Assembly: GCF_011492945.1 (NCBI RefSeq)
Contig: NZ_CP045119.1
Coordinates: 3,348,001-3,412,000, forward strand
Length of the DNA: 64,000 nt
Direction: 5' to 3'
Source of the DNA: Rubrobacter tropicus
GTDB taxonomy: Bacteria > Actinomycetota > Rubrobacteria > Rubrobacterales > Rubrobacteraceae
Shown: piece by piece, positions 1-64,000 of the stretch
Layout of the letters: each line of letters starts with the position of its first letter
How positions within the stretch are numbered: the stretch's first letter is position 1
The notes under the pieces: generated by a model
The model's database searches: none
What the model was told of the DNA's origin: nothing
Seen by the model: only the letters and a program-made list of their open reading frames with translations
Made by a program: the position numbers and the translations under genes

Positions 1-1
1 C

Positions 2-235
2 TCGGGCTTTATAGTCGCGTGCGCGCTCATGCGGCCGGAGCGGCTCGAGAACATGAAGGCCAAGAGCGTACGCAAGAAGATGAAGCAAAAAAGCTTCGCG
101 GCGGCCGTCAACAGGGACGACATCGTGCGCGGGGCCGAGGACCTGGGCGTCGACCTCAACGAGCACATAGAGTTCGTGGCAGAGGCTCTGCAGGAGCGGG
201 CCGACATTCTGGGGCTGGAGCCACAGGAGCCTTAG
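2..235 (+). CDS. HD-domain hydrolase, C-terminal part (cut by window edge)
   Basis: The reading frame is open from the first base and stops with TAG at 233-235, so only the last 77 codons of a longer gene are present. The visible part begins SGFIVACALMRP and continues with a lysine-rich KSVRKKMKQKSF stretch and an acidic helical tail containing LGVDLNEHIEFVAEAL. This resembles the C-terminus of the predicted HD-superfamily (HDIG) hydrolases as I remember them; the metal-binding HD residues lie outside the window. The next gene starts 5 nt after the stop and may be co-transcribed. The family call rests on the tail alone. Confidence 0.6.
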   Translation, partial: SGFIVACALMRPERLENMKAKSVRKKMKQKSFAAAVNRDDIVRGAEDLGVDLNEHIEFVAEALQERADILGLEPQEP

Positions 236-240
236 AACAC

Positions 241-981
241 GTGCCGACCTCGCCCGCTTCGCCCGGGTCCCGTAACCCGGAGCGTACGGCCTCGTTCTGG
301 CGCAGACGCGTCTCGGGGACCGATGTCGTGGTCGCCTTCGGGGTCTACTTCTTGCTCACGCTCTCAGGCGTCGCCGCGCTGGAGGGTCTTGGCCACCCCC
401 TACTCTCCGTAACCGGGGTGCTGCTCTCCCTCGGTCTCAGCGTCTTCGCGGCCTACTCGGGTGTCGGGTTAGCGTTGGCGCTAGGGGAGACGGCCTTCAA
501 GCCGGCCTCCCTTGAGCTCGTGCGCCCCTCCCGGGGATGGTTGTTGATCGGGGCAGGTACGGGGCTGTTGGCCTTCGTGAGCTTCTGGGTCCTCGCGCTG
601 TACGTCAGCAGCGCGGGCTCCCTTCCCCCGCCCCAACGGGGGCTCTTGGACGCCGCGGGCCAGGGGACGGCCCCTCAGTTCGCGCTGCTGGTCGTGCTCG
701 GGGGCCTGCTCGCCCCCTTCGGAGAAGAGTTGCTGTTCAGGGGGATGCTCTATACCTTTCTCAGGCGCTGGGGCCCGGTCCTGGCGTTGGCGGTAAGCTC
801 CCTGATTTTCGGCTTGCTCCACGGCGCGGACCTCGTTTTCCTGATCCACGCCGCGCTTATGGGTACCCTACTGGCACTCCTTTACGAACGCAGCGGCTCC
901 CTATGGCCCGGGGTCATGGCGCATGGCCTGCACAACTCGCTGCTCTTCGGCCTGGTGCGTCTGCTTAACTGGCCGGCGTGA
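241..981 (+). CDS. CPBP family intramembrane glutamic endopeptidase
   Basis: Integral membrane protein of 246 residues with about seven hydrophobic segments. The CPBP (Abi/Rce1-like) signature is present: EELLFRG (EExxxR) near residue 165, GLLHG about 30 residues later and AHGLHNS near the C-terminus, which supply the catalytic Glu and His residues of this fold. The start is the GTG at 241, which follows an AGGAG at 225-229 inside the end of the upstream gene; the frame is open further upstream but without a site. Members process membrane proteins or prenylated peptides; the substrate here is unknown. It could be coupled to the upstream HD-domain gene. Confidence 0.82.
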   Translation: MPTSPASPGSRNPERTASFWRRRVSGTDVVVAFGVYFLLTLSGVAALEGLGHPLLSVTGVLLSLGLSVFAAYSGVGLALALGETAFKPASLELVRPSRGWLLIGAGTGLLAFVSFWVLALYVSSAGSLPPPQRGLLDAAGQGTAPQFALLVVLGGLLAPFGEELLFRGMLYTFLRRWGPVLALAVSSLIFGLLHGADLVFLIHAALMGTLLALLYERSGSLWPGVMAHGLHNSLLFGLVRLLNWPA

Positions 982-1042
982 CAAGGTCCGTGCAACTCTC
1001 TGCTACGATGGACGAACCGTTAGAGAGAGCAGGGGAGGCGTA

Positions 1043-2098
1043 TTGGCTCGGGTGATGGTCGTCTTCGGGGGGCGCAGCGGGGAGCACGAGGTCTCCCTGG
1101 CGTCGGCCCGCGCCATAACGGCGGCGTTGCGGAAGGGGGGGCGCCACGAGGTCGTGCCCGTCGGAATAACGCGCTCGGGGCGTTGGGTACACTCGGGCGA
1201 TCCCATGCGCGAGCTCGAATCGAACCACGAGCTTCTCCCCGACGGCTCGACCCTGGAAATCTCCGGGCCACCCGCAAAGGCCGGGGAGAAGCTCCCGGCA
1301 AACCTCGGTTCCGTCGACGTGGTCTTTCCCGTGCTGCACGGACCCTACGGCGAGGACGGGACAATCCAGGGCATGCTGGAGCTCGCCGGCGTCCCCTACG
1401 TCGGCAGCGGGGTGCTCGGCAGCGCCGTGGGGATGGATAAGATCACCATGAAAAAAGTCTTCGCCCACCACGGCCTCCCCCAGGTCGATTGGGTGGGCCT
1501 GACCCGCAGGGAATGGAAAAACGAGCCCGAAGCGCAGGTACGGAAGATCGAAGCCGCTCTGGGCTACCCGTGCTTCGTCAAGCCGGCCAACCTCGGCTCC
1601 AGCGTCGGCATCGGCAAGGCCGAAGACGCCGAGGAGCTTCGGACCGCCCTCGAAGCGGCGGCCGGGTTCGACCGGCGCATCATCGTGGAGAAGGGCGTGG
1701 ACGCCAGGGAGATAGAGGTCTCCGTTTTGGGCAACGAAGCGCCCGACGTCTCCGTTCCGGGGGAGATCTTCCTCCAGGCAGACGGCTTCTACGACTACGA
1801 GGCCAAGTACGTGGAGGGCGGCATGGAGCTCGGCGTCCCGGCCAAGATACCGGCCGAAACCGCCGACGAAGTCCGCCGTGTGGCCCGCACCGCGTTCGAG
1901 GCCGTCGACGCGGCCGGCATGGCGCGGGTCGACTTTTTTCTCGAAAGGGGCACCGACAGGCTGCTCCTCAACGAGATCAACACCATCCCCGGCTTCACCC
2001 CGACCAGCGTCTACGCCGAGCTCTGGGCCGCCAGCGGCCTCCCCTACGAAGACCTCCTCGAACGCCTCATAGCCCTCGCCCTCGAACGCCACGGGTAG
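1043..2098 (+). CDS. ddl: D-alanine--D-alanine ligase
   Basis: ATP-grasp ligase of 351 residues that joins two D-alanines for the peptidoglycan stem peptide in the cytoplasm. The N-terminus FGGRSGEHEVSLASA is the hallmark of Ddl. The middle has PCFVKPANLGSSVGIGKA (ATP-grasp lysine and glycine loop), and the C-terminal metal site is DRLLLNEINTIPGFTPTSVY. The TTG at 1043 is preferred because AGGGGAGG at 1031-1038 sits just upstream and this start gives the usual N-terminus; GTG 1052 and ATG 1055 are alternatives. Length is normal and all key motifs are intact. Confidence 0.95.
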   Translation: MARVMVVFGGRSGEHEVSLASARAITAALRKGGRHEVVPVGITRSGRWVHSGDPMRELESNHELLPDGSTLEISGPPAKAGEKLPANLGSVDVVFPVLHGPYGEDGTIQGMLELAGVPYVGSGVLGSAVGMDKITMKKVFAHHGLPQVDWVGLTRREWKNEPEAQVRKIEAALGYPCFVKPANLGSSVGIGKAEDAEELRTALEAAAGFDRRIIVEKGVDAREIEVSVLGNEAPDVSVPGEIFLQADGFYDYEAKYVEGGMELGVPAKIPAETADEVRRVARTAFEAVDAAGMARVDFFLERGTDRLLLNEINTIPGFTPTSVYAELWAASGLPYEDLLERLIALALERHG

Positions 2099-2183
2099 CG
2101 TCGTCCGTATAGGGACGCTATAGTTCCCGCAAGACGGCTTCACACCACCAGAGAACCGGCGCTGCCAGACGAGGGAGGAAGCA

Positions 2184-2630
2184 TTGCGAGGACTGAAGTT
2201 GCTGTTGGTGTCGCTAACAATGCTTTTCGTCTTCTGCGCCCCAACCTTCGCGCAGAGCGTCCCCGCGGCGTCACAGTATGATCCCGGGAGCTGCGTCCCG
2301 GAAGCCGGGGTGGCGTGTGCGCAGAGCATCGAAGACGGCGTTCGGGACATCGCCGGCAACACCGAACAGGGAACCGACGCCGTCAACGACGCCATGAACG
2401 ACGCCGCAGAAGCCTCAGCCTCCCCCGAGGCCGTCCCCCCGGCCGAAACCGATGGGTCTCCCGATAGCGCGTCGTCATCGGGCACGACGGGAGGCGACGC
2501 GGCCGGGGATGGGGATCTGGCCTCGATCGCGGAGCTGCCGGAGACGGGCGGCGTTTCACCGACTTTGGCCGGCCCTGGTCTGTTGCTCGTGGCGGGAGGA
2601 CTGCTGGTACTCGGGGTTCGAAGAAGATGA
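2184..2630 (+). CDS. Sortase-anchored (LPETG) surface protein, small
   Basis: Secreted protein of 148 residues. It has a signal peptide (residues 1-24, ending TFAQ), a short mature region with two cysteines (GSCVPEAGVACAQ), an Ala/Pro/Ser/Asp-rich linker, and a complete cell-wall sorting signal: LPETGG, about 20 hydrophobic residues, then RRR at the end. The TTG start at 2184 follows GGGAGGAAG with normal spacing. The stop overlaps the ATG of a paralogous broken gene (ATGA at 2627-2630), so the two were translationally coupled. No sortase gene lies in the window. The mature region has no fold I recognise. Confidence 0.85.
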   Translation: MRGLKLLLVSLTMLFVFCAPTFAQSVPAASQYDPGSCVPEAGVACAQSIEDGVRDIAGNTEQGTDAVNDAMNDAAEASASPEAVPPAETDGSPDSASSSGTTGGDAAGDGDLASIAELPETGGVSPTLAGPGLLLVAGGLLVLGVRRR

Positions 2631-3032
2631 ACGTGTTCCGTCTATGGGCGCTGACGACGCTTCTTCTCGTTCTCGCGGCGACGGCCCCGGCATCGGCGCA
2701 GGGTCCCCCAACTCTCAGTACGTCGATTGCAGTACACGGGAGATCGTAGAAGGCTGCGTTGCCCAGTCCGTGGCCGATGGGGCCGAGGAGATCGGGGACA
2801 ACGCCGGCCAGGGGACCGGCGCCTTGAGCGACGCGTTGGCGGCGCCTGCCTCCGCGTCCGCCGCTTCTACCGGATCTCGTGAAGCCGGGCCAGCCGGAGC
2901 CCCGGACGAGGTACCGGCGAGGACAAAGGTGCTCCCCGAGACGGGCGGCATCCCCCCTATGGCTTGTTCGCGGGCGTCTGTCTGTTGGCGGGCGGCCTTT
3001 TAGTGGCCCGGCTTGCCCTCCAGAGCAGGTAG
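2627..3032 (+). pseudogene. Second LPETG surface protein, broken by two 1-nt losses in C-runs
   Basis: A paralogue of the preceding gene spread over three frames. The ATG at 2627 opens a signal peptide (MNVFRLWALTTLLL...ASAQG). The homologous mature part (SQYVDCSTREIVEGC, then QGTGALSDAL) continues in the -1 frame after the five-C run at 2705-2709. After the six-C run at 2952-2957 the frame moves by -1 again, giving LPETGGIPP, then YGLFAGVCLLAGGLLVAR, and a TAG at 3030-3032. Adding one C to each run restores a full signal peptide - two-cysteine domain - LPETG - membrane segment protein of about 135 residues. Both lesions in homopolymers suggest sequencing error, a recent pseudogene or slippage. 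Confidence 0.8.
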
Positions 3033-3035
3033 CTC

Positions 3036-3668
3036 TTACAACCGCAATATGCCGCGTTGCATCGCGGCGGCCACGGCCGAGGCGCGGTCGGCGGCGCCCA
3101 GCTTTTCGTAGACGTGCAGCAGGTGGGACTTCACGGTCGCCTCGCTGATCCAGAGCGTCCGCGCTATCTCCTTGTTCCCCTTTCCCCGCGCCACGTGCTC
3201 CAACACCTCGAGCTCCCTGCCGCTCAGACCCTCTTCGGAGGGCCACCGTACCCGCTCCATCAGGTGCGCCGCGACGTCCGGCGCGAGGAGGGGCTTGCCC
3301 TCGGCCGCGGCCCGGATGGCGCCGTAGAGCTCCTCGCGCGGCGCGTCCTTCAGGACGTATCCGGTGGCCCCAGCCTCCACGGCCCGCAGGATATCTGCCC
3401 CTGAATCGGAGGTGGTGAGCACGAGGACTCGGGTCTCGGGATGTTCCTTGCGGATGCGGGAGGTGGCCGCCACGCCGCCCGTTCCTGGCATCCTGAGGTC
3501 CATCAAGACGATGTCCGGGTTCAGCCGGCCGGTGAGGTCGACGGCCTCCTCGCCGTTCACGGCCTCGCCGACCACCTCGAAGTCCGGCTGCCCTTCGAGC
3601 ATCCCCCTGATCCCGGTCCGCACCACCGGGTGGTCGTCCACGATGAGCACGCCAACCTTTTTGGTCAC
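3036..3668 (-). CDS. NarL/LuxR-family response regulator
   Basis: Two-component response regulator of 210 residues. The receiver domain (about 1-125) has the acidic pair D11-D12, the phospho-acceptor D57 (IVLMDLRMP) and the lysine in GYVLKDA. A linker leads to a LuxR-type helix-turn-helix (about 147-205: LSGRELEVLEHVARGKGNKEIA, then TVKSHLLHVYEKL). The ATG overlaps the stop of the kinase gene (3665-3668), so the pair is translationally coupled and surely cognate. The stop lies 3 nt from the end of the convergent surface-protein pseudogene. The target genes are unknown. Confidence 0.93.
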   Translation of the reverse strand: MTKKVGVLIVDDHPVVRTGIRGMLEGQPDFEVVGEAVNGEEAVDLTGRLNPDIVLMDLRMPGTGGVAATSRIRKEHPETRVLVLTTSDSGADILRAVEAGATGYVLKDAPREELYGAIRAAAEGKPLLAPDVAAHLMERVRWPSEEGLSGRELEVLEHVARGKGNKEIARTLWISEATVKSHLLHVYEKLGAADRASAVAAAMQRGILRL

Positions 3669-5278
3669 GACGTCTCCTCCAGCATCTCCACGGTCCGGGA
3701 CTTTCCGTCGCCCGTCAGTCGCAACTCTACCGCGAGGGTCGTGCCAGCGCCGGGCTCGCTCTCGACGAGCAGCGAACCGCCGGCCCCCTCGACCCTCTCC
3801 CGCATGGCCCCGAGCCCGAAGCCGCCGTTCATGTCACCGGCCACGGTCGGGCCGTCCGGCTCGAAGCCCACGCCGTCGTCCATCACGTCGAGCGTAACCC
3901 TGTCCCCCATGTAGGAGAGGGTAAGCACAGCCCGACCCGCGCTCGCGTGTTTCCCGACGTTGGTGAGGGCTTCCTGGGCCGTCCGCAGCAACGTGACCTC
4001 GACCTCCGTCGGGAGCGGAACGGCATCGCCCGTCACGGCGACGTCGGCCCTGGTGCGGTTCGACTCGGACCAGCGGGAGACGAGCCGCGAGAGGGCTTCC
4101 GGCAGGGGGAACCCCTCCAGGGCCTCCGGCCTGAGCGCCCACACTATGCGCCTGGCCTCGGCGAGCCCCTCGCGCGCCGTGGTCCGCGCCTCGTCCAGGT
4201 GGAACGCGGCGGGCTCCGTGGGGTCTTCGAGGGCGCCCTCCATAGCCTCGAGGTTCATCACGATGCTCGCGAAGCCCTGGATGAGGGTGTCGTGGATCTC
4301 GCGCGCCAGCCGCTTGCGCTCCCCGATCATGCCGGTACGCCGCGCCTCCTCGATGAGCCGCAGGTTCTCGACCGTCAGCGCGGCCTGGGCCCCCACGGTG
4401 AGGTAGGAGCGCACCTTCTTTCGGTCGAAGAAACTCCGCCTCCCCGGCGAAGCGACGATCATCAACCCGTCCGGACCGCCCGAGGCGCCAAACGGCACGA
4501 GGAGCGCCGAGCGGATACCGGAGCCCTGCCAGGCCCGGCGCTCCGCTTCAGGCAGGTCTTCTTCACGGACGACGCCGTGCGAGTCGCGCCGCAAGTCCGC
4601 GAGCGCGGGGACCCTCCCGGCATCCAGCCGTGACCCTGCCGGCCAGGCCGCCGCTCCGGTCGGCGCGTGGGAGCCGATCAGATCCATCTCGAAGGCCCCT
4701 TCGTCCCCGGGCGACATCCTCCAGAGGGTAACCCGCTCCCCCGGCCCCGCCAGGTGCTCGCCTATGACAACGGCGACGTCCCGTGGGCCGTTCGCGGCGT
4801 GTAGGGCGCGGCTGGCACGGTAGAGCGCCTCCTGCCTCTGCATGGCGCCCCGGCTGAGCGCGACGCCGAGCCAGCCGCCGGCGAGCCCGAGGAGCGGGTA
4901 GACGACGAGCTCCCGCGCTACGAACGGCCCGAAAGCCCGGCCTATGAGCTGGATGCCGACCGCCGAGCCGAGCCCGAGGAGGGCCCCCTGCGACGCGTTC
5001 GCCGCGCCCGAGGCCCGCGTCAGCAGTCCCGACGCCCCCGCGGTCAAGAGCAAGAACAAGGCCGGCAGTCCCCACGAGGCCATAAAGCCCGCGAAACGGT
5101 CGAGCTCGCGTCCGAGAACCTCCTCGCTGACCTCGCCCCCTGAGGCCAAAGAGAGCCCGGCCGCATACAGGTTGACCAGCAAGTAGAGCGACGCGAACGC
5201 CGACAGCGCGACGGCGGCGGCCAGCGCGAACACCAGCCGCCACCTCACGCCGAGGAGTTGTGCCCCTATCCCAAGCAA
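3665..5278 (-). CDS. Sensor histidine kinase (membrane, GAF-like, HisKA_3)
   Basis: Sensor kinase of 537 residues for the adjacent NarL-type regulator. The N-terminal third carries about four membrane segments. A GAF-like sensor region follows (about 160-300), then the HisKA_3 dimerisation helix with the phospho-histidine motif EIHDTLIQGF and the ATPase domain (EALTNVGKHA as N box, DVMDDGVGFEPD as G1, GGFGLGAMRERV as G2). The start is a TTG at 5278; the stop overlaps the regulator's ATG. The ligand or stress sensed is not evident. The whole signalling unit is two genes with no extra partner nearby. Confidence 0.9.
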   Translation of the reverse strand: MLGIGAQLLGVRWRLVFALAAAVALSAFASLYLLVNLYAAGLSLASGGEVSEEVLGRELDRFAGFMASWGLPALFLLLTAGASGLLTRASGAANASQGALLGLGSAVGIQLIGRAFGPFVARELVVYPLLGLAGGWLGVALSRGAMQRQEALYRASRALHAANGPRDVAVVIGEHLAGPGERVTLWRMSPGDEGAFEMDLIGSHAPTGAAAWPAGSRLDAGRVPALADLRRDSHGVVREEDLPEAERRAWQGSGIRSALLVPFGASGGPDGLMIVASPGRRSFFDRKKVRSYLTVGAQAALTVENLRLIEEARRTGMIGERKRLAREIHDTLIQGFASIVMNLEAMEGALEDPTEPAAFHLDEARTTAREGLAEARRIVWALRPEALEGFPLPEALSRLVSRWSESNRTRADVAVTGDAVPLPTEVEVTLLRTAQEALTNVGKHASAGRAVLTLSYMGDRVTLDVMDDGVGFEPDGPTVAGDMNGGFGLGAMRERVEGAGGSLLVESEPGAGTTLAVELRLTGDGKSRTVEMLEETS

Positions 5279-5344
5279 GATGGCAGCATTCTAGATCATC
5301 CCCACCCAGCGGAGAAACGCCCCGGCGACACAATCATCCCTCCG

Positions 5345-5542
5345 GTGCGCACCTATCATCCTTCCGGTCGATGCGGGAACTACTCCCCGACGGCGAGTTC
5401 CGTTGAGGAATATCGAGCGCGCAAGGCACGTGCAGAGGCGAGGAGGATGATGTCGTTCGCGACCACGCTAGCCCTGATGCTGGCGGAAAAAAGAATCGAA
5501 CAACGCCTGACCGGCTTGAAGCCGAAGCCCAACGGTACTTAA
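5345..5542 (+). CDS. Small helical protein of unknown function (start uncertain)
   Basis: A short frame ending TAA at 5540-5542, directly before the ATG of the MscS gene. Its C-terminal 45 residues (VEEYRARKARAEARRMM..., LALMLAEKRIEQRLTG) use GC-rich codons and would form a charged, amphipathic helix. Possible starts are GTG 5345 or the tandem ATGs at 5447 and 5450, which sit behind a perfect AGGAGG (5441-5446) that is very close to the first ATG. I do not recognise the family. The tight junction with the MscS gene suggests co-translation. It could be spurious; the codon pattern and ribosome-binding site are the only support. Confidence 0.35.
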   Translation: MRTYHPSGRCGNYSPTASSVEEYRARKARAEARRMMSFATTLALMLAEKRIEQRLTGLKPKPNGT

Positions 5543-6562
5543 ATGCGCGGGATGTTCTTCGCGCTCATACAGGAAGAGACGACGGGCGACCTGGCGGACG
5601 CCGCCGAAGACGCCACCAGGGACTCCAGATCCATCTTCAACGGGATCGGGGAGTTCCTGGGGAGCACTTACGATTACGTCGTCGGCCCGAACTTCATAGG
5701 CGACATCATCGCCTCGGCGCTCGTGGTGTTCCTCGGCCTCGTCTTCTACCGGATCCTGACCCGCGGGGTGCCCAAGGTGCTCAGGTGGCGGCGCCGGCGC
5801 CGGGATTTTCTCGACGCCGAGGCCGTCGCGCGCATCAAGCGCCAGGACACCGCGATCACCCTCACCCGCAACGCCCTGCGGTACGTGATCTTCTCCATAG
5901 TCGTCCTGGTCGTGATCAGCATCTTCATCAAGAACCCGCTCCCAGGCGTCGCCGGGGCCACGATCCTCGCCGCCGTCCTTGGTTTCGGGGCGCAGAGCTT
6001 CCTGCGGGACGTTATCGCCGGCTTCTCCATCGTCTTCGAGGGCCAGTACAGCGTCGGGGACTTCGTGGAGATCAGCCCCCCGCAAGGCGTGGCCGGCATC
6101 GTGGAAGAGCTCGGCCTTCGCATGACGAAGGTCCGCTCCCTCTCCGGCGAAGTGAGCTACATCCCAAACGGCGCGATCCTGGGCGTCACAAATTACATCT
6201 CGGGCCGCCAACGCTTTAACGTCGAGGTTCAAGTCTCTGATGCCGAAGCCGCCGAGAACGTCCTAAAGTCCCTCGACGAAGCGGCGGAACTGTACCTCAA
6301 CCCGCCGCGCCTCGCGGAGCGGAGCGAGACGGATGATGGCCGCGTCCGACTGCGCATCGTCGCGGGGGTCCTCCCCTCGATGGCCTGGCTCGTCGAAGAA
6401 CACCTCGTCGAACGCATAAAGGCGGCGGCCGGCGAAGAGTCGCTCGCCGCCGAACCCCTCGTCTACAAGGTAGACCAGGCGAACCTGCGTAGGGTCAGGG
6501 ACCTGCTGCCGCAAGAAGCGGAACGAAACCTGCCGCACGAGGCCGAAAAGAAGCTGAAGTAG
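5543..6562 (+). CDS. MscS-family mechanosensitive ion channel
   Basis: Membrane channel of 339 residues that opens under membrane tension to release solutes on hypo-osmotic shock. Hydrophobic segments lie near residues 50-75 and 110-130. The pore helix follows, with the Gly/Ala pattern AGATILAAVLGFGAQSFLRD, then the beta domain (FSIVFEGQYSVGDFVEI) and the conserved SYIPNGAI loop before the cytoplasmic alpha-beta cage. The tail is charged. The start ATG follows the stop of a small upstream frame without a clear ribosome-binding site; an in-frame ATG at 5552 is an alternative. It ends at the first heptad-repeat arm. Confidence 0.9.
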   Translation: MRGMFFALIQEETTGDLADAAEDATRDSRSIFNGIGEFLGSTYDYVVGPNFIGDIIASALVVFLGLVFYRILTRGVPKVLRWRRRRRDFLDAEAVARIKRQDTAITLTRNALRYVIFSIVVLVVISIFIKNPLPGVAGATILAAVLGFGAQSFLRDVIAGFSIVFEGQYSVGDFVEISPPQGVAGIVEELGLRMTKVRSLSGEVSYIPNGAILGVTNYISGRQRFNVEVQVSDAEAAENVLKSLDEAAELYLNPPRLAERSETDDGRVRLRIVAGVLPSMAWLVEEHLVERIKAAAGEESLAAEPLVYKVDQANLRRVRDLLPQEAERNLPHEAEKKLK

Positions 6563-6720
6563 AGGTTTCGGGTTACAGGTGTCAGGCTTCAGGGAACCGC
6601 ACTGCTCCTGGCGGAGAAGCCGTGCCGCCACAACGACCATGTCGCACGCCCCTATTCGGAGTCACGCCCTCCGCGCCCACGTACCAAACCGCAGGCCTGA
6701 TGCCTGTAACCTAAAGCCTA
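6563..6720. repeat. Heptad-repeat pair (TCAGGYW type), inverted arms
   Basis: The left arm (6563-6594) holds degenerate 7-bp units of the TCAGGYW type. The right arm (6691-6720) holds the reverse complement (CCTGATG, CCTGTAA, CCTAAAG). The arms flank about 95 nt with no gene. The right arm runs into the stop codon of the convergent LON-domain gene. The pair lies between convergent genes, where it could act as a transcription end structure. Confidence 0.6.
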
Positions 6721-7353
6721 AGTGCCCGGTTTCCAGTCGTCGCGGAGGTGGCCGTTCGTCTGGGCTTTTTCGCGGGCCTGGCGTTCCCTTTCGAGGCGTT
6801 CGGCGGCGGAGGTAAGTAGCTCTTTTACCTTCTCCAGGCGGGCTTTTTCAGAGGTTAGTTCCAGGATCTGCTGGCGGGTTTCGGCTTCGAACTCGACGCG
6901 GCCGGCTATGGCGAAGGAGAGGTTCTTGTAGGGGGGCTCTATCTCTATGCCGACGGAGCCTTCCGTCGCCGCCTCGACCACGCGTTCGAGGAGGGCTATG
7001 CACTCCTCGGCCAACGCCTGGACGTCGGGTTCCTCGGGTTCCTCTTCGAAGTATTCGATCTCGCCCACGTAGTACGGTTTACCCGTCAGCACGTTGTTCA
7101 GTTTGAAGCGGCGGGAGCCTTCTACCAGGATCAGCATCCGCCCGTCGTCGTAGCGCTCGACGAGCTCGACTATCTTGGCCGTGCAACCCACCTTCCTGGT
7201 CCCCGACTCGTCGGCGAAGACCATCCCGAACTCGCTCTCCTGCTGGAGGCACTCGTCGACCATCTGCTTGTAGCGCTCCTCGAAGATGTGCAGCGGCAAA
7301 GGCGCCCCCGGCATCAGCACCACGTTGAGCGGGAAAAGCGGTATATCGGACAA
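6718..7353 (-). CDS. LON peptidase substrate-binding-domain protein
   Basis: Cytoplasmic protein of 211 residues with a single LON N-terminal (substrate-binding, PUA-like) domain and no protease or ATPase part. The start is typical: IPLFPLNVVLMPGAPLPLHIFEERY, then GCTAKIVELVERYDDGRMLILVEG. The last 60 residues form a charged coiled coil (LTSEKARLEKVKELL...). Start TTG at 7353. Stand-alone LON-domain proteins are common in actinobacteria but their role is poorly known. It is divergent from the SDR gene at 7427, sharing a 73-nt promoter region. Confidence 0.85.
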   Translation of the reverse strand: MSDIPLFPLNVVLMPGAPLPLHIFEERYKQMVDECLQQESEFGMVFADESGTRKVGCTAKIVELVERYDDGRMLILVEGSRRFKLNNVLTGKPYYVGEIEYFEEEPEEPDVQALAEECIALLERVVEAATEGSVGIEIEPPYKNLSFAIAGRVEFEAETRQQILELTSEKARLEKVKELLTSAAERLERERQAREKAQTNGHLRDDWKPGT

Positions 7354-7413
7354 GGTCGCGCTCCTTACGTTGGCTGCACGGATTCTATCTCAACGCCGGA
7401 CCCGCGTGCCGGG

Positions 7414-7419
7414 TATAGT
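7414..7419 (+). promoter_or_regulatory. -10 element (TATAGT) placed for a leaderless SDR mRNA
   Basis: TATAGT lies 7 nt before the GTG at 7427, and no ribosome-binding site precedes that GTG. Transcription should begin at or next to the start codon, giving a leaderless mRNA. The -35 region is weak (TCAACG at about 17 nt spacing), so the call rests on the -10 box and on the position of the conserved SDR N-terminus. Confidence 0.45.
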
Positions 7420-7426
7420 GTTACGC

Positions 7427-8209
7427 GTGGAAGGCAGACCACACGCGGGCCGGGTCGCCCTGATCACCGGCGGAGGACGAGGCATCGGCGCGGCCACCGC
7501 ACGCCTGCTCGCCCGCGAGGGCGCCGCCGTCGCCGTGGCCGCCCGAACGGAGGAGGAGATATCCTCCGTGGCCCGCGAGATAGAGGCCGGCGGCAACACG
7601 GCCATCCCCGTACTCCTGGACGTCACGGACGAGGACTCGGTCTCCGCCGCCTTCGAGAAGGCCCGCGCCGGACTCGGACCCGTGGACATCTTGATAAACA
7701 ACGCGGGCACGCCGGGAGTCCCGCTCCCCGTCGCCCGGACGGAACTTTCCGACTGGCGCCGGGTCTTCGACGCGAACGTCACCGGCGCCTTTCTCTGCGC
7801 CAGGGAGGCGATGCCACACATGGTCTCCGGCGACTGGGGACGCATCGTCAACGTCTCTAGCGCCGCCGCCCGCCACCCGATGGCCGGCATGGCCGCTTAC
7901 GGGGCCTCCAAAGCGGCCCTCGACCAGCTAACCCGCGTCCTCGCCCTCGAAGGCGAACCGCACAACGTCGCCGTAACCGGCGTCTACCCGGGCGTGGTCG
8001 ATACCAGGATGCAGGAAAAATCCCGCGCCTTCCCGCCCGACCTCATCGGCAAACAGCTCTACCGCATGTTCCAGGGCTACAGCGACTTCGGAATGCTCCG
8101 CGCTCCCGAAGAACCCGCCGAGCTCATAAGCTACCTCTGCACGTCGGAGGCCGCCCGCCTGAACGGGCACATCATACGCCTGGAGCAACTCGAAGCGCTG
8201 AAGGAGTAG
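7427..8209 (+). CDS. SDR-family NAD(P)-dependent oxidoreductase
   Basis: Classical short-chain dehydrogenase/reductase of 260 residues. The cofactor loop is ALITGGGRGIGAATA, followed by NNAG (LINNAGTPGV). The catalytic set is present: Ser in NVSSAAA, then YGASKAALDQ with Tyr and Lys, and a PGVVDT loop after the active site. The GTG at 7427 is chosen because it gives the normal SDR N-terminus and sits 7 nt behind a TATAGT; longer frames upstream cross the divergent promoter. Substrate unknown. The gene ends at a heptad-repeat arm followed by a strong hairpin. Confidence 0.88.
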   Translation: MEGRPHAGRVALITGGGRGIGAATARLLAREGAAVAVAARTEEEISSVAREIEAGGNTAIPVLLDVTDEDSVSAAFEKARAGLGPVDILINNAGTPGVPLPVARTELSDWRRVFDANVTGAFLCAREAMPHMVSGDWGRIVNVSSAAARHPMAGMAAYGASKAALDQLTRVLALEGEPHNVAVTGVYPGVVDTRMQEKSRAFPPDLIGKQLYRMFQGYSDFGMLRAPEEPAELISYLCTSEAARLNGHIIRLEQLEALKE

Positions 8210-8375
8210 GCTTCAGGTTACAGGCATCAGGTAAGTCGTCTGTAGACTAACCCGGGTTCGTCGTACGCCAGCGCTTTGGCAACGCTTCTCTCGCTTCGGC
8301 TGTTGTAGAAAGCGGGAGGGCCGCGGTTCGCGCCGCGGCCCTCCTGTTAGCCGAAACCTGTAGCCTGAGACCTAC
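8210..8375. repeat. Heptad-repeat arms around a terminator hairpin
   Basis: Left arm 8210-8232 (TCAGGTTACAGGCATCAGG) and right arm 8351-8375 in reverse complement (CCTGTAGCCTGAGACCT). Between them lies the hairpin at 8315-8344. The unit separates two convergent transcripts: the SDR on the plus strand and the respiratory operon on the minus strand. Confidence 0.6.
8315..8344. terminator. 12-bp GC-rich hairpin between convergent genes
   Basis: A perfect 12-bp stem (8315-8326 with 8333-8344, GGAGGGCCGCGG) and a 6-nt loop. There is no clear T-tract on either side. It probably ends the SDR transcript, the respiratory operon transcript, or both. Confidence 0.65.
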
Positions 8376-8376
8376 A

Positions 8377-8529
8377 CTACTCGTCCTTGCTGATCCAGTA
8401 CGTAAAACCGAGAAAGCCCAAAAAGAACGTCATTACCAGCAGGAACCCGGCGAAGAACCGGAAGACGCCGAGGCCCGTCGGGTTCCCGGTGCTTCCTTCC
8501 TGGAAGAGGAGCAACGCGAGGTCGATCAT
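8377..8529 (-). CDS. 50-residue single-span membrane protein, last gene of the respiratory operon
   Basis: Small protein of 50 residues: a short polar N-terminus (LLLFQEGSTGNPTG), one hydrophobic helix at about residues 23-45 (FRFFAGFLLVMTFFLGFLG) and a TYWISKDE tail. Its ATG (8527-8529) overlaps the stop of the CydA-like gene as ATGA, so it is translationally coupled to it. Position and size recall the small accessory subunits of cytochrome bd oxidases (CydX-like), but I see no sequence proof. Existence is well supported by the overlap and by the clean membrane helix; function is inferred. Confidence 0.7.
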   Translation of the reverse strand: MIDLALLLFQEGSTGNPTGLGVFRFFAGFLLVMTFFLGFLGFTYWISKDE

Positions 8530-9866
8530 TCGGCCGCCTCCATGAGTGGTTCGGTCGGACATCCTTCGCTGACGATCTTCTGGTCGAGCGTCACGCAGTC
8601 GTTGATGAGGTAGCCCGGGTTGTTGTCTACCCGGCGGGCGGTCTCGCGGGTGTAGCCCATCGTTACCATCGTAAAGACCACGAAGACCGAGCACGCCATC
8701 AGCGCGTACTGGCTCCACCGGCTGGCCCTGCCCCAGTGGAACCCCGTCGCCGTCGCCCTGAGGTAGAGGGCTATGACGAAGAAGCCGACGAGCATCAGCC
8801 CGATCAGACCTATGTACTTCCACGGGTACATGCTGCCCAGCGGTATGCTCGTGGAGTCGCCGCCCGCGAACGTCAGCCCGATCTGGGAGATCAGGTCCGC
8901 GTCCGCCGGGATGACGTTCAGTATCGTGAAGAGCGCCGTGAAACCGAGGCCGCCGACCGCGAGCTTGCGCATCGTCTCCATCGGCTTGACCGTAAAGCGC
9001 AGCTTGTGGACGAAGTACGCGGTCGAGGCGATGCTCAGGACCGCGATCCAGAGGACCAGCAGGTTGAAGACCCAGGCCTTGTCGCCGAGCATGATCGTGT
9101 TGAACGACTCGGGCGCGCTCTCGCGGATACCTTTCAGGTAGCCGTAGCCTATGACCGGCTGCATGATCAGGAACCCGAAGCCCCAGATCAGGCCGAAGTG
9201 CCCCATCCAGTCGTAGTACTCCCGCTCGCTCTCCCTGGTGGTCCTCAGGTAGCGCCAGGCACCCCAGCCCGCAATCAGGAACCCTGCGTAGGAGAAGTTC
9301 CCTACGAAGCGGTGCATGTTGAGCGGCACCATGGTCTGGTTGAGGAAGGAGCGGGCCACGAGCTCGGACTGGGAGGTGACCTCGGCGGGGGTGAGCATGA
9401 AGGAGGCGACGGCGTCGATCATGGTCATCGCCATCAGGCCGAAGAAGCCGGCTATGAAGCCGAAAACTACGTGCAGGCTCTTCCGGTAGGCGAGCTTGTC
9501 CCAGACGTTGTACCAGGCGTAGACGATGATGATCTGGCCGAGGAACATGAACGCCTCGACGAGGAAGACCCAGAAGAAGATGTTCTGAAGGATAGAGAAG
9601 AAGACCGGGAACAGCGTAACGAGCGCGAGCACGAACGTGATCGCGAGCGCCGCCCCGGAGGCGAAGAGCAGTACCACGAAGCGCGCCAGGTTACGGGCGA
9701 AGCGCTCGTAGTTGGCCTGCTTGGTCACCATCCCGAGGTACTCGCTCGTCGCCGCGATGAGGACGGCCCCGATGATGAAGGCCGCGAAGAGGATGTGCGT
9801 CTGGACGAGAACGGCGATAACGACGTTCTTGCCGATTATTGGAACGTCGAGGTTACCTATGGGCAT
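8526..9866 (-). CDS. CydA-like (cytochrome bd superfamily) subunit, copy 1
   Basis: Membrane protein of 446 residues with about nine helices, related to cytochrome bd oxidase subunit I. Candidate heme ligands sit where CydA has them: a His near the N-terminus (VQTHILFAAF) and a second in NMHRFVGNFSYAGF. A Glu in WVFLVEAFMFLG matches the position of the CydA helix-III glutamates. The quinol-binding Q loop and the GRQPW motif of true CydA are absent. It lies fifth in the operon, 12 nt after the cytochrome b C-terminal gene, behind GAAGGAG. Probably an oxygen- or electron-handling subunit fed by the bc module; exact role inferred. Confidence 0.75.
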   Translation of the reverse strand: MPIGNLDVPIIGKNVVIAVLVQTHILFAAFIIGAVLIAATSEYLGMVTKQANYERFARNLARFVVLLFASGAALAITFVLALVTLFPVFFSILQNIFFWVFLVEAFMFLGQIIIVYAWYNVWDKLAYRKSLHVVFGFIAGFFGLMAMTMIDAVASFMLTPAEVTSQSELVARSFLNQTMVPLNMHRFVGNFSYAGFLIAGWGAWRYLRTTRESEREYYDWMGHFGLIWGFGFLIMQPVIGYGYLKGIRESAPESFNTIMLGDKAWVFNLLVLWIAVLSIASTAYFVHKLRFTVKPMETMRKLAVGGLGFTALFTILNVIPADADLISQIGLTFAGGDSTSIPLGSMYPWKYIGLIGLMLVGFFVIALYLRATATGFHWGRASRWSQYALMACSVFVVFTMVTMGYTRETARRVDNNPGYLINDCVTLDQKIVSEGCPTEPLMEAAE

Positions 9867-9878
9867 CCTCTACTCCTT

Positions 9879-10367
9879 CTAGGCCGTCGGGAAGTTCATG
9901 ATCCGGCTGACGGCCATCAGCATGTTCAGGACCACGATCACGACCACGAGAATACCGATGATGGTCGCGAAGGGCCTGCTGATGGCGCTGTAGTGCTGCG
10001 GGCTCCTGTCGAGCCACGGCACGGCGAAGAGCAACACTATGAAGATAGTCGGCACGACCACGGCCCCGAAGGCGACCAGGGCGTAGCCGGGGAAGAACAT
10101 GAGCATCTGCTCGTAGAAGAAGAAGAACCACTCGGGCCGCGGCACGTAGTCTACCGTCGCCGTGTCGGCCGGCTCGGTGAGCGGGGCCGGCGCGGCGTAG
10201 GAAAGGATGGCGCAGGCGATCAAAAGAAACGTGAAGACGTAGGTGTCCTTGAGGACCTGCCCGGGGAAGAAGCCCATCGTCTCGTCCGGACGATCGAAGA
10301 CGTTCTCCTCGGTGATTACCTCTTCCTCTACCGGCTTGTCCTTGCCGGTCGCCGGAACGTATACCAT
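9879..10367 (-). CDS. Cytochrome b C-terminal domain protein (subunit IV-like)
   Basis: Protein of 162 residues with three membrane helices, equivalent to subunit IV (PetD) of cytochrome b6-type complexes. After a charged N-terminus comes FFPGQVLKD, then a helix, and the quinol-site motif appears as PRPEWFFFF (PEWY-like) before the second helix. In split b6-type complexes this subunit completes the quinol oxidation pocket with the b6-like subunit encoded 70 nt upstream. ATG start behind GAGAGAGGTAAGG. Length is that of a short subunit IV with no fusion. Confidence 0.88.
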   Translation of the reverse strand: MVYVPATGKDKPVEEEVITEENVFDRPDETMGFFPGQVLKDTYVFTFLLIACAILSYAAPAPLTEPADTATVDYVPRPEWFFFFYEQMLMFFPGYALVAFGAVVVPTIFIVLLFAVPWLDRSPQHYSAISRPFATIIGILVVVIVVLNMLMAVSRIMNFPTA

Positions 10368-10437
10368 GACCTTACCTCTCTCCTAGTCGACCAGCCGCAC
10401 TATAACAGCGCCGCACATCGCTCCTCGGTAAATGCTC

Positions 10438-11253
10438 TTACTCGCGCCTGCCGTTGCCGCGGCCATTGCCCCGGCCATCGTACTCGTCTTCTTCCTCGTC
10501 GAGCTCGTAGTCCGCGTATTCTTCCAGCCGCTGCCGTTCGTGCAGCTTCGCCAACCGCTCGGAGTACTCGAACTCGCTGCCGAACACGCCGTGGCGCCTG
10601 AGCAGGTACAGGTGAAGGCCTATGAACGGCGCAATCGCCGCGGGCAGCAACCACACGTGCAACGCGAAGAACCGGGAGAGCGTGGCGGGCCCCGCCACGT
10701 CGCCCCCGAGCAGGAAGTTGACCACGTACCCTCCCACGAACGGGGAGTAGGACCCGATCTTCATGCCCACGACGCTCGCCCAGAAGCCGTCCTGGTCCCA
10801 CCGCAAGAGGTAGCCCGTGAAGGCGAGGCCTATGACCAGAAGAAGCAGGATGACGCCGACGACCCAGTTCAGCTCGCGGGGCGCCTTGTAGCCGCCGGCG
10901 AAGAAGACCTGGGCCATGTGCAGGCCGATCATGGCGAGCAGGAAGTTGGCCGACCAGTAGTGCAGGCCGCGGATGAGCTGGCCGAAGTAGGCCTCGTTCA
11001 TTATGTAGTTGACCGAGTTCCACGCGTGGTCGGTCGAGGGAACGTAGTAGAAGAGCAGGAGAATGCCCGTCAAAAACTGCACGGTGATGAGCAGCAACAC
11101 CGCGCTGCCCAAAGTGTAGATCCAGGCGCCCCGCTTCGGGACCGGCTCGTAGAGCGCGTGTTCCATTATCGTGACGATCCCGGTGCGGTGCTCCATCCAG
11201 TCCACTATGAACTTGGAGGCTTCTTCGGTCTGGGACCTTATCCTGCCGATCAT
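10438..11253 (-). CDS. Cytochrome b N-terminal domain protein (b6-like)
   Basis: Diheme cytochrome b of 271 residues with four core helices. The four heme ligands are visible as two pairs: H-x13-H in GLHYWSANFLLAMIGLHM and H-x14-H in ALHVWLLPAAIAPFIGLHLY. The 13/14 spacing is that of the b6 type. There is no cysteine, so no covalent extra heme. The last 35 residues are acidic and then Gly/Arg/Asn-rich (RGNGRGNGRRE), an unusual tail on the cytoplasmic side. It follows the Rieske gene by 18 nt and forms the quinol-oxidising core of a bc-type complex. Confidence 0.92.
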   Translation of the reverse strand: MIGRIRSQTEEASKFIVDWMEHRTGIVTIMEHALYEPVPKRGAWIYTLGSAVLLLITVQFLTGILLLFYYVPSTDHAWNSVNYIMNEAYFGQLIRGLHYWSANFLLAMIGLHMAQVFFAGGYKAPRELNWVVGVILLLLVIGLAFTGYLLRWDQDGFWASVVGMKIGSYSPFVGGYVVNFLLGGDVAGPATLSRFFALHVWLLPAAIAPFIGLHLYLLRRHGVFGSEFEYSERLAKLHERQRLEEYADYELDEEEDEYDGRGNGRGNGRRE

Positions 11254-11271
11254 GCTCTAAGGTCTCCCTCT

Positions 11272-12003
11272 CTAGACCACATAAGGTTGCTGGGTGCTGA
11301 TACCGGGGATACCGGGTTGGATGTCGTACCCGTGCTTTATGTACAGGGTACCGTCTTCCCGGATCTCCGCCTGTGTGTAGCTGTACATTCCCCGCGGCGG
11401 CGGTCCCCCGACGTACCCGCCGTTGATGTCGTAGAGCCCCCCGTGGCACGGGCACAAGAACTCGTGCTTGTCCGGGAACCACCTGACCGGGCAGCCCAGG
11501 TGGGCGCAGGAGTTCGACAGGATGTTGAGCTTACCCAGGATCTCCTGCCGCTCGGACTCGGTGAACCCGGAAGTTTTCTGGTCCAGGATCGCCGGCTTCT
11601 CCGGCTCGCCCAGGATGTCCCCGCCCGAGCCCTGGGTGCCCTGGGTCTTTATGGGCGCCTTCCAGGAGAGCCAGACCGCGTGCCTGGTCGTGAACTCGGC
11701 CTGGGACTTCTGGGACTCCGGGAACTTCTCCTGGATCTCCTTATCGCTGTAGACCTGCTCGATCGGGAACTCGACCTCGAAGACGTCGGGGGTTCCCGGC
11801 TTGAGACTCTTCAGATCCTCGACGGAGGCGACGCGCTGCCAGCCCGGGTCGACGTCCGTCTGGCCGAGCACGTTCGTCTTTATGACCGGGCTCAGGACGA
11901 ATGCGACCGGCGGCAGCGTGAGGATCGCCCCCGAGATCGCGCCGAGCACCCCGAAGCCGAGGAAGTCGCCGCGGGTGATGGGATCTTTCTGTAACTCCGC
12001 CAA
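11272..12003 (-). CDS. Rieske [2Fe-2S] protein of the bc-type complex
   Basis: Iron-sulfur subunit of 243 residues. An N-terminal anchor helix (about 15-38, LGFGVLGAISGAILTLPP) is followed by an extracytoplasmic domain with both cluster-binding boxes: CAHLGC and CPCHGG. A Pro-rich loop (GGPPPRGMYSY) follows. A 60-residue insertion (about 70-135, YSDKEIQEKFPESQ...) precedes the cluster fold. Start TTG at 12003 behind AAGGGGAC. It passes electrons from quinol to the next carrier. No cytochrome c1 gene is present in the operon, so that carrier is not obvious. Confidence 0.92.
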   Translation of the reverse strand: MAELQKDPITRGDFLGFGVLGAISGAILTLPPVAFVLSPVIKTNVLGQTDVDPGWQRVASVEDLKSLKPGTPDVFEVEFPIEQVYSDKEIQEKFPESQKSQAEFTTRHAVWLSWKAPIKTQGTQGSGGDILGEPEKPAILDQKTSGFTESERQEILGKLNILSNSCAHLGCPVRWFPDKHEFLCPCHGGLYDINGGYVGGPPPRGMYSYTQAEIREDGTLYIKHGYDIQPGIPGISTQQPYVV

Positions 12004-12020
12004 AGCTGTCCCCTTCTAAC

Positions 12021-13349
12021 CTACTGCCCGAACCCCGTGGGCGGTGGGCTCGGTTCCACGGTGTATCCTGGCTGATTATAAACGGTGAACGGCACCCTGG
12101 AATTGGATTTCATCAGCCCCATGTTCATCGCGAGCACCGCCGCGAGCACCCCCGCCGCCATCAGCACCACCCTGTAACTCCCGCCCGGGCTGCCGTACCG
12201 GAAGCGCAACCTGCCGCGCAGGTAGGTGACGAAGGCAGCCAGCGTGGCGAGCAGCATGACGAGCAGCATGATGTAGCGCATGTAGAGGAACGGGAAATCG
12301 GCCAGCGGCGAGACGGCGTAGAGCCCCGTGACCGCGGCCAGCAGGGCGAAGAACCTTATCGGAACGCGCCCGGCGTGGTCGGGATGCCGCTCCGACCCGA
12401 AGTACATGGCGAGGTTGCCCAGCACGAAGAGGACCACGACGAAGATCAGGTTCATCACCAGCAGGTTCGAGCTGCCCCCTTCGGTGAGCCGCTCGTAGGC
12501 CCCGCCGGCGGCCGGGCCGGACCCGCCGGGCGCCGACATCTTCAGCGAGTACATCATCGCGAACCCGACCACCGGCTGCAGGAGGAGGAACCCGACGCCC
12601 CAGGTGAGGCCGACGGAGGAGGTCCAGTCGTAGAAGGCCTTGTCCTCGGCTGTCTTTGACCGGATGTACATGAAGGAGGCCCAGGCCGCAAGGGCGAAGG
12701 CGGGCCAGGAGAGGTTGGCGAAGGTCCTGTGGAGGACCATCTCCGTGAACATCGGGTTGAAGATCCCCTGCACCGCCGCCCCGAAGCTGGCGATGTTCTG
12801 CCCGATGGCCGGCGCGCCGGGGCCTCCCGTGGTCATGAAGGTGTCGATACCGGTCATGATGACCATCCAGATCCAGATGAAAAAGCCCATCGTGAAACCG
12901 AGGGCGATGTGCCGCTTCTTGTTGAGGACGCTGTAGCGGTCCCACTTGTAGTAGTAGGAGTACATCCCCCACAGCGCGAGCCCCATCGAGAGCATCGCCA
13001 GGGCTATAAAGTAGAAGAAGTGCGTGAAGAGCGAGGTGGTCACCGGCGGGTAGAGCCCGACGAGCAACACGACGAAGAGGACGGCGAACGTCGCGCCGGT
13101 CGAGAAGGTGAGCACGTTGAACCGGGCCATCGAGTGGGCCAGGCGGTCCATCCTCGGGCTGCCGGTGCGGGCGCCCCAGGCCTGCAGGACGGGTGCGGCA
13201 AGCGCGAAGCCCACGAAGATCTCCGCGAAGAACATGTGGATGAGCATGGACGCGCCCGTGATGAAGCGGGCGCCGCCGACCTGCTCGAAGCCGTCGGTGA
13301 CGTTCAACTGGGCCAGGAAGTGCAGGCCCGACAGACTTATTGCACCCAC
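12021..13349 (-). CDS. CydA-like (cytochrome bd superfamily) subunit, copy 2
   Basis: Membrane protein of 442 residues, about nine helices, homologous to but clearly divergent from copy 1. Candidate axial His residues remain in LIHMFFAEIFVGFAL and VLHRTFANLSWPAF. The glutamate retained by copy 1 in helix III is missing here (FYFIALAMLSMGLALWG). The quinol-site GRQPW motif is also missing. Start GTG at 13349 behind GAAGGAG. Pairing of one CydA-like subunit with and one without the catalytic-site acid recalls the CydA/CydA' pairs described in archaea; that comparison is from memory and needs a tree. Confidence 0.72.
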   Translation of the reverse strand: MGAISLSGLHFLAQLNVTDGFEQVGGARFITGASMLIHMFFAEIFVGFALAAPVLQAWGARTGSPRMDRLAHSMARFNVLTFSTGATFAVLFVVLLVGLYPPVTTSLFTHFFYFIALAMLSMGLALWGMYSYYYKWDRYSVLNKKRHIALGFTMGFFIWIWMVIMTGIDTFMTTGGPGAPAIGQNIASFGAAVQGIFNPMFTEMVLHRTFANLSWPAFALAAWASFMYIRSKTAEDKAFYDWTSSVGLTWGVGFLLLQPVVGFAMMYSLKMSAPGGSGPAAGGAYERLTEGGSSNLLVMNLIFVVVLFVLGNLAMYFGSERHPDHAGRVPIRFFALLAAVTGLYAVSPLADFPFLYMRYIMLLVMLLATLAAFVTYLRGRLRFRYGSPGGSYRVVLMAAGVLAAVLAMNMGLMKSNSRVPFTVYNQPGYTVEPSPPPTGFGQ

Positions 13350-13363
13350 GCTCTAAGCTCCTT

Positions 13364-13999
13364 CTAGGCTCCGCCGGATTTGTCGAGAACTGACTCCCCC
13401 ACCCGCGGCCCCCCGGCCCGGCGTAGGAGCGCCTGGTGGACCGCCCGCGGCTCCAGCCGCCGGTCCACTATGTAGTACATGGCGCCGTTGCGTTGCAGGG
13501 CCTCGCGCACAGGGCGCAGGAGGCGCCGCTCGCGGGTCGAGGCGAAGACGAGGACCTTACCCATCTCGAAGGCCTGGTTCCAGGTGCCGGCCTCCTCCTG
13601 CGGTGCCTGCATCTCCATCAAGATCGGGTCCACCCCGACCCTGCTCATCGAGCCGGCGACGAGGATGGCGGCGAGCGAGACGAAGACCATGAGGGTCGGT
13701 ATGCCTATGGCGGGCGTCGTTATGGCGAAGAAGGTCCCGATGACCACGAAAGACACGGCGAAGCCGAGCGGAACCTCGAGCCCCCGCTTGTCCCCCGGCA
13801 CGACTATGTAGCGCGTGCCCTCCGGGAAGGGCTCCGGCTCGGACGAGTCCTGACGCTTGAGCACGACGGTCAGGTCGTCCCGATCCACGCCGAGGTCCCT
13901 GATCTCCGTGACCGCCTGATTCAATTCCGTGCCGTCGTCTATGACCCCGACGACGGTGTACCAGGGAGCCTGCTCCTGCGCCTCCCGCCTTTCCGTCAA
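13364..13999 (-). CDS. Two-span membrane protein, first gene of the respiratory operon
   Basis: Protein of 211 residues: an N-terminal alpha/beta domain (WYTVVGVIDDGTELNQAVTEIRDLG, about 12-75), two adjacent membrane helices (about 78-125) and a C-terminal soluble domain ending in LDKSGGA. The TTG at 13999 is chosen because GGAGGT sits 6 nt upstream; the frame is open further upstream but runs into the divergent gene. The layout (small domain - two helices - small domain) is like membrane subunits that tether bc-type or alternative complexes, but I do not recognise the family. It heads the operon, 14 nt before the second CydA-like gene. Confidence 0.65.
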   Translation of the reverse strand: MTERREAQEQAPWYTVVGVIDDGTELNQAVTEIRDLGVDRDDLTVVLKRQDSSEPEPFPEGTRYIVVPGDKRGLEVPLGFAVSFVVIGTFFAITTPAIGIPTLMVFVSLAAILVAGSMSRVGVDPILMEMQAPQEEAGTWNQAFEMGKVLVFASTRERRLLRPVREALQRNGAMYYIVDRRLEPRAVHQALLRRAGGPRVGESVLDKSGGA

Positions 14000-14188
14000 A
14001 ACGCTACCTCCAGCTACCCCCGAAGAGGGACGTAAGACCGTACCCTTCAAATCGGGCAACAGCATAACATCGTCGCGGCTCCCCATACTAGGGGACCCTG
14101 CGTGCCCCGCGGGAATCTCTTTCACACTTCGGCGCCCGGTGTGAAGCGTTACCCATCGTCCCCGGCGCCCTGGGTTAAACTGCTTCTC

Positions 14189-14869
14189 GTGGATACGCGC
14201 GACACCGAACGGCTCTCCGGCCCAGACGGGCGAGGCACGGAGCACTACGAGGACCGCGGCCTCGGCCCCTGGCTGCGGCGCAACCCCTCGCTGCTGCTGC
14301 GCCTGTTCATAGTCATGGTCTTCTCCTTCGCGGCCTCGACCGTGGCCTCCAACTTCTCCTACGGCCTCGAAGGGGCGCCCACCGTCCTGAGCGTCGAGGA
14401 GTTGAACCGGGGCGAGCTGCCGGCCGGCACGGAACTCGGCGATTACGTCGAAGTGCGCGGCACGGCCGACGTCGGGGACGGGGAGGCGATGACCGGGACC
14501 GCGGATTCCGAGATAGCCATCTCTTCCCGCTACAGCACCAGCTACTTCTACTTTGGGCTGCAGGAGACCGGGGACAACCTCCTCATCCAGACCACCGAAG
14601 GCCTGCCGCGGGGCCTCGCGAACCCGAAGGAGCGCGTCTGGAGCGGCAAGCTGGAGACCGTGGGCACCGTCATCTTCCACGACACGACCCAGGAGGGCCT
14701 AAAACGCGCGGGCCTCACCACCGACAACAGCGTCCCGGTCATAAACACGGGCGAGACGCCCCAGTACCTGCGCAAGATCTTCCCCGCCTACTCGGCGATC
14801 ATAGCCCTCTGGCTCCTCTCCGTCGCCTGGCTCGTCTGGAAGCGCAACAAGCCGTTTCTGGGGCTCTAG
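14189..14869 (+). CDS. Membrane protein of unknown function, divergent to the respiratory operon
   Basis: Protein of 226 residues with an N-terminal helix (about 33-55), an extracytoplasmic domain of about 140 residues rich in beta-strand-like segments (DYVEVRGTADVGDG, VWSGKLETVGTVIF) and a C-terminal helix (about 200-217) followed by KRNK. The two-helix hairpin form places the middle domain outside the cell. Start GTG at 14189 lacks a ribosome-binding site; upstream starts are possible. The stop codon lies inside a terminator hairpin. Shared regulation with the operon at 13999 is possible because the two share a 190-nt divergent promoter region. Confidence 0.55.
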   Translation: MDTRDTERLSGPDGRGTEHYEDRGLGPWLRRNPSLLLRLFIVMVFSFAASTVASNFSYGLEGAPTVLSVEELNRGELPAGTELGDYVEVRGTADVGDGEAMTGTADSEIAISSRYSTSYFYFGLQETGDNLLIQTTEGLPRGLANPKERVWSGKLETVGTVIFHDTTQEGLKRAGLTTDNSVPVINTGETPQYLRKIFPAYSAIIALWLLSVAWLVWKRNKPFLGL

Positions 14870-14885
14870 CCTCCGGCTAGAGCCC
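14861..14885 (+). terminator. 11-bp hairpin containing the stop codon
   Basis: Perfect 11-bp stem (14861-14871 with 14875-14885) and a 3-nt loop TCC. The left arm includes the TAG stop of the upstream gene. No T-run follows, so it may be Rho-assisted or protect the 3' end. Confidence 0.55.
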
Positions 14886-14907
14886 GCACGCTGCGCCCTT
14901 CGGGCTC

Positions 14908-15095
14908 CGCTTTCAGCCTGTCAGCCGGTCGTCTGTGTGCGGTACGCCTCCCGGTGCTCGAACCGCTGCTCTATGCGTGGCCCGGTCGGGATTTGCGCGG
15001 CAAGAAGCTGACAGCTGAAAGCGAGGACCGCGGAGCAGGCCGAAGCGTGCCGAAAGCGGAGGCATAAGCCGGAGCGTGGTGCTGAAAGCCCGCGA
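14908..15095. repeat. Heptad repeats (TCAGCYW type) between two plus-strand genes
   Basis: Short arrays of the TCAGCYW heptad and its complement: CTTTCAGCCTGTCAGCC at about 14910-14926, AGCTGACAGCTGAAAGC at about 15006-15022, and GCTGAAAGCC near 15081. The arms are less regular than elsewhere. No gene is seen between 14870 and the promoter at 15115. Confidence 0.5.
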
Positions 15096-15114
15096 AGCGG
15101 GCGTGCTACTACGC

Positions 15115-15143
15115 TAGACACCTTTCCTTGGCCTGTCTATATT
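15115..15143 (+). promoter_or_regulatory. Sigma-70-type promoter of the purine permease
   Basis: -35 TAGACA (15115-15120), 17-nt spacer, -10 TATATT (15138-15143). The predicted start of transcription is near 15150. This rules out the in-frame TTG at 15142, which overlaps the -10 box, and points to the ATG at 15166 as the real start. Confidence 0.6.
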
Positions 15144-15165
15144 GCGCCTACGGACCGGGCGGCAG

Positions 15166-16548
15166 ATGGGAGACAGATTCTTGGGCGCGTTTTTCAGGTT
15201 TTCCGAGCGGGGGACGAACTTTCGGACGGAGGTGATCGCGGGTCTCACCACGTTCATGACGATGGCCTACATCATCTTCGTCAACCCGGCGATTCTCGGT
15301 ACGGAGGGTACGGAGCTTCCCGTCGCCGGGGTCTTTTTCGCGACCTGCGTGGCCGCGGCGGTGGCGTGCATCGCGATGGGGCTCGTGGCGAACTACCCGC
15401 TGGCGCTCGCCTCGGGGCTCGGGCTGAACGCGATCGTCGCCTTTACCCTGATCCTGGGCCTCGGCCTCTCCTGGCAGGAGGCGATGGCGGTCGTGGTCGT
15501 CGAGGGCGTGCTCGTGACGCTGCTAGTGATAACCAACCTGCGGGAGGCGGTGTTGAACGCGATACCGAACTCGCTGAAGTTCGCGATCGCGGTCGGCATC
15601 GGGCTGTTTATAGCGTTTATAGGGCTGAAGAACGGCGGGCTCGTGGTGCAGGACCCGGCGACCTACTTGAAGCTGGGGAACCTGACGCAGGGGCCCGTGC
15701 TTCTCGCGGCCTTCGGGCTCATCGTGACGCTCGCGCTCGTGGCGCGGGGGCTCCGGGGTGGGATCCTTATCGGCATCCTCGTCACCGGGGCGGTCGGCAT
15801 GGTCTTCGGGATCGTGCCCCTGCCCGACGGGATAGTCGACTTCCGCTTCGACACCTCGACCATAGGGGGCGGGGTGCTCGCGGTGCCCCAGGTGCTGCAG
15901 ATCTCCCTGATACCGGTGATCTTCGCGCTCTTCATGACGGACTTCTTCGACACGATGGGGACCATGATCGCGGTCGGCCAGGAGGGCGACCTGCTCGACG
16001 AAGAGGGCAGGGTCCCCGAGGCCAAACGCGTCCTGCTCGTCGACTCGCTGGCGGCCACCCTGGGGGGCGCCACGGGCGCCAGCTCCGTGACCAGCTATAT
16101 AGAGAGCGGGTCGGGCGTGGCCGAGGGCGGACGGACCGGCCTGACGAGCGTCATCGTTGGTCTGCTCTTCCTGCTTGCATTGCCCTTCGCGCCCCTGATC
16201 TCGGTCTTCGGAGGCTCCGTGCCGGTTCCGGGGCCGGAAGAGGGGCAGCAGATCTTCGTCTCCCCCGTCACGGCGCCCGCCCTGATAGTCGTGGGCTTCC
16301 TGATGATGACGGCCGTCCGGCTGATACCGTGGGACCGTTACGACGAGGCGATCCCGGCCTTCCTGACCATCCTGACGCTGCCGCTCACCTTCAACATCTC
16401 TTACGGGATCGGCTTCGGCTTCATCTCGTACGTTTTGATCAAGCTGGCCCAGGGCAGGCCCCGCGACGTACACCCTCTTCTCTACGTGGCCGCCCTGCTC
16501 TTCGCCCTCGCGTTCATCTGGCCCTCGCTGCAATCGCTCCTCTCCTGA
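15166..16548 (+). CDS. NCS2/AzgA-type guanine/hypoxanthine permease
   Basis: Purine permease of 460 residues with 12-14 membrane segments. The N-terminal signature is typical of the AzgA/PbuG branch: RTEVIAGLTTFMTMAYIIFVNP. Later motifs are GLGLNAIVAF (TM3) and the long conserved stretch with TDFFDTMGTMIAVGQE, followed by TGASSVTSYIESGSGVAEGG (substrate-site region). Uptake is driven by proton symport in known members. The ATG at 15166 is preferred over TTG 15142 because the promoter -10 box covers that codon. A very strong hairpin follows. Confidence 0.92.
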   Translation: MGDRFLGAFFRFSERGTNFRTEVIAGLTTFMTMAYIIFVNPAILGTEGTELPVAGVFFATCVAAAVACIAMGLVANYPLALASGLGLNAIVAFTLILGLGLSWQEAMAVVVVEGVLVTLLVITNLREAVLNAIPNSLKFAIAVGIGLFIAFIGLKNGGLVVQDPATYLKLGNLTQGPVLLAAFGLIVTLALVARGLRGGILIGILVTGAVGMVFGIVPLPDGIVDFRFDTSTIGGGVLAVPQVLQISLIPVIFALFMTDFFDTMGTMIAVGQEGDLLDEEGRVPEAKRVLLVDSLAATLGGATGASSVTSYIESGSGVAEGGRTGLTSVIVGLLFLLALPFAPLISVFGGSVPVPGPEEGQQIFVSPVTAPALIVVGFLMMTAVRLIPWDRYDEAIPAFLTILTLPLTFNISYGIGFGFISYVLIKLAQGRPRDVHPLLYVAALLFALAFIWPSLQSLLS

Positions 16549-16554
16549 GAAGTT

Positions 16555-16608
16555 CCCCGTAGTACCCCCGAAAGGGTTTATATCGGCCCTTTCGGGGGTA
16601 CTACGGGG
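16555..16608 (+). terminator. Perfect 22-bp inverted repeat after the permease
   Basis: Left arm 16555-16576 and right arm 16587-16608 are exact reverse complements, with a 10-nt AT-rich loop (TTTATATCGG). No T-tract follows. The stem is far longer than a usual terminator but starts only 6 nt after the stop codon, so 3'-end formation is the simplest reading. Confidence 0.7.
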
Positions 16609-16699
16609 CTGGATGTGACCCTAGACCCGGCATCTGTTGTATATTGCCGACCGAGACGCCGGATCGAGAACGCGGTTCATGAGGGGGAGGTGAAGGCGC

Positions 16700-16960
16700 A
16701 TAGGTATCTTGGCGTTGATAGTGGTGGGGCTCATAGCGGGTGTGCTGGCCAAGTGGATCATGCCGGGCCCAGACCCCGGCGGCATCATCGTTACCATCTT
16801 GATCGGCATCGCCGGTGCCTTCGTCGGCGGTTTCATCGTACAAAGCTTGTTCGGCGGGCCGAGGCTCACCGAGATAGGCGTAAGCTCGATCCTGATCTCA
16901 ACCCTGGGCGCGGTAGTGTTGCTCGCCGTTTACCGGCTAATAACGCGCCGGGCCGTGTAG
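16700..16960 (+). CDS. GlsB/YeaQ/YmgE-family membrane protein, probable ATA start
   Basis: Small membrane protein of 86 residues with three helices, of the family usually annotated transglycosylase-associated. It has the conserved LIAGVLAKWIMPGPDPGG loop and a long Gly-rich second helix. Family members begin M-G-I-L, and here the matching codons are ATA-GGT-ATC-TTG, with ATA at 16700-16702 placed 8 nt after a perfect GGAGGT (16686-16691). The next usable codon, TTG 16709, would be 17 nt from that site. So ATA initiation (or an ATG misread as ATA) is likely. It leads the Asp23/AmaP envelope operon. Confidence 0.8.
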   Translation: MGILALIVVGLIAGVLAKWIMPGPDPGGIIVTILIGIAGAFVGGFIVQSLFGGPRLTEIGVSSILISTLGAVVLLAVYRLITRRAV

Positions 16961-17005
16961 CGAAGACCAGACGGACGAATTCATGAACCATCGAAAGGAG
17001 AAAGC

Positions 17006-17482
17006 ATGACAGAGCAGAGCAACACCGGTTCCGGCAGCGGGCCGCTTCAGACGGAGCGCGGGAACACCACCATCGCGGACAGCGTGGTCTCCAAGATCTC
17101 GGGCATCGCGGCGCAGGAGGTCGACGGTATTCGGATGGGTAGCGGCGCCTCGCAGACGGCGAGCAACCTGCTCGGCTCGATCACCGGCGGCGGTGGCGGA
17201 AGCCAGACCCAGGGCGTCTCCGTGGAGGTCGGCCAGGAAGAGGCGGCCATAGACCTGACGCTTACCGCCGAGTACGGCAAGTCCATCCCCCAGCTGGCCG
17301 AAGCGGTGCGGCGCAACGTCTCCAACCGGGTCGAGAGCCTGGTCGGGTTGCGGGTGACCGAGGTCAACGTGACGGTCCAGAACATCTTCTTCCCGCAGCA
17401 GGAAGAGGAGCAGGAGCGTCAGCGCCAGATCGAGCAGCAGCAGCGCGAACAGCAGCAGCAGGAACAGCAAAGGGTCCAGTAA
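17006..17482 (+). CDS. Asp23/Gls24 family envelope-stress protein
   Basis: Protein of 158 residues with one Asp23 domain (about 14-128): a start of the GNTTIADSVVSKISGIAA kind, VDGIR, a Gly-rich loop, then VSVEVGQEEAAIDLTLTAEYG and VNVTVQNIFF. The last 28 residues are almost only Gln, Glu and Arg (QQREQQQQEQQ), an unusual low-complexity tail. Asp23 proteins are abundant, membrane-associated through AmaP and linked to cell-envelope stress. ATG start behind GAAAGGAG. Second gene of a six-gene operon with GlsB-like, AmaP-like and DUF2273-like neighbours. Confidence 0.9.
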   Translation: MTEQSNTGSGSGPLQTERGNTTIADSVVSKISGIAAQEVDGIRMGSGASQTASNLLGSITGGGGGSQTQGVSVEVGQEEAAIDLTLTAEYGKSIPQLAEAVRRNVSNRVESLVGLRVTEVNVTVQNIFFPQQEEEQERQRQIEQQQREQQQQEQQRVQ

Positions 17483-17512
17483 GCGACCGGCCCAAGAGGA
17501 GCCTGGCAGATC

Positions 17513-17815
17513 TTGGCGACAGACATACAGCTTGCGAGGGCCGCCTCCGTGGCGGCCCTCGCCACAGAAGGGGTCCACGCGATGGGCCGCGGACGCTTCG
17601 TGGAGGCCGCAACCTACGAGGGCGCCGAGAAGGTCTCGGGCGTGGTGGTCGATCCCGAGAAGGTCGAGATCCACGTCGTGGTCCGCTGGCCACTTCCGAA
17701 GCCCATACCCGAGATAGCCGGCAGCATCAGGGAGCGCGTAGCTCCGGAGGCCGCCGGGCGAAGGACCATCATCATGGTCGACGACCTGGAGGTGGGCGCA
17801 GATGAGAATCTTTAA
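17513..17815 (+). CDS. Short Asp23-like protein
   Basis: Protein of 100 residues that matches the core pattern of the Asp23 domain without its N-terminal extension: ARAASVAALATEGVHAMGRG, then SGVVVDPEKVEIHVVVRWPLPKPIPEIAGSIRERV. Start TTG at 17513; the stop overlaps the AmaP-like gene that begins at 17802 by 14 nt, so translation is coupled. It probably joins the same membrane-linked Asp23 layer. I am less sure of the family here than for the longer neighbour. Confidence 0.65.
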   Translation: MATDIQLARAASVAALATEGVHAMGRGRFVEAATYEGAEKVSGVVVDPEKVEIHVVVRWPLPKPIPEIAGSIRERVAPEAAGRRTIIMVDDLEVGADENL

Positions 17816-18374
17816 CCGGATAGTGATGATCCTCCTTCTCGCGGGCCTCTTCGTCCTCGGCGTCTACGCCGTGGTCTACGCCTTCGACCTGTTCGGCAAG
17901 AGCCTGTCCGCCCTCCTCGACCCGATCAAGGCCGCCGGCAGCGGCGCCCAAAACTTCATGAGCGGTGTCGAATCCGGGGGTCTCTCCCCGCTGGCCATAG
18001 TGGTGCTGGTCCTGATCGCGCTGCTCGGCCTGATCCTGCTCATCTTCGAGCTGAAGCCCCCCGCCCCGAGGCGCGTCCGGATGGACAAGGGCACGTTCCT
18101 CACCCGCAGCGTGGTGCAGGAAGAGGTCTCGAAGGCCGCCGAGCAGTCCCCCGACGTGCTCGGCCACTCGGTGAAGGCCAGGGCGAAGCGGCGTCCCGGC
18201 GCCCAGGTGGACCTCGAAGCGAGGGTGCGCCGCGGCGAGGACACGGGCGCCATACAGAGAAACCTGCGCCGCCTGATCCAAGAGCGCCTCGGTGAGCGGG
18301 GCATCCCGGTGAGCAAGTTGAACGTGAAGACGGTCGAGGCCGACCCGCGACAGACAAAGACGAGGGTACAATGA
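17802..18374 (+). CDS. AmaP-like membrane anchor protein, copy 1
   Basis: Protein of 190 residues with two N-terminal helices (about 5-28 and 62-84), a loop between them and a cytoplasmic domain that resembles Asp23 (LTRSVVQEEVSKAAEQSPDVLG, VDLEARVRRGED, GIPVSKLNVKTVEAD). This matches alkaline-shock-response membrane anchor (AmaP) proteins, which hold Asp23 at the membrane. ATG at 17802 inside the end of the preceding gene; the stop overlaps the next ATG (ATGA at 18371-18374). Confidence 0.8.
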   Translation: MRIFNRIVMILLLAGLFVLGVYAVVYAFDLFGKSLSALLDPIKAAGSGAQNFMSGVESGGLSPLAIVVLVLIALLGLILLIFELKPPAPRRVRMDKGTFLTRSVVQEEVSKAAEQSPDVLGHSVKARAKRRPGAQVDLEARVRRGEDTGAIQRNLRRLIQERLGERGIPVSKLNVKTVEADPRQTKTRVQ

Positions 18375-18931
18375 ACGCTTTCAACCGCTTCATCCTGCTG
18401 ATAGTGGCCCTGTTGCTGATCGCGGTCCCGGTCGTGTTGCTCCTCGCGGCGTTCGGGGTGATACCGGCCGACGTCCTCGCCAGGTACACCGGCTACGACG
18501 CGGCGCTGCAGGCGCTCTCCGGCCTATCGGCTTCGGTCTTCACGGCGGCCGTGCGGGCGATCGTCGCGATAGCGGGGGCGCTTCTGGCGCTCGTGGCGCT
18601 GCTCCTCTTGCTTCGCGAGCTCACCTTCGGGGCCCGGGTCGCCAGAAGCTCCGTCATGGACGACACCCCCGGCAAGGAGACCGTCATCACGGCGGGGGCC
18701 GTAAAGACCCTGGCGGACGGCGCGGCGCGGGAGGCCGGCGCGCGGGACCCCTCCACCTCCCTCTCCTCCGACGACGGCGCCTACAACGTCCACTCCAAGA
18801 TAAAGGTTCCCGAATCGGGCAACTTCACCGAGGTGGCGACGCGCACCAGGGAGAACGTCCGCAGGGTGCTGGACGGGCAGGGCGTCAACGTAAAAGACGT
18901 GGAAGTCACCGTACAAGGAACCGCTTCTTAG
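18371..18931 (+). CDS. AmaP-like membrane anchor protein, copy 2
   Basis: Protein of 186 residues, a paralogue of the gene before it: helix at about 7-30, second helix at about 60-82, then a soluble domain (ETVITAGAVKTLADGAAREAG, YNVHSKIKVPESGNFTEVA, RVLDGQGVNVKDVEVTVQG). The two copies differ in the loop and share little beyond topology and the domain pattern, so the duplication is old. The overlap ATGA with copy 1 implies fixed stoichiometry. A tandem pair hints at a heterodimeric anchor for two Asp23-type proteins. Confidence 0.78.
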   Translation: MNAFNRFILLIVALLLIAVPVVLLLAAFGVIPADVLARYTGYDAALQALSGLSASVFTAAVRAIVAIAGALLALVALLLLLRELTFGARVARSSVMDDTPGKETVITAGAVKTLADGAAREAGARDPSTSLSSDDGAYNVHSKIKVPESGNFTEVATRTRENVRRVLDGQGVNVKDVEVTVQGTAS

Positions 18932-18948
18932 TGAAAGGAAGGTAGGAG

Positions 18949-19149
18949 ATGGCCACCTGGACCAATAAACAGTGGGGCGCCGTGATCGGGGCGCTCGTCC
19001 TGTTCTCGATGTTCCTGATCGGGTTCGAAGAGACCCTGGTAGTAGTGCTTTTCGGCGTCATAGGCTACTTTGTCGGCAAATACCTCGACGGGGAGATAGA
19101 CCCCGAGGATCTCCGCGCCAGGGCGCAGGGCCGCCGCAGCGGTATGTAA
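18949..19149 (+). CDS. DUF2273-like small membrane protein
   Basis: Protein of 66 residues with two close hydrophobic segments (WGAVIGALVLFSMFLIGF and ETLVVVLFGVIGYFVGKYLDGE) and a basic tail. This is the size and pattern of DUF2273 proteins found beside Asp23 and AmaP. ATG behind AGGAAGGTAGGAG. It closes the envelope operon; 70 nt later the rhodopsin gene has its own upstream region with an inverted repeat. Confidence 0.8.
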   Translation: MATWTNKQWGAVIGALVLFSMFLIGFEETLVVVLFGVIGYFVGKYLDGEIDPEDLRARAQGRRSGM

Positions 19150-19174
19150 ATTCACTTCGCGTAGCCGCTGCTTC

Positions 19175-19193
19175 TCTGTAGACTGCCTACAGA
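19175..19193 (+). promoter_or_regulatory. 7-bp inverted repeat upstream of the rhodopsin gene
   Basis: TCTGTAG and CTACAGA separated by 5 nt (ACTGC), 28 nt before the rhodopsin ATG. The size fits a dimeric regulator operator or a short mRNA hairpin ahead of the ribosome-binding site. No other strong copy of the full palindrome was noticed in the window. Confidence 0.35.
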
Positions 19194-19220
19194 CGTTCCC
19201 TGGGATAGGAGAATAAACAG

Positions 19221-19937
19221 ATGCAGACCCTCTGGCTGACGCTAGGCACCCTGAGCTTTATCGCGGCGACGGTATTCTTCATCTTCCTGATGACCCGGGC
19301 GCCGGCGGGGAGCCGGCATTTCTTCATCATCACGGCGGTCATTACGGGGGTCGCGGCCTTCTTCTACCTGACGATGACCACGGGCGCGACCGCGTCGAAC
19401 GTCGAGGGCCGCATCTTCTACTGGGGCCGTTACATCGACTGGGTGATCACGACGCCCCTGCTGCTGCTCGACCTGGCGCTCCTGGCGCTGCCCAACTGGC
19501 GCCGCAACATCCAGCTGATAGCCGGCCTGATCGCGCTCGACGTCTTCATGATCCTGACCGGCCTCCTGGCGGGCCAGAGCACCTCCGATTTCGGCGCGGG
19601 CTTCTGGTTCATAGTCAGCACGGCGGCGATGATCGTCCTCCTTTACCTCGTCTACACGCAACTGTTCGCAGCGGCCCAGAACCGGCCGGGCAGCGTGCAG
19701 GGCATCTTCCGTACCCTGGCGCTACTGACCATCGTTCTGTGGTCCCTCTACCCCATCGTGTGGCTGCTCGGGACCGAGGGCTTCGCCGTGGCGAGCTCGA
19801 CCGTCGAGGTCTTTATGTTCCTGATCCTGGACATCCTCGCCAAGATCGGCTTCGGCTTCTTGCTCCTGACCAACCGCGAGGCGCTCGGCCAGGCGGGCGG
19901 AGGTGGCGTCGCGGCGCAGCCGAGCAGGGTCCGCTAG
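19221..19937 (+). CDS. Bacteriorhodopsin-like light-driven proton pump
   Basis: Microbial rhodopsin of 238 residues with seven helices. Residues matching bacteriorhodopsin are all present: R70 (R82), D73 (D85), T77 (T89) and D84 (D96) in RYIDWVITTPLLLLD; W174 and Y177 (W182, Y185); E186 and E196 (E194, E204, proton release); D204 and K208 (D212 and the retinal Lys K216) in LDILAKIGFG. The DTD motif marks an outward proton pump. ATG behind TAGGAG. Known from the genus: the heat-stable pump of Rubrobacter xylanophilus. No carotenoid oxygenase for retinal is in the window. A clean intrinsic terminator follows. Confidence 0.95.
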   Translation: MQTLWLTLGTLSFIAATVFFIFLMTRAPAGSRHFFIITAVITGVAAFFYLTMTTGATASNVEGRIFYWGRYIDWVITTPLLLLDLALLALPNWRRNIQLIAGLIALDVFMILTGLLAGQSTSDFGAGFWFIVSTAAMIVLLYLVYTQLFAAAQNRPGSVQGIFRTLALLTIVLWSLYPIVWLLGTEGFAVASSTVEVFMFLILDILAKIGFGFLLLTNREALGQAGGGGVAAQPSRVR

Positions 19938-19958
19938 GGCAGAGACGGCACCACGCCG

Positions 19959-19986
19959 GCGGGGTCTTTCGGGACCCCGCTTTTTT
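19959..19986 (+). terminator. Intrinsic terminator of the rhodopsin gene
   Basis: 8-bp stem GCGGGGTC (19959-19966) with 19973-19980, loop TTTCGG, followed at once by six T (19981-19986). It is one of only two hairpins in the window with a true T-tract (the other is at 59139). Confidence 0.92.
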
Positions 19987-20043
19987 GTGTCCGCCGCGGC
20001 GAACCCTCTGGACACCCCGGGAGATCTGCGCTAGGTTTGCGGG

Positions 20044-20889
20044 GTGGTGCGGAGAGGGAACGCCAAGGGGATGCGCCTCGCGGAGAAGGCGGGGAGGCTC
20101 CGCCGTCGCGCTGAGTGGTTGACCGCGGCGCTGGTCCTGCTCTCGGTGCCGGCCCTCTTTCTCTCGCTCTACCTGATGAACCCTGTCGCCATCCGGCACG
20201 TCGTCCGGCCGGCCACGGGTGAGATCTCGGCCCCACGAACTCCCCAAACCGCCGAGAGACCCCGGAGCGAAACCGTCGAGGCGGCAAGCGAGAGAACGCC
20301 CGTCGCGGGGTGCGACGATCCGAGGGTTCTGGTGGACCGGACGCACGGGCTGCCCGCGAGTTACGAGCCAACCGACCTGGTCTCTTTGCGGGACCGCGGG
20401 GTCCCGACGCTCGGGAGCAACACCATGCTCCGGCGCGAGGCGGCGGACAACCTCGAACGCCTGGTGGCATCCGCCGCGGCCGCCGGCGAGGAACTGGTAG
20501 TAACCTCGGCCTACAGGTCTTACGAGGACCAGCGCTTCTCCCACGAGAGGTTGGCCAGCATCTACGGGGCCGAAGCCGACAGGATGAGCGCCACGCCGGG
20601 GCACAGCCAGCACCAGCTCGGGACCGCCGTGGACTTCACGAACGCCGCCGTAGGCTACGAGGTGCAGCAGAGTTTCGGGAGCACCACCGCCTCCGGCTGG
20701 CTAACGCTCCACGCCCACGAACACGGCTTCGTGCTCGCGTATCCCCCCGGCGAGGAGGCCCAGACGGGATACGAATGGGAACCCTGGCACTACCGCTACG
20801 TCGGCACGGACAACGCGCGGCGCGTCAGGGAGAGCGGGCTCACCCTGCAAGCGTTCCTGCTGCGGGAAGGCGTCCCTCCGCACTGCTAG
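20044..20889 (+). CDS. VanY-type D-alanyl-D-alanine carboxypeptidase
   Basis: Membrane-anchored peptidase of 281 residues. A basic N-terminus and one helix (about 27-46, LVLLSVPALFLSLYL) precede a Pro/Thr/Glu-rich linker and the M15B domain. The zinc site is complete: SATPGHSQHQLGTAVDF (SxHxxGxAxD) and EPWHYRYVG (ExxH) near residue 240. VSAYRS-type substrate-loop residues appear as TSAYRSYEDQ. It trims the terminal D-Ala of peptidoglycan stems outside the membrane. Start GTG at 20044 with weak ribosome-binding signal. A 14-bp hairpin overlaps the stop. Confidence 0.9.
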   Translation: MVRRGNAKGMRLAEKAGRLRRRAEWLTAALVLLSVPALFLSLYLMNPVAIRHVVRPATGEISAPRTPQTAERPRSETVEAASERTPVAGCDDPRVLVDRTHGLPASYEPTDLVSLRDRGVPTLGSNTMLRREAADNLERLVASAAAAGEELVVTSAYRSYEDQRFSHERLASIYGAEADRMSATPGHSQHQLGTAVDFTNAAVGYEVQQSFGSTTASGWLTLHAHEHGFVLAYPPGEEAQTGYEWEPWHYRYVGTDNARRVRESGLTLQAFLLREGVPPHC

Positions 20890-20922
20890 GCGGTCGCGGG
20901 GGCTTTAAGCCCCCGCGACCGC
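20890..20922 (+). terminator. 14-bp hairpin directly after the carboxypeptidase gene
   Basis: Perfect stem 20890-20903 with 20909-20922 and loop TTTAA; pairing can extend into the loop. It starts one base after the stop codon TAG ends its frame. Followed by GCTTTCAGC, the start of a heptad-repeat array, rather than a T-run. Confidence 0.7.
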
Positions 20923-21012
20923 GCTTTCAGCTATCAGCCCGCTGCGGCCTTCGGCCTCCGCTCTCAGCGGTCAGCTCTTGCTGAAAGCTGACCGCTGAAA
21001 GCTGACAGCTAA
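20923..21012. repeat. Heptad repeats (TCAGCYW type), inverted arms
   Basis: Left arm CTTTCAGCTATCAGCC at 20924-20939, a second inverted unit CTCTCAGCGGTCAGCTC at 20961-20977, and the complementary arm GCTGAAAGCTGACC / GCTGAAAGCTGACAGC at 20979-21010. The arms could form a long imperfect hairpin between the carboxypeptidase and otsB. Confidence 0.6.
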
Positions 21013-21047
21013 AGGCTCCAAGCCTGGACCGGGCGGGCGGCGGCGGG

Positions 21048-21053
21048 TATGCT
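21048..21053 (+). promoter_or_regulatory. -10 element (TATGCT) for a leaderless otsB mRNA
   Basis: TATGCT ends 6 nt before the ATG at 21060, and the stretch between them (GCGGGC) has no ribosome-binding site. Transcription would begin at the A of the start codon. No convincing -35 hexamer is seen at 17 nt. Confidence 0.35.
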
Positions 21054-21059
21054 GCGGGC

Positions 21060-21845
21060 ATGGATAATGACGCGGCATATAAGCGGCTCGAAGCCTGGAG
21101 AGAGGACGCGGGCTCCGTCGCCGTCCTCACGGACATAGACGGCGTCCTCGCGCCCATCGTACCGACCCCCAACATGTCCGAGGTGTCGGAGGAGCTGCGT
21201 GGGATCTTGCGTGAGCTGGGCGAAAAGTATCTGCTGGTGGCTGGCATCAGCGGCCGGAAGACGGAGGACGCCCGAGACCTGATCGGGCTGGACGAGGTCG
21301 TGTACTTCGGCAACCACGGGTTCGAGATCCTGCGCGACGGCGAGGTAGAGGTGGTGCCCGAGGCCCTCCCTTTCTACGAGAGGGTCCAGGAGCTCGAAAG
21401 CCGCGCGAAGGAGGAGCTCGAACCCCAGGGCGCCTTTATAGAGGAGAAAGGGATAACGGCGAGCATCCACTACCGCAACGCCCCGCCCGAGGTCGGCGAG
21501 CGTTCCGTCGAGTTCGTGAAGGCCGAAGGAGATCGGCTCGGGCTCAGGATCACGGTAGGCCGCGGCGTCGTCGAGGCCCGCCCCCCCATCCGGGCCGACA
21601 AGGGCACCGCCGTCCGAACCCTCGTCGAAGAGTACAGGCCCAGAAAAGCGATGTTCATAGGAGACGACACGACGGACCTCGACGCCTTCCGGGAGCTCGA
21701 GAAGCTGCGGGAAGAGGGTCTGCTGGACGAGATCCTACGCATAGGCGTGGAGAGCGACGAAGGCCCGCCGGAGATCGTCACCGAGGCGGACCTCGTAATA
21801 GACGGCGCGGAGAATGTCCCGGATGTGTTCCGGAGGCTCTTGTAG
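21060..21845 (+). CDS. otsB: Trehalose-6-phosphate phosphatase
   Basis: HAD-superfamily phosphatase of 261 residues that removes phosphate from trehalose 6-phosphate. Motif I is TDIDGVLAPIVPTP (catalytic D-x-D), motif II is in LLVAGISGRK, GNHGFEI marks the OtsB cap region, and motif IV is FIGDDTTDLDAF. Motif I has Val where most HAD enzymes have Thr (DGTL), a mild change. Length is normal for bacterial OtsB. It faces the synthase gene otsA on the other strand across a small unknown gene, so the two steps of the pathway are clustered but not co-transcribed. Confidence 0.93.
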   Translation: MDNDAAYKRLEAWREDAGSVAVLTDIDGVLAPIVPTPNMSEVSEELRGILRELGEKYLLVAGISGRKTEDARDLIGLDEVVYFGNHGFEILRDGEVEVVPEALPFYERVQELESRAKEELEPQGAFIEEKGITASIHYRNAPPEVGERSVEFVKAEGDRLGLRITVGRGVVEARPPIRADKGTAVRTLVEEYRPRKAMFIGDDTTDLDAFRELEKLREEGLLDEILRIGVESDEGPPEIVTEADLVIDGAENVPDVFRRLL

Positions 21846-21865
21846 AGGCGTCCGGCAGCGCATCT

Positions 21866-22324
21866 CTACGCCCGGGATTCCACCTGCGCCGTAGTCTCGT
21901 TCCCGAACCTCCCCAACGACCAGGCCAGAGGAAACGCCAGAAACACGCCTTCCACCGCACCCAGTATCCCGCCGGCCACAGCCGGGAAGGCAATGGTGAA
22001 CAACACTTCCATCAACCCTGCCGGCATCGGCTGCTGATCGTCGAGCAAAATGATCGAGTTGTACAGAAAAACGCCCAATAGCGCCCCGCCAACACATACC
22101 GCCAACACCATAAGCCCATAGCGGGCGAAGAAGTCCCCCCGAAGCCCGCAATGCGCGAATAGAAGAAGCGAGCCTGACACCAGGAGCCCTGCAAGAACAG
22201 CCGAGAACGTGTGGGCGACGAACAGCAGATTAAGGTCGAACCACCAGACGAAGGGACCGCCCCACGGACTGGAGCCAGACGCGTTGTACGGTAGCGCGTT
22301 GGCCAGCCCGACTGTTATCGCCAC
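21866..22324 (-). CDS. Four-span membrane protein of unknown function
   Basis: Protein of 152 residues with four hydrophobic segments (about 27-55, 65-95, 105-130, 133-145) and short loops; nothing in it identifies a family. Start GTG at 22324, with the frame lying just downstream of otsA on the same strand (29 nt), so it may be the second gene of that transcript. Codon use is less GC-biased than in its neighbours (for example ATA, CAA and TTA-type codons), which may hint at a separate origin or weak expression. Confidence 0.5.
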   Translation of the reverse strand: MAITVGLANALPYNASGSSPWGGPFVWWFDLNLLFVAHTFSAVLAGLLVSGSLLLFAHCGLRGDFFARYGLMVLAVCVGGALLGVFLYNSIILLDDQQPMPAGLMEVLFTIAFPAVAGGILGAVEGVFLAFPLAWSLGRFGNETTAQVESRA

Positions 22325-22352
22325 GGCCAGCCAGGAAAGCTCTCACCGCACC

Positions 22353-23819
22353 TTATCCGCCCTTCTCCCGGAACGCCTCGATGTCCTTCACCTGCGCCTC
22401 CACCCAATCCTCGATGGTGTTGGACAGCACCGTCTCCCGCAGCGCCCCGGCCCGGCGGTGGCGCTCGTCTTCCGGCATGGTCAGTGCCTCGTGGATGGCG
22501 TCGGCCTGTTCGTCGAGGTCGTAGGGGTTGACGGTGAGGGCGCTGTCGCCGAGCTCCTCGTGGGCGCCGGCGTACTCGGAGAGGATCAGGACCCCGTCCT
22601 TCTCGTTTACGACGGCCGCCTCCTTGGCGACGAGGTTCATGCCGTCGCGCACGGCGTTGACGAGCAGGGCGTCGTAGTTCTTGTAGGCCGCGACGGATCG
22701 GGGAAAGTTGTCCTGCATGAACAGCTCGATGGGCCGCCAGGAACCGGTGCCGTGTCTCTCGTTTACCTCCTCGACGGTCCTGCCGACTGCCTCCATGTAC
22801 GCCGCGTACTCGGGGATGTCCCCCCGGGAAGGCTGGAGTTGGGCCAGGAAAGTGACGTCCTCCTTCATCTCCGGGTGGCGCTCCAGCATCCGGCCGTAGG
22901 CCTCGAAACCGCGGACCACGTTCTTGGAGAGGTCGGTCCGGTCCACGCGCAGCAGGAGCTTACCCGGCAGGCCCTTGACGAATTCCTCCTGCTCCAGCAC
23001 GGCCTCGCTCCCGGCGAGCTCCTCGAACTCGGCCGGGTCTATGGAGATGGGGTAGGCCCGCACCCACACCTCGCGCCCCGCGTACCGCACCGTCCCGTTA
23101 TCGAGATCCACCTCGGCTCCGAGGACCCTGGCCGCGGTCTCCATGAAGTTGCGGGCGTAGGCTCGGGTGTGGAAGGCCACGACGTCGGCGGAGAGGAGGC
23201 TCTCGAGGATCCCCTCCCTCATGTAGTTCGGCAGGATGCCCCACCCGTCCGGCTCGGGCCAGGGGATGTGGACGAAGAGGGAGACGAAGGCGTCTTCGGC
23301 CCGGTCGCCCAGTTCCCCGCGCAAGAAGAGCGGCGTCATGTAGAGCTGGTAGTCGTGGAGCAGGATCGTGGCCGAGGGAGCGTCCCCGACAGTGTCGGCG
23401 GCGGCACGCGCGAAGTTGCGGTTGACGGCCAGGTAGCCGTTCTCCCACGCCTCCCGCGTATCGTCGCCGAGGCGGGGAGAATACGGCAGGTTGTAGAGGC
23501 CGTGCTGGACGAACCAGAGGAGCGGGTTGGCGAGCGTGTTGTACATCAGGTCGTAGGCCGCCCCGTCGTGCTCGACGAGCCTGACGCGCAAATCCTCGAC
23601 CTCGTACGGCGCGGGCTCTCTGGCGACCTCGGCGTCTTCCTCGCTCTGGGCGGAGGCGATCCAGACCGCCCCCTCGCTGCGCCGCAGCACCGCGTTGAGC
23701 GCCGTCACGAGGCCTCCAGCCCCCCGCGAATGCTGCCGCTCTCCGTCCTCGTCGCGGGAGAAAGTAACGGGACCCCGATTCGAAACGACGACCGTAGGCC
23801 CCCGATCACCCTGCGTCAC
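22353..23819 (-). CDS. otsA: Trehalose-6-phosphate synthase (GT20)
   Basis: Glycosyltransferase of 488 residues that makes trehalose 6-phosphate from nucleotide-glucose and glucose 6-phosphate. GT20 marks: VVVSNRGPVTFSRD at the N-terminus, GAGGLVTAL, LLHDYQLYMTPLFLR, FVHIPWPEPDGWGILP, RVDRTDLSKNVVRGF (sugar-nucleotide site) and NAVRDGMNLVAKE. The GTG at 23819 is chosen because GGGAGGAG lies 4 nt upstream; a longer frame from 23876 would begin inside a heptad repeat and add 19 unconserved residues. Some GT20 relatives make other glucosides; pairing with otsB supports the trehalose role. Confidence 0.92.
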   Translation of the reverse strand: MTQGDRGPTVVVSNRGPVTFSRDEDGERQHSRGAGGLVTALNAVLRRSEGAVWIASAQSEEDAEVAREPAPYEVEDLRVRLVEHDGAAYDLMYNTLANPLLWFVQHGLYNLPYSPRLGDDTREAWENGYLAVNRNFARAAADTVGDAPSATILLHDYQLYMTPLFLRGELGDRAEDAFVSLFVHIPWPEPDGWGILPNYMREGILESLLSADVVAFHTRAYARNFMETAARVLGAEVDLDNGTVRYAGREVWVRAYPISIDPAEFEELAGSEAVLEQEEFVKGLPGKLLLRVDRTDLSKNVVRGFEAYGRMLERHPEMKEDVTFLAQLQPSRGDIPEYAAYMEAVGRTVEEVNERHGTGSWRPIELFMQDNFPRSVAAYKNYDALLVNAVRDGMNLVAKEAAVVNEKDGVLILSEYAGAHEELGDSALTVNPYDLDEQADAIHEALTMPEDERHRRAGALRETVLSNTIEDWVEAQVKDIEAFREKGG

Positions 23820-23868
23820 TCTGCTCCTCCCTTCTGGCGATTCGCTACGCGAATCGCGCTGTTGGCTT

Positions 23869-24056
23869 TCAGCCATCAGCTTTTAGCTTTTTGACTAGAA
23901 GCCGTCGTCGCTGACTCCCGCATAGCGCGTGTCAGGGATCCTCCGACGAGCACGGAGTATTCCTACGCGAAACCATCATACAATCACGAGAAGGAAAAGC
24001 TGACGGCTGAAAGCTGATGGCTGAAAGCTGATGGCTGAAAGCTGATGGCTGACAGC
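23869..24056. repeat. Heptad array with eight tandem units, plus inverted arm
   Basis: At 23998-24053 there are eight consecutive 7-bp units alternating AGCTGAT and GGCTGAA (first and last units end in C). The inverted arm at 23864-23889 (GGCTTTCAGCCATCAGC, TTTTAGC) lies just upstream of otsA. This is the longest and most regular array in the window and shows the 7-bp period plainly. Confidence 0.75.
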
Positions 24057-24079
24057 GCGGTCCGCCCACGGCGGACCGC
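24057..24079 (-). terminator. 10-bp hairpin at the end of treT
   Basis: Stem GCGGTCCGCC (24057-24066) with 24070-24079 and loop CAC. The right arm touches the treT stop codon (24079-24081). On the minus strand the hairpin is followed by the eight-unit heptad array and not by a T-run. Confidence 0.65.
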
Positions 24080-25329
24080 TACGCGCCGATGAGTTTGGCG
24101 TACAGGGCCAGGTTGTCGCGGAGCTGGCGCGGCATCAGGAAGTTCTCCCTTACGTGCTCCTTGCCCCGCCGGCCTATGCTGCGGGCGAACTCGTCGTCCT
24201 TGAGGAGCTTGATGCACGCCTCGGCGGCCTCGGGGATGGTGTCGACCAGGATGCCGCCGCCGGCGGCGACCTGCATCGGGATACCGCCGACCCTGCTCGC
24301 CACCATGGGCCTCGCCTTCCAGAGCGCCTCGGCGACCACGAGGCCGAAGCCCTCGCGGATGGACTTCTGGATCACGACGTCCGCTATTGACTGGAAGGCG
24401 TTCACCTCTATCGCGCCGACGTTGGTGAGGTTGGAGAACAGGAAGATGTCCTTGTCACCGTCGGCGTAGTTGACGGTCCTGTTCCAGTAGTCCCATCCCT
24501 CCGGGTCGTCGTGGGCCATCGAGCCTATGAGGACGAGCTGTATCTCGGGCACCTCTTCCTTGACGGCCCTGTAGACGTCTATGACCCCGAGAGGGTCCTT
24601 CCACGGGTCGAACCGGGAGACCTGCGTGAGGAAAGGCCGCTCCGGATCGACCCCGAACTGGCTCACTATGTAGCGGGAGTCGTCGGCCGAGAGGGCCATA
24701 TTCTTGGGGCTGAGCGGGTCGATGGCGGGCGGGATGAGGGTGAGGCCCGGGAGGCTCACGTCGGGCGGGGTGTACTCGGCCATCGTGTAGATCTGGGCGT
24801 CGTAGTCGGTTATGTGCGGCAGCAGGTAGTCGAGGACCTGCCGGTTCGGGGTCGAAGTGTCTATGTGGCAGCGCCAGATCCACTTGGTCTCGGGCGCGTA
24901 GCCGTCGGCGAAGTGCTTGAGCAGGGCCGGCTGCGGGTCGTGGACGAGCACGACGTCCCACTCCTCGCCGCTCTCCACGAGCGCCGCCGCCGACTGGCGG
25001 TTGTACTCCTCGTAGATGGCCTTCCCCTCGACGGTGAAGTCGTAGTCGGCGCCCTGCAGCGCGTTGTGGAAGCCCTTGGTGACGTTGAAGAACGCCTCGG
25101 CCCCGAACATGATGTCCCACTCGGTCTCGATGCCCACGTCGCGCATCAGCGGGACGAGGGTGTACAGGATCTCCGCCACCCCGCCGCCGAAACTCGTGGC
25201 GCTGACGTGCAGCACGCGCGCTCCATCCAGCCGCTTACCGAGCTCCACGACCTCGTCGTAGAGCTCCCTGCGGATGATGCTGCGGTAATCTGCGAGCGAT
25301 TTGTTGCCGGGGTTTACGCGTTGCAGCAC
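24079..25329 (-). CDS. treT: Trehalose glycosyltransferring synthase
   Basis: GT4-family enzyme of 416 residues that joins NDP-glucose and glucose directly to trehalose. The N-terminus is very close to TreT: YDEVVELGKRLDGARVLHVSATSFGGGVAEIL. The donor site is seen in TQVSRFDPWKDPLGVID, and the GT4 E-x7-E element is REGFGLVVAEALWKARPMVAS. ATG start at 25329. Together with otsA/otsB on either side it gives two parallel routes to trehalose. No treZ/treY or treS is in the window. The reaction is reversible in known TreT enzymes, so a catabolic role is also possible. Confidence 0.9.
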   Translation of the reverse strand: MLQRVNPGNKSLADYRSIIRRELYDEVVELGKRLDGARVLHVSATSFGGGVAEILYTLVPLMRDVGIETEWDIMFGAEAFFNVTKGFHNALQGADYDFTVEGKAIYEEYNRQSAAALVESGEEWDVVLVHDPQPALLKHFADGYAPETKWIWRCHIDTSTPNRQVLDYLLPHITDYDAQIYTMAEYTPPDVSLPGLTLIPPAIDPLSPKNMALSADDSRYIVSQFGVDPERPFLTQVSRFDPWKDPLGVIDVYRAVKEEVPEIQLVLIGSMAHDDPEGWDYWNRTVNYADGDKDIFLFSNLTNVGAIEVNAFQSIADVVIQKSIREGFGLVVAEALWKARPMVASRVGGIPMQVAAGGGILVDTIPEAAEACIKLLKDDEFARSIGRRGKEHVRENFLMPRQLRDNLALYAKLIGA

Positions 25330-25470
25330 GGCTAGTCCTCTGTTCCCTGGTAGCGTCTCTGTGTATACGGGTCTTGCAGTCTGGCGGATAACTGTATACG
25401 AAAGAACGCCGAGAATTCAACCGGTCAGGGCCGTGGGACCGGCAAAGGGCTCCCGCGCACCTTTACGGGG

Positions 25471-25911
25471 CTACCGGCTATCGGGCTCGCTGGCGCGGCG
25501 GACCATCCTCATCCTGGTGCCGTCGCCCTTGGAATCGAGGACCAACTCGTCCACGAGGTTGCGGATCACGGTGAGGCCGAATCCGCCCTGGTCGTCCGGT
25601 TCGCCCGTAAGCTCGGCGACGTTGAACCCGCCGCCGGCGTCGGTCACCGTGACCTCCACGGCCCGCGAGAGCACGCGGTACTCCACCTCGTAACTCTCCA
25701 CGGCGGCGTGCCGGATCACGTTCGTCACCGCCTCCGTCACGGCGAGCTTCAGGTCGTAGATATCCTCAGGTTCGAACCCCGCCAGCCTGCCAACCTGCCC
25801 GGCCACGAGCCGGGCGAGCATCACGTACTCCGCGCTGCTCGGCAGCACCAGCGAGACCGGGTCCATACCCCCGAGTTCTTCTTTTCTGGTTTCGGCGATC
25901 TCGCGCTCCAT
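25471..25911 (-). CDS. RsbW-type ATP-binding protein (anti-sigma factor / serine kinase)
   Basis: GHKL-fold protein of 146 residues. The N box is DLKLAVTEAVTNVIRHA, G1 is VTDAGGGFN and G2 is QGGFGLTVIRNLVDEL. This is the layout of stand-alone RsbW/SpoIIAB-like kinases that bind a sigma factor or phosphorylate an anti-anti-sigma protein. No sigma factor or STAS-domain partner lies beside it, so its target is elsewhere. ATG at 25911; 140 nt of gene-free sequence separates it from treT. Confidence 0.85.
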   Translation of the reverse strand: MEREIAETRKEELGGMDPVSLVLPSSAEYVMLARLVAGQVGRLAGFEPEDIYDLKLAVTEAVTNVIRHAAVESYEVEYRVLSRAVEVTVTDAGGGFNVAELTGEPDDQGGFGLTVIRNLVDELVLDSKGDGTRMRMVRRASEPDSR

Positions 25912-26053
25912 CGGACCTCACGGTCTTCCAGACCCCCCGCACACGCGCACGGAACGGTTCGCCGGAAGCGTCTCTCTGCAACTCCGATACGAGTCTTACC
26001 CAGATGTATACGACGCTAACCTGTAACGTACCGGTGGTCCCGTTCCTGGTTCT

Positions 26054-26998
26054 TTAAGGGAGCCGTTCTTCCGGCACGGACTCCCCCGGGCCATCGTCGG
26101 ACGAACCGCCCGGGGCGGCCTCGCCCACGGCCTCCTCGTAGAACCGCTCGGCTTCCCGCTCATCCTCCGCGCGCCTCTTGCGCCGGGCCTGGAGGGCCTC
26201 GTGGTCCTCCGAGCCGTTCGAGGACTGCATGAACGGCCTGATCAGATCGACGGGAACGGGCAGGACGATGGTGGAGTTCTGCTCGCTGGCGATCTCGCCC
26301 ATCGTCTGGAAGAGCCTCAGCTGGAGGGCGGCCGGGGTGTCTAGCCGGTCGGCGGCCTGCGCCAGGCGGGCGGAGGCCTGGTACTCGCCCTCGGCGGCGA
26401 TGATCTTGGCGCGGCGCTCCCGCTCGCTCTCGGCCTGCCTCGCCATCGCCCGCTGCATCTGCTGCGGGATCTCGACGTCCTTGACCTCGACGACGCTGAC
26501 CTTGACGCCCCAGGGGTCCGTCTGCTCGTCGATGATGGTCTGCAACTCGTTGTTTATCTCGTCCCGGTTGGTCAGGAGGTCGTCCAGGTCCTTCTGCCCC
26601 AGCACGCTGCGCAAAGTGGTCTGGCTGATCTGGCTGGTGGCGAGCACGTGGTTCTCGACCTCGACGACGCTCTTGTTGGGGTCGGTCACCCGGAAGTAGA
26701 CGACGGCGTTGACGCGGGCCGGGACGTTATCGCGGGTGATGACGTCCTGGGGCGGCACGTCCATCGTGACGATCCTCAAGTCTATCTTGACCATGTTGTC
26801 TATGAACGGCAGCAAGATAAAGAGCCCCGGCCCCTTCGGCCCGCCCTGCACGCGCCCGAGGCGGAAGATCACGCCCCGCTCGTACTCCTTGACCACCTTG
26901 ATCGCGCTGATAAGCACCGAGGCAACGAAGATGACCACGATGGCCACCGCTATGAACCCGATGCCCACCGGCACAGCCTGCAATAGCGCGAAACCCAT
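26054..26998 (-). CDS. Slipin (stomatin/SPFH-domain) membrane protein
   Basis: Protein of 314 residues: an N-terminal hydrophobic hairpin (about 5-32), then the SPFH domain beginning [17 protein letters not shown] and with [27 protein letters not shown], followed by a coiled coil ([21 protein letters not shown]) and a charged tail. Slipins form membrane-bound oligomers in ordered lipid domains. The ATG at 26998 is preferred because GAGAGGAG sits 9 nt upstream; GTG 27025 is longer by nine residues. No NfeD-type protease partner is adjacent, which is unusual for bacterial slipins. Confidence 0.9.
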
Positions 26999-27054
26999 CA
27001 GAAACCGCTCCTCTCCGAAGCCCACGAATCGAGAGTCATGTTACCACCGGAATA

Positions 27055-27210
27055 GCTGTCGGCTGTCAGCATTCAGCTATCAGCCAAGAACCTCCAGGCC
27101 ATCGTCCCCGCGACGCCGCTTCTCCTTCCAGCCGCCCGACCTCCTCGCACACGAAGAGGGGCCCCGGTTTCCCGGGACCCCTCCGCGATGCGAATGTTTT
27201 TAGCTGAAAG
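27055..27210. repeat. Heptad repeats and hairpin between slipin and NlpC genes
   Basis: Left arm at 27056-27084 (GTCGGCTGTCAGCATTCAGC, then TATCAGCC) and a short right arm near 27198-27210 (TAGCTGAAAGCTAC). A GC-rich hairpin lies between (27156-27183, 12-bp stem with one mismatch), probably the terminator of the NlpC gene read on the minus strand. Confidence 0.55.
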
Positions 27211-27215
27211 CTACC

Positions 27216-28958
27216 CTACAGCAGCCTGCGGGCGCCCGCGTAGCCGGGTATGGAGCTTATGGGCGTGCCCTGCGTGACGTTGCCCGTGTAGGTGGAGGCG
27301 TGGATGGCGGTGCCGTCGCCCATCGCGATGCCGACGTGGGTGATGTACCCGCTGCCGTCCTCGCTCCAGAAGAGGAGGTCGCCCGCCATGGGCGCCCCGG
27401 AGACCGGGGTACCGTAGCCCATCTGCCCGCCGGGGGAGTCGGGGAGCGCGATACCGAACGCGCTGTAGACGGTCATCGTGAAGCACGAGCAGTCCATCAT
27501 CTCGTAAGGGACGCAGCTCTCCGTCCCGCCGAGCACGTACGGCGTGCCCAGGTACTGCTGGCCCTCGGCTATAACCGAGGTCCCGGAACCGCTGGCGCCA
27601 CCGCCACCGACGGGCGCCGCGGAAGCGCTCGCGGAAGCGTCCTCCTGCGGGGGCCTGCCACCCGTGGTCTCCTCCTGCGCGGCGGCGCTCGCCGATGCGC
27701 TGGCCTCGGCCTGCTCGGCGGCTTCCTGGGCTGCCTGCTCCTCCTCGGCGGCCGCGGCGGAAGCGGAAGCCTCGGCGGCGGCTTCGGCGGCTGCCTGCCT
27801 CTCCGCCTGGCGTTCCGCACGACGCTGGGCGGCGAGCCTGGCGGCCTCGCGCTCGTCGGCGGCCTGCTGGGCCGCCGCGCGTTCGGCGGCCGCGCGCTGG
27901 GCGGCGAGCTCGGCCTCGCGCTCGGCGGCCTCCCTGGCGGCCTGCCTCTCCGCTGCGCGCTGGGCGGCGAGCTCCGCTTCACGCTCCGCGGCGGCCTTGG
28001 CGTCCTGGCGGGCCTCCCTGGCGGCGGCCTTCTCGGCCGCTGCCTGCTCGGCGGCGGCCTGCTCGGCGGCTTCCTGGGCTGCCTGCCTCTCCGCGGCCCG
28101 CTTCTCGGCGAGGCGCTCGGCGCGCCTGGCGGCGGCCTCGGCTGCGGCTGCCCGGTCGGCGGCGGCCTGTTCGTCCTGAAGGTCCGGCTGCTCTACGGGG
28201 ACCTGCTTGATCTGCGTGACCTGAACCTCGGGGATGGGGGCCGGGGCCGGTTCCGGCTCGTCGGGCTTCGGTGCCGGGGCGGGGGTCTCCTGGGCCTTGA
28301 ACGCCTCGGCGGCCGCGAGCGCGGCCTCGGCCTGACGGTCCTGCTTGTCCTGGATGGCCTCCCGCAGGTCGGCGTTCAGGGAACCGAGGTATTCCTCGGC
28401 CTCCTTCTCCGCCTCTTCGGCCCGCTCTTTCTGGGCGATGGCCTTGTCCACCGCGTCCACCCGCTGCGTGCGCTGCTTTTCGAGGTCGTTCTTGCGCGCG
28501 GCCAACTCGTCCTTGGCCTTCTCGACGGCCTCCACCTTGGCCCGCTCCTCGCCGAGGAGCCTGACCCAGAGATCGAGGCGGGTCGCGAACTCCGAGAAGT
28601 CGTCCACGCCGACGAGTACGTCCATGAACGCCACGTTGCCGCTCTTGTACACCTGCGAGGCGCGCTCCTCGAGCTCGGCCTGGGCCTCGGCGAGCCGCTT
28701 CCTGGCGGCGTCGAGGTCCTCCGTGGCCTGGGCGATCTGGCCGTTGAGCTGGTTCATCTCGTACAGGGCGTTGTTGTAGGCCGCCTGCGCCGCGCTCGTC
28801 TCCATCCGGATGTCCATCAGGCGGTCCTGCGCGGCGGCCACCTCGGCCTCCTTGGCCCTGACGCCGCCCTCCTGCGCCACCCCGGCCGAAATGCCCGTCA
28901 CGAAGACGAGCGCAACGACAAATCCTATAGACATGATCAAGCTCGCCCGTCGCGGCAT
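27216..28958 (-). CDS. Secreted NlpC/P60 peptidoglycan hydrolase with coiled-coil and Ala-rich stalk
   Basis: Protein of 580 residues. A signal peptide (1-28) precedes a long coiled coil (about 33-215, period of Ala/Glu/Lys), a Pro-rich link (PAPAPKPDEPEPAPAPIP), then about 190 residues of Ala/Glu/Arg/Gln (EREAELAAQRAA repeats) and a Ser/Ala stretch. The C-terminal NlpC/P60 domain (about 465-580) has the catalytic Cys in MMDCSCFTMTVYSAF, the His in YITHVGIAMGDG and AIHAS. It cleaves peptide stems between D-Glu and the diamino acid in known members. Domain order matches the actinobacterial RipA-like hydrolases with N-terminal coiled coil. Confidence 0.9.
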   Translation of the reverse strand: MPRRASLIMSIGFVVALVFVTGISAGVAQEGGVRAKEAEVAAAQDRLMDIRMETSAAQAAYNNALYEMNQLNGQIAQATEDLDAARKRLAEAQAELEERASQVYKSGNVAFMDVLVGVDDFSEFATRLDLWVRLLGEERAKVEAVEKAKDELAARKNDLEKQRTQRVDAVDKAIAQKERAEEAEKEAEEYLGSLNADLREAIQDKQDRQAEAALAAAEAFKAQETPAPAPKPDEPEPAPAPIPEVQVTQIKQVPVEQPDLQDEQAAADRAAAAEAAARRAERLAEKRAAERQAAQEAAEQAAAEQAAAEKAAAREARQDAKAAAEREAELAAQRAAERQAAREAAEREAELAAQRAAAERAAAQQAADEREAARLAAQRRAERQAERQAAAEAAAEASASAAAAEEEQAAQEAAEQAEASASASAAAQEETTGGRPPQEDASASASAAPVGGGGASGSGTSVIAEGQQYLGTPYVLGGTESCVPYEMMDCSCFTMTVYSAFGIALPDSPGGQMGYGTPVSGAPMAGDLLFWSEDGSGYITHVGIAMGDGTAIHASTYTGNVTQGTPISSIPGYAGARRLL

Positions 28959-29192
28959 AGGCCCAGGCTCCTTCCAGTAGCTTCTATTCGCACTGCAAGG
29001 GGACCTATTGCGAGGATCCCCCCTCCTAAGCGAGGCACTCTAGGGATGGCCAAACGTCCCCGCAATACGACGGTCGTTACTATCTACCCCGCCCTTTTTC
29101 CGAAAGCGGCTTAAATAAAGGAGAAAGGCTGTTGTGCCCACGCAACCAAATTTTAACGAATCTTAATATTTGTAACGCTGGCGAAAGTTTGG
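28959..29192 (-). other. 234-nt leader region upstream of the NlpC gene
   Basis: Gene-free and AT-rich at its far end (29130-29190). Two pairings cross each other: GGGGAC (28999-29004) with GTCCCC (29056-29061), and ATTGCG (29007-29012) with CGCAAT (29061-29066), an arrangement that would need a pseudoknot. An AACCAAA (29143 on) / TTTGGTT pair (ending near 29196) flanks the AT-rich part. I looked for the c-di-AMP riboswitch consensus, common before such hydrolases, and did not find it. A promoter or leader RNA is likely but not proven. Confidence 0.3.
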
Positions 29193-29702
29193 TTACGGGG
29201 CGAGGCTTTTGAGCGCGAGAAAGCGGCGCCAGAAGCGGCGTTTGCTCTCGTCGTGGTCGAGGGCCGGGGTGAGGGGTGGGAGGAGGAGGCCTGTGGCGCC
29301 CCTCGTCCAGGCGAAGGGGACCCCTTCTTCGGCTTCGGAGAAGGGGTTTCGGGCGAGCGGGTGGTCGGTGTCGTCGATGTCGCGGGCCGCGCCGGGGCCT
29401 ATGGCCGCGAGGAGTTGGGGGTCGGCGGCGAGCAGCTCTTCTTTCAGGAGGCCCGTGGATGCATAAGTGACGTAGGCGTCGGGGAGGCTTACGGCGGTGA
29501 GGCTCGCCGCGAGGGCTTCGAGGACGCGGGGGCCGACCGGCTGTTCCAGGACGAGGACCACGCCGCCCGTGGGGTCGCCGAGGGGGGCCGGGTGACCGGC
29601 CTTCTTCATGCGTTTCGCGAGGGAGGAGATCTCGTACGCCGTCTTGCGCCGATAGTCTTCGGCGGCGCTCTGCCCCGCGGGGGGTTTACCTCCGGGTGGC
29701 AC
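29193..29702 (-). CDS. Conserved-looking cytoplasmic protein of unknown function
   Basis: Protein of 169 residues without signal peptide or membrane segment. It has a basic N-terminal helix (DYRRKTAYEISSLAKRMKKAG), a central region (VVLVLEQPVGPRVLEALAASLTAVSLPDAYVTYAS) that looks like an alpha/beta fold, and a charged end (DHDESKRRFWRRFLALKSL). I do not recognise the family. Start GTG at 29702 overlaps the end of the phosphatidyltransferase gene by 17 nt, so it is co-translated with the lipid gene and may act in the same process. Confidence 0.6.
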   Translation of the reverse strand: MPPGGKPPAGQSAAEDYRRKTAYEISSLAKRMKKAGHPAPLGDPTGGVVLVLEQPVGPRVLEALAASLTAVSLPDAYVTYASTGLLKEELLAADPQLLAAIGPGAARDIDDTDHPLARNPFSEAEEGVPFAWTRGATGLLLPPLTPALDHDESKRRFWRRFLALKSLAP

Positions 29703-30300
29703 GGCGGACGTGGAAGACGCGTTGGGCGGTGGTGATCAGGGCGCCGGCGGCGACGAGTGCTACGCCGGGCGTCAGGAGGCCGAAGATGGAGAAGACAGAG
29801 AGGATCACGACCCTCCCGGCCCGCTCCAGCAGGCCGACCTCGCACGGCACGTTCAGGCCCTCGGCGCGGGCCCTGGCGTAGGAGGTGAGAAGCGAGAAGG
29901 TCATGGCGAGGCCGGCGAGCAGGGCTTCGACCGGTCTTGCGGCGCTGGCGTAGAAGAAGATCACGCCGACGAACACGGCAGATTCGGAGAGCCGGTCGAG
30001 GGTCGAGTCCAGGAAGGCCCCGAAGGAGCTCATCCGGTTAGACTCTCGGGCGACGGCGCCATCGAGGGCGTCGAAGAGCCCGCCCAGAAGCATGACGGCG
30101 CCCGCGACGCGGGTGTGCCCGAGCCCGAAGAGGACGGCCGCGCCCAGCGCGAACGCCCAGCCTATGACGGTAAGCGTGTCCGGCCTCACCCGCATCGTGG
30201 AGAGCAGCCTGACCAGGGGCCCCAGGACGAAGAGCAGGGCGCCTCTAGAGGTTTCCCTGAAGGAGAAGGGTTCGCCGGGTTCGCGGTGCGGGAAAGTCAG
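29686..30300 (-). CDS. CDP-alcohol phosphatidyltransferase (PI-phosphate-synthase-like)
   Basis: Membrane enzyme of 204 residues with about six helices. The CDP-alcohol signature D-x2-D-G-x2-A-R-x8-G-x3-D-x3-D is complete in DALDGAVARESNRMSSFG, then AFLDSTLD. The tail SYARARAEGL followed by LLERAGRVV is close to actinobacterial phosphatidylinositol-phosphate synthase, so an inositol lipid is the best guess. No ATG/GTG/TTG precedes the conserved N-terminus in frame; a CTG at 30298-30300 overlaps the upstream stop as CTGA and follows GAGAGGA, so CTG is the probable start. Confidence 0.82.
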   Translation of the reverse strand: MTFPHREPGEPFSFRETSRGALLFVLGPLVRLLSTMRVRPDTLTVIGWAFALGAAVLFGLGHTRVAGAVMLLGGLFDALDGAVARESNRMSSFGAFLDSTLDRLSESAVFVGVIFFYASAARPVEALLAGLAMTFSLLTSYARARAEGLNVPCEVGLLERAGRVVILSVFSIFGLLTPGVALVAAGALITTAQRVFHVRRATRR

Positions 30301-31475
30301 GTCTGGCCATCCTCTCGTTCCTCTTCCCGGCGGGTGCGGCCGAGGCCCGCGGCTTCGGGGAGCGATTCGGCCTCCGTCCTCGGCGGCTCCTCCGGCTGCA
30401 GCGGCGGCCTCGACCAGCGCTCGAAGGCGAGGGTGTTGCGAAGGTAGCGGATCGTGGCCGCGATAATGGCGACTATGGGTACGGCGAAGATCGCGCCGAT
30501 TATCCCGTAAAGAGCCGTGCCGGCCAGCGTCCCGAACAAGACCCAGAGCGGGTGGACCCCCGTCGAGCCGCCCTGAATCCTCGGAACCAGGATATTTCCC
30601 TCGATCTGCTGGGCCACCAGAAAGAGGCCCGCGACGATCAGCGCGTCGGTAAACCCGCCGAAGAAGAGCGCTATCAGGACCCCCGGAATCGCCCCCAGAA
30701 AGGCGCCGAGGACGGGAATGATCTCCGTGGCCGCCACCCAGGCCCCGACCAGGAGCGCGTACTCGCGGACGGTGAAGAACATGATAGCCCACCCCAGGAC
30801 GCCCATGATGGCGCAGAGAAAGAGTTGTCCCCTGAGGTACTGGATCAGGGTCTTCTCGACGGCGTGGAAGAGTTCGAGGCTCTGGTCGCGTATCGTCCCG
30901 GGTATCGTGCGGAGCAGGGCGCGCGTGATCTTCTCCCGCTCGAGCAGCAGGTAGATGGAAACCAGGACCATCAGCAGCAGGTTGAAGATCGCCCCGAAGA
31001 CCCCGAACACCCCGCCTATAACGCCCGTCGCCACGTTGGCGACCTGGCCCGCGGACGGCGCGTTGCTGCGGAGCAGTTGCAGGATGCGGTCCTGGTCCAG
31101 GTCCGTCACGTACTGGCCCACGAAGGGCAGGTTCTGGGCCTGTTGCGTCAGGGCGTCCGCCTGGCCCGCGATCTGCTGCGGATTGCTCACTATCTCCCGT
31201 ATCTGCCCGACCGCCGGCACGATGATGACGAGCAGCGTCGCGGACACTACGAGGAAGAGGACCAGGAACAACCCGACGACGGCCACGACCCTTGGCACCC
31301 GGCGCCTTTCGAGGAACCGGACTATGGGGTTCAGGGCGTAGGCGAGAACGGCAGCCGCAAGGAAAGTGAGGAGAACGCCGCTGATCTGCTGCACCAGGGA
31401 GAAAAGGAGCAGCACCAGCACCGCGAGCGCGATGTATTGAAGGTACGTCGAGACTACCAGCTTCTTTGCGGGCAC
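30297..31475 (-). CDS. AI-2E family transporter
   Basis: Membrane protein of 392 residues with about eight helices in the PerM/AI-2E pattern: an N-terminal hydrophobic block with LAAAVLAYALNPIVRFLERR, a long periplasmic loop (QADALTQQAQNLPFVG...) and a C-terminal block with FLGAIPGVLIALF, then GNILVPRIQGGSTGVHPLWVL and AVPIVAIIAATI. The polar tail (EEPPRTEAESLPEAAG) is cytoplasmic. Start GTG at 31475. Family members export AI-2 or act as ion antiporters; substrate not deducible. Coupled to the lipid gene through the CTGA overlap. Confidence 0.88.
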   Translation of the reverse strand: MPAKKLVVSTYLQYIALAVLVLLLFSLVQQISGVLLTFLAAAVLAYALNPIVRFLERRRVPRVVAVVGLFLVLFLVVSATLLVIIVPAVGQIREIVSNPQQIAGQADALTQQAQNLPFVGQYVTDLDQDRILQLLRSNAPSAGQVANVATGVIGGVFGVFGAIFNLLLMVLVSIYLLLEREKITRALLRTIPGTIRDQSLELFHAVEKTLIQYLRGQLFLCAIMGVLGWAIMFFTVREYALLVGAWVAATEIIPVLGAFLGAIPGVLIALFFGGFTDALIVAGLFLVAQQIEGNILVPRIQGGSTGVHPLWVLFGTLAGTALYGIIGAIFAVPIVAIIAATIRYLRNTLAFERWSRPPLQPEEPPRTEAESLPEAAGLGRTRREEEREDGQT

Positions 31476-31591
31476 CCCGGCCTCCGTTCGCGTCTAGTGT
31501 TCTCCCCTGGCCGCACCAAATATACCCGACCCGGAACCACATCAACGAGGATAGGGGTTACGACGAAGTTGCAAAAGAGTTACGAAAAGGT

Positions 31592-31620
31592 TTTACAGTT
31601 ACCTGGCTCCTCTGTATAAT
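31592..31620 (+). promoter_or_regulatory. Near-consensus sigma-70 promoter with almost no leader
   Basis: -35 TTTACA (31592-31597), exact 17-nt spacer, -10 TATAAT (31615-31620). Transcription should start near 31627, only about 4 nt before the ATG at 31631, so the mRNA would be practically leaderless. This is the best promoter match I found in the window. Confidence 0.8.
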
Positions 31621-31630
31621 CCCCGCCCAG

Positions 31631-32491
31631 ATGAGAGGGGGACACGCTCAACAGGCCCAACATGTTGGGGAACGGCGCCAGGCCGCGCCGCGCCCCGGAC
31701 GTGTCCGGACACGCCCCGCGCAGAGGCGCCCCGAGCCCGACCGCAACGCCGTCGGGCGGCTCACCGAGTTGCGCGAGTCCAGGAAGGCCGGGCGCGACGC
31801 GGGCGTCTACCGCCGTCGCCGCCTCGCCGCTGTCGCGCTCCTGGTCATCGGCGCCCTGGCGCTGGTCTTCGCCGTCCTGGTTCAGACGCAGGCCTCGGGT
31901 GCCACGGAACGGGTGGTCCCCATAGACCCGAACAACGCAGGCCCCGACACGGTCCTGGCCGAGGTCGCCGGCGTAGGCATCTCGACGCCCGTGCGACCGG
32001 CGAGCCTGACGGGCCTCGGCTACCACCCCGAGGGGGGCAGCCTGGTCGCCCTGGCCCCGCGCGGCGAGAACCTCTCCAGGAACGCCCTGCTCGGCCTCGT
32101 ATCGAGCGGGGAGACGCCAGAGGACATCAACTACAACGTCATGGACGACGCGGGGAGGGAAGGGCCGAGGACCGGCGCCCTCGACGTCGGCGCGGTCGCC
32201 GGTACCACGGCCTACGCCCCGGTGACGGGCTCCGTCACGTCCATCAGGCCCGACCCGACCGTGGAGGGCGCGAACGTCGTCGAGATAAAGCCCGACGCGA
32301 ACCCGGACGTCCGGGTGAACGTCGCCCTCGTGCAGAGCAACGGCGGCGCGGGCGTCAACGACCACGTGGTCGCGGGCATGACCCGCCTCGGCACCGTGGC
32401 CGACTCGGCGAAGGTTCTGGACCCCCAGCTCTCCGCCTACACCACGGACGCGGGCAACCACGTAACCGTCACCGTCTCCAGGGTGGGCTAG
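31631..32491 (+). CDS. Single-span membrane protein with degenerate M23/LytM-like outer domain
   Basis: Protein of 286 residues: a basic N-terminus (about 1-55, rich in Arg and Pro), one helix (about 60-82, LAAVALLVIGALALVFAVLV) and an extracytoplasmic part. The last 90 residues (TAYAPVTGSVTSIRPD, VEIKPDANPDVRVNVALVQ, VVAGMTRLGTVAD) follow the beta pattern of M23 peptidases but lack the HxxxD and HxH zinc residues, so any such domain is inactive. The ATG at 31631 is fixed by the strong promoter just upstream. The family assignment is tentative; the topology is clear. Confidence 0.6.
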   Translation: MRGGHAQQAQHVGERRQAAPRPGRVRTRPAQRRPEPDRNAVGRLTELRESRKAGRDAGVYRRRRLAAVALLVIGALALVFAVLVQTQASGATERVVPIDPNNAGPDTVLAEVAGVGISTPVRPASLTGLGYHPEGGSLVALAPRGENLSRNALLGLVSSGETPEDINYNVMDDAGREGPRTGALDVGAVAGTTAYAPVTGSVTSIRPDPTVEGANVVEIKPDANPDVRVNVALVQSNGGAGVNDHVVAGMTRLGTVADSAKVLDPQLSAYTTDAGNHVTVTVSRVG

Positions 32492-32531
32492 CCGAACTCC
32501 GCACCGCGCCGGGCGTGTATCATAAAAGCCC

Positions 32532-33170
32532 ATGTTCCTATATCTCTTCCAGAGCAACCCGTCAGCCGCCGTCGCGTTCCTTCTCGGGCTCGTGATCGGC
32601 ATAACCGTCCACGAGGCCGCCCACGCCACTTCCGCGTACCTGCTCGGGGACGACACCGCCTACCGAGACGGCAGGGTGACGCTCAACCCCGCCTCCCACC
32701 TCGACGTGCTCGGCAGCCTGATGCTGCTCATGGCCGGCTTCGGGTGGGGCAAGCCAACACCCGTGATGCCGTCCAAGTTGCGGGGCGGGGTGTTCGGCCC
32801 CGTCGCGGTCGCGCTCGCGGGCCCCGTCTCGAACCTCCTGATCGTGGCCGTGTGCGGCGTCCTGTTCCTCCTGCCAGCCTTCCAGGGCGGCTACCTGGCT
32901 ATCATCGTGCTGATGGTCGCATCCACCAACGCCCTACTCTTCGTCTTCAACCTCATCCCCATCCCCCCGCTCGACGGCTCGAAGATCCTCTTCCCGTTCC
33001 TCCCCCGCGCCCTGAACGGTTTCGTCGACTTCATGAACCAGTACGGACCGATGATCCTGTTCGGCCTGATCATAGTGGCAATCGTTATTCCAAGGTTCTC
33101 CATCTTCAACGTCCTGCTCTCCCCCATCCGCCCGCTCCTCCAACTGTTCGGCATGCCGTCGATTTTCTGA
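32532..33170 (+). CDS. Site-2 protease family (M50) membrane metallopeptidase
   Basis: Membrane protease of 212 residues. The zinc motif HEAAH (HExxH) is in the first helix (GITVHEAAHATSAYLLGD) and the third ligand region is FNLIPIPPLDGSKIL. WGKPTPV marks the family loop between them. No PDZ domain or CBS pair is present, so it is the minimal form. TATCAT lies 8 nt before the ATG without a ribosome-binding site, so this gene may also be leaderless. Substrate unknown; members cleave membrane-bound anti-sigma factors or signal peptides. Confidence 0.88.
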   Translation: MFLYLFQSNPSAAVAFLLGLVIGITVHEAAHATSAYLLGDDTAYRDGRVTLNPASHLDVLGSLMLLMAGFGWGKPTPVMPSKLRGGVFGPVAVALAGPVSNLLIVAVCGVLFLLPAFQGGYLAIIVLMVASTNALLFVFNLIPIPPLDGSKILFPFLPRALNGFVDFMNQYGPMILFGLIIVAIVIPRFSIFNVLLSPIRPLLQLFGMPSIF

Positions 33171-33202
33171 ATGTAAGGCATCGGGTTTCAGGCCACAAAA
33201 GA

Positions 33203-33256
33203 GGGGCGACGCGGTCCGTAGGGAGGGGGGAGAATCTACGGACTTTGCATCGCCCC
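33203..33256. ncRNA. Candidate structured RNA element 1 (two-helix hairpin)
   Basis: GGGGCGA (33203-33209) pairs with TCGCCCC (33250-33256), and inside it GTCCGTAG (33214-33221) pairs with CTACGGAC (33236-33243). The helices are separated by an internal loop (CGCG opposite TTTGCA) and closed by a 14-nt purine-rich loop. It begins 33 nt after the site-2 protease stop codon. It may be that gene's 3' end structure or the first domain of a longer RNA. Confidence 0.4.
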
Positions 33257-33296
33257 AATCAGTATTCTACATCCGAAAATGCAAAAGCGTGAGTTC

Positions 33297-33444
33297 AACC
33301 TCAGGTTTAATCTAAAATGGCTTCATACGCCCATCTTTCCGTCTCCCTGACCATGAGAGCGGCTTTCATACACTTTGAGCCGCCTGTTTGACGGAAAGAT
33401 GATCGGCAAGGCAAAGTTACCCGGAGAGATAAGGCATTGAGGTT
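33297..33444. ncRNA. Candidate structured RNA with three nested helices
   Basis: Three nested pairings: AACCTCA (33297-33303) with TGAGGTT (33438-33444); CATCTTTCCGTC (33332-33343) with GACGGAAAGATG (33390-33401), 12 bp perfect; GCGGCT (33359-33364) with AGCCGC (33378-33383). GC content is clearly lower than around it. The minus-strand frame here (63 codons) has no ribosome-binding site and no family match that I know. Consistent with a noncoding RNA or a cis-regulatory element; strand unknown. Confidence 0.4.
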
Positions 33445-33454
33445 CTGTAGGCCA

Positions 33455-33540
33455 TTAGGGGTGGAGGGTCGGGGCTTTCTCCCGGCTTCGTGACCCACCC
33501 CTAAAAACCTCGATACCTCAAAACCTTACGAACATCGAGG
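33455..33540. ncRNA. Conserved two-copy element, copy 1, with following hairpin
   Basis: The 63-nt block 33455-33517 aligns without gaps to 53537-53599 (48 of 63 identical by my count, the first 17 identical). It folds on a 10-bp outer stem: TTAGGGGTGG (33455-33464) with CCACCCCTAA (33495-33504). A further hairpin, CCTCGAT (33508-33514) with ATCGAGG (33534-33540), follows. Preserved ends and stem suggest an RNA or a protein-binding DNA repeat. Confidence 0.45.
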
Positions 33541-33571
33541 GCCAATCCTCATGCAAATCGCCGTAGGCCCG

Positions 33572-33618
33572 GGTTTTCAGGCAATTGCTGAAGCCCGATA
33601 CCTGAAACCTGAAGCCCA
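33572..33618. repeat. Heptad repeats (TCAGGYW type)
   Basis: GGTTTTCAGGCAATTGC then TGAAGCCCGATACCTGAAACCTGAAGCC: TCAGG-type units and their complement close the gene-free stretch 33171-33620. The matching outer piece is GGTTTCAGGCC near 33184. The whole gap therefore holds two candidate RNAs, one copy of the two-copy element and heptad arms, but no gene that I can support. Confidence 0.5.
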
Positions 33619-33620
33619 TA

Positions 33621-35429
33621 TTAGTTCGGGCTCTGGGGGGTCTCCGTCAGGGGAAGGACGACGGAGAAGGTGCTGCCCGTTTCGGGCCGGCTCTCGACCC
33701 TTATCGTGCCGCCGAGGTGGTCCGTGATCTCGCGGGCGAGGGCAAGGCCGAGGCCCGTGCCGTCGGCGCGGGAGGAGCCTTCGGCCCGGTAGAAGCGGTC
33801 GAAGATGTGCGGGATCTCCGTCTCGGGGATGCCGCACCCGCGGTCCGTAACGCCGACGACGGCGTGCCCGTTCTCCCTGGAGAGCTCCAGGCGTACGGGA
33901 GACCCGTCTTCGGAGTACTTGATGGCGTTGTCGACCAGGATGGTGAGCGTCCTGTGAAGCTGGTTCGGGTCGGCCTCGACGGGAGGAACGTCCTCCTCGA
34001 CCTTGATGTCGATGGGGCGCCCCGTGAACCCGAACTCGCGGCGCAGGTCGTGGAGCAATTCTTCGAGGTGCACCTCCTCGGATCGGAAGGTGACGGCGTT
34101 GGCGTCCAGGCGGGAGAGGTCGAGCAGGGTCTGGGCCAGGCCTTTGAGGCGCTCGGTCTGGCCGCGCATCTCGTTCAAAAACTTGGTCCGGTACTCCTCG
34201 TCCTCCTCGTCTTCGAGCATCTCCAGGTAGCCGGAGAGGGCGGCGATCGGGGTCTTGAGCTCGTGCGAGGCGTTGGCTATAAAGTCGGCCTTGGCCCGCT
34301 GGACCCGGCGCTCGTCGGTGACGTCCCGCAGGATGGCGAGGGCGCCGTCCTCCAGGGGGGCGGCCCGGATCTCTATGACGCGGTCCCCGGCCTCGGCCTC
34401 CGGCTCGGTAACGGGCCCGGAGTAGCGGGTCTTGGCGAGGACCTCCTGCAGTCGGACGTGGAACTCGTGCGGGGTCGATTCGAGAAGCTCCTTGGCCCGG
34501 GGGTTGGTGAAGACGGGCTCGAGATCCCTGTCCACGCCGACGACCGCGTCGGTCATGCCGTTCAGGATGGCGTTACCGCGTTCCTTCTCCTGCTCGATCT
34601 GGCCGAAAGCGTCCTTCATGGAGGCCGCCATCGCGTTGAACGACGAGGCCAGGGAGCCGAGTTCGTCCCCGACGTGGGTGTTTATGCGCTCGTCGAAGTT
34701 GCCGTAAGCCAGACTCTCGGCCGCGACGTTCAGGCGGTCCACCCGGCGCGAGATCAGGACCGCCGCGAAGTACCCCGCGAAACCCGCGATAAGGAGCGCG
34801 AGGCCGCCGGCGAGAAGGGCCAGTCCCTCTATGTTGTTGAGCGTGGCCTCGGCGTTCTCTATATCGCTGCCGGTGTAGTACCGATTGAAGACGATGGCGG
34901 TGTTCGGTATCTCGCGGCCCTCGTCGTCCCTCACGTCCTGGATCGGGACGGCGTAGGTGGCCTGCAACTGCCCCTCGTGCCGGCCGGCAGGCGCCGGCAA
35001 TGTGTTCCACTTCGACTCTCCGGTCTTGACAGCGATCTTTGCGACCCCCGGGATCCAGTCCAGTTCGCTGTCGCCCTTGAGCCGCACGCCCTCCTGCGCC
35101 TGCACTATCCCCCACTGGAGGTTCCTGGTCTCCGCAAAGTCCTCCATATCCTGTAGGGTCGGCGAGGGATCGCGCCGTAGCTGCGTATTCCATTGCTCGG
35201 CAACCTGGCGGAAGGCGGCGTCGCTTGCCCGGCCGAGTGACTCTTCCAGGATGGGACGCACGATGCCGTAGGCGGCCACGGCGGAGACGGCCGTGACGAG
35301 CACGAAGAGTACGGTGAGCCAGACCCGGATGCTCAGGCGCGGCCTGAGTCCCTCTATCGTCTTCAGGGAGGGCAGCTTCGGGCTCTGGGGCCGGGGCTTT
35401 CGGTCGGGCTTCTTCCTAGCGGAAAACAT
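33621..35429 (-). CDS. Membrane sensor histidine kinase (HAMP-PAS-HisKA, PhoR/WalK type)
   Basis: Sensor kinase of 602 residues paired with the PhoB-like regulator. A basic cytoplasmic start precedes helix 1 (about 36-58), an extracellular domain of about 145 residues and helix 2 (about 205-228). HAMP (RRVDRLNVAAESLAYGNFDERI), PAS (AILNGMTDAVVGVDRD...) and HisKA with SHELKTPIAALSGYLE follow, then the ATPase with DNAIKYSEDGSP (N), DRGCGIPETEI (G1) and DGTGLGLALAREI (G2). ATG 35429 overlaps the regulator stop; GTG 35441 is an alternative. Confidence 0.92.
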   Translation of the reverse strand: MFSARKKPDRKPRPQSPKLPSLKTIEGLRPRLSIRVWLTVLFVLVTAVSAVAAYGIVRPILEESLGRASDAAFRQVAEQWNTQLRRDPSPTLQDMEDFAETRNLQWGIVQAQEGVRLKGDSELDWIPGVAKIAVKTGESKWNTLPAPAGRHEGQLQATYAVPIQDVRDDEGREIPNTAIVFNRYYTGSDIENAEATLNNIEGLALLAGGLALLIAGFAGYFAAVLISRRVDRLNVAAESLAYGNFDERINTHVGDELGSLASSFNAMAASMKDAFGQIEQEKERGNAILNGMTDAVVGVDRDLEPVFTNPRAKELLESTPHEFHVRLQEVLAKTRYSGPVTEPEAEAGDRVIEIRAAPLEDGALAILRDVTDERRVQRAKADFIANASHELKTPIAALSGYLEMLEDEEDEEYRTKFLNEMRGQTERLKGLAQTLLDLSRLDANAVTFRSEEVHLEELLHDLRREFGFTGRPIDIKVEEDVPPVEADPNQLHRTLTILVDNAIKYSEDGSPVRLELSRENGHAVVGVTDRGCGIPETEIPHIFDRFYRAEGSSRADGTGLGLALAREITDHLGGTIRVESRPETGSTFSVVLPLTETPQSPN

Positions 35430-36114
35430 ATCCGACACCACGCGCGGTGTGGATAAACTCGGGGTTGCGGGGGTCGCGTTCGATCTTCTCGCGCAGGTGC
35501 CTGATGTGGACGTCCACGGTCCGCTCGTCGCGAAACTCGTCGCCCCAGACCCGCCGCAAAAGCGCGCTGCGCGAGAAGACCCGGCCGGGGCTGGAGGCGA
35601 GGGTCACCAACAATTCGAACTCCGTGTAGGTAAGGTCCACCTCCGTCCCGTCCACGGAGACCCGCCGGCTCGGCAGGTTGATGCGGAGTCTGTCGTAGGT
35701 GAGCTCGTCGGGACGCTGGCCCGCGGGGACGGCCGCGCGGCGCATGATCGCACGCACCCGCGCAACCAGCTCCCTGACGGCGAACGGTTTTGTTACGTAG
35801 TCGTCGGCGCCGAGTTCCAGGCCCACCACCCGGTCTATCTCGTCGTCCTTGGCCGTCAGCATGATGACCGGCACCTCGCTCTGCGCCCGGATGCGGCGGA
35901 TGACCTCGGTGCCGTCGAGCTTGGGGAGCATGATGTCGAGCACTATGAGGTGCGGTTCGTAGCTCTTGAAAGCTTCCAGGGCGGCCTCGCCGTCGCCGGC
36001 TACCTGGATCTGGAACCCCTCCCGCTCCAGCGCGTGCGTGAGCATCTTCTGGAGCGACGGCTCGTCGTCTACCAGAAGTATCTTGCGCGTAACGCCCTGT
36101 AAGTCCTGAACCAT
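35416..36114 (-). CDS. OmpR/PhoB-family response regulator
   Basis: Response regulator of 232 residues. The receiver has D16-D17, phospho-acceptor D60 (LIVLDIMLPKLDG), Thr in MLTAKDD and Lys in VTKPFAVREL. The winged-helix DNA-binding domain (about 140-232) ends in the typical VDVHIRHLREKIERDP then IHTARGVGYVFR. Start ATG at 36114, stop overlapping the kinase start by 14 nt. With the PAS- and HAMP-containing partner it resembles PhoPR/WalRK-type systems; no phosphate or cell-wall regulon is adjacent to settle which. Confidence 0.93.
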   Translation of the reverse strand: MVQDLQGVTRKILLVDDEPSLQKMLTHALEREGFQIQVAGDGEAALEAFKSYEPHLIVLDIMLPKLDGTEVIRRIRAQSEVPVIMLTAKDDEIDRVVGLELGADDYVTKPFAVRELVARVRAIMRRAAVPAGQRPDELTYDRLRINLPSRRVSVDGTEVDLTYTEFELLVTLASSPGRVFSRSALLRRVWGDEFRDERTVDVHIRHLREKIERDPRNPEFIHTARGVGYVFR

Positions 36115-36192
36115 CGCCCGTTACAACTTTCTCGACGCTGACCGGGTGCCGCCGTGCGGCTGCCCGGATTTTAGCATGATAAGCGTGTTTTG

Positions 36193-36388
36193 AGGCATCA
36201 GGTTTCAGGCATCAGGCTTCAGTGACGGCCGACACCCGGCGTCGCAGAACAGGCTCTCCTGTTGACACACACGCTTCCCACAAAAGCTACTATCGAGCCC
36301 CGAACCTCAAACAACGGCATCCGTCCCGGCCCTCAAAACCTGAAAGCCTCCGAGGGAGGCGACCTGAAACCCGAAGCCTGAAAGCACT
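36193..36388. repeat. Heptad repeats (TCAGGYW type), inverted arms
   Basis: Left arm 36193-36222: four tandem units AGGCATC, AGGTTTC, AGGCATC, AGGCTTC. Right arm 36338-36388 has CCTGAAAGCCTCC, CCTGAAACC and CGAAGCCTGAAAGC in the opposite sense. About 110 nt between them holds no gene I can support. The right arm abuts the end of the exonuclease-UvrC gene. Confidence 0.6.
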
Positions 36389-36389
36389 T

Positions 36390-38192
36390 TCAAGCCAACG
36401 GGACCTCGGGCTCCCCTACGGCCTCCTCGACCCTTTCGGCCGCTTTTACGAGATCCCCCGCCTCCCCCAGCCGCACGGCCTCGACCACCCCGGAGCGTCG
36501 TCTGAGGTACGCCGCCACGATCCTGGCCTCGTTGGAGCCGTTCTTGCCGGCCGGCGGCAGGTCCTCCCGCCTCTGAAGCGCCTCCTCCGCGAACGTCGTA
36601 AGACCGGCCGCGTCCCCGGCCTCGAAACCGCGGTGCGTAATCAGGCGTCCCTCCGACAAGACAAAGACTTCTATAACGCCCGGCTCCGTCGAGGGGGCGA
36701 CGACGGCCTGGGCACCCTCCCCGCTCACGACCGACCGCGCGAGACGAACCCGCTCTATGCCGGCGATCAGGTCCCGCAGGCGCGCCGCGGCCTCGAACTC
36801 GAGCGCCCGCGCCAGGCGTTTGCGCTCCAGGACCAGGGCGTGGAGGTGCTCCTCGCCGCCCTCGCCCCGCAAGAGCGCCACGATCTCGTCCACGACCTCC
36901 CGGCGGTACTCCTCCTCGCCCATCCCGGCGCACGGGGCGCAGCGGCCCATCTGGCCGTAGAAGCACGCCTCCCCATCCCCCGGGCAGCGCTTGAGGGGGA
37001 AGACCCTGCCGAGGGCCTCGATGCAGGTGTCGAGGACGCCCGCGCTCCTGTACGGCCCGAGGTGGACCACGCCGTCCTCCGGCGCGTTCTCCGTCACCCT
37101 GACCGGCATCGGGTACGGCTCGTTGGTGTCGAGCCTTATGAACCAGCTCGCCTTGTCGTCGCGGCCGACGGAGTTGTAGCGGGGCAGGAGGCGTTTGATC
37201 TCCCGCGCCTCCAGTATTAGCGCGTGCAGCTCGCTCTCGGTCTCCTTGACCTGAACCTCGGCGACCTCCTCGACGAGCCGGCCCACCTTGCGCCTCCCGT
37301 CCCCCCCGTTGAAGTACGTCCGTACCCGCGCCCTCAGATCCTTCGCCTTGCCCACGTAGAGAACTCCGCCGTTCTTGTCCACGAAGTAGTAGACGCCGGG
37401 CGTGTTCGGGACGTGCTCGGCGAGGTGCTGCTTCTGCGGCTTGATGCGCCCCTTGCCGCCCCGGATCGTGCCGGCCTCCCCGACGCTCCTCACCCCGGCG
37501 GAGCGCAGGAGCTTCAGAAGCCTCTGAAAGACCTCGGTAGTCGCCGATGCGTCGGCCAGCGCCCTGTGGTTCGGCGCCTGGCGCACCCCGAAGTGCGAGA
37601 CGAGTGCGCTCAGACGGTAGCGCCTCAGGCCCGGAACCAGGCAACGCGCGAGCTTCAAGGTGTCGAGGACGGGGTTGGGCAATGGCACCCCGCCGCGGGC
37701 CGCGGCGACGAAGCCGCAGTCGAACTGGACGTTGTGGCCGACCACGACGGAGCCCTCTACGAACTCCTCGAAGCGGGGCATCACCTCGGAGACGGGAGGG
37801 GCGCCTGAGACCATGCGGTCCGTTATGCCGGTCAGGCGGACGACGAACGGGTCTATCTTACGCCCGGGGTTAACGAGGGTCGAGAACTCCTCGACCACCT
37901 GGCCGCGGACGAGCTTGAGGGCCCCGATCTCCGTGATACCGCCGCCTTTTCCGGCGGAGGCTCCCGTGGTCTCGACGTCGAAGACCACGTACGGAGCATC
38001 TTCGAGCGCGAGCGCCGCCACGTCAGCGGTCTTCAGGACATCGTCCTCCCAGGCGAACCTGGGGTCGTCCCCGACGACCCTCTCGACGATCGCCCTGGCA
38101 TCCCCGTTGGCGTCCGGCAGGGAGAGAAAACCGGCGCAGACCTCCTCGGGGCCGACCGGCTCGCGGTCCTTTACGAAGCCGTAGAGGCTAAT
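36390..38192 (-). CDS. DEDD exonuclease - UvrC N-terminal fusion protein, probable ATT start
   Basis: Protein of 600 residues. After about 65 N-terminal residues comes a DnaQ-like exonuclease with DVETTG (D72, E74), GHNVQFDCGF (D158) and NHRALADASAT (H209, D214). Next is the GIY-YIG nuclease of UvrC (GVYYF...LYVGKAKDLRARV, from about 266), four cysteines of the UvrC iron-sulfur type (CPGDGEACFYGQMGRCAPC) and a UvrB-binding helix (LARALEFEAAARLRD). UvrC's C-terminal RNase H and HhH parts are absent, as in Cho. Coding-like sequence extends 57 codons above the first GTG (38021), up to an ATT 8 nt behind a perfect GGAGGT (38201-38206). Confidence 0.85.
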   Translation of the reverse strand: MSLYGFVKDREPVGPEEVCAGFLSLPDANGDARAIVERVVGDDPRFAWEDDVLKTADVAALALEDAPYVVFDVETTGASAGKGGGITEIGALKLVRGQVVEEFSTLVNPGRKIDPFVVRLTGITDRMVSGAPPVSEVMPRFEEFVEGSVVVGHNVQFDCGFVAAARGGVPLPNPVLDTLKLARCLVPGLRRYRLSALVSHFGVRQAPNHRALADASATTEVFQRLLKLLRSAGVRSVGEAGTIRGGKGRIKPQKQHLAEHVPNTPGVYYFVDKNGGVLYVGKAKDLRARVRTYFNGGDGRRKVGRLVEEVAEVQVKETESELHALILEAREIKRLLPRYNSVGRDDKASWFIRLDTNEPYPMPVRVTENAPEDGVVHLGPYRSAGVLDTCIEALGRVFPLKRCPGDGEACFYGQMGRCAPCAGMGEEEYRREVVDEIVALLRGEGGEEHLHALVLERKRLARALEFEAAARLRDLIAGIERVRLARSVVSGEGAQAVVAPSTEPGVIEVFVLSEGRLITHRGFEAGDAAGLTTFAEEALQRREDLPPAGKNGSNEARIVAAYLRRRSGVVEAVRLGEAGDLVKAAERVEEAVGEPEVPLA

Positions 38193-39219
38193 GGACGCGG
38201 ACCTCCGTCCTGGGGGCCTCCTCCTTCGCCGCCGTAGCGATGGTGAGGGCCTGGGCCTCGGTAATGCCCGGTATGGAGACGAGGTTCTCGTAGGTGTACT
38301 CGTCGTCGAGGAGGCCGCTGGCGAGGACCCTGGCGCGGGTCTTCATCCCGACGCCAGGCATCTTGGTGGTGTGAAAGAGCTTGCCGCGCTGGATGCGCAA
38401 GGCGTCGACCCCGGCGAGCTTTTCGCCGTCTATCAGGACACGCTTGAGGGTGTCCGCGAAGAGCTCGATCTGCTCGGGGTAGAAGACGCTCCGGCCCATG
38501 AGGGAAGGCGTCATCGGGAGCGGGTGCAAGAGGTTGGCGTTCCTGACCGTGGTGTGGCCCGGCGGCTCGTTCGGGCCGAGCGGGTCGGGGTCCCCGAGCC
38601 TCCTTGCCTTCTCGGCGTGCTCCCAGACCTGCTCTTCGAGATCCCTGTCCAGGTCGAGCTCGGTCTGGACAGGGGCGCCGCGGAAGCGGTCGTTTCGGTT
38701 GGCCGCGTGGAGAAAGCGGCGCCCGTTAGTCTCGTTGTCGTGGAACTCGATAACGGCCCGCGCCCGCTTCTCGCCCATGCCGGGCACCCGCGCCAGGTTC
38801 TTGAAGTCCCTCTCGTCGAGCAGGCCACGCAGGTCGTCCGGGTCTATCGCCTCGGCCGCCTTCGCCGCGGCCCGCTTGTCCACGCCGCGGACCAGCTCCA
38901 GCATCCCCTGGACCGATCCCGGGCAGACGCCGCGCCTGAGGTGGTTGATCTTGCGCACCGCCGTAAACGCGTTGTGGTGCTCCCAGTGCCACACGTACTC
39001 CCTGACCCGCTCGACCGCCGCCGCGTCCTCGGGCACGAACTCGATCGTAACCGCGTTCCCGACGTAGCGCCCGTTGGCCCCCGGCATGTGCTCCGCCGGA
39101 TACATGACCTGCACCTTGACCGACGGCGAGTAGAAGGAGAAGTTCACCGGAACCCCCGGCGCAACCTCCTTCAGCAACCGCCTGCGGAACACGTTGTCTT
39201 CGAAATCCGAGTCAAACAT
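38188..39219 (-). CDS. Helix-hairpin-helix protein of unknown function, coupled to the UvrC fusion
   Basis: Protein of 343 residues. The N-terminal 95 residues are beta-rich (VNFSFYSPSVKVQVMYP, GRYVGNAVTIEF) and unlike anything I recognise. Three helix-hairpin-helix-like segments follow: NLARVPGMGEKRARAVIEFH (141-160), KMPGVGMKTRARVL (286-299) and SIPGITEAQALTIATAA (315-331), which bind DNA backbone in repair proteins. A 120-residue charged region separates the first from the others. ATG at 39219; the stop overlaps the probable ATT start of the exonuclease-UvrC gene, so it may supply the HhH DNA contacts missing there. Confidence 0.7.
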   Translation of the reverse strand: MFDSDFEDNVFRRRLLKEVAPGVPVNFSFYSPSVKVQVMYPAEHMPGANGRYVGNAVTIEFVPEDAAAVERVREYVWHWEHHNAFTAVRKINHLRRGVCPGSVQGMLELVRGVDKRAAAKAAEAIDPDDLRGLLDERDFKNLARVPGMGEKRARAVIEFHDNETNGRRFLHAANRNDRFRGAPVQTELDLDRDLEEQVWEHAEKARRLGDPDPLGPNEPPGHTTVRNANLLHPLPMTPSLMGRSVFYPEQIELFADTLKRVLIDGEKLAGVDALRIQRGKLFHTTKMPGVGMKTRARVLASGLLDDEYTYENLVSIPGITEAQALTIATAAKEEAPRTEVRVH

Positions 39220-39283
39220 AGGGACCGTATTCTACCATCGGCCATCCGTTTCCCGACCCGGAACTGGCCTTCAAGCTGGGCTT

Positions 39284-39465
39284 CAGGTTGCAGGTTTCGA
39301 GATAGGCCTCAGGCATCAGGTCTCGGGCATCAGGGGTGCGACACGACGCGTTGGCCCGTAAGGCGCGAGGGCGGTGAGGATCGGGCGGTGTCGTCGCGGC
39401 GAAACAACCCCTTACGCCGCGGAGACGTGCTTGCTGAAGCCTGTAGCCTGAGACCTGAAGCCTCA
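39284..39465. repeat. Heptad repeats (TCAGGYW type), inverted arms
   Basis: Left arm 39279-39336 (GGCTTCAGGTTGCAGG, GGCCTCAGGCATCAGG, TCTCGGGCATCAGG). Right arm 39434-39465 (TGAAGCCTGTAGCCTGAGAC, CTGAAGCCTC) ends in the moeA stop codon. The roughly 100 nt between the arms hold no supported gene. Confidence 0.55.
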
Positions 39466-40692
39466 AAGCAGTTTCTCTTCGCGCAAGACTATCGCCTCGA
39501 CTGGCTCGCCGGCGCTGACGCCCTCGGATTCCGGGCCGATCAGGGCCAGGGCGTCGGCCTTCGTCAGGGAGCTTACGAGGCCCGAGCCCTGGGCGCCGAC
39601 CGACCGGGCCAGCCAGCCTCTCTCCGTTCTCTCCAGGGAGACCCTCATCGCGTGCATCCGGCCGAACTTGTTTACGACGTCTTCCTCGAAGTACACGGGG
39701 ACGCGCGGCCTCCCCTTGTCCTCGCGGCCCATCATGCCCATCAGGGCGGGGCGGACGAAGAGGTCGAAGCAGACCATCGCGGAGACGGGGTTGCCGGGGA
39801 GGCCGAAGAAGCGGGTCTCGTCGCGTTTGCCGTAGAAGAGGGGCTTGCCCGGCTTGAACTTCACGCCCCAGAAGACCTGCTCGACGCCGAGGTCTAGCAG
39901 GGTGCTCTTGACGAGGTCCTTCTCCCCCACGGAGACGCCACCGCTCGTCACGACGACGTCGGCCGTCTCCAGGGCCTCTTCTATGGCGGCGCGCAGCGTC
40001 CCGGCGTCGTCCGAGGCCGCGTAGAGGCGGCGGGCGCCGGCGCCGGCCTCGCGGGCCTGGGCGACGATGGCGTAGGAGTTGGAGTCGAAGATCTCGCCCG
40101 GGGCGAGGTCGCGGGTCCCTGGCTCCACGAGCTCCGTCCCCGTCGAGAGGACGACCACCCTCGGCCTGCGGAAGACGGGCAGGGTTCCGTAGCCTTGCGT
40201 GGCGGCAAGCGCGATCTCTGGCGCCCCGATCTCGGTCCCCGCCCGCAGGATCGTGTCCCCCTTTTGGGTGTCCTGGCCCGCCTCGCGGATGTTCTGCCCG
40301 GGGGACGCGCCCTTCTTCAACTCGAAGCTCTCGCCCCAGCCCGAGGTGTTCTCGACCATCACCGTCGCGTCGGCGCCTTCGGGGATGACGCCGCCGGTGA
40401 AGATCTTGATGGCTTCGCCTTCTCCGACGCTCTTCTCCGCCGGACGCCCGGCCGGCGCCTCGTCGACCACCCGAAACGTCCGTCCAGCCTCAGCGTCCGC
40501 GCTCCTCACGGCGTAACCGTCCACGGCGCTATTATCGAACGGCGGCGAATCTACTGTAGCCCGCAGGTCCTCGGCGAGCGCGAGGCCCAAGGCCTCTCCC
40601 AGCGGCGTCTCTTCTACCGGCAATCGGTGGGTGTTGTCGAGCACCAGCCTCTCGGCGTCGGGGTACTCCATAAGCTTCTCGAAAAGTTGCAC
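39463..40692 (-). CDS. moeA: Molybdopterin molybdotransferase
   Basis: Enzyme of 409 residues that inserts molybdate into adenylated molybdopterin in the cytoplasm. Typical MoeA marks: ATVDSPPFDNSAVDGYAVR, KIFTGGVIPEGADATVMVE, RVVVLSTGTELVEPG, GEIFDSNSYAI, VVTSGGVSVGEKDLVK and FFGLPGNPVSAMVCFDLFV. Four-domain length is normal. ATG start at 40692. It stands alone, with the other cofactor genes elsewhere; a 103-nt gap separates it from the RidA gene upstream on the same strand. Confidence 0.95.
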   Translation of the reverse strand: MQLFEKLMEYPDAERLVLDNTHRLPVEETPLGEALGLALAEDLRATVDSPPFDNSAVDGYAVRSADAEAGRTFRVVDEAPAGRPAEKSVGEGEAIKIFTGGVIPEGADATVMVENTSGWGESFELKKGASPGQNIREAGQDTQKGDTILRAGTEIGAPEIALAATQGYGTLPVFRRPRVVVLSTGTELVEPGTRDLAPGEIFDSNSYAIVAQAREAGAGARRLYAASDDAGTLRAAIEEALETADVVVTSGGVSVGEKDLVKSTLLDLGVEQVFWGVKFKPGKPLFYGKRDETRFFGLPGNPVSAMVCFDLFVRPALMGMMGREDKGRPRVPVYFEEDVVNKFGRMHAMRVSLERTERGWLARSVGAQGSGLVSSLTKADALALIGPESEGVSAGEPVEAIVLREEKLL

Positions 40693-40795
40693 GCCTACCT
40701 CTTCCCTGCCGTTTCAAGTCTTCCCCGCGGATACGCTACCACACCCTGCGAAGTTGCCGAACCGGCTGGCCCTGAAATTCGAAACGCGCACGGCC

Positions 40796-41200
40796 CTATC
40801 CCTCCGTGGCGTCCAGCCTCTCTGCCACGGCCTCGATCTCCACGAGCTGTCCCTCGTAACCGAGCAGCGAGACGCCCAGAAGCGTGCTCGCCGCGGCGGC
40901 CAAGTCCGACTCCTGCACCACCCGCCACACCTCGGCCAGGTCCGACCTGTCCTCCGAGACCACGTAGACGGTCGTCTTTAGAACGTCGTCTCCCGTGGCG
41001 CCCGCCGCTTCGAGCGCCCGCGCGAGGTTGGCGAGGACCTGCCTGGTCTGGGCGGCGTAGTCGCCGGGTCCGACGGGGCGTCCTTCTTCGTCGAGCGGGA
41101 CGGCCCCGGCGGTAAAGACGAGCCTCCCGCCGGTTGCCACGGCCACGTGGGAGTAGCCGGGGGTTGGGGCGAGACCGGGGGCGTTGAAGCGTTCGATCAC
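40796..41200 (-). CDS. RidA-family protein
   Basis: Protein of 134 residues of the YjgF/RidA fold, a trimeric enamine/imine deaminase family. Visible marks: GRLVFTAGAVPLDEEGRPVG, QTRQVLANLARALEAAGAT, VLKTTVYVV and GYEGQLVEIEAVAE. The Arg usually found in the C-terminal catalytic loop is not obvious here (VSLLGYEGQLVEIE), so it may belong to a subgroup without classic RidA activity. The ATG overlaps the stop of the cyclase gene (ATGA, 41197-41200), tying it to the acid-sugar cluster. Confidence 0.85.
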   Translation of the reverse strand: MIERFNAPGLAPTPGYSHVAVATGGRLVFTAGAVPLDEEGRPVGPGDYAAQTRQVLANLARALEAAGATGDDVLKTTVYVVSEDRSDLAEVWRVVQESDLAAAASTLLGVSLLGYEGQLVEIEAVAERLDATEG

Positions 41201-42021
41201 GGCCCTTCCGGCAGCAACGCCACGGCCCTTCCGGGACCTCCGGATGAGCCCGCTATCTTGACGGGCAGGAAGACGAAGTACGCCCCGCGCACCGGCAACT
41301 CGGAGAGGTTGGTGAGCAACTCCACGTAGCGCATCCCGCGCCCGAGTCCCTCCTGATGAACCGGAACTCCGTCGTGGGCGCTGCCTATGCTCGGCGCGTC
41401 GATGCCCATGGTCTTTACGCCCTTCTCGTGCAGGTAGACGGCGGTCTCGGGGGACGGCGCCGGCCAGCCGGGGGACTTCTGCGTCACCAACGAGCCGCTC
41501 AGGTACTTCTCGCCCTCCCCGCCCTCGACGTAGTACCGGTCCCAGTCCGTCCTGAACAGGACGACCTCCCCCTCGACGAGCGCGCCGCGCTCGTCCTCGA
41601 AGGCGCGAACGTGGTCCGGCTCGATAAACGGGCTGATGCCCGGCTCTCCCTGCCCGGAGAGAAAGCTCACGTCGACGACGACGGCGGGGCCCATCAGGTC
41701 TTCCAGCGGAACCTTGTCGCCGGTCTGGGCGCCGAGGTCGCTTGCCAGCGGCAGGCCGGAGTCCGGGGGAGGTATGAAGTGGGTTGGGGCGTCGAAGTGG
41801 GTGCCGCAGTGCTCGTCTATGACGAAGAAGTTGGTCTGGTAGGGGGCCGAGCTTCGGGTCTTCCCGGTCGGGCCTTCCACCTCGGCGAACCAGTTCCAGT
41901 TGTGGTGGGCGAAGGTCATGTGTCCCGGCCAGGTTCCCGGAAGCCTCTCGGAGACGGTCACCGAAAGGTCGACGACCTTCACGGCGGCGAGCGCGGCGAG
42001 GTCCGTTTTGTCGAGGTCCAT
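41197..42021 (-). CDS. Cyclase-family (kynurenine-formamidase-like) metal hydrolase
   Basis: Protein of 274 residues of the cyclase family (PF04199). The metal motif HxGTHxDAPxHF is present as HCGTHFDAPTHF, with VVDLSVTVSERLPGTWPGH near the N-terminus and the late IDAPSIGSAHDGVPVHQ segment. Members hydrolyse formamides, lactones or amides of acid substrates. The ATG at 42021 is chosen because GGAGGACAG lies just upstream; a longer frame to 42114 runs into a heptad repeat. In this cluster, opening a sugar-acid lactone would make sense; that is inference. Confidence 0.85.
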   Translation of the reverse strand: MDLDKTDLAALAAVKVVDLSVTVSERLPGTWPGHMTFAHHNWNWFAEVEGPTGKTRSSAPYQTNFFVIDEHCGTHFDAPTHFIPPPDSGLPLASDLGAQTGDKVPLEDLMGPAVVVDVSFLSGQGEPGISPFIEPDHVRAFEDERGALVEGEVVLFRTDWDRYYVEGGEGEKYLSGSLVTQKSPGWPAPSPETAVYLHEKGVKTMGIDAPSIGSAHDGVPVHQEGLGRGMRYVELLTNLSELPVRGAYFVFLPVKIAGSSGGPGRAVALLPEGP

Positions 42022-42036
42022 TCTGTCCTCCTTCGT

Positions 42037-42140
42037 AGAGGTTTCAGGTTTCAGGTCGCCTGCTTCGCAGGCTCTCAGGCTTCGGGGCGCGAGGTCGGGA
42101 CCCCGACCCGCCAACCACCCCTGATGCCTGGAGCCTGTTC
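42037..42140. repeat. Heptad repeats between LarA-like and cyclase genes
   Basis: Left arm 42040-42056 (GGTTTCAGGTTTCAGG) plus CTCTCAGGCTTCGG at 42070-42083; right arm CCTGATGCCTGGAGCCTG at 42120-42137, next to the stop of the LarA-like gene. A small GCCTGC/GCAGGC hairpin (42058-42072) lies inside. The arrays separate two genes that otherwise look like one operon. Confidence 0.5.
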
Positions 42141-43389
42141 AGAACTTCTCCAGCCGGCCCTCGGCGTCGAAGCGCAACTCCTCCGGCTCCGAGACCACCT
42201 CCGCGTCCGAGTTTGCTAGCGCCTCCTCCACCAGGTTTTCGGAGACGTACAGGTGCTCCAGGTGGAGGGTGTTGGGGATGCGGACGAAGCGGGTCTCCCC
42301 GGGCGGGACGCCCCAGTTGCAGCGGACGGCGGTTTCCAGGGCTTCCCTATCGTCGGAGAGAACCATCGGGACCTTGGCGCGTTCGACGAAGGTGCTGGTG
42401 ACGACGTTCGCGTTCATGGCGTTGCGGTCGATCTGGCCGGCCAGGCGTTCGGTGGTCAAATCGGCGAGGCCCACGCCGAGGGCGTTGCCGTGCGACTCCT
42501 CGCTGACGTCGCCAACTATCAGGTACTTCACGTTCGGGCTCTCGGGCTCCTCGACGCCGAGGATGCGGAAGCGGCCGATCACGTTCGTGTCCATCCCCGT
42601 CCCCGAGTAGTTCTTGCCCAAGGCGTCGACGTAGAGGACGTCTATGTCGGAGATGGGAAGGACCGGCATCATCTCCATGTACCCGCGCAAAAGCTCGCGC
42701 TCGCGGTTGGGGATCTCGCGCGTCGGGATCGCCTCGATGGTCGCGGGCTCGTCGTAGGCGTTCTCCACGATGCCGAGCCCGAAGAGAACGTGCCCGGAGT
42801 CGAGCACCTCCTCCCCCACTTCGACCATGAAGTCCCTTATGCCCTCGACGCCGTAGCCGTGCAACGCGAGGGCCTGGGCGTGCTTGCCGAGCCCGATGGA
42901 GGCCATCTTCAAGAGGCCGCTTTCGACCTCGGCGCGGAAGTCGGTGTGGGCTTTTATCCTGTTGACGACGACCACGCCGTCGGCCTCAGAGGCGATCCTG
43001 TCCATAAAGACCGGGATGCCGCGGTCGGTCTCCCCGATCTCGACGGTCTCCATCGAGGACCGGATCGGCGCGCCGCAAGCCTCCTCCGTAACGCCCAGGG
43101 AGGCCAGGATCTCGACCTGCCCCTCGGCCGTGGCCCCGCCGTGGCTCCCCATGGCCGGCACTATGAACGGCTCGGCTCCCATCTCCTTCAGCCCGTCCAT
43201 CACGGCCCGCAGGACCTCGTCGATCCTGGCGATGCCGCGGCTCCCCGCCGTGACGGCCACGCTCATCCCCGGCCTGACGGCGGAGGCTATGTCTTCGCGC
43301 CTCAACTGATCGCGCACCGTGCCCTCTACATCCTCCACGCGGGGACGGGGGAAGGTCTGGCGGATCTTTACCACCTTCGGGAAGTCCAA
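42139..43389 (-). CDS. LarA-like 2-hydroxyacid racemase/epimerase, copy 1 (acid-sugar cluster)
   Basis: Protein of 416 residues of the lactate racemase (DUF2088/LarA) superfamily, whose known members use a nickel-pincer nucleotide. The N-terminal domain has SVAVTAGSRGIARIDEVLRA and FIVPAMGSHGGATAEGQ. The middle has NRIKAHTDFRAEVESGLLKM and IGLGKHAQALALHG, which contain the His and Lys residues expected around the cofactor. The C-terminal domain includes LYVDALGKNYSGTG. ATG start. It follows the PdxA2-like gene by 1 nt, so it acts in the same pathway, plausibly C2 epimerisation of an acid sugar. No cofactor-synthesis genes (larB/C/E) are in the window. Confidence 0.82.
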   Translation of the reverse strand: MDFPKVVKIRQTFPRPRVEDVEGTVRDQLRREDIASAVRPGMSVAVTAGSRGIARIDEVLRAVMDGLKEMGAEPFIVPAMGSHGGATAEGQVEILASLGVTEEACGAPIRSSMETVEIGETDRGIPVFMDRIASEADGVVVVNRIKAHTDFRAEVESGLLKMASIGLGKHAQALALHGYGVEGIRDFMVEVGEEVLDSGHVLFGLGIVENAYDEPATIEAIPTREIPNRERELLRGYMEMMPVLPISDIDVLYVDALGKNYSGTGMDTNVIGRFRILGVEEPESPNVKYLIVGDVSEESHGNALGVGLADLTTERLAGQIDRNAMNANVVTSTFVERAKVPMVLSDDREALETAVRCNWGVPPGETRFVRIPNTLHLEHLYVSENLVEEALANSDAEVVSEPEELRFDAEGRLEKF

Positions 43390-43390
43390 G

Positions 43391-44389
43391 CTAACTCCTC
43401 TCCTCGGCGCCGGCCAGCCGACGGGCGAGGTCCAGGGCGGCCTCCAGGCTCGCGTGGTCGGCCTTGCCGGTGCCGGCGATGTCGAAGGCCGTGCCGTGGT
43501 CGACGCTGGTGCGGAAGAACGGCAGGCCGACGGTCACGTTGACGCCCGTGTCGAAGCCCATGAGCTTTATCGGGATGTGGCCCTGGTCGTGGTACTGGAC
43601 GACGACCACGTCGAAGTGCCCCTGCCTGGCGCGCATCATCACCGTGTCGGGCGCCCACGGGCCGCTGGCGTCGATACCCTCATTCAGGGCCGCCTTCACG
43701 GCGGGCCTGATCTTTTCGAGATCCTCCTTGCCGAAGAGCCCGTTCTCCCCGGCGTGGGGGTTGAGGCCGGCGACGGCGACGCGGGGGCTCTCCACGCCGA
43801 GCTTCCTCATGGACTGGTGGGCGAGACGTATGACGGCGAGCTCGCGCTCGGGCTGGGCGCGCTCGATCGCCTCTTTCAGGGAGACGTGCGTGCTCACGTG
43901 GATCACCTTCAGCTCGTCGGTGACGAGCATCATGGCGTAGTCCTGGGTGCCCGTCAGGTCGGCCAGGATCTCGGTGTGTCCCGGGTACCCGTGGCCCGCG
44001 AGGTGCATGGCCTCCTTGTTCAGGGGGGCGGTGGCTATGGCGGCCACGCGCCCGGCGCTCGCGAGCTCCGTCGCCCTCTCGACGTACCGGAACGCCGCGT
44101 CGCCGGCCTTCGCGTCCAGCTCGCCGAAGGGCTGGTCCTCCGGGAGTTCGCCGACCTGCAGCACGTCGGCCGTGCCCGGTTCGAAGGCGGCTTCCTCGGG
44201 CTCACGGACCTCGTTGATCTTCAAGGACAGCCCCAGAAGTTCCGCGGCGCGGCGCAGCATCCCGACGTCGCCGACTATGAGGGCGTGGTTTCTCTCGTGG
44301 AAGCCCGGGTCTGCGAACGTCTTTGCGATTATCTCCGGGCCGATCCCGGCCGGGTCCCCCATAGTTACGGCTACGAGCGGCGGCGTCAC
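43391..44389 (-). CDS. pdxA2: PdxA-family 4-phosphate dehydrogenase (PdxA2-like)
   Basis: Dehydrogenase of 332 residues. VAVTMGDPAGIGPEIIAK is the PdxA N-terminus; other marks are ATAPLNKEAMHLAGHGYPGHTE, AGLNPHAGENGLFGKED and QYHDQGHIPIKLMGFDTGVN, with the metal-binding His residues. Next to an acid-sugar kinase it is best read as D-threonate/D-erythronate 4-phosphate dehydrogenase (PdxA2), which oxidises and decarboxylates to dihydroxyacetone phosphate. PdxA of vitamin B6 synthesis is the alternative. Start GTG overlaps the kinase stop (GTGA at 44386-44389). Confidence 0.88.
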   Translation of the reverse strand: MTPPLVAVTMGDPAGIGPEIIAKTFADPGFHERNHALIVGDVGMLRRAAELLGLSLKINEVREPEEAAFEPGTADVLQVGELPEDQPFGELDAKAGDAAFRYVERATELASAGRVAAIATAPLNKEAMHLAGHGYPGHTEILADLTGTQDYAMMLVTDELKVIHVSTHVSLKEAIERAQPERELAVIRLAHQSMRKLGVESPRVAVAGLNPHAGENGLFGKEDLEKIRPAVKAALNEGIDASGPWAPDTVMMRARQGHFDVVVVQYHDQGHIPIKLMGFDTGVNVTVGLPFFRTSVDHGTAFDIAGTGKADHASLEAALDLARRLAGAEERS

Positions 44390-45581
44390 GTTCTCTGTTC
44401 TCCCTTCAAAAGCGATTCCACGGCCCCGACGAGCGTGTCCGGGCTGCCGAAACCGCCGGCCTTTGTAACGACAGTGTATGGCCTCGGGCCGATCAGGGTC
44501 CCGACCGGCACCCCGGCCTCGACCTCCCCGGCGAGCCGGATGCCCGAAGCCCCGAGCCTTCTCGAGACCGCGACGGCCGTCGAACCCCCGGTCAACACCA
44601 GCGCGTCGAACAGCCCCTCTTCGGCGAGCGCGGCGGCGGCCCCGGCCAACGCCTTCATTACCCGCCCCCTCGCCCTCGACGAGGCCCTGCCCGAAGAATG
44701 GACGGCCACGCACACCCCGCCCGAGAACGTCTCCCGCGCGGCATCCACCACCTCCCCGACCGTGCCGGCCGAGCCGGGACCGACGGGGACGGCCACCTCC
44801 CCGTACTCCCCGACGAGCCTGTCGAGCTGCCCCCGCGACGCGCGGTTCAGTGAGCCGACGACCACCAGCACGGATCGCGCCTTGGGGAACGACGCCTTCG
44901 CCCCCGCGGGCCGCGGGCCCGGGTAGACGGCCGCGAGCGCCTGCGCGAGACCCGCCGAGCCCGCCCACAGTACCCGCCCCGGGTCGGACACGGCCCTGAC
45001 CAGCGCCTCGAGGTCAGCGTCGCGCCCCGCGTCGGCGACGGTCCACTCGTAAGCCTCAAGGGCCCGGCTCACGTTTGCGGGGTCTTGGAGGTCTTCCACG
45101 CTTAGAGTGCCGACGGACGGCGACCACTCGCCCAGAAGCGTCGGGACGTGTCCTTCCCGGACGGGGGTGCGGGGGTCGTTTCTCATCTCCGTCTCGTGGA
45201 CGGGGACGCCGTTGACGAGTTGGACGCCGCCCGAGGTCGTGCGCCCGGCGGCGGGAAAGGCGGGGGCGACGACGGCGCGACGGCGTCGGGTGGATTCGAG
45301 GGCGGCCGAGAGTTCCGCGGCCACCGAACCGCGCAGGGTGGAGTCGAACTTCTTGTAGACGAGGCGGGCGGGCGGGCGTCCCTCCCCGCCTCCGTGACGT
45401 ACCGGGCGGCGAGGCCGGGGCGCAGCGTGCGGGAGTCCGTGTCGAAGACGACGGCGTCCAGATCTTCGTCAGGCATCCTGGCCCCCCGGAAGACGACTGC
45501 CGTCCGGTAGCCGGCGCGGGCGAACTGGACGCCGGAATCGGCCGCGCCCGTCAAGTCGTCGGCGATTATAGTGGTCAGCAC
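44386..45581 (-). pseudogene. Four-carbon acid-sugar kinase (DUF1537), frameshifted at a GGCG tetranucleotide repeat
   Basis: The N-terminal part (45581 down to about 45379) has the kinase mark TIIADDLTGAADSGVQFA. The rest, from YKKFDSTLRGSVAAELSAAL to the ATP-binding end (LTGGSTAVAVSRRLG, GPRPYTVVTKAGGFG), is in another frame. The shift falls in four tandem GGCG units (45363-45378, plus strand). One more 4-nt unit would restore a continuous protein of about 400 residues. Known DUF1537 enzymes phosphorylate D-threonate, L-threonate or D-erythronate. Either a real lesion, a slippage-variable gene or a sequencing error; everything else in the gene is intact. Confidence 0.85.
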
Positions 45582-45641
45582 GCTACGGCTTCGCCTCCGC
45601 TCTCGGCACGTTTCGGGCCTGCGGCCCTCGCTTTCGGCATT

Positions 45642-46178
45642 TCAGCTTGTCCCTTTCGGGGCGCGGTTCCAGGAGAGGGCTTCGCTTTCGGTTAGTTTTA
45701 TGAACGCGTCTTTGCCGACCATGTAGGATTCCATGTCCGCGGGGAACTTTTCGGCCAGATCCTTTTTGAGGTTTCCGTAGGCCAGGGCGGTCTGGGTATG
45801 CTCTCTCAGGTAGTCCCTGAAGGCCAGGTGGCGCTCTACTTCGGGGGTGCCGGCCTCGAATACGTGAACGTTGTGGGTGCGAGCAGGTCCGCGATTTTTC
45901 GTGAAGAAGCGCCTTCCGGGGATGCCGTATTCTCCCCACGCCTCATAGCCTTTTTCGATCATTGCCCCGTCAAAATCGTCCACGCTCCCGATCTTTCGAA
46001 CCTCGACAAGGACGTCTATGGTCGGTTTTGCGGCGAGGCCGGGGACCGAGGTGCTGCCGATGTGGTGTATGGCGAGTGCCTCGTCGCCGAGGACGGAGCG
46101 TAGCGCGGCGGCTTCGGCCTCGAACGCTTCGCCCCAGGCGGGATCGTGGAATACGACCTTTACTTTTCGGTGTATCAC
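45642..46178 (-). CDS. GrpB/UPF0157 family nucleotidyltransferase-fold protein
   Basis: Protein of 178 residues. The GrpB family marks are clear: VVFHDPAWGEAFEAEAAALR, IHHIGSTSVPGLAAKPTIDVLVEV and ARTHNVHVFEAG, followed by LAFRDYLREH. The GSTSVPGL and the D-x-D-like IDVLV place it with nucleotidyltransferase folds. Start GTG at 46178, 13 nt after the ABC permease stop. It lies inside the sugar operon but has no evident link to it. The 60-nt gap to the kinase pseudogene holds a heptad unit. Confidence 0.85.
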   Translation of the reverse strand: MIHRKVKVVFHDPAWGEAFEAEAAALRSVLGDEALAIHHIGSTSVPGLAAKPTIDVLVEVRKIGSVDDFDGAMIEKGYEAWGEYGIPGRRFFTKNRGPARTHNVHVFEAGTPEVERHLAFRDYLREHTQTALAYGNLKKDLAEKFPADMESYMVGKDAFIKLTESEALSWNRAPKGTS

Positions 46179-46191
46179 GGGGTGTTCTCCG

Positions 46192-47217
46192 TCAACCAGC
46201 CCTGCCTTCCCGGCGGCGGTTCAGGGCGTCTACGAGGACGGCGAGGAAGATCACGACGCCCTGGACGAACTGGACCCAGAAGGGCGGCACGTTGAGCAGG
46301 GTGAGGCCGTTGTTGAGCGTGCCGATGAGCAGGACGCCGACCAGCGTGCCCCCATGCTCCCGCGCCCCCGAAGAGCGAAGTCCCCCGATGACGACCGCCG
46401 CTATGACCTGGAGCTCCAGCCCCTCGGCCGCTGACGGGAGCGCGGAGTTCAGCCGGCTCGTGAGGACGACGGCGGAGAGGCCCGCGCAGAGGCCCGAGAT
46501 GGCGTAGACGAGGAACGAGACCCGGCGCACGGGGATGCCGGCCAGGCGCGCGGCCTCCTTGTTGCCGCCGATCGCGTAGACCTGGTGGCCGAAGACCGTC
46601 TGGGTGAGGACGAAGTAGCCGATCGCGAAGACGGCGAGCGTCAGCCACACGAGCAGGCTGATGCCCAGGATCTCCGCCTGCCCGACGAAGGTGAAGCTCG
46701 CCGGAAAGCCGAAGACGGTCTGGCCGCTGCTCACGGCGAGGGTGAGGCCGCGGCCCATCGAGAGGACCGCGAGGGTCACTATAAACGGGGTGATGCCGAA
46801 GTACGTGGTGGAGAAGCCGTTGAAGGCCCCGATCAAGAGCCCCGCGCCCAGGGCAACGAGTATTCCGACGAAACCGGGGACCCCGCCCTGCATGGAGATC
46901 GCGGCCAGCATCCCCGTCAACGCGACTATCGACCCGACGGAGAGGTCTATGCCCGCCGTGATAATAACGAACGTCATGCCGACGGCGGCGATGCCGATGA
47001 CCGCGGACTGCACGACTATCTGGGTGAAGTTGTCGAACTCGAGAAAGTTGGGGGCGACGATGGCGAGGACCACGCACAGGAGCAGCCAGGCGGCCAGTAT
47101 CGGGCCGGTGCCGGTCAGGAAGCGGGCCAGGATTCCCCTCACGCCCCGCTTTCCGGAACCCTCCTGCGGGGCCTGTTCTTTGCCGGGCTCCGTCCCGCCG
47201 GCGCGTTCTTCTGCCAC
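46192..47217 (-). CDS. Ribose-type ABC transporter permease
   Basis: Membrane permease of 341 residues of the RbsC/BPD_transp_2 type with about ten helices. The N-terminal 35 residues are charged (ERAGGTEPGKEQAPQEGSG) and lie in the cytoplasm. Family marks: AVGMTFVIITAGIDLSVGSIVAL and GGNKEAARLAGIPVRRVSFLVY (coupling helix), then AVVIGGLRSSGAREHGGTLVG. It follows the ATPase gene by 3 nt. It would import the substrate of the acid-sugar pathway encoded downstream. Confidence 0.92.
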   Translation of the reverse strand: MAEERAGGTEPGKEQAPQEGSGKRGVRGILARFLTGTGPILAAWLLLCVVLAIVAPNFLEFDNFTQIVVQSAVIGIAAVGMTFVIITAGIDLSVGSIVALTGMLAAISMQGGVPGFVGILVALGAGLLIGAFNGFSTTYFGITPFIVTLAVLSMGRGLTLAVSSGQTVFGFPASFTFVGQAEILGISLLVWLTLAVFAIGYFVLTQTVFGHQVYAIGGNKEAARLAGIPVRRVSFLVYAISGLCAGLSAVVLTSRLNSALPSAAEGLELQVIAAVVIGGLRSSGAREHGGTLVGVLLIGTLNNGLTLLNVPPFWVQFVQGVVIFLAVLVDALNRRREGRAG

Positions 47218-47220
47218 GAC

Positions 47221-48747
47221 CTATCCTTCCTCCTCTTCCGGTTTCGCGCCGTTGCCCTCGGACCCCGAGGTTGCGTACTCCAGGATCTTCTCCTGGCTCG
47301 CCTCCGAGCCGGAGATCTCGCCCACCACCCTCCCCGCGCGCATCACCACTATGCGGTCGGCCATCCCGAGAAGCTCAGGGAACTCCGAGCTGACCATGAC
47401 CACCGCTCCGCCGCCGGCGGCGATACCCAGCATGTGCTCGTAGATCTCGCTCTTCGCCCCAACGTCTATCCCCCGCGTCGGCTCGTCGAGCAACACGACG
47501 GACGGCTCGGTCGCCATCGCCCGAGCCAGCACCACCTTCTGCTGGTTGCCGCCGGAGAGCTGCCCGGCCTCCTGTTTCAGAGACGAAGCCCTCACCCCGA
47601 AACGTTCCCTCAACCTCTGCCCGAAGGAGCGGTAGCGGCTTCCGTCCACGAAGCCGGCGCGGCTGATGCGGTCGAGGACGCTTAGGATCATGTTCTCGTT
47701 GATGGTCGCGGAATGTACGAGCCCCTCCGTCCCCCTGTCCTCCGGCACGTACACGATACCGGCGTCCAGGCCTTCCGAGACGGTGCGCACCTTCCGCGCC
47801 TGTCCTTTGACCAGGATCTCGCCCCCGGTCGCCGGCGTGACGCCGGCTATGGTCTTGAGCGTCTCGGTGCGGCCAGCGCCGACTACGCCCGCGAGGCCGA
47901 GGATCTCCCCCCGCCTCACGCTGAACGAGACGTCCCGCACCCGCGGCTCCAGGCTGAGGTTCTTTACTTCGAGGGCCACCTCCCCGAGCTCCCGCTCGCG
48001 GGTCGGAAAGAGGGAGTCGAGGCGCTTGTTGACCATCGCCTGCACGAGCGACTCGGTGGTCCACCCCTTTATGGGACGGGAACCGACGACCGCGCCGTCG
48101 CGCATCACGGTCGCGGCGTCGCAGATCTCGAAGACCTCCTCCAGGTGGTGGCTTATGTAGATGACGGAGATGCCTTCTTTGCGAAGGTCGCGCACCACGT
48201 CGAAGAGGACCTGTATCTCGGAGCTCTGCAGGGCGCTGGTCGGCTCGTCCATGACCAGTACGCGGGCGTCGCGGTGAAGCGCCTTCGCCACCTCGACGAG
48301 CTGGCGCACCCCGAGCCTGAGCGACCGGACTGGGGCCCCCGTGCTCAGGTTTTCGAGCCCGACCCTGGCGAGCAGGCGCCGCGCCCGCGCCCGCGCCTCG
48401 CGGCGGTCGAGCAGCGGGCCGCGGGCCGGCATGTCCCCCAGAAAGAGGTTCTCGGCGACGCTCATCTCCGGGACGAGGCTCAACTCCTGGTAGATCACGG
48501 CGACCCCGGCGGCCAGGGCGTCGGCCGGGCTGCCGGCCTCCAGCGGCCTCCCGCCCACCACTATGCGCCCCTCGTCGGGCCGGTAGGCCCCGGCCAGCAC
48601 CTTTATGAGGGTAGACTTGCCGGCCCCGTTCTCCCCGACGATACCCATGACCTGCCCGCGCTCGACCCGCAGGTCCACCCCCTTGAGCGCGTGCACGCCC
48701 GGGAACCTCTTGTCTATCCCCTCCATCACAAGCGCGGTCTCTGTCAC
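47221..48747 (-). CDS. Ribose-type ABC transporter ATP-binding protein (two domains)
   Basis: Protein of 508 residues with two ATPase domains as in RbsA. Domain 1: Walker A GENGAGKST, signature LRLGVRQLVEVAKAL, Walker B RVLVMDEPTSAL. Domain 2: degenerate Walker A region LAGVVGAGRTET, intact signature LSGGNQQKVVLARA and VVLLDEPTRGIDVGAK. One good and one altered site is normal in this family. ATG start. It is separated from the binding-protein gene by a long hairpin, which often lowers expression of the ATPase relative to the binding protein. Confidence 0.93.
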   Translation of the reverse strand: MTETALVMEGIDKRFPGVHALKGVDLRVERGQVMGIVGENGAGKSTLIKVLAGAYRPDEGRIVVGGRPLEAGSPADALAAGVAVIYQELSLVPEMSVAENLFLGDMPARGPLLDRREARARARRLLARVGLENLSTGAPVRSLRLGVRQLVEVAKALHRDARVLVMDEPTSALQSSEIQVLFDVVRDLRKEGISVIYISHHLEEVFEICDAATVMRDGAVVGSRPIKGWTTESLVQAMVNKRLDSLFPTRERELGEVALEVKNLSLEPRVRDVSFSVRRGEILGLAGVVGAGRTETLKTIAGVTPATGGEILVKGQARKVRTVSEGLDAGIVYVPEDRGTEGLVHSATINENMILSVLDRISRAGFVDGSRYRSFGQRLRERFGVRASSLKQEAGQLSGGNQQKVVLARAMATEPSVVLLDEPTRGIDVGAKSEIYEHMLGIAAGGGAVVMVSSEFPELLGMADRIVVMRAGRVVGEISGSEASQEKILEYATSGSEGNGAKPEEEEG

Positions 48748-48765
48748 GAGTCTCCCTGAGTAGAG

Positions 48766-48838
48766 GCTTCAGGTGTCAGGTGACAGGCATCAGCAAAAAC
48801 CTCGAAAGCTGATGCCTGTAGCCTGAAGCCTGTCACCT
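48766..48838. repeat. Long hairpin of heptad units inside the ABC transporter operon
   Basis: Left arm 48766-48795 and right arm 48809-48838 are imperfect reverse complements built of TCAGGYW heptads, with a 13-nt loop. The right arm overlaps the stop codon of the binding-protein gene. It is the most compact example of the inverted arrangement and would fold readily in the transcript. Confidence 0.7.
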
Positions 48839-49841
48839 ACTTGACCTGGTTGCTCCAGATGCCGTATTCCTTCACTTCCTGGCTGTCTATGTTCTCTTTG
48901 TCGATAACTATAGTCGGGTAGAAGTACTCCTTGGGGGGTGTCTTGTCCTGGTTTATCTGCTGGTCTATAAAGTCCATGGCGGTGCGGGCCATCTCGACGG
49001 GGTTCTGGCTCACGGTGGCGGTTTGCTTGTCGTTACGGATGGCGTCGAGGGCCTGGGCGGTGCCGTCGATGCCGACGACGTAGATGTGCTCGTCGCTGCT
49101 CGGGGGCTCGTAGCGGTTGGCCGAGTCTATGGCGCGAATAGCGCCGACCGTGTTGTCGTCGTTGGCGCCGAAGATCGCGTCGACCTTGGGGTTGGCCTGG
49201 AGGATGTTGGTGGTTACGTTCAGGGCCTTCTCCTGGTCGAAGTCCGCGGGCTGGTTCGCCACGATCTCGATGTCCGGGTACTGCTTCATGACCTGCTGGA
49301 AGCCGGTCTCCCTGTCCGCCGCGGCGGTGGTGCCGACGAGGCCCTGCAGGTCGACCACGTTGCCCCTCGGCTCGCCGTAACGCTCCCGCAAGAGGTCGAC
49401 TATATAGTTCGCGCCCTTCTTGCCCGCTTCCACGTTGTTCGTCTCGACGACGCTGGCGAGCTCGCCGCCCTCGGCGCCGCGGTCGAGGGTGTAGACGGGG
49501 ATGTCGGCGTTGTTGGCGGCCTGGACCGCGGGGACTATGCCGTTGGCGTCTATCGGGACGAGGACGAGGGCGTCGACGTCCTGGGTTATGAGGTCCTGGG
49601 TCTGGTTGAATTGGGCACCGGCGTCGCCGTTGGCGTTCGTCTCCTTGAGCTGGAAGCCGTGCTCCTTCGCGCCGTCTTTGACGCCCTTCTGCAGGCCGAC
49701 GAAGAACGCGTTGTTGAGCGTCGGGCCCGCGTAGCCGACCGTGATGTCGCCACCTCCGCCCCCGCCGCCGCTGCCGCCGCAGGCCGTAACCACCAGCGCC
49801 AGCGCGGAGACCAGAACGACCCGAACCAAAGAACCTCTCAC
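48837..49841 (-). CDS. Sugar ABC transporter substrate-binding lipoprotein (RbsB-like)
   Basis: Secreted binding protein of 334 residues. The GTG at 49841 is chosen because AGGAGGAG lies upstream; it yields a lipoprotein signal peptide (VVLVSALALVVTAC, Cys lipidated) and a Gly-rich linker. The periplasmic-binding type 1 fold follows: ITVGYAGPTLNNAFFVGLQKG, DALVLVPIDANGIVPAV, IFGANDDNTVGAIRAID, VVGIDGTAQAL. Its partner genes are downstream. Specificity is probably for a sugar or sugar acid that feeds the threonate-type enzymes; the fold alone does not tell. Confidence 0.9.
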   Translation of the reverse strand: MRGSLVRVVLVSALALVVTACGGSGGGGGGGDITVGYAGPTLNNAFFVGLQKGVKDGAKEHGFQLKETNANGDAGAQFNQTQDLITQDVDALVLVPIDANGIVPAVQAANNADIPVYTLDRGAEGGELASVVETNNVEAGKKGANYIVDLLRERYGEPRGNVVDLQGLVGTTAAADRETGFQQVMKQYPDIEIVANQPADFDQEKALNVTTNILQANPKVDAIFGANDDNTVGAIRAIDSANRYEPPSSDEHIYVVGIDGTAQALDAIRNDKQTATVSQNPVEMARTAMDFIDQQINQDKTPPKEYFYPTIVIDKENIDSQEVKEYGIWSNQVK

Positions 49842-49946
49842 CGTTACTCCTCCTAATCTCTCTCCCGGGACCGTTCGGGTCCCGCGCTTCAAATCCTCGT
49901 CCAGAGTTCTCTTCAAGGCTCCTTCTCCCGCTTCGGGCTCGAAGCC

Positions 49947-50714
49947 TTACCGGGCAAGGTATCCTCCGTCCACGGGCAGGATCGCGCCGGTCACGAACGA
50001 GGCCTCGTCCGAGGCCAAAAACAGGATCGCGTTCGCCACCTCCGATGGCTCCCCGAGCCGCCCGATGGGGTGCGCCTCCTTCATGGGCGCCACGTAGTCT
50101 TCTGGGAGGTCCCTGACCGCCTCCGTCGCTATGGTGCCCGGCGCCACGGCGTTCACGCGGATGCCGCGGGCCGCCCACTCGACGGCGAGGTGCTTGGTGA
50201 TCCCGGTCGCCACGAACTTCGCGGGGCCGTAAGTCGACTGCTCCGCCTGCCCGGCCATCCCGCTTATGGACGAGAGGCAGATTATGGAGCCGCCCGGGTC
50301 CTCCTGATTCAGCATGGCCTCTACGGCGAACTTGCAGGTCAAGAACATCCCCCGCCCGTCCACGGCCATTACGTGGTCCCAATCCTCCGGCGTCGCGTCC
50401 ACTATGTTGTTGAGCGGGATCACCCCGGCGTTCGCCACGAGCACGTCGACCCGCCCGAACGATTCGACCGCCGCGCCGATGATCTTCTTCGCGTCTTCCA
50501 CGGAGGAGACGTCACCGACGACCGATACCACCTCTGCGCCCTCGCCGGAGAGTCGGCCTTCCAGGTCCTCGAGCCCGGCCTCGTCCACGTCGTTTACGAC
50601 GAGCCTTGCCCCTTCGCGGGCGAAGAGCTCGGCGGTGGCCCGCCCGATGCCCTTGGCGGCCCCCGTCACGACGGCGGACTTCCCTTCGAGCCTGTTCAAA
50701 CCCGTCTCTGCCAC
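49947..50714 (-). CDS. SDR-family oxidoreductase (acid-sugar cluster)
   Basis: Classical SDR of 255 residues: cofactor loop AVVTGAAKGIGRATA, VNDVDEAGL (Asp favours NAD), VANAGVIPLN, Ser in CLSSISGMAGQ, YGPAKFVATGITK with catalytic Tyr and Lys, and the FVTGAILPVDGGY end. It lies between the DeoR regulator and the transporter. It probably oxidises a hydroxyl of the imported compound; in described acid-sugar clusters this place is often taken by a HIBADH-type dehydrogenase instead. ATG at 50714. Confidence 0.9.
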   Translation of the reverse strand: MAETGLNRLEGKSAVVTGAAKGIGRATAELFAREGARLVVNDVDEAGLEDLEGRLSGEGAEVVSVVGDVSSVEDAKKIIGAAVESFGRVDVLVANAGVIPLNNIVDATPEDWDHVMAVDGRGMFLTCKFAVEAMLNQEDPGGSIICLSSISGMAGQAEQSTYGPAKFVATGITKHLAVEWAARGIRVNAVAPGTIATEAVRDLPEDYVAPMKEAHPIGRLGEPSEVANAILFLASDEASFVTGAILPVDGGYLAR

Positions 50715-50749
50715 GCCTTCCTCCTGTCGCTACGCATTGTGGGACTTCT

Positions 50750-51520
50750 TCATGCCAGATGCACCCGCACCCCGCAGGCGCCGGCGGCCTCGAGGGCCTC
50801 GGGCGGGGCGGCGGTGTCGGTTACGAGGTCGTCCAGCCGGTTCATGCGGGCCACCTCGAAGAAGGACGGCGGACGGAACTTGCTGTGGTCGGCGAGCAGG
50901 ACGACGCGGTGGGCCGCCCGCATCATGGCCCGCTTTGCCTCCACGACGTCGAGGCTCGACTCGCTAAGGACGTCGCCCGTTACCGCGTGGATGCCGACCA
51001 GAGCCACGTCCACGTGCAGGCCGTTCAGGAACGTCTGGGTGTACGAGCCGAGCAGGGTAAAGGAACCGTCCCGGATCTCCCCCCCCGGCACCACGACGGT
51101 CACGCCCGGCGCCTCGGCAAGCACGGAGGCGACCCCCACGTCGTTCGTGACCGCGGCGACCCCGAGGTTCCGCCGTCCCAGCGCCTCCGCCGCGGCGAGC
51201 ACCGTCGAGGAGGAGTCGAAGACGACGCTCTGCCCCGCCTCGAGCAGCGTCGCCGCGTAGTCCCCGATCCTCTTCTTCTCCCCCGGGTTGTGCAAGCGCC
51301 GGTCCTCGAACCGGTGCTCGAAGGCCGTGCCCTCGACCGTGACGGCGCCGCCGTGAGACCGGCGCACCGCCCCCTCCCGGTCCAACTCGTCAAGATCGCG
51401 GCGCACCGTCGAGCCCGAGACGCCGAGGGCGTCCGAGATCTCCGCGATCGAAGCCGAACCCCGCCGCCCCAACAACGCCCGGATCTCAGCGCGCCGCTGC
51501 GCGGGTATCTTGCGCTCCAA
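50750..51520 (-). CDS. DeoR/GlpR-family transcriptional regulator
   Basis: Repressor of 256 residues. The N-terminal helix-turn-helix is RAEIRALLGRRGSASIAEISDALGVSGSTVRRDLDELDREG, with the usual AVRSHGGA turn after it. The sensor domain (about 75-240) has the sugar-phosphate-binding pattern: FDSSSTVLAAAEAL, AVTNDVGVASVL, VPGGEIRD and LVGIHAVTG. DeoR proteins sense a phosphorylated sugar, so a kinase product of the cluster is the likely inducer. Start ATG or nearby at 51520. It heads the minus-strand cluster and is divergent from the transporter gene at 51760. Confidence 0.92.
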   Translation of the reverse strand: MERKIPAQRRAEIRALLGRRGSASIAEISDALGVSGSTVRRDLDELDREGAVRRSHGGAVTVEGTAFEHRFEDRRLHNPGEKKRIGDYAATLLEAGQSVVFDSSSTVLAAAEALGRRNLGVAAVTNDVGVASVLAEAPGVTVVVPGGEIRDGSFTLLGSYTQTFLNGLHVDVALVGIHAVTGDVLSESSLDVVEAKRAMMRAAHRVVLLADHSKFRPPSFFEVARMNRLDDLVTDTAAPPEALEAAGACGVRVHLA

Positions 51521-51759
51521 CGTCCTCCCTATCCACCCTTCTTGCTACAATCCCCGTTTTGAGACCGGGCAGCTTACCACGAAACTCCGGATACGGTCAA
51601 AGGTTGCCAAAACTTCCCAACCAAATTATGCATCCCCCTTTCGCCCGGGGGCGATTACCGCTACGATGTGCATGACTCTCAAGGAGGAGTCGGGGAAAAG
51701 GTGTTTTGTCTATTGGGCGGATATCGGCCCGCGCGGCCAGTGGGGAAAGGGAGGAGAGC

Positions 51760-53355
51760 GTGGACACAGGCAGAGGCTCGGGCCCGGAGGACGGGCCGCG
51801 GAGGGTCGGGGACGTACGCGAAGAGCGAGAAGGCACTAGTACGCAGGGGAGAACCGGGGAAGACGGTCAACTAACGAATCGTGACGCCGGAAGGGAAGCG
51901 GGGGGGGTTGCTGCGGCGGACGCCCAGGAAGGTTGGAACATCCCATCCGGGGTACTGCCGCCGATAGGGTCCAGGGACCTGCCGGAGCCGGTGCCGCTCG
52001 GCAAGCTGTTCGGCGCCAGCGTGGTTATCCTCGCCACGGCGCTCGGGTCCGGCGAGTTCATAATCTGGCCCTACATCACCACGCAGATAGGGATAGCGTT
52101 CCTGTGGCTCGCGCTGATCGGGTTCTTCGTGCAGTTCGTCATGAACATGGAGATCGAGCGCTACACGCTGGCCACCGGCGAGACGGCGGTCACCGGTTTT
52201 ACCCGAATGTGGAAACCCTGGGGGATATTCTTCGTGTTGGGGGCCGTGTTGCCCAACGCCTTCCCAGGCTGGGCGACGGGCGGGGCCACGTTGTTCACCT
52301 ACCTCTTCGGCTTCGGAAGCATCCCCGTAATCGCCACCATAGTCCTCATCTCCACGGCGCTCGCGCTGACCCTATCGCCGGTCGTCTACCAGGCCCTGGA
52401 GAAGATCCAGATGGTGCTCGTCGGCATCATCATGCTCTTCCTGATCGTCGGCGTATTCGCCGCCACCGAGCTGGGTGCCTGGACCAGCGTCGTCACGCAG
52501 GCTCCCGGCAGCGTCCCGGGGGTGCCGGGGGCCATCGCGGCGCTCGGGGCCGCGACGTTCCTGGGCGCCATAGCCTTCGCCGGGGCCGGCGGGGCCAACA
52601 ACCTGACCCAGAGCAACTACATCAGGGACAAGGGTCTCGGGATGGGCGGGCTCATGCCGAAGGTCGTCTCCCCGATCACGGGCGAGGAGCAGGCGGCCCC
52701 GTCGCTCGGGTACACCTTCCCGGTGAACGAGGAGAACATGCGCCGCTGGCGCGGTTGGTGGAAAGTGGCCAACCGGGAGCACTTCATCACCTTCTTCTGC
52801 ATCGGCGCCTTTACGCTCCTCATGCTCTCCGTGCTCGTCTGGTCGGCTGTGGGCCAGAGGGGTATCGGGGAAGACCTCGAGTTCATCAACACCGAGGCCC
52901 AGATCCTCGGCGACCAGATAGGCGGCTGGTTCAGGTCCTTCTTCCTCTTCGCCGGCATGGTAGTCCTCTTCTCGACCAGCATAGGCATCATGGACTACGT
53001 CAGCAGGCTAAGCGCCTCCGAGCTGAAAGTCAGCTTCTTCCCCAACAGCCAGGCCATAACCGAGAGCCGGATCTACTTCTTGTTCGCGTGGGTCATCGCC
53101 ATCGGCGGGTCGCTGATCCTCTTGGCCGGCCTGGAAGCGCCGCTGGTGTTGCTGATCATCTCCGCGTCGGGCGGCGGGGTCGTGATGGCCTTCTACCTTG
53201 GGCTTCTCATCCGGCTCAACACCAGGGCCCTGCCAGAAGCCATCAGGCTCAGGGGCTGGCGCCTGTGGGTCATGTGGCCGACCTGGCTCATCTTCGTCGC
53301 CCTCTCGATCTACCTGGTGTACTTCCAGATCGTGTCCAACTTCTTCGGGGGTTAG
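51760..53355 (+). CDS. Nramp-fold transporter lacking the metal-site motifs
   Basis: Membrane protein of 531 residues. The first 75 residues are hydrophilic (EDGPRRVGDVREEREG...); about 11 helices follow. The pattern fits Nramp-related proteins, but helix 1 reads ALGSGEFIIWPYI where metal transporters have DPGN, and helix 6 reads AGAGGANNLTQSNYIRDKG where they have MPH. So manganese or iron transport is unlikely. A large insert (about 330-360) separates helices 6 and 7. The GTG at 51760 follows GGGAGGAG by 3 nt. Position beside acid-sugar and lactate genes suggests an organic-acid substrate. Confidence 0.72.
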   Translation: MDTGRGSGPEDGPRRVGDVREEREGTSTQGRTGEDGQLTNRDAGREAGGVAAADAQEGWNIPSGVLPPIGSRDLPEPVPLGKLFGASVVILATALGSGEFIIWPYITTQIGIAFLWLALIGFFVQFVMNMEIERYTLATGETAVTGFTRMWKPWGIFFVLGAVLPNAFPGWATGGATLFTYLFGFGSIPVIATIVLISTALALTLSPVVYQALEKIQMVLVGIIMLFLIVGVFAATELGAWTSVVTQAPGSVPGVPGAIAALGAATFLGAIAFAGAGGANNLTQSNYIRDKGLGMGGLMPKVVSPITGEEQAAPSLGYTFPVNEENMRRWRGWWKVANREHFITFFCIGAFTLLMLSVLVWSAVGQRGIGEDLEFINTEAQILGDQIGGWFRSFFLFAGMVVLFSTSIGIMDYVSRLSASELKVSFFPNSQAITESRIYFLFAWVIAIGGSLILLAGLEAPLVLLIISASGGGVVMAFYLGLLIRLNTRALPEAIRLRGWRLWVMWPTWLIFVALSIYLVYFQIVSNFFGG

Positions 53356-53399
53356 AAGGCGCTGTCGATAAAAGACGCTAACGGGGAAGCGCGGCCGGG

Positions 53400-53489
53400 G
53401 TGAAACGGCTCTGGCTGCGCTTCCTCGCGTTTACCGTGATCTTCTGCGTCCTGATGACGCTAGCCTTCCTGATCGGGATTCTCGACTAG
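53400..53489 (+). CDS. 29-residue single-span membrane peptide
   Basis: A very short frame: a GTG start, KRLWLRF basic-aromatic head, one hydrophobic helix (LAFTVIFCVLMTLAFLIGIL) and a terminal Asp. Codons are mostly C- or G-ending as in real genes here. It begins 44 nt after the transporter stop, so it probably shares its transcript; such small proteins often bind and tune a transporter. The ribosome-binding site is weak (GGGGAAG, 11 nt away). The positive-inside head supports a real membrane peptide. Confidence 0.5.
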   Translation: MKRLWLRFLAFTVIFCVLMTLAFLIGILD

Positions 53490-53536
53490 AGCAGTTCGCA
53501 GAAGTATCGAGCCTACCGCGAGCAGGCATTCGGGTT

Positions 53537-53599
53537 TTAGGGGTGGAGGGTCGAAGCCTGCACGCGGCCTCGGGGCGCACCCCTGAGAGCCTCGGTGCC
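53537..53599. ncRNA. Conserved two-copy element, copy 2
   Basis: Aligns without gaps to 33455-33517; the first 17 bases are identical and most of the differences are A/G or C/T changes. The outer stem is kept (TTAGGGGTG with CACCCCTGA; the end pair changes from T-A to T-G). It lies between the membrane peptide and the convergent lutC gene, in 170 nt without other features. Confidence 0.45.
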
Positions 53600-53658
53600 C
53601 CGTGGGCGGCGAGGGTCGGTCCTTCCGCAAACCGCTGTAGGTAGGGACGCGAGGCCCT

Positions 53659-54327
53659 CTATCCCACCAGGATCACGTGCACGTCGCCCGGGCCGTGCAT
53701 CCCGACGAAGAGCGACATCTCTATGTCTCCCGACCGGCTCGGCCCCGTGTGGAAGCAGACGTTGGCCGGTAGCGGTCCCCCTGAGTATTTTTCTATGGCT
53801 TCGGGAACGGTGCGCAGGATCTGGTCTACCCTCACGACCGCCACGTAGGTGGGCGGCAGGAGCGTCACCGACCGGCCCATCCCGGGGCCGCCTTCGAGGA
53901 CGAGCGTCCCGGTCTCGGCGACCGCCCAGGCGGCCGTGGAGAGCCCGACGTCCGCTTTGCCGGCCACCTCGCGGAAGTCTTCGAGGTCCCGCCAGACAGC
54001 GACGCCCACACCGGCTCGTCCGAGCGGTTCGTCCACGCCTAGAGCTTCGAGCTCTTCGACGTCCCAGCGGACCAGGAGGTTCGCCCCTCTTTCGCGCACC
54101 ACGGAGAGGACGTGATCCCTGGCTTCGTCCACGCTCGCGACGCGCACCCCGTGCCCCCCGAGGGCTTCGAGCTCTTCGAGGAACCGGGCGGGTGGGTCCT
54201 CTACCTGCGGGCTGTGGCGCGGTTCGTCTTTGGGGGTCCAGGCGACGTCCGGGGCGTTGGTCGGCTTGTAGCGGCCCCGCTGGGTGCGGTGGCGAACCTT
54301 CTGGAGAAACTCGGCGCGGTCGGCCAC
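53659..54327 (-). CDS. lutC: Lactate utilisation protein C
   Basis: Protein of 222 residues of the LutC/YkgG (LUD) family. Marks: GVGVAVWRDLEDFREVAGKADVGLSTAAWAVAETGTLVLEGGPG and SVTLLPPTYVAVVRVDQIL, ending HTGPSRSGDIEMSLFVGMHGPGDVHVILVG. No iron-sulfur cysteines, as usual for this subunit. It is the last gene of lutA-lutB-lutC, separated from lutB by 1 nt. The complex oxidises L-lactate to pyruvate in the organisms where it was studied. Confidence 0.93.
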   Translation of the reverse strand: MADRAEFLQKVRHRTQRGRYKPTNAPDVAWTPKDEPRHSPQVEDPPARFLEELEALGGHGVRVASVDEARDHVLSVVRERGANLLVRWDVEELEALGVDEPLGRAGVGVAVWRDLEDFREVAGKADVGLSTAAWAVAETGTLVLEGGPGMGRSVTLLPPTYVAVVRVDQILRTVPEAIEKYSGGPLPANVCFHTGPSRSGDIEMSLFVGMHGPGDVHVILVG

Positions 54328-54328
54328 T

Positions 54329-55798
54329 CTAGATGCCTTCTTTCCAGAGCTGGCTGAAAGGTTTGGGGGCGAGCTTTGGGAGGTCGCGGCTGTTCGTCCA
54401 GGCGCCGAGGGGGCCCGGCAAGGTCTTTGGGGCGCCGGCCTTCGCGAGGGGTCTCTGGGCCAGGCGTCCGGCTTTGCCCGAGATCCTGTACAGGGCGGGG
54501 TTCTTCATTGTGTTCTCGAAGCCCTTGAAGGCGAGGCCCTGGGCCCTGCCCGTTATACCCTCCTGCACCTGCTTGTTGCGGAGCTTGAGCAGAAGGTCGT
54601 GCAGCGGGATGCCGACGGGGCAGGCCTCCCAGCACGCGCCGCAGAGGCTGGAGGCGTGCGGGAGATCCTTCGCCTCCTTGCCACCTTTCAGAAGCGGGGT
54701 TATGACGGCGCCGATCGGTCCCGAATACGTCGAGCCGTAGGCGTGGCCGCCGGTCTGGCGGTAGACGGGGCAGACGTTCAGGCAGGCGCCGCACCGGATG
54801 CAGTAGAGGGCTTCCTCGAAGGGGGTGCCGAGCAGCTCCGAGCGGCCGTTGTCCATCAGGATCAGGTGAAACTCCTCCGCCCCGTCGAGCTCGCCCGGAG
54901 CCCGCGGGCCGGTGACGAAGTTCGTGTAGACGGTGAGCTTCTGGCCCGTGCCGCTCCTCGCCAGCAGCCGGACGAACACCGACAAATCCTCGAAGCGCGG
55001 GACGAGCTTCTCTATGCCCATCACGACGACGTGAACCGGCGGGACGCTGGTGACGAGCCTGCCGTTGCCCTCGTTCGTTACGGTGGCGATGGTTCCCGTC
55101 TGCGCGACCCCGAAGTTGGCGCCGGTGATGCCGATGTCGGCGGCCAGGAACTTCTCGCGCAGGCGCCTCCTCGCGAAGGAGCCCAAAGCCTCGACGTCGG
55201 GGGGGAGCCTCTCGCCGGCCGTCTCGGAGAGGACCTCCGTTATCCGGCGGCGGTTCATGTGGAGGATGGGGCCGACGATGTGGGAGGGCGTGTCGCCCGC
55301 CAGCTGGGCGATCCACTCGCCGAGGTCCGTCTCCACGATCTCGAGGTCGAGGTCGGCGTAGTCCTCCTCCAACCTCCGGTTGAGCTCGATCTCCTCGGTC
55401 GCCATGCTCTTTGACTTGGTGATTACCTTGGCGCCGCGCCGCCGTGCCAGGTCGCCTATGTACCGGACCACGTCCTCCCCGGTCTCGGCGAAGAAGACGT
55501 TGCCCCCGCGCCCCTCGACGGCGTCGGCCATCTGGCCGAGGTGGCGGTCGAGGTTCGCCATCGTCTCCTGCTTTATGCGGTAGGCCCGCTCCCGCAGCTC
55601 GGGGGCCTCCGGCAGGGCGTTCAGGACGGCGTTGCGCCCCGCCACGGACTTGTTCGTGAACAGCTCGACGGAGTCGTGGAGTTCTTCGTCCCTCACGGCG
55701 CGCCGGGCCCTGTCGTTGAAGCCCTCCACCGGGCTCGTGAGGCCCTCCGGGCGCCTGTCCTCGGTCTCGCGCCGGTTGGCCGGCTTCTTCGTCTCCAA
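54329..55798 (-). CDS. lutB: Lactate utilisation iron-sulfur protein B
   Basis: Protein of 489 residues. The N-terminal LUD domain (about 70-300) includes VITKSKSMATEEIELNRRLE, GITGANFGVAQTGTIATVTNEGNGRL and IEKLVPRFEDL. Two 4Fe-4S sites follow: CIRCGACLNVCPVY and CGACWEACPVGI. A basic C-terminal tail (KNPALYRISGKAGRLAQRP) continues to the end. Start TTG at 55798, 2 nt after the lutA stop, behind GGGGGA. Electron carrier and core subunit of the LutABC lactate oxidase. Confidence 0.94.
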   Translation of the reverse strand: METKKPANRRETEDRRPEGLTSPVEGFNDRARRAVRDEELHDSVELFTNKSVAGRNAVLNALPEAPELRERAYRIKQETMANLDRHLGQMADAVEGRGGNVFFAETGEDVVRYIGDLARRRGAKVITKSKSMATEEIELNRRLEEDYADLDLEIVETDLGEWIAQLAGDTPSHIVGPILHMNRRRITEVLSETAGERLPPDVEALGSFARRRLREKFLAADIGITGANFGVAQTGTIATVTNEGNGRLVTSVPPVHVVVMGIEKLVPRFEDLSVFVRLLARSGTGQKLTVYTNFVTGPRAPGELDGAEEFHLILMDNGRSELLGTPFEEALYCIRCGACLNVCPVYRQTGGHAYGSTYSGPIGAVITPLLKGGKEAKDLPHASSLCGACWEACPVGIPLHDLLLKLRNKQVQEGITGRAQGLAFKGFENTMKNPALYRISGKAGRLAQRPLAKAGAPKTLPGPLGAWTNSRDLPKLAPKPFSQLWKEGI

Positions 55799-55800
55799 GA

Positions 55801-56532
55801 CTATCCCCCGTTTCCGTCGAGCACCTGGGCGAGGTGCAGCACGCGGGTGTCGCGGCCCTTGCGGGCCAGGCGTCCCTTGAGGTGCATCAGGCAACTGGAG
55901 TCGCAGGAGATCAGGGTATCCGCCCCGCTCTCCACGAGCGCCTTTATCTTTTCGTCGGCCATCGCCACGGAGACGTCGGGCATCTTCACCGAGAAGGTCC
56001 CCCCGAACCCGCAACAGAGCTCCTCGTTGCGCCAGTCCAAAAGCTCCAGGTTCTCTACGTTCTTCAACAACTCTTGCGGCTCTTCGAGCACCCCGAGCTC
56101 CCGCCGCTGGTGGCATCCCGTGTGGAAGACCGCGCGGCCCTCGAGCTTCGCCCCGAAATCTGTTACGCCGAGCACGTTGACCAGGAAGTCCGAGAACTCC
56201 CTGACGCGCGGGGCCAGCTCCTCGGCGCGGTCGCGCTCGTCGGGGAGGTTCTCGTAGATAAACGGGTAGTAGTGGCTGACCATCGTGGCGCAGGAGCCCG
56301 AGGGGCAGACCACGTGGTCCCACTCCTCCCCTTCAAAGACGTCCATGAAGTGGCGCCCGACGGACCTGGCCTCGTCGAAGAAGCCCGAGTTGAAGGCCGG
56401 CTGGCCGCAGCAGGTCTGCCCTTGCGGGTAGACGACCTCGACGCCGAGCTTGCGGAGCACGCGCACCACGCTCACGCCCACCTCGGGGTTGACAAGGTCC
56501 ACGTAGCACGGAACGAATAGCGCGACCCTCAA
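55801..56532 (-). CDS. lutA: Lactate utilisation protein A (CCG-domain)
   Basis: Protein of 243 residues with two cysteine-rich CCG domains: FVPCYVDLV ... QTCCGQPAFNSG and HTGCHQRREL ... NEELCCGFGGTFSVKMPDVS, then ISCDSSCLMHLKG. These bind an iron-sulfur cluster in related heterodisulfide-reductase-type subunits. Start TTG at 56532, chosen for GGGAGGG just upstream; a longer frame adds 16 unconserved residues. First gene of lutABC, divergent from the second LarA-like gene, with 257 nt between them. Confidence 0.94.
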   Translation of the reverse strand: MRVALFVPCYVDLVNPEVGVSVVRVLRKLGVEVVYPQGQTCCGQPAFNSGFFDEARSVGRHFMDVFEGEEWDHVVCPSGSCATMVSHYYPFIYENLPDERDRAEELAPRVREFSDFLVNVLGVTDFGAKLEGRAVFHTGCHQRRELGVLEEPQELLKNVENLELLDWRNEELCCGFGGTFSVKMPDVSVAMADEKIKALVESGADTLISCDSSCLMHLKGRLARKGRDTRVLHLAQVLDGNGG

Positions 56533-56586
56533 AGACCCTCCCACCTTTCCACCGCAAGACTTCCCGGGCCAGTATAGCAACGCAGA

Positions 56587-56621
56587 ATGGCCGTCAGCAT
56601 TCAGCTATCAGCCGTCAACCA
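56587..56621. repeat. Heptad repeats (TCAGCYW type) in the lutA / LarA-like divergent region
   Basis: ATGGCCGTCAGCATTCAGC then TATCAGCCGTCAAC: four to five units in one sense and no clear inverted partner nearby. The rest of the divergent region (56640-56789) holds a possible -10 (TAGAAT at 56651-56656) and the ribosome-binding site of the LarA-like gene. Confidence 0.5.
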
Positions 56622-56789
56622 AACCGATTCTTGTCGGGGGCCGATTGTTTTAGAATGGTCCCGGGAAGGTGGGCGGTTCGAGGGAAGACGTTTACGACCG
56701 TGGGCGCGGAGAGACTCTGTCTTCGGCATCCGGCGCTTCCGGAGAGCCCGGCCCTCCAGCCGCCAGGAGACGAGCCCGGAGGTCAGAGC

Positions 56790-58067
56790 GTGCAGACAGA
56801 GAGGCCGGTTTACGAGGAGATCGAGGAGCTTCTGCGGGGCGTCGAGCAGCCGCGGTTCGCCCTCATCGAGCAGTCGGTGGATTCCCCCGCTGCCCTGTCG
56901 GACGTTCGGGGGGCCGTCAGGGAGGCCCTGAAGGGCGTCGAGGTGCCCTCCGGCTCGGTCGCCGTTGGGGTCGGGAGCCGGGGTGTTGGCGGCATCGCGG
57001 AGGTCGTGGCGGCGCTCGTGGGGGTCCTGAAGGAGCGGGGGGCCGAGCCTTTCGTCGTGCCGGCGATGGGGAGCCACGGGGCGTCCACGGCCGAGGGGCA
57101 GGCGGACGTGTTGAGGCACCTGGGCGTCAGCGAGGAGACCGCCGGGTGCCCCGTCCGGGCGACCATGGAGTCCGTGAAGATCGGGGAGACGCCTGCGGGC
57201 GTCGAGGTCTTTATGGACAAGAACGCTTACGAGGCCGATTCCGTGATCGTGGTCAACAGGATCAAGCCGCACACCGCGTTCCGCGGGGCGGTGGAGAGCG
57301 GACCGACGAAGATGCTCGCGATCGGTCTCGGCAAACAGCGGGGCGCCCACTCCATTCACTCGGCCGGCTGGCACGCCATCCACGAGACCATCCCCCAGGC
57401 CGCCAGGGTCGCCGTCGAGACGGGCAAGGTCGCCTTCGGCCTCGCCGTCCTAGAGAACGCCGACGAAGAGCCGTACAGGGTGGCCGCCATCCCGGCCGAT
57501 AACCTGGAAGAGGCCGAGGCGCCGCTGCTCGAAGAGGCGAAAAAGAAGCTCCTCAGGCTCCCCTTCGAAGACCTCGACGTGCTGATAGTCGACGAGATCG
57601 GGAAGAACATAAGCGGCGACGGCGCGGACCCGAACGTGACCGGACGCTACCCCACCACCGCCGCTTCGGGGGGACCGAGGATAGAGCGCGTGGTCTTTCT
57701 CGGCCTCACGGAGGAGACGGGCGGCAACGCCAACGGCCTCGGGGCCGCGGACGTCGTGACGGAGCGGCTGGCGGGCGCTATGGACCGCCCGTCCACCTAC
57801 ATGAACGCCCTCACCTCGACGACGCCCGTGCCCGTCAAGATCCCGATGGTCATGCCGAACGAGAGGATGGCCCTCGCCGCCGCCCTCACCATGTGCGCCG
57901 GCGTCTCCCCGGCGGGGGCCCGGATCGTTCGCGTCCAGAACACCCTCAAGCTCCGCCGCATGTGGGTCTCGGAAGCCCTGCTCGAAGAGGTGGAGAGAGA
58001 CGAGAGGCTGCGGGTTGTCCAAGGGCCGCAGGAGATGCGCTTCGACGAGGGCGGCACGTCGGCCTGA
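56790..58067 (+). CDS. LarA-like 2-hydroxyacid racemase/epimerase, copy 2 (lactate cluster)
   Basis: Protein of 425 residues, paralogous to the gene at 42139: GSVAVGVGSRGVGGIAEVVAALV, FVVPAMGSHGASTAEGQ, NRIKPHTAFRGAVESGPTKM and IGLGKQRGAHSIHSAG, then LIVDEIGKNISGDGADPN. GTG at 56790 is chosen because GGAGGT is 6 nt upstream; an upstream extension (to 56631) is unconserved. Divergent to lutABC, so lactate racemase activity feeding LutABC is plausible, but this DUF2088 branch differs from classical LarA and could act on another 2-hydroxyacid. Confidence 0.8.
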   Translation: MQTERPVYEEIEELLRGVEQPRFALIEQSVDSPAALSDVRGAVREALKGVEVPSGSVAVGVGSRGVGGIAEVVAALVGVLKERGAEPFVVPAMGSHGASTAEGQADVLRHLGVSEETAGCPVRATMESVKIGETPAGVEVFMDKNAYEADSVIVVNRIKPHTAFRGAVESGPTKMLAIGLGKQRGAHSIHSAGWHAIHETIPQAARVAVETGKVAFGLAVLENADEEPYRVAAIPADNLEEAEAPLLEEAKKKLLRLPFEDLDVLIVDEIGKNISGDGADPNVTGRYPTTAASGGPRIERVVFLGLTEETGGNANGLGAADVVTERLAGAMDRPSTYMNALTSTTPVPVKIPMVMPNERMALAAALTMCAGVSPAGARIVRVQNTLKLRRMWVSEALLEEVERDERLRVVQGPQEMRFDEGGTSA

Positions 58068-58173
58068 AATGGCGCCCAACAGGACCGAAACCATCCGCGG
58101 CTTGATCCAAAACCGGCCTAGACCGTATTAAAGGGAGAAGATTAAAGCGGTTTGCGAAGAGGCCCAGCCTCTT

Positions 58174-58268
58174 CGCGGGGCTATCAGCTATCAGCCTTCG
58201 GCTTTCAGCGAGAGCAAAAAGGCTGATGGCTGAGAGCGGAGGCGAAGCCGCAGCGGGCTGACAAGCTG
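58174..58268. repeat. Heptad repeats (TCAGCYW type), inverted arms
   Basis: Left arm 58182-58209 (CTATCAGCTATCAGCC then TTCGGCTTTCAGC). Right arm 58219-58237 (AAAAGGCTGATGGCTGAGAG) and GCTGACAAGCTGACC at 58257-58271. They precede the hairpin at 58274-58308. The stretch from 58068 to 58173 shows nothing I can name. Confidence 0.55.
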
Positions 58269-58273
58269 ACCGC

Positions 58274-58308
58274 GCGGATCGCGGTGGCCCGATGCCACCG
58301 CGATCCGC
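58274..58308 (+). terminator. Perfect 15-bp hairpin 24 nt before the CarF-like gene
   Basis: 58274-58288 pairs exactly with 58294-58308; the loop is CCGAT. Three T follow. It lies about 205 nt after the LarA-like gene and just before the next ribosome-binding site, so it either ends the first transcript or acts in the leader of the second. Confidence 0.6.
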
Positions 58309-58332
58309 TTTAGAACATAGAGGAGGGCAAGC

Positions 58333-59073
58333 ATGATCCAGGAACATCGGGCCGCGAAACGAGAATCCGAACCGCGCAGCAGCCGGGCGCACTGGCTGCT
58401 GGAGCTCGCCGGTATCGCGGCGTTCTCCGTGTTGGCGATCCTGCTCGGGGCCGAGGTCTACCTCGGGGCGGGGGGCTTCGGCCACGCGTGGCTCCTGCCG
58501 GCCGTGGCCGTCCTGGCCTACCTGGCGGCCGATCTGGCCTCCGGCTTCGTCCACTTTCTGGCCGACAACTTCGGCTCCGAAGAGACCCCGATCCTCGGCC
58601 CGAACTTTATAGGCCCCTTTCGAGACCACCACGTGGACCCCGAGGGGATAACGCGCAACGACTTCGTCGACAACAACGGGAACAACTGCCTGGCGAGCGT
58701 CCCGTTCATGCTCCTCGTCTGGCTCTTCGTCCCCGTCGCCACGACGGCCTGGGGCTACTTCTTCGGCGCGTTCTTCCTAATGGTCTGTCTGGCCGTCTTC
58801 CTGACGAACCAGTTCCACCAGTGGGCGCACATGGACGCGCCCCCGGGCTGGGTCGCCAGGCTCCAGGGTTGGGGCCTGGTCCTCTCCAAAGAGCACCACG
58901 ACGTCCACCACGAGAGCCCCTACGACACCTACTACTGCATCACCGTAGGCGTCTGGAACCCGCTTTTGGACCGGCTGCGGTTCTTCGAGCGGGCCGAACG
59001 CCTCATCCGGCGCACGATACCGGGCACCGACCCCCTCCTCCGCTCAGAGCGTGACGGCAGCCTGAATGGGTAG
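58333..59073 (+). CDS. carF: CarF/PEDS1-family plasmanylethanolamine desaturase
   Basis: Membrane enzyme of 246 residues of the Kua/TMEM189/CarF family. It has about four helices and the eight-His-type pattern: GFVHFLADNFG, GPFRDHHVDPEGITRNDFVDNN, QFHQWAHMDAPP and SKEHHDVHHESPYDTYYCI. Known CarF and human PEDS1 put the vinyl-ether bond into plasmalogens using oxygen; in Myxococcus this enables a singlet-oxygen light response. ATG behind AGAGGAGGG. The family call is firm; the lipid role in this organism is inferred, since no ether-lipid synthesis gene is in the window. Confidence 0.9.
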   Translation: MIQEHRAAKRESEPRSSRAHWLLELAGIAAFSVLAILLGAEVYLGAGGFGHAWLLPAVAVLAYLAADLASGFVHFLADNFGSEETPILGPNFIGPFRDHHVDPEGITRNDFVDNNGNNCLASVPFMLLVWLFVPVATTAWGYFFGAFFLMVCLAVFLTNQFHQWAHMDAPPGWVARLQGWGLVLSKEHHDVHHESPYDTYYCITVGVWNPLLDRLRFFERAERLIRRTIPGTDPLLRSERDGSLNG

Positions 59074-59223
59074 CTATCAGCGGTCAGCTTTCAGCCTCTC
59101 CTCGTGTAGAGAAGCATTCTGCTGGCGCCCGAAACGGTGTCCCCGCCAAAAACCGGCGGGGACGTTTTTGCTCCGAAAGCTCGCCTCGTGCAGTCCCAAG
59201 CTGATAGCCGAAAGCTGACGGCT
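59072..59223. repeat. Heptad repeats (TCAGCYW type) around a terminator
   Basis: Left arm 59073-59095 (GCTATCAGCGGTCAGCTTTCAGC) and right arm 59200-59222 (AGCTGATAGCCGAAAGCTGACGG) flank the terminator at 59139-59169. The right arm overlaps the stop codon of the binding-protein gene on the minus strand. Confidence 0.6.
59139..59169 (+). terminator. Intrinsic terminator after the CarF-like gene
   Basis: 9-bp stem GTCCCCGCC (59139-59147) with 59155-59163, loop AAAAACC, then G and five T (59165-59169). Confidence 0.88.
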
Positions 59224-60247
59224 ATTCGCTAACCTCCGGCTTGTTCGAGCAGCTCGGGTCGAGGACGGCCTTTACGTCCGGGTCATCGAGGTTGTCCTGG
59301 GTGACGAGGGTCGATCCGGTGTCTATGTCCTCCAGTTGGGCGTCGCTGCGGATCGCGTCTACGGCCGCGTTGACGCCGTCGTAGCCCATGCGGAAGGGGT
59401 TCTGGGCGACCAGCGCGCTCACTACGCCTTCTTCTACGGCCTTGACCTCGTCCGGGGCGGTGTCCCAGCCGACGATGGTTATGTCGCCCTCCTTGCCGGC
59501 CCTGCGGACGGCCTCGGCGGCCCCCAACACGCCAGGCTCGTTTGCGGCGTAGATGGCGTCGAGGTTCGGGTTGGCCGTCAGGATATTCTCGGTCACTTCC
59601 AGGGCGACGTTCTGGTCGCTCTCACTGGACTGCTCGGCGACGAGCTCGACGTCCGGGTTCTTTTCGAGGACGTTCTTGAAGCCTTCGGTGCGGGTGTCGT
59701 TCGTGGCGGTGCCTGGCTGGAACGGGATAAACGCGACCTCGCCCTTGCCGCCCATCTCCTCGACCAGGTACTCCGTGGCCTCCTCGGCGGCGGCGACGTT
59801 GTCCGTGGCGACCACCGGGACCTGCTTCGGTTGCGGGTCGGTGCCGGAGTCTATGTTCACGACGGTGACGCCCTGGTCGAGGGCGTTCTGGGAGACGTCG
59901 GCGAGGACCTTGGCGTCCGTGGCGGCGTAGACCATGCCGTCGACGCCCTGGGTCGCGAAGTTCGTCAGCAGGTCGACCTGGCCGCTGACGTTCGTCTCGG
60001 CCGTGACGCCGTCCCACTGGATCCTGACCTCCGAGCCCCCGGCCTCTTTCGCCGCGCACTGGGCGCCGATACGGACCTGCTCCCAGAAGTCGAAGCCGAC
60101 CGCCTTCGGGACGACCGCGATCCGCAACGGCCCCTCCTGGCCGCCCCCGCCGTCCCCGCCGCCCGAATCCCTCACCTGGGCGCCGCACGCGGCCAGGGTC
60201 AGGGCGAGGACCCCGGCGATCAGCACCAAAGAAATTCGTCCACCCAT
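59222..60247 (-). CDS. Sugar ABC transporter substrate-binding lipoprotein, second system
   Basis: Binding protein of 341 residues. Lipoprotein signal LVLIAGVLALTLAAC and a Gly/Asp-rich linker, then the RbsB-type fold: RIAVVPKAVGFDFWEQVRIGAQ, DGMVYAATDAKVLADVSQ, VVNIDSGTDPQPKQVPVVATDNV, IYAANEPGVLGAAEAV and IVGWDTAPDEV. ATG 60247 sits behind AGGAGGAG. Here the binding protein is the last gene of its operon (ATPase, permease, binding protein), the opposite of the first system. With the nearby FGGY kinase it likely serves a pentose or polyol. Confidence 0.9.
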   Translation of the reverse strand: MGGRISLVLIAGVLALTLAACGAQVRDSGGGDGGGGQEGPLRIAVVPKAVGFDFWEQVRIGAQCAAKEAGGSEVRIQWDGVTAETNVSGQVDLLTNFATQGVDGMVYAATDAKVLADVSQNALDQGVTVVNIDSGTDPQPKQVPVVATDNVAAAEEATEYLVEEMGGKGEVAFIPFQPGTATNDTRTEGFKNVLEKNPDVELVAEQSSESDQNVALEVTENILTANPNLDAIYAANEPGVLGAAEAVRRAGKEGDITIVGWDTAPDEVKAVEEGVVSALVAQNPFRMGYDGVNAAVDAIRSDAQLEDIDTGSTLVTQDNLDDPDVKAVLDPSCSNKPEVSE

Positions 60248-60270
60248 GTTTGCTCCTCCTTGTCGTTGCA

Positions 60271-61272
60271 TTATTCGGAAGCCGACGCCATCTTGCGGCG
60301 GCGGTACTGGTCCCAGAAGACCGCGGCCCAGATGATGACGCCGATAATCACCTGCTGGTAGAAGGTGTTCACGTTCAGTAGGACCGCGCCGTTCCGGATC
60401 AGGGCTATGAGGAAGGCCCCGATCAGGGTGCCTACGACCGTCCCCTGCCCCCCGAAGAGGCTCGCCCCGCCGATAACGGCCGCGGCGATCACGTCGAGCT
60501 CCAGGCCGATCCCGTAGTTCGGCTGCCCGGAGGCCACGCGCGAGGCGGCGATCATGCCCCCGAAACCCGCCAGGGCACCGGAGATCACGTACACCGAAGT
60601 GAGGTACCGCCGGATCGGGATGCCGGAGAGCCTGGCCGCCTCCAGGTTGGACCCCATCGCGTACGCGTAGCGCCCGAGCTTGGTCCGCGAGAGCACCACG
60701 TACCCGGCTATCGCCACGGCTATGATGATGATCACGGGTATCGGCACACCCCCGGCGACGACCCCCTGCCCCAACAAACGAAAAGAGTCGGGCAGCCCGA
60801 AGACCGATTGCGCGTCGGTTGCGATGTAGACGACGCCCCGCGCCACGGAGAGCATCCCGAGCGTCGCTATGAACGGGTTGAGGCCGGCGACCGAGACGAG
60901 CAGTCCGTTCGTGAGGCCGCAGGCGGCCCCGACGAGCGTCCCACCGAGCGTGGCGAGCGGCATCGGCAGGCCGACCGAGGACATCAGGAGGGCGCCCATG
61001 ACGCCGGCCAGGGCCGCCACGGACCCGACGGAGAGGTCTATGCCGGCCGTGATGATCACCAACGTCATCCCGACGGCGATCACGGCGACGACCGCTGTCT
61101 GGGAGCCGATGTTGAAGAGGTTGTCCGCGGTAAGGAAGTCCGGCGAGGCGAAGGACAGGAAGACGAAGACTACTATGAGGGCGCCGGCCGCCGCGAGTTG
61201 CGAGACGAAGTCCGAGAGCCTGTCGCGCAGGGCGCTCCCGCGGGTGGTTCCGTTTGCCGTCCCTTCTGTCAT
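60271..61272 (-). CDS. Ribose-type ABC transporter permease, second system
   Basis: RbsC-like permease of 333 residues with about ten helices. Marks: IAVGMTLVIITAGIDLSVGSVAALAG, GLNPFIATLGMLSVARGVVYI, MGSNLEAARLSGIPIRRYLTSVYV and AAVIGGASLFGGQGTVVGTLIGA. The ATG overlaps the ATPase stop (ATGA, 61269-61272). A 24-nt gap leads to the binding-protein gene. Confidence 0.92.
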   Translation of the reverse strand: MTEGTANGTTRGSALRDRLSDFVSQLAAAGALIVVFVFLSFASPDFLTADNLFNIGSQTAVVAVIAVGMTLVIITAGIDLSVGSVAALAGVMGALLMSSVGLPMPLATLGGTLVGAACGLTNGLLVSVAGLNPFIATLGMLSVARGVVYIATDAQSVFGLPDSFRLLGQGVVAGGVPIPVIIIIAVAIAGYVVLSRTKLGRYAYAMGSNLEAARLSGIPIRRYLTSVYVISGALAGFGGMIAASRVASGQPNYGIGLELDVIAAAVIGGASLFGGQGTVVGTLIGAFLIALIRNGAVLLNVNTFYQQVIIGVIIWAAVFWDQYRRRKMASASE

Positions 61273-62771
61273 GCGGCCTCCTCCGTGCCGGTGGCGAGCG
61301 CGATGATGCGCTCCTCCGAGAACTCTTCGCGCGTGATCACGCCCGCAACCTCCCCCTCCCGCATCACCAGGATGCGGTCGCACATGTTCAACAACTCCGG
61401 CAGGTAGGAGGAGATAAGCACGATGCCCCGCCCCTCCTCGGCCAGATCTCCTATAAGGCCGAACATCTCGGCTTTCGCACCCACGTCTATCCCCCGCGCC
61501 GGCTCGTCGAAGAAGAGGACCTTCGCCCGCGTCTCAAGCCACCGCGCCACGACTACCTTCTGCTGGTTGCCGCCTGAGAGCACCTGCACCCTGCGGCGGA
61601 TGGAGGGCGTGCGGATGTTGAGCTCGTCCCTCCTCCTGCGCGCGGTCCGGGCCTCCTCTTTGAGGTTGATGAGGCCCCTGGTCATGGGCAGGTTGGCGAG
61701 CGTGATGTTCTGGTCTACCCCGAGCTGGAGCGCCAGTCCCTCGCCCTTGCGGTCCTCCGTCACGTAGCCGATGCCCGAGCCTATCGCGTCCTGCGGCCTC
61801 CTTATCTTGAGCGCGCGTCCTTCGAGTTCCACCGCGCCGCCGTCCGTCCTGTCGGCGCCGAAGACGGCGCGGGCGAGCTCCGTGCGGCCCGCCCCAACGA
61901 GGCCGGCGAAGCCCAGGATCTCCCCCGCCCGCACCTCGAAGGAGCAATTTTTCAGTTTCTCGCCCCGGGTTATGCCGGAGACGCGCAGCAGGACGTCCCC
62001 TATCTCAACCTCCGGTTTCGGGTAGAGGTTGGAGATCTCCCTTCCGACCATGAGGCGCACGAGCTTGTCCTCGTCGAGCTCCGAGATGGGCAAGGTATCC
62101 ACTATCTTTCCGTCGCGCATCACGGTAACGCGGTCCGCTATGCGGAAGATCTCGTCCAGCCGGTGCGAGATGTAGAGGATGGCGATGCCCTCGTCGGTGA
62201 GGGCTTTTATGATCCCGAAGAGCTCTTCGATCTCCTTCTCGGCCAGGGTCGCTGTCGGCTCGTCCATGATGACGACCTTCGCGTCGATGGCGAGGGCCTT
62301 GGCGATCTCGACCCGCTGCATCTCGGCCACGGTCAGCCCGGCGACGAGCCTGCCGGGACCGACGTTCAACCCCACCCGCCGCAGCAGGCCCCTCGCCTCC
62401 TCCATCTCCTTTCCCCGGTTGACGAACCCGACCCGGCCCGGCTCGCGACCAAGATACAGGTTCTCGGCCACCGAAAGGTCCGGCGCGAGCGCGAACTCCT
62501 GGTAGACCATGGCAACCCCCAGGTGCTGGGCGTGTCCCGGCCCGTGGAACTCGACGGCCTCCCCGGAGATCTCGACCGTCCCGCCGCTCGGCCTCTCGAC
62601 CTGCGAGAGAAGCTTCATCAGGGTAGATTTTCCCGCCCCATTCTCCCCGGCCACGACGTGCACCTCGCCCGGCACGATGTCCAGGTCGACCCCGTCGACC
62701 GCAAGCACGCCGGGGAACTCCTTGGAGACGCCCCGCAGCCGGACGACGGGGGCCCTAGTCTTAGTCTCCAT
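61269..62771 (-). CDS. Ribose-type ABC transporter ATP-binding protein, second system
   Basis: RbsA-like protein of 500 residues with two ATPase domains: Walker A GENGAGKST with Walker B KVVIMDEPTATL in the first; LAGLVGAGRTEL (altered Walker A), LSGGNQQKVVVARW and VLFFDEPARGIDVGAK in the second. The first signature is LTVAEMQRVEIAKAL. It is about as diverged from the first system's ATPase as separate RbsA families are, so this is not a recent duplication. ATG at 62771. Confidence 0.92.
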   Translation of the reverse strand: METKTRAPVVRLRGVSKEFPGVLAVDGVDLDIVPGEVHVVAGENGAGKSTLMKLLSQVERPSGGTVEISGEAVEFHGPGHAQHLGVAMVYQEFALAPDLSVAENLYLGREPGRVGFVNRGKEMEEARGLLRRVGLNVGPGRLVAGLTVAEMQRVEIAKALAIDAKVVIMDEPTATLAEKEIEELFGIIKALTDEGIAILYISHRLDEIFRIADRVTVMRDGKIVDTLPISELDEDKLVRLMVGREISNLYPKPEVEIGDVLLRVSGITRGEKLKNCSFEVRAGEILGFAGLVGAGRTELARAVFGADRTDGGAVELEGRALKIRRPQDAIGSGIGYVTEDRKGEGLALQLGVDQNITLANLPMTRGLINLKEEARTARRRRDELNIRTPSIRRRVQVLSGGNQQKVVVARWLETRAKVLFFDEPARGIDVGAKAEMFGLIGDLAEEGRGIVLISSYLPELLNMCDRILVMREGEVAGVITREEFSEERIIALATGTEEAA

Positions 62772-62803
62772 CGTCTCTCCTAAGCTTCATCACCGTTACC
62801 CCC

Positions 62804-63007
62804 TCACACCCACACGATAGATCCGGCATCGCATTTCTTCGGTAGGCCCGGAGAGGTCTGGATGTCCTCCGGACAGATCCAGACAATCTGCGCCCATTGC
62901 TCTGGCGCATCGCTGGGATCTTCCCGAGTCTCGGGCGGTCCCACGGCGTCCTCGCGACGTCCGAAGAGGCACCCCGGACGGTTGGGGGCGCGGAACGTGA
63001 TGACCAC
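62804..63007 (-). CDS. Small cysteine-containing protein of unknown function
   Basis: Frame of 67 codons: VITFRAPNRPGCLFG, an acidic middle (REDAVGPPETREDPSD) and QIVWICPEDIQTSPGLP, then KKCDAGSIVWV. GTG at 63007 follows GGAGGA with good spacing, and third-position GC is high. Three cysteines and no membrane segment. It lies between the kinase and the ABC genes on the same strand, in 335 nt otherwise without features. Family unknown; it could be spurious. Confidence 0.45.
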   Translation of the reverse strand: MVITFRAPNRPGCLFGRREDAVGPPETREDPSDAPEQWAQIVWICPEDIQTSPGLPKKCDAGSIVWV

Positions 63008-63106
63008 GGAACTTTCCTCCGATCCGGGTTTTTCGAACTACCGCCTTCGAGAAACGTCCACCTCAACCACTCAACCACCCTGCTTTCGTACTCGGCCCGC
63101 TCCGGT

Positions 63107-64000
63107 TCAGACGACGACATCTCCGCCCCCTTTTTGCAGCCCGGACAGCCGGTGCATCTGCTCAAGGGTCGCCGGGTAGAGCTCCCGGTAGACGCCGTAG
63201 AGTTCGTCGTAGAGCTCGCGGTTCGCCTCGTCTGGCTCGACGGTGTCGACTATGCGGCTCCAGTCGGTGTCGGGGCCTGCGAGTTCGACGGCGCGGGCGG
63301 CTAGCAGGGCGTCGCCGTAGGCGGCGCCGATGGTCTGCTCGGGGAGGTCCTGCGGGCGGCCGGTCACGTCCGAGACTATCCGTGTCCAGAGGCCGCCCTT
63401 GGTGCCGCCGCCGACCGCAACCAGCCTGTCGCCGCCGGCCCCGGCCTCGCGCATGGACTCGAAGTTGTGGCGGACGCCGTAGGCGGTGGCTTCGAGCATG
63501 GCGCGGTAGAGGTGGCCGCGTCCGTGGCCCACGGTGAGGCCCGAGACGAGGCCGCGGGCCTTCGGGTCGAAGAGGGGCGTCCGCTCTCCTGCGAAGTACG
63601 GCAGGACGACCAGGGCGTCCGAGCCGGGCGGGACGGCGGCCGCCTCTTCGGTGAGCTTTTCGTAAGGGACGCCGCCGGAGATCTCCCGCAGCCAGCCCGT
63701 AAGAGCCCCAGAGGTGGCCATGCCGGCGGCGAGGTTGTGGGTCCCCGGCAACACGCCCGTCGTCCCCCAGAGGCCGGGGTGGTGGAGCGCCTCCTCGAGG
63801 ACCTCGATCATGAACATGGTGGTGCCGTACATGAGCATCAGGTCGCCCGGCTTCTGGACGCCCACGCTGGCCCCCTCGCTCCAGGCGTCTATCGTGCCCG
63901 CCGCGACGGGCGTCCCGGCGGGAATGCCGGTCATCCCGGATGCTTCCGGCGTCACCTCTCCGACCACTTCCGCGGGCCAGAGCAGCCGGGGCAGCGGTAG
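63107..64000 (-). CDS. FGGY-family carbohydrate kinase, C-terminal part (cut by window edge)
   Basis: The frame is open to the last base; 297 residues of the C-terminal half are visible. FGGY marks: TPVAAGTIDAWSEGASVGV with the following LMLMYGTTMFM (substrate and phosphate loop), YFAGERTPLFDPKARG, MLEATAYGVRHNFESM and the adenosine-binding VAVGGGTKGGLWTRIVSDVTGRP. Closest in pattern to xylulokinase-type members. It heads the transporter genes on the same strand and probably phosphorylates the imported sugar. The N-terminal catalytic half is outside the window. Confidence 0.9.
   Translation of the reverse strand, partial: LPLPRLLWPAEVVGEVTPEASGMTGIPAGTPVAAGTIDAWSEGASVGVQKPGDLMLMYGTTMFMIEVLEEALHHPGLWGTTGVLPGTHNLAAGMATSGALTGWLREISGGVPYEKLTEEAAAVPPGSDALVVLPYFAGERTPLFDPKARGLVSGLTVGHGRGHLYRAMLEATAYGVRHNFESMREAGAGGDRLVAVGGGTKGGLWTRIVSDVTGRPQDLPEQTIGAAYGDALLAARAVELAGPDTDWSRIVDTVEPDEANRELYDELYGVYRELYPATLEQMHRLSGLQKGGGDVVV

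Follow-up and report, generated by a model that had tools for sequence, protein, structure and literature searches.

The closest precedent for the locus described here is provided by the 'bd-like' oxidases (OR-N, CydAA') of Nitrospira and Nitrospina, in which two CydA paralogs are paired without CydB, the quinol site is lost, the N-terminal heme-ligand positions are kept and extra helices replace the Q-loop (PMC10839748, PMC12342949, PMC3578206). A heme-copper oxidase is often missing from their hosts, as it is from Rubrobacteraceae, and the expected electron donor is cytochrome c, with cytochromes c encoded nearby. In Nitrospira moscoviensis, the Rieske and cytochrome b genes of CIII_1 lie near bd-like_1 and bd-like_2, and the authors speculated on a III-IV supercomplex (PMC6606698); the region comprises many genes, including several c-type cytochromes, and cytochrome c is the presumed link. 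Bd-like oxidases without a quinol site have been predicted widely; according to the literature they lack experimental confirmation, and their donors have been guessed.

Two CydA paralogs also replace CydA and CydB in the archaeal CydAA' of Caldivirga, which reportedly uses quinol directly (Murali et al. 2021, reportedly the paper that defined the OR-N and OR-C families). Canonical CydAB, including the copy in the present genome (L001, L003), shares the CydA fold and the active-site ligand positions. Quinol oxidation is coupled to an oxidase in III-IV supercomplexes such as mycobacterial bcc-aa3 and Sulfolobus Sox, in the latter likewise without cytochrome c; in these the oxidase is a heme-copper module and not of bd type as proposed here. 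To our knowledge, a quinol-oxidising complex joined directly to a bd-type O2-reducing subunit has not yet been seen in a purified respiratory complex.

The operon of Rubrobacter tropicus resembles OR-N systems in having two co-occurring CydA paralogs, no quinol site and no fused cytochrome c, but it differs in that the donor genes (Rieske, cytochrome b and subunit IV) lie inside the operon and the family has no cytochrome c maturation. It is a compact seven-gene unit, unlike the CIII_1 region. In contrast to archaeal CydAA' as reported, it lacks the quinol motif and co-encodes a Rieske/b core, and in contrast to canonical CydAB it has no CydB, GRQPW or Met393 and its proteins form a separate clade.

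A seven-gene operon with a Rieske/cytochrome b core

Within the window (the whole 64,000-nucleotide stretch that was analysed), seven co-directional reading frames occupy positions 8377-13999 of the minus strand, separated by gaps of 14, 17, 18, 70 and 12 nt and by one 4-nt overlap. The frames, their order and their spacing all agree with the preliminary description, and the first gene starts at TTG 13999, matching the coordinate given there. In operon order, followed by a neighbouring gene, the features are:

13364..13999, minus strand: first gene, 211 aa, two predicted membrane spans; conserved as first gene, paralogous operons included
12021..13349, minus strand: CydA-like 2 (CydA'), bd subunit I fold, PF01654
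11272..12003, minus strand: Rieske [2Fe-2S] subunit, PF00355 above cut-off
10438..11253, minus strand: cytochrome b6-like subunit, Cytochrome_B PF00033 above cut-off
9879..10367, minus strand: subunit IV-like (petD-like) protein, Cytochrom_B_C PF00032 above cut-off
8526..9866, minus strand: CydA-like 1, PF01654, predicted catalytic O2-reducing subunit
8377..8529, minus strand: 50-aa single-span protein, small subunit, overlapping the end of CydA-like 1 by 4 nt
14213..14869, plus strand: divergently transcribed neighbour, two spans flanking an extracytoplasmic domain; start codon uncertain

The first protein has a weak YflT-like domain at its N terminus (PF11181, E=0.002, below the PF11181 cut-off), and the 50-aa protein carries the C-terminal motif FTYWISK[DEN]E. 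The divergent neighbour adjoins nearly every main operon and none of the paralogous ones. It belongs to no Pfam family and is a possible assembly factor by inference only; its layout is similar to that of SURF1, but this identity was rejected because neither Pfam nor PDB profiles supported it.

The residues expected of a Rieske/cytochrome b complex are in place. C166, H168, C171, C184, C186 and H187 of the Rieske subunit are invariant in the family alignment, as are four heme-ligand histidines (H98, H112, H199 and H214) of the b6-like cytochrome b, whose closest solved relatives are cytochrome b6, and subunit IV has an invariant Qo-site motif, PEWF (PEWY-type), with the Qo-site Glu kept. The criteria for such a complex (four heme His, Rieske cluster ligands and Qo-site Glu) are met. 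A split b6-type cytochrome b with subunit IV and Rieske protein is also the composition of cytochrome b6f/bc complexes, from which the operon differs in having no gene for cytochrome f, cytochrome c1 or a diheme c (cc) subunit. CxxCH is absent from all seven operon proteins, as had been noted at the outset, and its one occurrence in the whole window is due to chance.

We consider it probable, though by no means settled, that the operon encodes a menaquinol:O2 oxidoreductase in which a bd-type di-heme site receives its electrons from the Rieske/b core, with no cytochrome c involved. Quinol would be oxidised in a Q-cycle type of reaction by the b6-type cytochrome b, subunit IV and Rieske protein, and the Rieske cluster would then pass the electron on, with no cytochrome c in between, to two paralogous CydA-like subunits that make up a bd-type module. 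The O2-reducing di-heme site would be carried by CydA-like 1, while CydA-like 2 would substitute structurally for CydB and might bind a relay heme. This route, free of cytochrome c and heme-copper oxidase, had been inferred in the preliminary description and has passed every genomic test able to break it, with a single particle and direct transfer from Rieske to CydA-like 1 remaining inferences. The sequences themselves show which genes are present and in what order, how conserved they are, their residue patterns, how the CydA-like proteins separate from canonical quinol oxidases and the lack of the usual alternatives.

Conservation and the electron link

The same gene order was found in all main operons examined, spanning about a dozen Rubrobacteraceae genera, and because of this recurrence the arrangement is not attributable to chance; CydA-like 1 and CydA-like 2 co-occur in one operon in every case. 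Paralogous copies exist as well, complete ones among them: a block of the six large genes recurs at five further loci, some of which are cut at one end. CydA-like 1 also exists as lone copies without the remaining operon genes, an observation that counts against a single-complex explanation. No relatives were detected outside Rubrobacteraceae in 357 sampled Actinomycetota genomes at 1e-8, and the one collection scan returned Rubrobacteraceae-type loci only. Weak PF01654 matches in other Actinomycetota (L084-L088) were truncated or due to chance and were not accepted as relatives.

Cytochrome c was ruled out as the electron link by searches of 39 family genomes, none of which matched the maturation family PF01578 and only one of which matched cytochrome c itself (PF00034). 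This sole match comes from a 7-kb contig in a metagenome-assembled genome that has no maturation genes, and its G+C content (58%) gives no sign of foreign origin.

The association of the quinol-oxidising with the O2-reducing module is inferred from gene linkage and co-duplication only, with no measured heme, activity or complex behind it; inference likewise underlies the joining of all subunits in a single complex, the electron's direction and route, its direct transfer and O2 as the substrate. A soluble non-heme carrier encoded elsewhere (for example, a cupredoxin) could instead link Rieske to CydA-like 1, in which case two cooperating complexes, a Rieske/b complex and a CydAA' O2 reductase, would exchange electrons through the carrier and not by contact. 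The bd-like oxidase clusters of Nitrospina and Nitrospira do encode cupredoxins as well as cytochromes c (PMC3578206), and the lone copies of CydA-like 1 show that its gene can stand alone. However, neither the operon nor any of its paralogous operons has a carrier gene, cytochrome c is excluded as the carrier by the missing maturation genes, and the Rieske/b genes sit between the two CydA genes and not beside them, so we regard a separate carrier as unlikely while keeping it in view.

The CydA-like pair and canonical quinol oxidases

PF01654 matches both CydA-like proteins above its cut-off, only over roughly the first 245 of 418 positions, and CydA is the best Foldseek match for both (bd subunit I fold). 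In CydA-like 1, the invariant H24, E104, H185 and E408 correspond to E. coli H19, E99, H186 and E445, and the active-site ligand positions H24, E104 and E408 align with 21 of 21 canonical CydAs. E408, the b595-ligand Glu, sits within the sequence RETARR and had been missed previously. The preliminary description was correct about the helix-III Glu: this residue (E104) never varies in copy 1, and copy 2 has Ala there in every aligned family member. CydA-like 2 keeps H38 (E. coli H19) and H207 (H186); Glu is lost at both active-site positions in 11/11 sequences (Ala and Ser instead), leaving the helix-I His as the only one of three active-site ligand positions retained. This protein is predicted to be a non-catalytic partner in CydB's place. 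Although the H186 equivalent is invariant in both proteins, Met393, the other heme b558 ligand, is Ile in both, and because of this the usual electron-entry heme b558 is not assured; its ligand may be another residue.

The quinol motif GRQPW is missing from both proteins, as first reported, and from all aligned family members, in which its position reads RETARR (CydA-like 1) or KSNSRVP (CydA-like 2); in CydA-like 1, two extra predicted helices replace the Q-loop. A tree of CydA proteins had been proposed as a check. It placed both proteins outside the clade of canonical CydAs (n = 21, support 100) and as sisters of each other (support 97-100); no named OR-N reference sequences were included. 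Because the quinol motif is missing and the proteins branch apart from the 21 canonical CydAs, neither is, judged from sequence alone, an ordinary quinol oxidase subunit.

The operon lacks CydB, as stated earlier, and it can be added that the genome has an ordinary cydAB (L001, L003) about 285 kb away; the genome's single CydB lies with this canonical CydA, and CydB occurs in 21 of the 39 family genomes. This copy does not refute the proposal, because the CydA-like proteins of the operon do not group with it. Together with the bd subunit I fold found by both Pfam and Foldseek, canonical cydAB in this genome and about half of the family might suggest that an ordinary cytochrome bd quinol oxidase merely shares a transcript with a bc complex, each taking quinol independently. 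We find this improbable and rejected it on tree and motif: the quinol motif is gone family-wide, extra helices stand in the Q-loop region, neither protein belongs to the canonical clade (support 100), and the bc complex would be left with no electron acceptor, given that there is neither cytochrome c nor a maturation system.

Searches of plasmids yielded one OR-C protein (Agrobacterium plasmid, L093), a CydA with a fused cytochrome c that shares R-E-x-x-R with the operon at the place of the quinol motif (REFIRKP, compared with RETARR). The operon has no cytochrome c domain and keeps His185, which is lost in L093, and the OR-C criterion of a fused or adjacent cytochrome c is not met in the absence of CxxCH.

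Oxygen reduction in Rubrobacteraceae

COX1 matches were found in 2/39 family genomes, and both were rejected as evidence of a heme-copper oxidase elsewhere because they resemble quinol NO reductase (a NorB domain is present in the one that was scanned, and the other reads alike); no heme-copper oxygen reductase was recognised among the 39 genomes. The alternative-oxidase search matched no control genome, and absence of this enzyme is thus not demonstrated. CydB, canonical CydA and COX1 are all missing from six family genomes of at least 92% completeness, among them the single-contig (closed) G027 and G018 (taken as Rubrobacter taiwanensis). Rubrobacter strains have been described as obligately aerobic (PMC6834744), and R. 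radiotolerans RSPS-4 is reported to be cytochrome-oxidase positive (PMC4148983). With neither CydAB nor a heme-copper oxidase in obligate aerobes, the operon is left as the only recognised O2 reductase of the six genomes, with the caveat given above for alternative oxidase. That the CydA-like pair is instead a membrane anchor or relay, or reduces another acceptor such as NO, could be argued from the loss of both active-site Glu in CydA-like 2 and from the function of the nitrite-oxidiser bd-like protein being termed enigmatic (PMC3578206), but it has very little to recommend it: no active-site ligand position is lost from CydA-like 1, nothing else is recognised as an O2 reductase in six near-complete genomes of this obligately aerobic family, and quinol NO reductase, where found, is a separate gene.

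Under the proposed mechanism, the operon complex would be the main O2 reductase of Rubrobacteraceae and the only recognised one in several species. We give roughly even odds to the fuller claim that a single particle, containing no cytochrome c, copper or heme a, combines the work of complex III with that of a bd-type oxygen reductase, that several species have it as their sole terminal oxidase and this whole obligately aerobic family as its main one, and that its added Q-cycle makes it more energy-conserving than cytochrome bd. Three circumstances make the function of a bd-like protein answerable here by native-membrane biochemistry: the donor is encoded within the operon, genome-wide searches exclude cytochrome c, and cultivated species are without every other recognised O2 reductase. 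Rubrobacter is radiation-resistant and abundant in desert crusts, and the proposal, if true, would explain how it respires. It would also correct the current reading that Rubrobacter-type bacteria simply use a cytochrome bd ubiquinol oxidase (PMC7901476).

An operon encoding a Rieske/cytochrome b core and two CydA-like proteins

The preliminary description had placed seven genes in a set order, without any CxxCH motif, in the Rubrobacter tropicus genome (4.58 Mb, two contigs), and both its coordinates and its account of the operon are correct:

8377-13999, minus strand: operon encoding, in order, a two-span protein, CydA-like 2, Rieske protein, b6-like cytochrome b, subunit IV, CydA-like 1 and a 50-aa protein
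12021-13349, minus strand: CydA-like 2
8526-9866, minus strand: CydA-like 1

The genes are spaced by gaps of 14, 17, 18, 70 and 12 nt and one 4-nt overlap. Pfam assignments for CydA, Rieske, cytochrome b and subunit IV all exceed curated cut-offs, with the PF01654 match in both CydA-like proteins confined to approximately the first 245 profile positions. CxxCH is absent from all seven operon proteins, and the operon has no gene for cytochrome f, c1 or a diheme c. Among solved structures, the core proteins are closest to cytochrome b6 and to b6f Rieske proteins. Invariant residues include the cytochrome b heme-ligand histidines (H98, H112, H199 and H214), the Rieske cluster ligands and disulfide cysteines, and PEWF of subunit IV.

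Residues, fold and phylogeny of the CydA-like proteins

The alignment of the CydA-like proteins also comprised 21 canonical CydAs and a single OR-C protein (Escherichia coli CydA numbering in brackets). CydA-like 1 retains H24 (H19), E104 (E99), H185 (H186) and E408 (E445). CydA-like 2 retains the equivalents of H19 and H186 and carries Ala at E99 and Ser at E445 in 11 of 11 sequences, bearing out the earlier observation that the helix-III glutamate is present in the first protein and gone from the second. Both have Ile at the M393 position. At the second helix-III glutamate (E107; position 111 of CydA-like 1), most main operons have Gln, diverged paralogous operons have Glu, and lone CydA-like 1 copies and some others have Val, variation that may mark different proton paths.

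Predicted models of both proteins (pLDDT ~80, pTM 0.80) matched solved CydA chains best, with CydB chains behind. Set against the profile alignment, the CydA-like 1 model places two additional predicted helices where the quinol loop would be, recalling the three helices at this region of a Nitrospina bd-like protein (PMC3578206). In a tree, CydA-like 1 and CydA-like 2 are sisters (support 97 for the N-terminal part, 100 for the full alignment) outside a separate clade of canonical CydAs (support 100); the tree included no named OR-N sequences and says nothing on placement within the superfamily.

Distribution and duplication

Protein searches recovered related operons from Rubrobacteraceae (Rubrobacter marinus and R. 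taiwanensis among them) and from records labelled just Actinobacteria, Actinomycetota or uncultured actinobacterium. CydA-like 1 has relatives in 33 of the 39 family genomes; the genomes lacking one are 75-86% complete. Its profile matched none of 357 sampled Actinomycetota outside the family at 1e-8. The seven-gene order is identical across all main operons examined. At five loci (L039, L042, L047, L050 and L053) there is a second, diverged block of the six large genes in unchanged order, in some cases interrupted by a contig end; paralogous CydA-like 1 copies group together in trees, as do paralogous CydA-like 2 copies, as expected if the block was duplicated as a unit.

Three CydA-like 1 genes stand alone, with the rest of the operon absent (L038, L041 and L044). 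In R. taiwanensis (region L044:7741-9913) the lone gene is transcribed away from one for an ArsR-type regulator whose C-terminus is cysteine-rich, suggesting that it supplies an alternative catalytic subunit under regulation. At 14213-14869 (plus strand), a two-span protein of no Pfam family is encoded divergently from the operon; it adjoins nearly all main operons in the family (27 loci at 48-83% identity, as well as a fragment in L055) and is absent beside the paralogous operons. It is possibly a dedicated assembly factor.

Respiratory context and a proposed electron path

Rubrobacter is described as obligately aerobic (PMC6834744), and a metagenome-assembled genome (MAG) study found Rubrobacteria without cytochrome c oxidase and held cytochrome bd ubiquinol oxidase responsible for respiration (PMC7901476). 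R. radiotolerans is recorded as cytochrome-oxidase positive (PMC4148983) although neither cytochrome c nor a heme-copper oxidase was found; such a test result could not be read in the customary way.

COX1 (PF00115) matched in 2 of 39 family genomes (G002 and G013). Both look like quinol-dependent NO reductases and were rejected as O2 reductases: the G002 match, 762 aa long, carries a NorB domain, and the G013 match reads alike. The G002 gene lies immediately upstream of canonical cydAB (L114:65-6035). PF01578, needed by common cytochrome c maturation systems, matched none of the 39 family genomes, versus 9 of 14 control genomes. PF00034 matched a single family genome, on a small MAG contig; this sole cytochrome c (L116:50-826, contig C94 of G019) is a diheme protein adjoining a transketolase gene on a 7-kb contig and possibly, though unproven, MAG contamination. 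CydB matched in 21 of 39 genomes. Profile searches found no CydB, canonical CydA or COX1 in six genomes, each at least 92% complete (G004, G006, G018, G020, G023 and G027), whose best PF01654 E-values were ~1e-20 to 1e-25.

In its working, the Rubrobacter system resembles a III-IV supercomplex, and its oxidase parts belong with the quinol-site-free CydAA' proteins described in nitrite oxidisers. A cluster of complex III and two bd-like genes, with cytochrome c, has been noted in those organisms (PMC6606698); the Rubrobacter version, in contrast, is entirely without cytochrome c and packs donor and oxidase into a single operon.

Beyond the observed parts, their conservation, the residue patterns and the absence of alternatives, the electron path and O2 reduction are inferred. 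Menaquinol would be oxidised at the Qo site, with one electron recycled via the two b hemes and the other passed through the Rieske cluster to the CydA pair; the di-heme site of CydA-like 1 would serve for O2 reduction. CydA-like 2 would occupy the place of CydB in CydAB and may hold a b heme on H207. Loss of Met393 in both proteins is the weak point of this mechanism: without it, the entry heme is either ligated differently, five-coordinate or lacking. If the protons for O2 reduction are cytoplasmic, as in cytochrome bd, about two charges would be moved per electron versus one for cytochrome bd, a general-bioenergetics estimate rather than a result of the analysis.

Follow-up and report, generated by a model that had tools for sequence, protein, structure and literature searches.

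Between two convergent genes of Rubrobacter tropicus, a member of the class Rubrobacteria, which is known for radiation and heat tolerance, a gap of 450 nt contains several inverted repeats and raises the question of whether it encodes a structured RNA, how far such an RNA would extend and what it might do. The gap (33171-33620) lies in a window of 64,000 nt, the whole stretch of DNA analysed here (contig NZ_CP045119.1, positions 3,348,001 to 3,412,000), to which all coordinates refer. A first-pass annotation, made from the letters alone, had described a gene-free, lower-GC stretch and had joined a hairpin (33203-33256) and a nested structure with a perfect 12-bp helix into one feature, a candidate structured RNA of no known family. 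The setting is as described, with a GC content of 0.51-0.55 in the gap vs about 0.65-0.72 in the adjacent genes. The joined feature is in fact two unrelated things with different histories, namely a hairpin RNA gene on the left, which is conserved in the class, and on the right a mostly inserted repeat element, where the 12-bp helix is not conserved. The proposal of a structured RNA therefore holds for the left hairpin and fails for the 12-bp helix, which is absent from the relatives and has its right arm in a dispersed repeat.

A conserved hairpin on the minus strand

Fold and inverted-repeat analysis bore out the hairpin with an internal loop at 33203-33256. On the minus strand it has a lower stem of 8-10 bp, an internal loop, an upper stem of 8 bp and a 14-nt apical loop, and its folding energy of -32.5 kcal/mol (z = -7.6) was reached by none of 500 shuffles; we propose that it may be the whole mature RNA. 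The apical loop AUUCUCCCCCCUCC (33222-33235, minus strand) is C-rich with a conserved core, and is the presumed target-binding site.

A blastn search with 33195-33341 (E<=0.01) located the sequence in 22 of the 39 class genomes, each time as a single match, and in all 22 members thus found the 15-mer ATTCTCCCCCCTCCC occurs once per locus, inside the hairpin. The covariance model R1 raised the number to 34 of 39 at E<=1 (33 at E<=0.01), and it found no match in 357 other genomes of the phylum, searched with stricter filters. The sequence CCCCCCUCCC is retained in the hairpin in 31 of the 34 genomes, and a run of six consecutive C in the hairpin loop, CCCCCCTCCC, is likewise present in 31 of the 34. 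The stems are variable, in contrast to the nearly invariant core of the loop. Within the genus, all 9 of 9 genomes searched with 33171-33431, the own genome among them, matched the left part strongly; for the other eight this match begins at 33195-33203 and stops between 33306 and 33341, and the rest are a few weak matches to 33354-33427 and to a short repeat at the left edge. Scanning genome contigs for a 19-base loop pattern returned 23 stretches, eight of which are true members by model score (75-80 bits), seven in Rubrobacter or Rubrobacteraceae records, among them the R. marinus chromosome NZ_CP045121.1, and one in an Actinomycetota record. The other 15 were set aside as chance, with model scores of 28.7 or less or none at all and with stems absent by eye.

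Five genomes of the class gave no match to R1. In two complete genomes of genus g7 (G018 and G019) the kinase and peptidase genes lie some tens of bases apart without the hairpin, and in G016 both genes are present without a hairpin between them, so the RNA is dispensable. The remaining two, G012 and G033, are 60% and 83% complete, and the peptidase gene was not found in them. In G016 (locus L146) a stretch like the promoter-upstream box remains, which would fit a loss of the RNA.

The first-pass annotation had suggested a covariance-model search for compensatory changes, and for the left hairpin the outcome is positive. In the 20-row alignment A2, which omits L035 (its hairpin is identical to that of L034) and L060 (divergent upper stem), 96.2% of the stem cells pair, and this value falls to 28-48% when the partner is slid by 1-3 columns. 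Both sides have changed at 9 of 17 pairs, in 27 such cells, vs shuffle means of 3.9 and 8.5, neither figure being reached in 500 shuffles; the tally of additional pair types stands out less, with 62 of 500 shuffles reaching it. In the structure-fitted alignment A3 (32 rows, 29 distinct), both sides have changed at 12 of 17 pairs; it holds 32 of the 34 sources, the other two being the weak members L103 and L104, which fell to an E-value cut set to exclude antisense matches. Alignment A1 omits L038, which has Ns downstream.

The wobble pairs tell the strands apart, which the first-pass annotation had not done. Over 16 pairs, G-U on the minus strand outnumbers A-C, which equals G-U on the plus strand, by 32 to 3 (33 to 9 once the outermost pair of the upper stem is included), and the transcript should therefore be the minus strand; a plus-strand RNA is ruled out by this asymmetry together with the side on which the -10 box lies. 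Sequence comparison thus shows a hairpin of the minus strand that is conserved and covaries, has a loop core that does not vary and lies in a fixed gene order; 33203-33256 is very probably a conserved RNA gene of the minus strand, and probably a regulatory one.

Gene neighbourhood, promoter and 3' end

Downstream of the RNA and convergent with it lies a gene of an M50-family peptidase (Pfam; 32532-33170, plus strand). On the same strand as the RNA and 5' of it are a sensor histidine kinase with HAMP, HisKA and HATPase_c domains (Pfam; 33621-35441, minus strand) and an OmpR/PhoB-family response regulator (Pfam Response_reg and Trans_reg_C; 35416-36114, minus strand), the candidate activator of the RNA, for which the nearest NCBIfam models are YycF, MtrA, RpaB and PhoB, every one below its cut-off. 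The order nuclease, response regulator, kinase and RNA on one strand, with the kinase adjoining the RNA and the peptidase convergent, is found in 21/21 loci, a set made of the window and 20 loci fetched from the 34 genomes with a match; the nuclease we take to be UvrC-like. Two more neighbours are conserved, in 20/21 and 18/21 loci. The distance from the kinase match to the RNA is 367 nt in the window and 62-210 nt in the remaining 20 loci. The window contains no tRNA or tmRNA.

Signals of a separate transcription unit accompany the conserved hairpin, as far as they can be recognized from the letters. The putative -10 box TAGAAT (33264-33269, minus strand) is conserved across the members as TARAAT: 33 of the 34 genomes have it 4-10 nt upstream of the hairpin, and none of the 34 has it at the mirror position on the opposite strand. 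Its spacing is mostly 6-7 nt, from which the start is expected at or near the first G of the stem. No -35 consensus is evident upstream of the RNA. Past the hairpin, the T-rich stretch TCTTTTGTGG (33193-33202, minus strand) is the presumed 3' end; TTT occurs within 10 nt in 27/34 genomes vs 6/34 for the mirror signal, the misses including G003, whose sequence there consists of unreadable Ns. A generic promoter scan and a generic terminator scan (loops of 3-8) called nothing. The view that the structure is an RNA rather than a terminator thus stands in so far as a conserved RNA gene is concerned, and needs amendment in that the hairpin with its T-rich stretch probably also ends its own transcript.

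Further upstream, the conserved region 33287-33329 (minus strand) carries direct repeats with an 11-bp period and is the presumed site of the response regulator. The self-match of the upstream letters at lag 11 is 0.372 vs 0.254 (sd 0.023) in shuffles, and in none of 5000 shuffles did any lag from 4 to 21, 11 included, give so high a value; the test took a single row from each of the 12 matched genera except g10, which is without a TARAAT box, and thus 11 rows, was chosen after viewing the upstream letters although it covers all lags, and compares with letter shuffles, which lose the dinucleotide composition. An example of such a repeat is TTAACgcaatcTTAAC in locus L103. A spacing of 11 bp is typical for sites of the OmpR/PhoB family, and we give an even chance to control of the RNA by the neighbouring response regulator.

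A repeat element on the right

The perfect 12-bp helix, to which the first-pass annotation gave most weight, is real, with arms at 33332-33343 and 33390-33401; when the 450-bp gap was shuffled 300 times with its dinucleotides kept, a perfect arm of at least 12 arose once. Nevertheless, it is no part of the RNA: the helix is missing from the relatives, so it failed the test of compensatory changes and was rejected as an RNA part. The alignment with G004 ends at 33341, without the right arm, and soon afterwards the G004 sequence enters one of the short dispersed repeats, of type CCGAAGCCTGATACC.

The right-hand structure itself extends beyond 33444, to about 33566. Compared with its own genome, the gap gave 47 matches at E<=10, self included, mostly to 33432-33572, with seven more loci of this genome matching within 33430-33567. 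The copies L010, L042 and L044 end in inverted repeats of 20-30 nt, 77-84% complementary, around AGCGGCTT/AAGCCGCT; the right end of the window copy is degenerate. The repeat is not found in the kinase-peptidase locus of the relatives. With terminal inverted repeats and many copies, 33356-33566 (ends approximate) can be read as a MITE-like insertion, apparently placed between the kinase gene and the RNA promoter; this half of the structure resembles MITEs in a length of about 150-210 bp, in inverted ends around AGCGGYTT/AAGCCGCT and in many scattered copies.

Two minor observations concern this element. The 12-bp inverted repeat bridges its left boundary, with the left arm outside and the right arm inside. 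The family (33356-33566; L002-L008, L010, L042, L044 and L046), with ends around AGCGGYTT/AAGCCGCT, occupies tens of places in its own genome and occurs also in the genus relative G006.

Relation to known RNAs

The Rfam scan of the window gave nothing above threshold. On the gap there were only weak chance matches (SpR10 and mir-1224), 6C not among them, and on 12 of the 34 member loci only one weak mcrA fragment and again no 6C. The 6C model RF01066 matched none of the 39 class genomes; in the control search it responded in one of 14 controls, Corynebacterium glutamicum, below the cut-off.

The 6C RNA has two hairpins with C-rich loops. In the Rubrobacter locus one hairpin is conserved, and only the promoter region is otherwise common to the relatives. 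Both RNAs are small and actinobacterial, with six C in a row in a hairpin loop, whereas the gene neighbours differ; by the tests made here the Rubrobacter RNA is not a 6C RNA. The nearest published case is B11 (RF01066) of Mycobacterium abscessus (PMC10470900). It has two C-rich loops, unlike the single one here, and these loops repress through a six-guanosine tract; a leader with such a tract could bind either loop, and loop mutants were made to test this. The Rubrobacter RNA most likely functions as a C-rich-loop RNA too.

Small RNAs with C-rich motifs resembling an anti-Shine-Dalgarno sequence are also known as the UCCC-motif RNAs of Staphylococcus and the CCUCCUCCC RNAs of Alphaproteobacteria. 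What they share with the present RNA is a single-stranded, C-rich motif that can bind ribosome-binding sites by base pairing, but they belong to other phyla and have other architectures and sequences, and the Rubrobacter RNA has no Rfam match. Among the titles and abstract openings listed for 6C RNA in Actinobacteria and for small or non-coding RNA of Rubrobacter, none contains a description of this RNA, and a search for work linking anti-Shine-Dalgarno C-rich hairpin RNAs to two-component systems found none.

Alternative explanations

Several other readings of the locus have to be weighed. The least probable of all is the one drawn in the first-pass annotation, in which a single large RNA structure takes up all of 33203-33444, or even the 450-nt gap: on either strand the gap does fold more stably than its shuffles (z -6.2 and -5.5), but the relatives have at most 33195-33341 in common, 33354-33572 matches scattered repeats, and the -10 box at 33264-33269 would fall inside such an RNA. 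Hardly more credible is a DNA element, that is, a protein-bound cruciform or site, with which the single copy and the fixed place would agree, since the G-U pairs belong to one strand (32 to 3) and it is on that strand that the -10 box and the T-rich tail are found. A mere terminator common to the convergent kinase and peptidase genes also seems improbable. The hairpin does resemble intrinsic terminators between convergent genes in its GC-rich stem, its T-rich tail (27/34) and its position, which is the same in 21/21 loci; what sets it apart is a long stem with an internal loop, an invariant loop core of 10-14 nt that termination does not need, a 14-nt loop that is long for the purpose (the scan with loops of 3-8 was negative), and a -10 box of its own between the kinase gene and the hairpin in 33/34 genomes, which points to a separate transcript.

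The main rival accepts a real RNA and supposes that the C-rich loop binds a protein, as a sponge or scaffold, rather than mRNA. We consider this unlikely, though the strongest of the alternatives; a loop core that is nearly invariant while the stems vary would suit it, and so would pattern scans without a target signal, whereas no candidate protein was identified and the published actinobacterial C-rich-loop RNAs pair with mRNA (PMC10470900). In six genomes, G-rich patterns at start sites gave 12 matches vs 10 in reversed controls, which is no enrichment, and in 39 genomes 880 vs 768, at near-equal ratios in genomes with the RNA (821:717) and without it (59:51); these scans are crude, as six paired bases may suffice and the gene starts were not annotated. 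One candidate target common to G004 and G006 has an altered site in G000.

Proposed function

The best overall explanation is probably a trans-acting RNA with a C-rich loop, activated by the regulator, with the right half of the structure a separate insertion, and it is built on sequence features and on the resemblance to C-rich-loop RNAs of other Actinobacteria, which act in trans. Counting against it are the lack of a -35 consensus, the empty generic promoter and terminator scans, the start-site patterns without enrichment and the absence of the RNA from the two g7 genomes and G016. The RNA would be a single hairpin of about 60 nt, starting at or next to the first G from the promoter with TAGAAT at 33264-33269 and ending in the T-rich stretch 3' of the hairpin; promoter and 3' end are deduced from conserved sequence. 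Its 14-nt apical loop would display CCCCCCUCC(C) for pairing, and we lean slightly towards mRNAs as the partners of this pairing. The G-rich stretches bound would most plausibly be ribosome-binding sites, so that the translation of several mRNAs would be lowered. The neighbouring response regulator might bind the 11-bp direct repeats 5' of the -10 box and switch the RNA on, which would make it the RNA arm of the neighbouring two-component system.

More tentatively, with a chance that we put a little short of even, this could be an unreported small RNA family of Rubrobacteria whose members consist of a hairpin and nothing else, starting at the first stem base and ending right after the stem. 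With its anti-Shine-Dalgarno-like C-rich loop, such an RNA would serve a WalR/MtrA/PhoB-like two-component system as its RNA output and represent a minimal C-rich-loop regulator that arose apart from the 6C RNA. If so, a radiation- and heat-tolerant class of Actinobacteria would have its own RNA family, and the family would illustrate how small a regulator of the C-rich-loop kind can be, since one hairpin would both recognize the targets and terminate the transcript. Clear predictions follow from the fixed neighbours and from a loop that hardly varies, predictions that are testable in cultured Rubrobacter species.

Other repeats in the window

Short dispersed repeats of the CTGAAGCCTGATACCTGAAACCTGAAGCC type occur in many intergenic gaps on both strands, with copies elsewhere in the genome; in the window they lie at 6562-6590, 8207-8235, 33588-33616, 36192-36222, 39310-39338, 39424-39471, 42038-42066 and 48756-48831. 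Tandem repeats of GCTGAAAGCTGAYGGCTGAAAGCTGA with a 14-nt spacing are found at 20980-21031 and 23992-24057, in a style like that of the short dispersed repeats.
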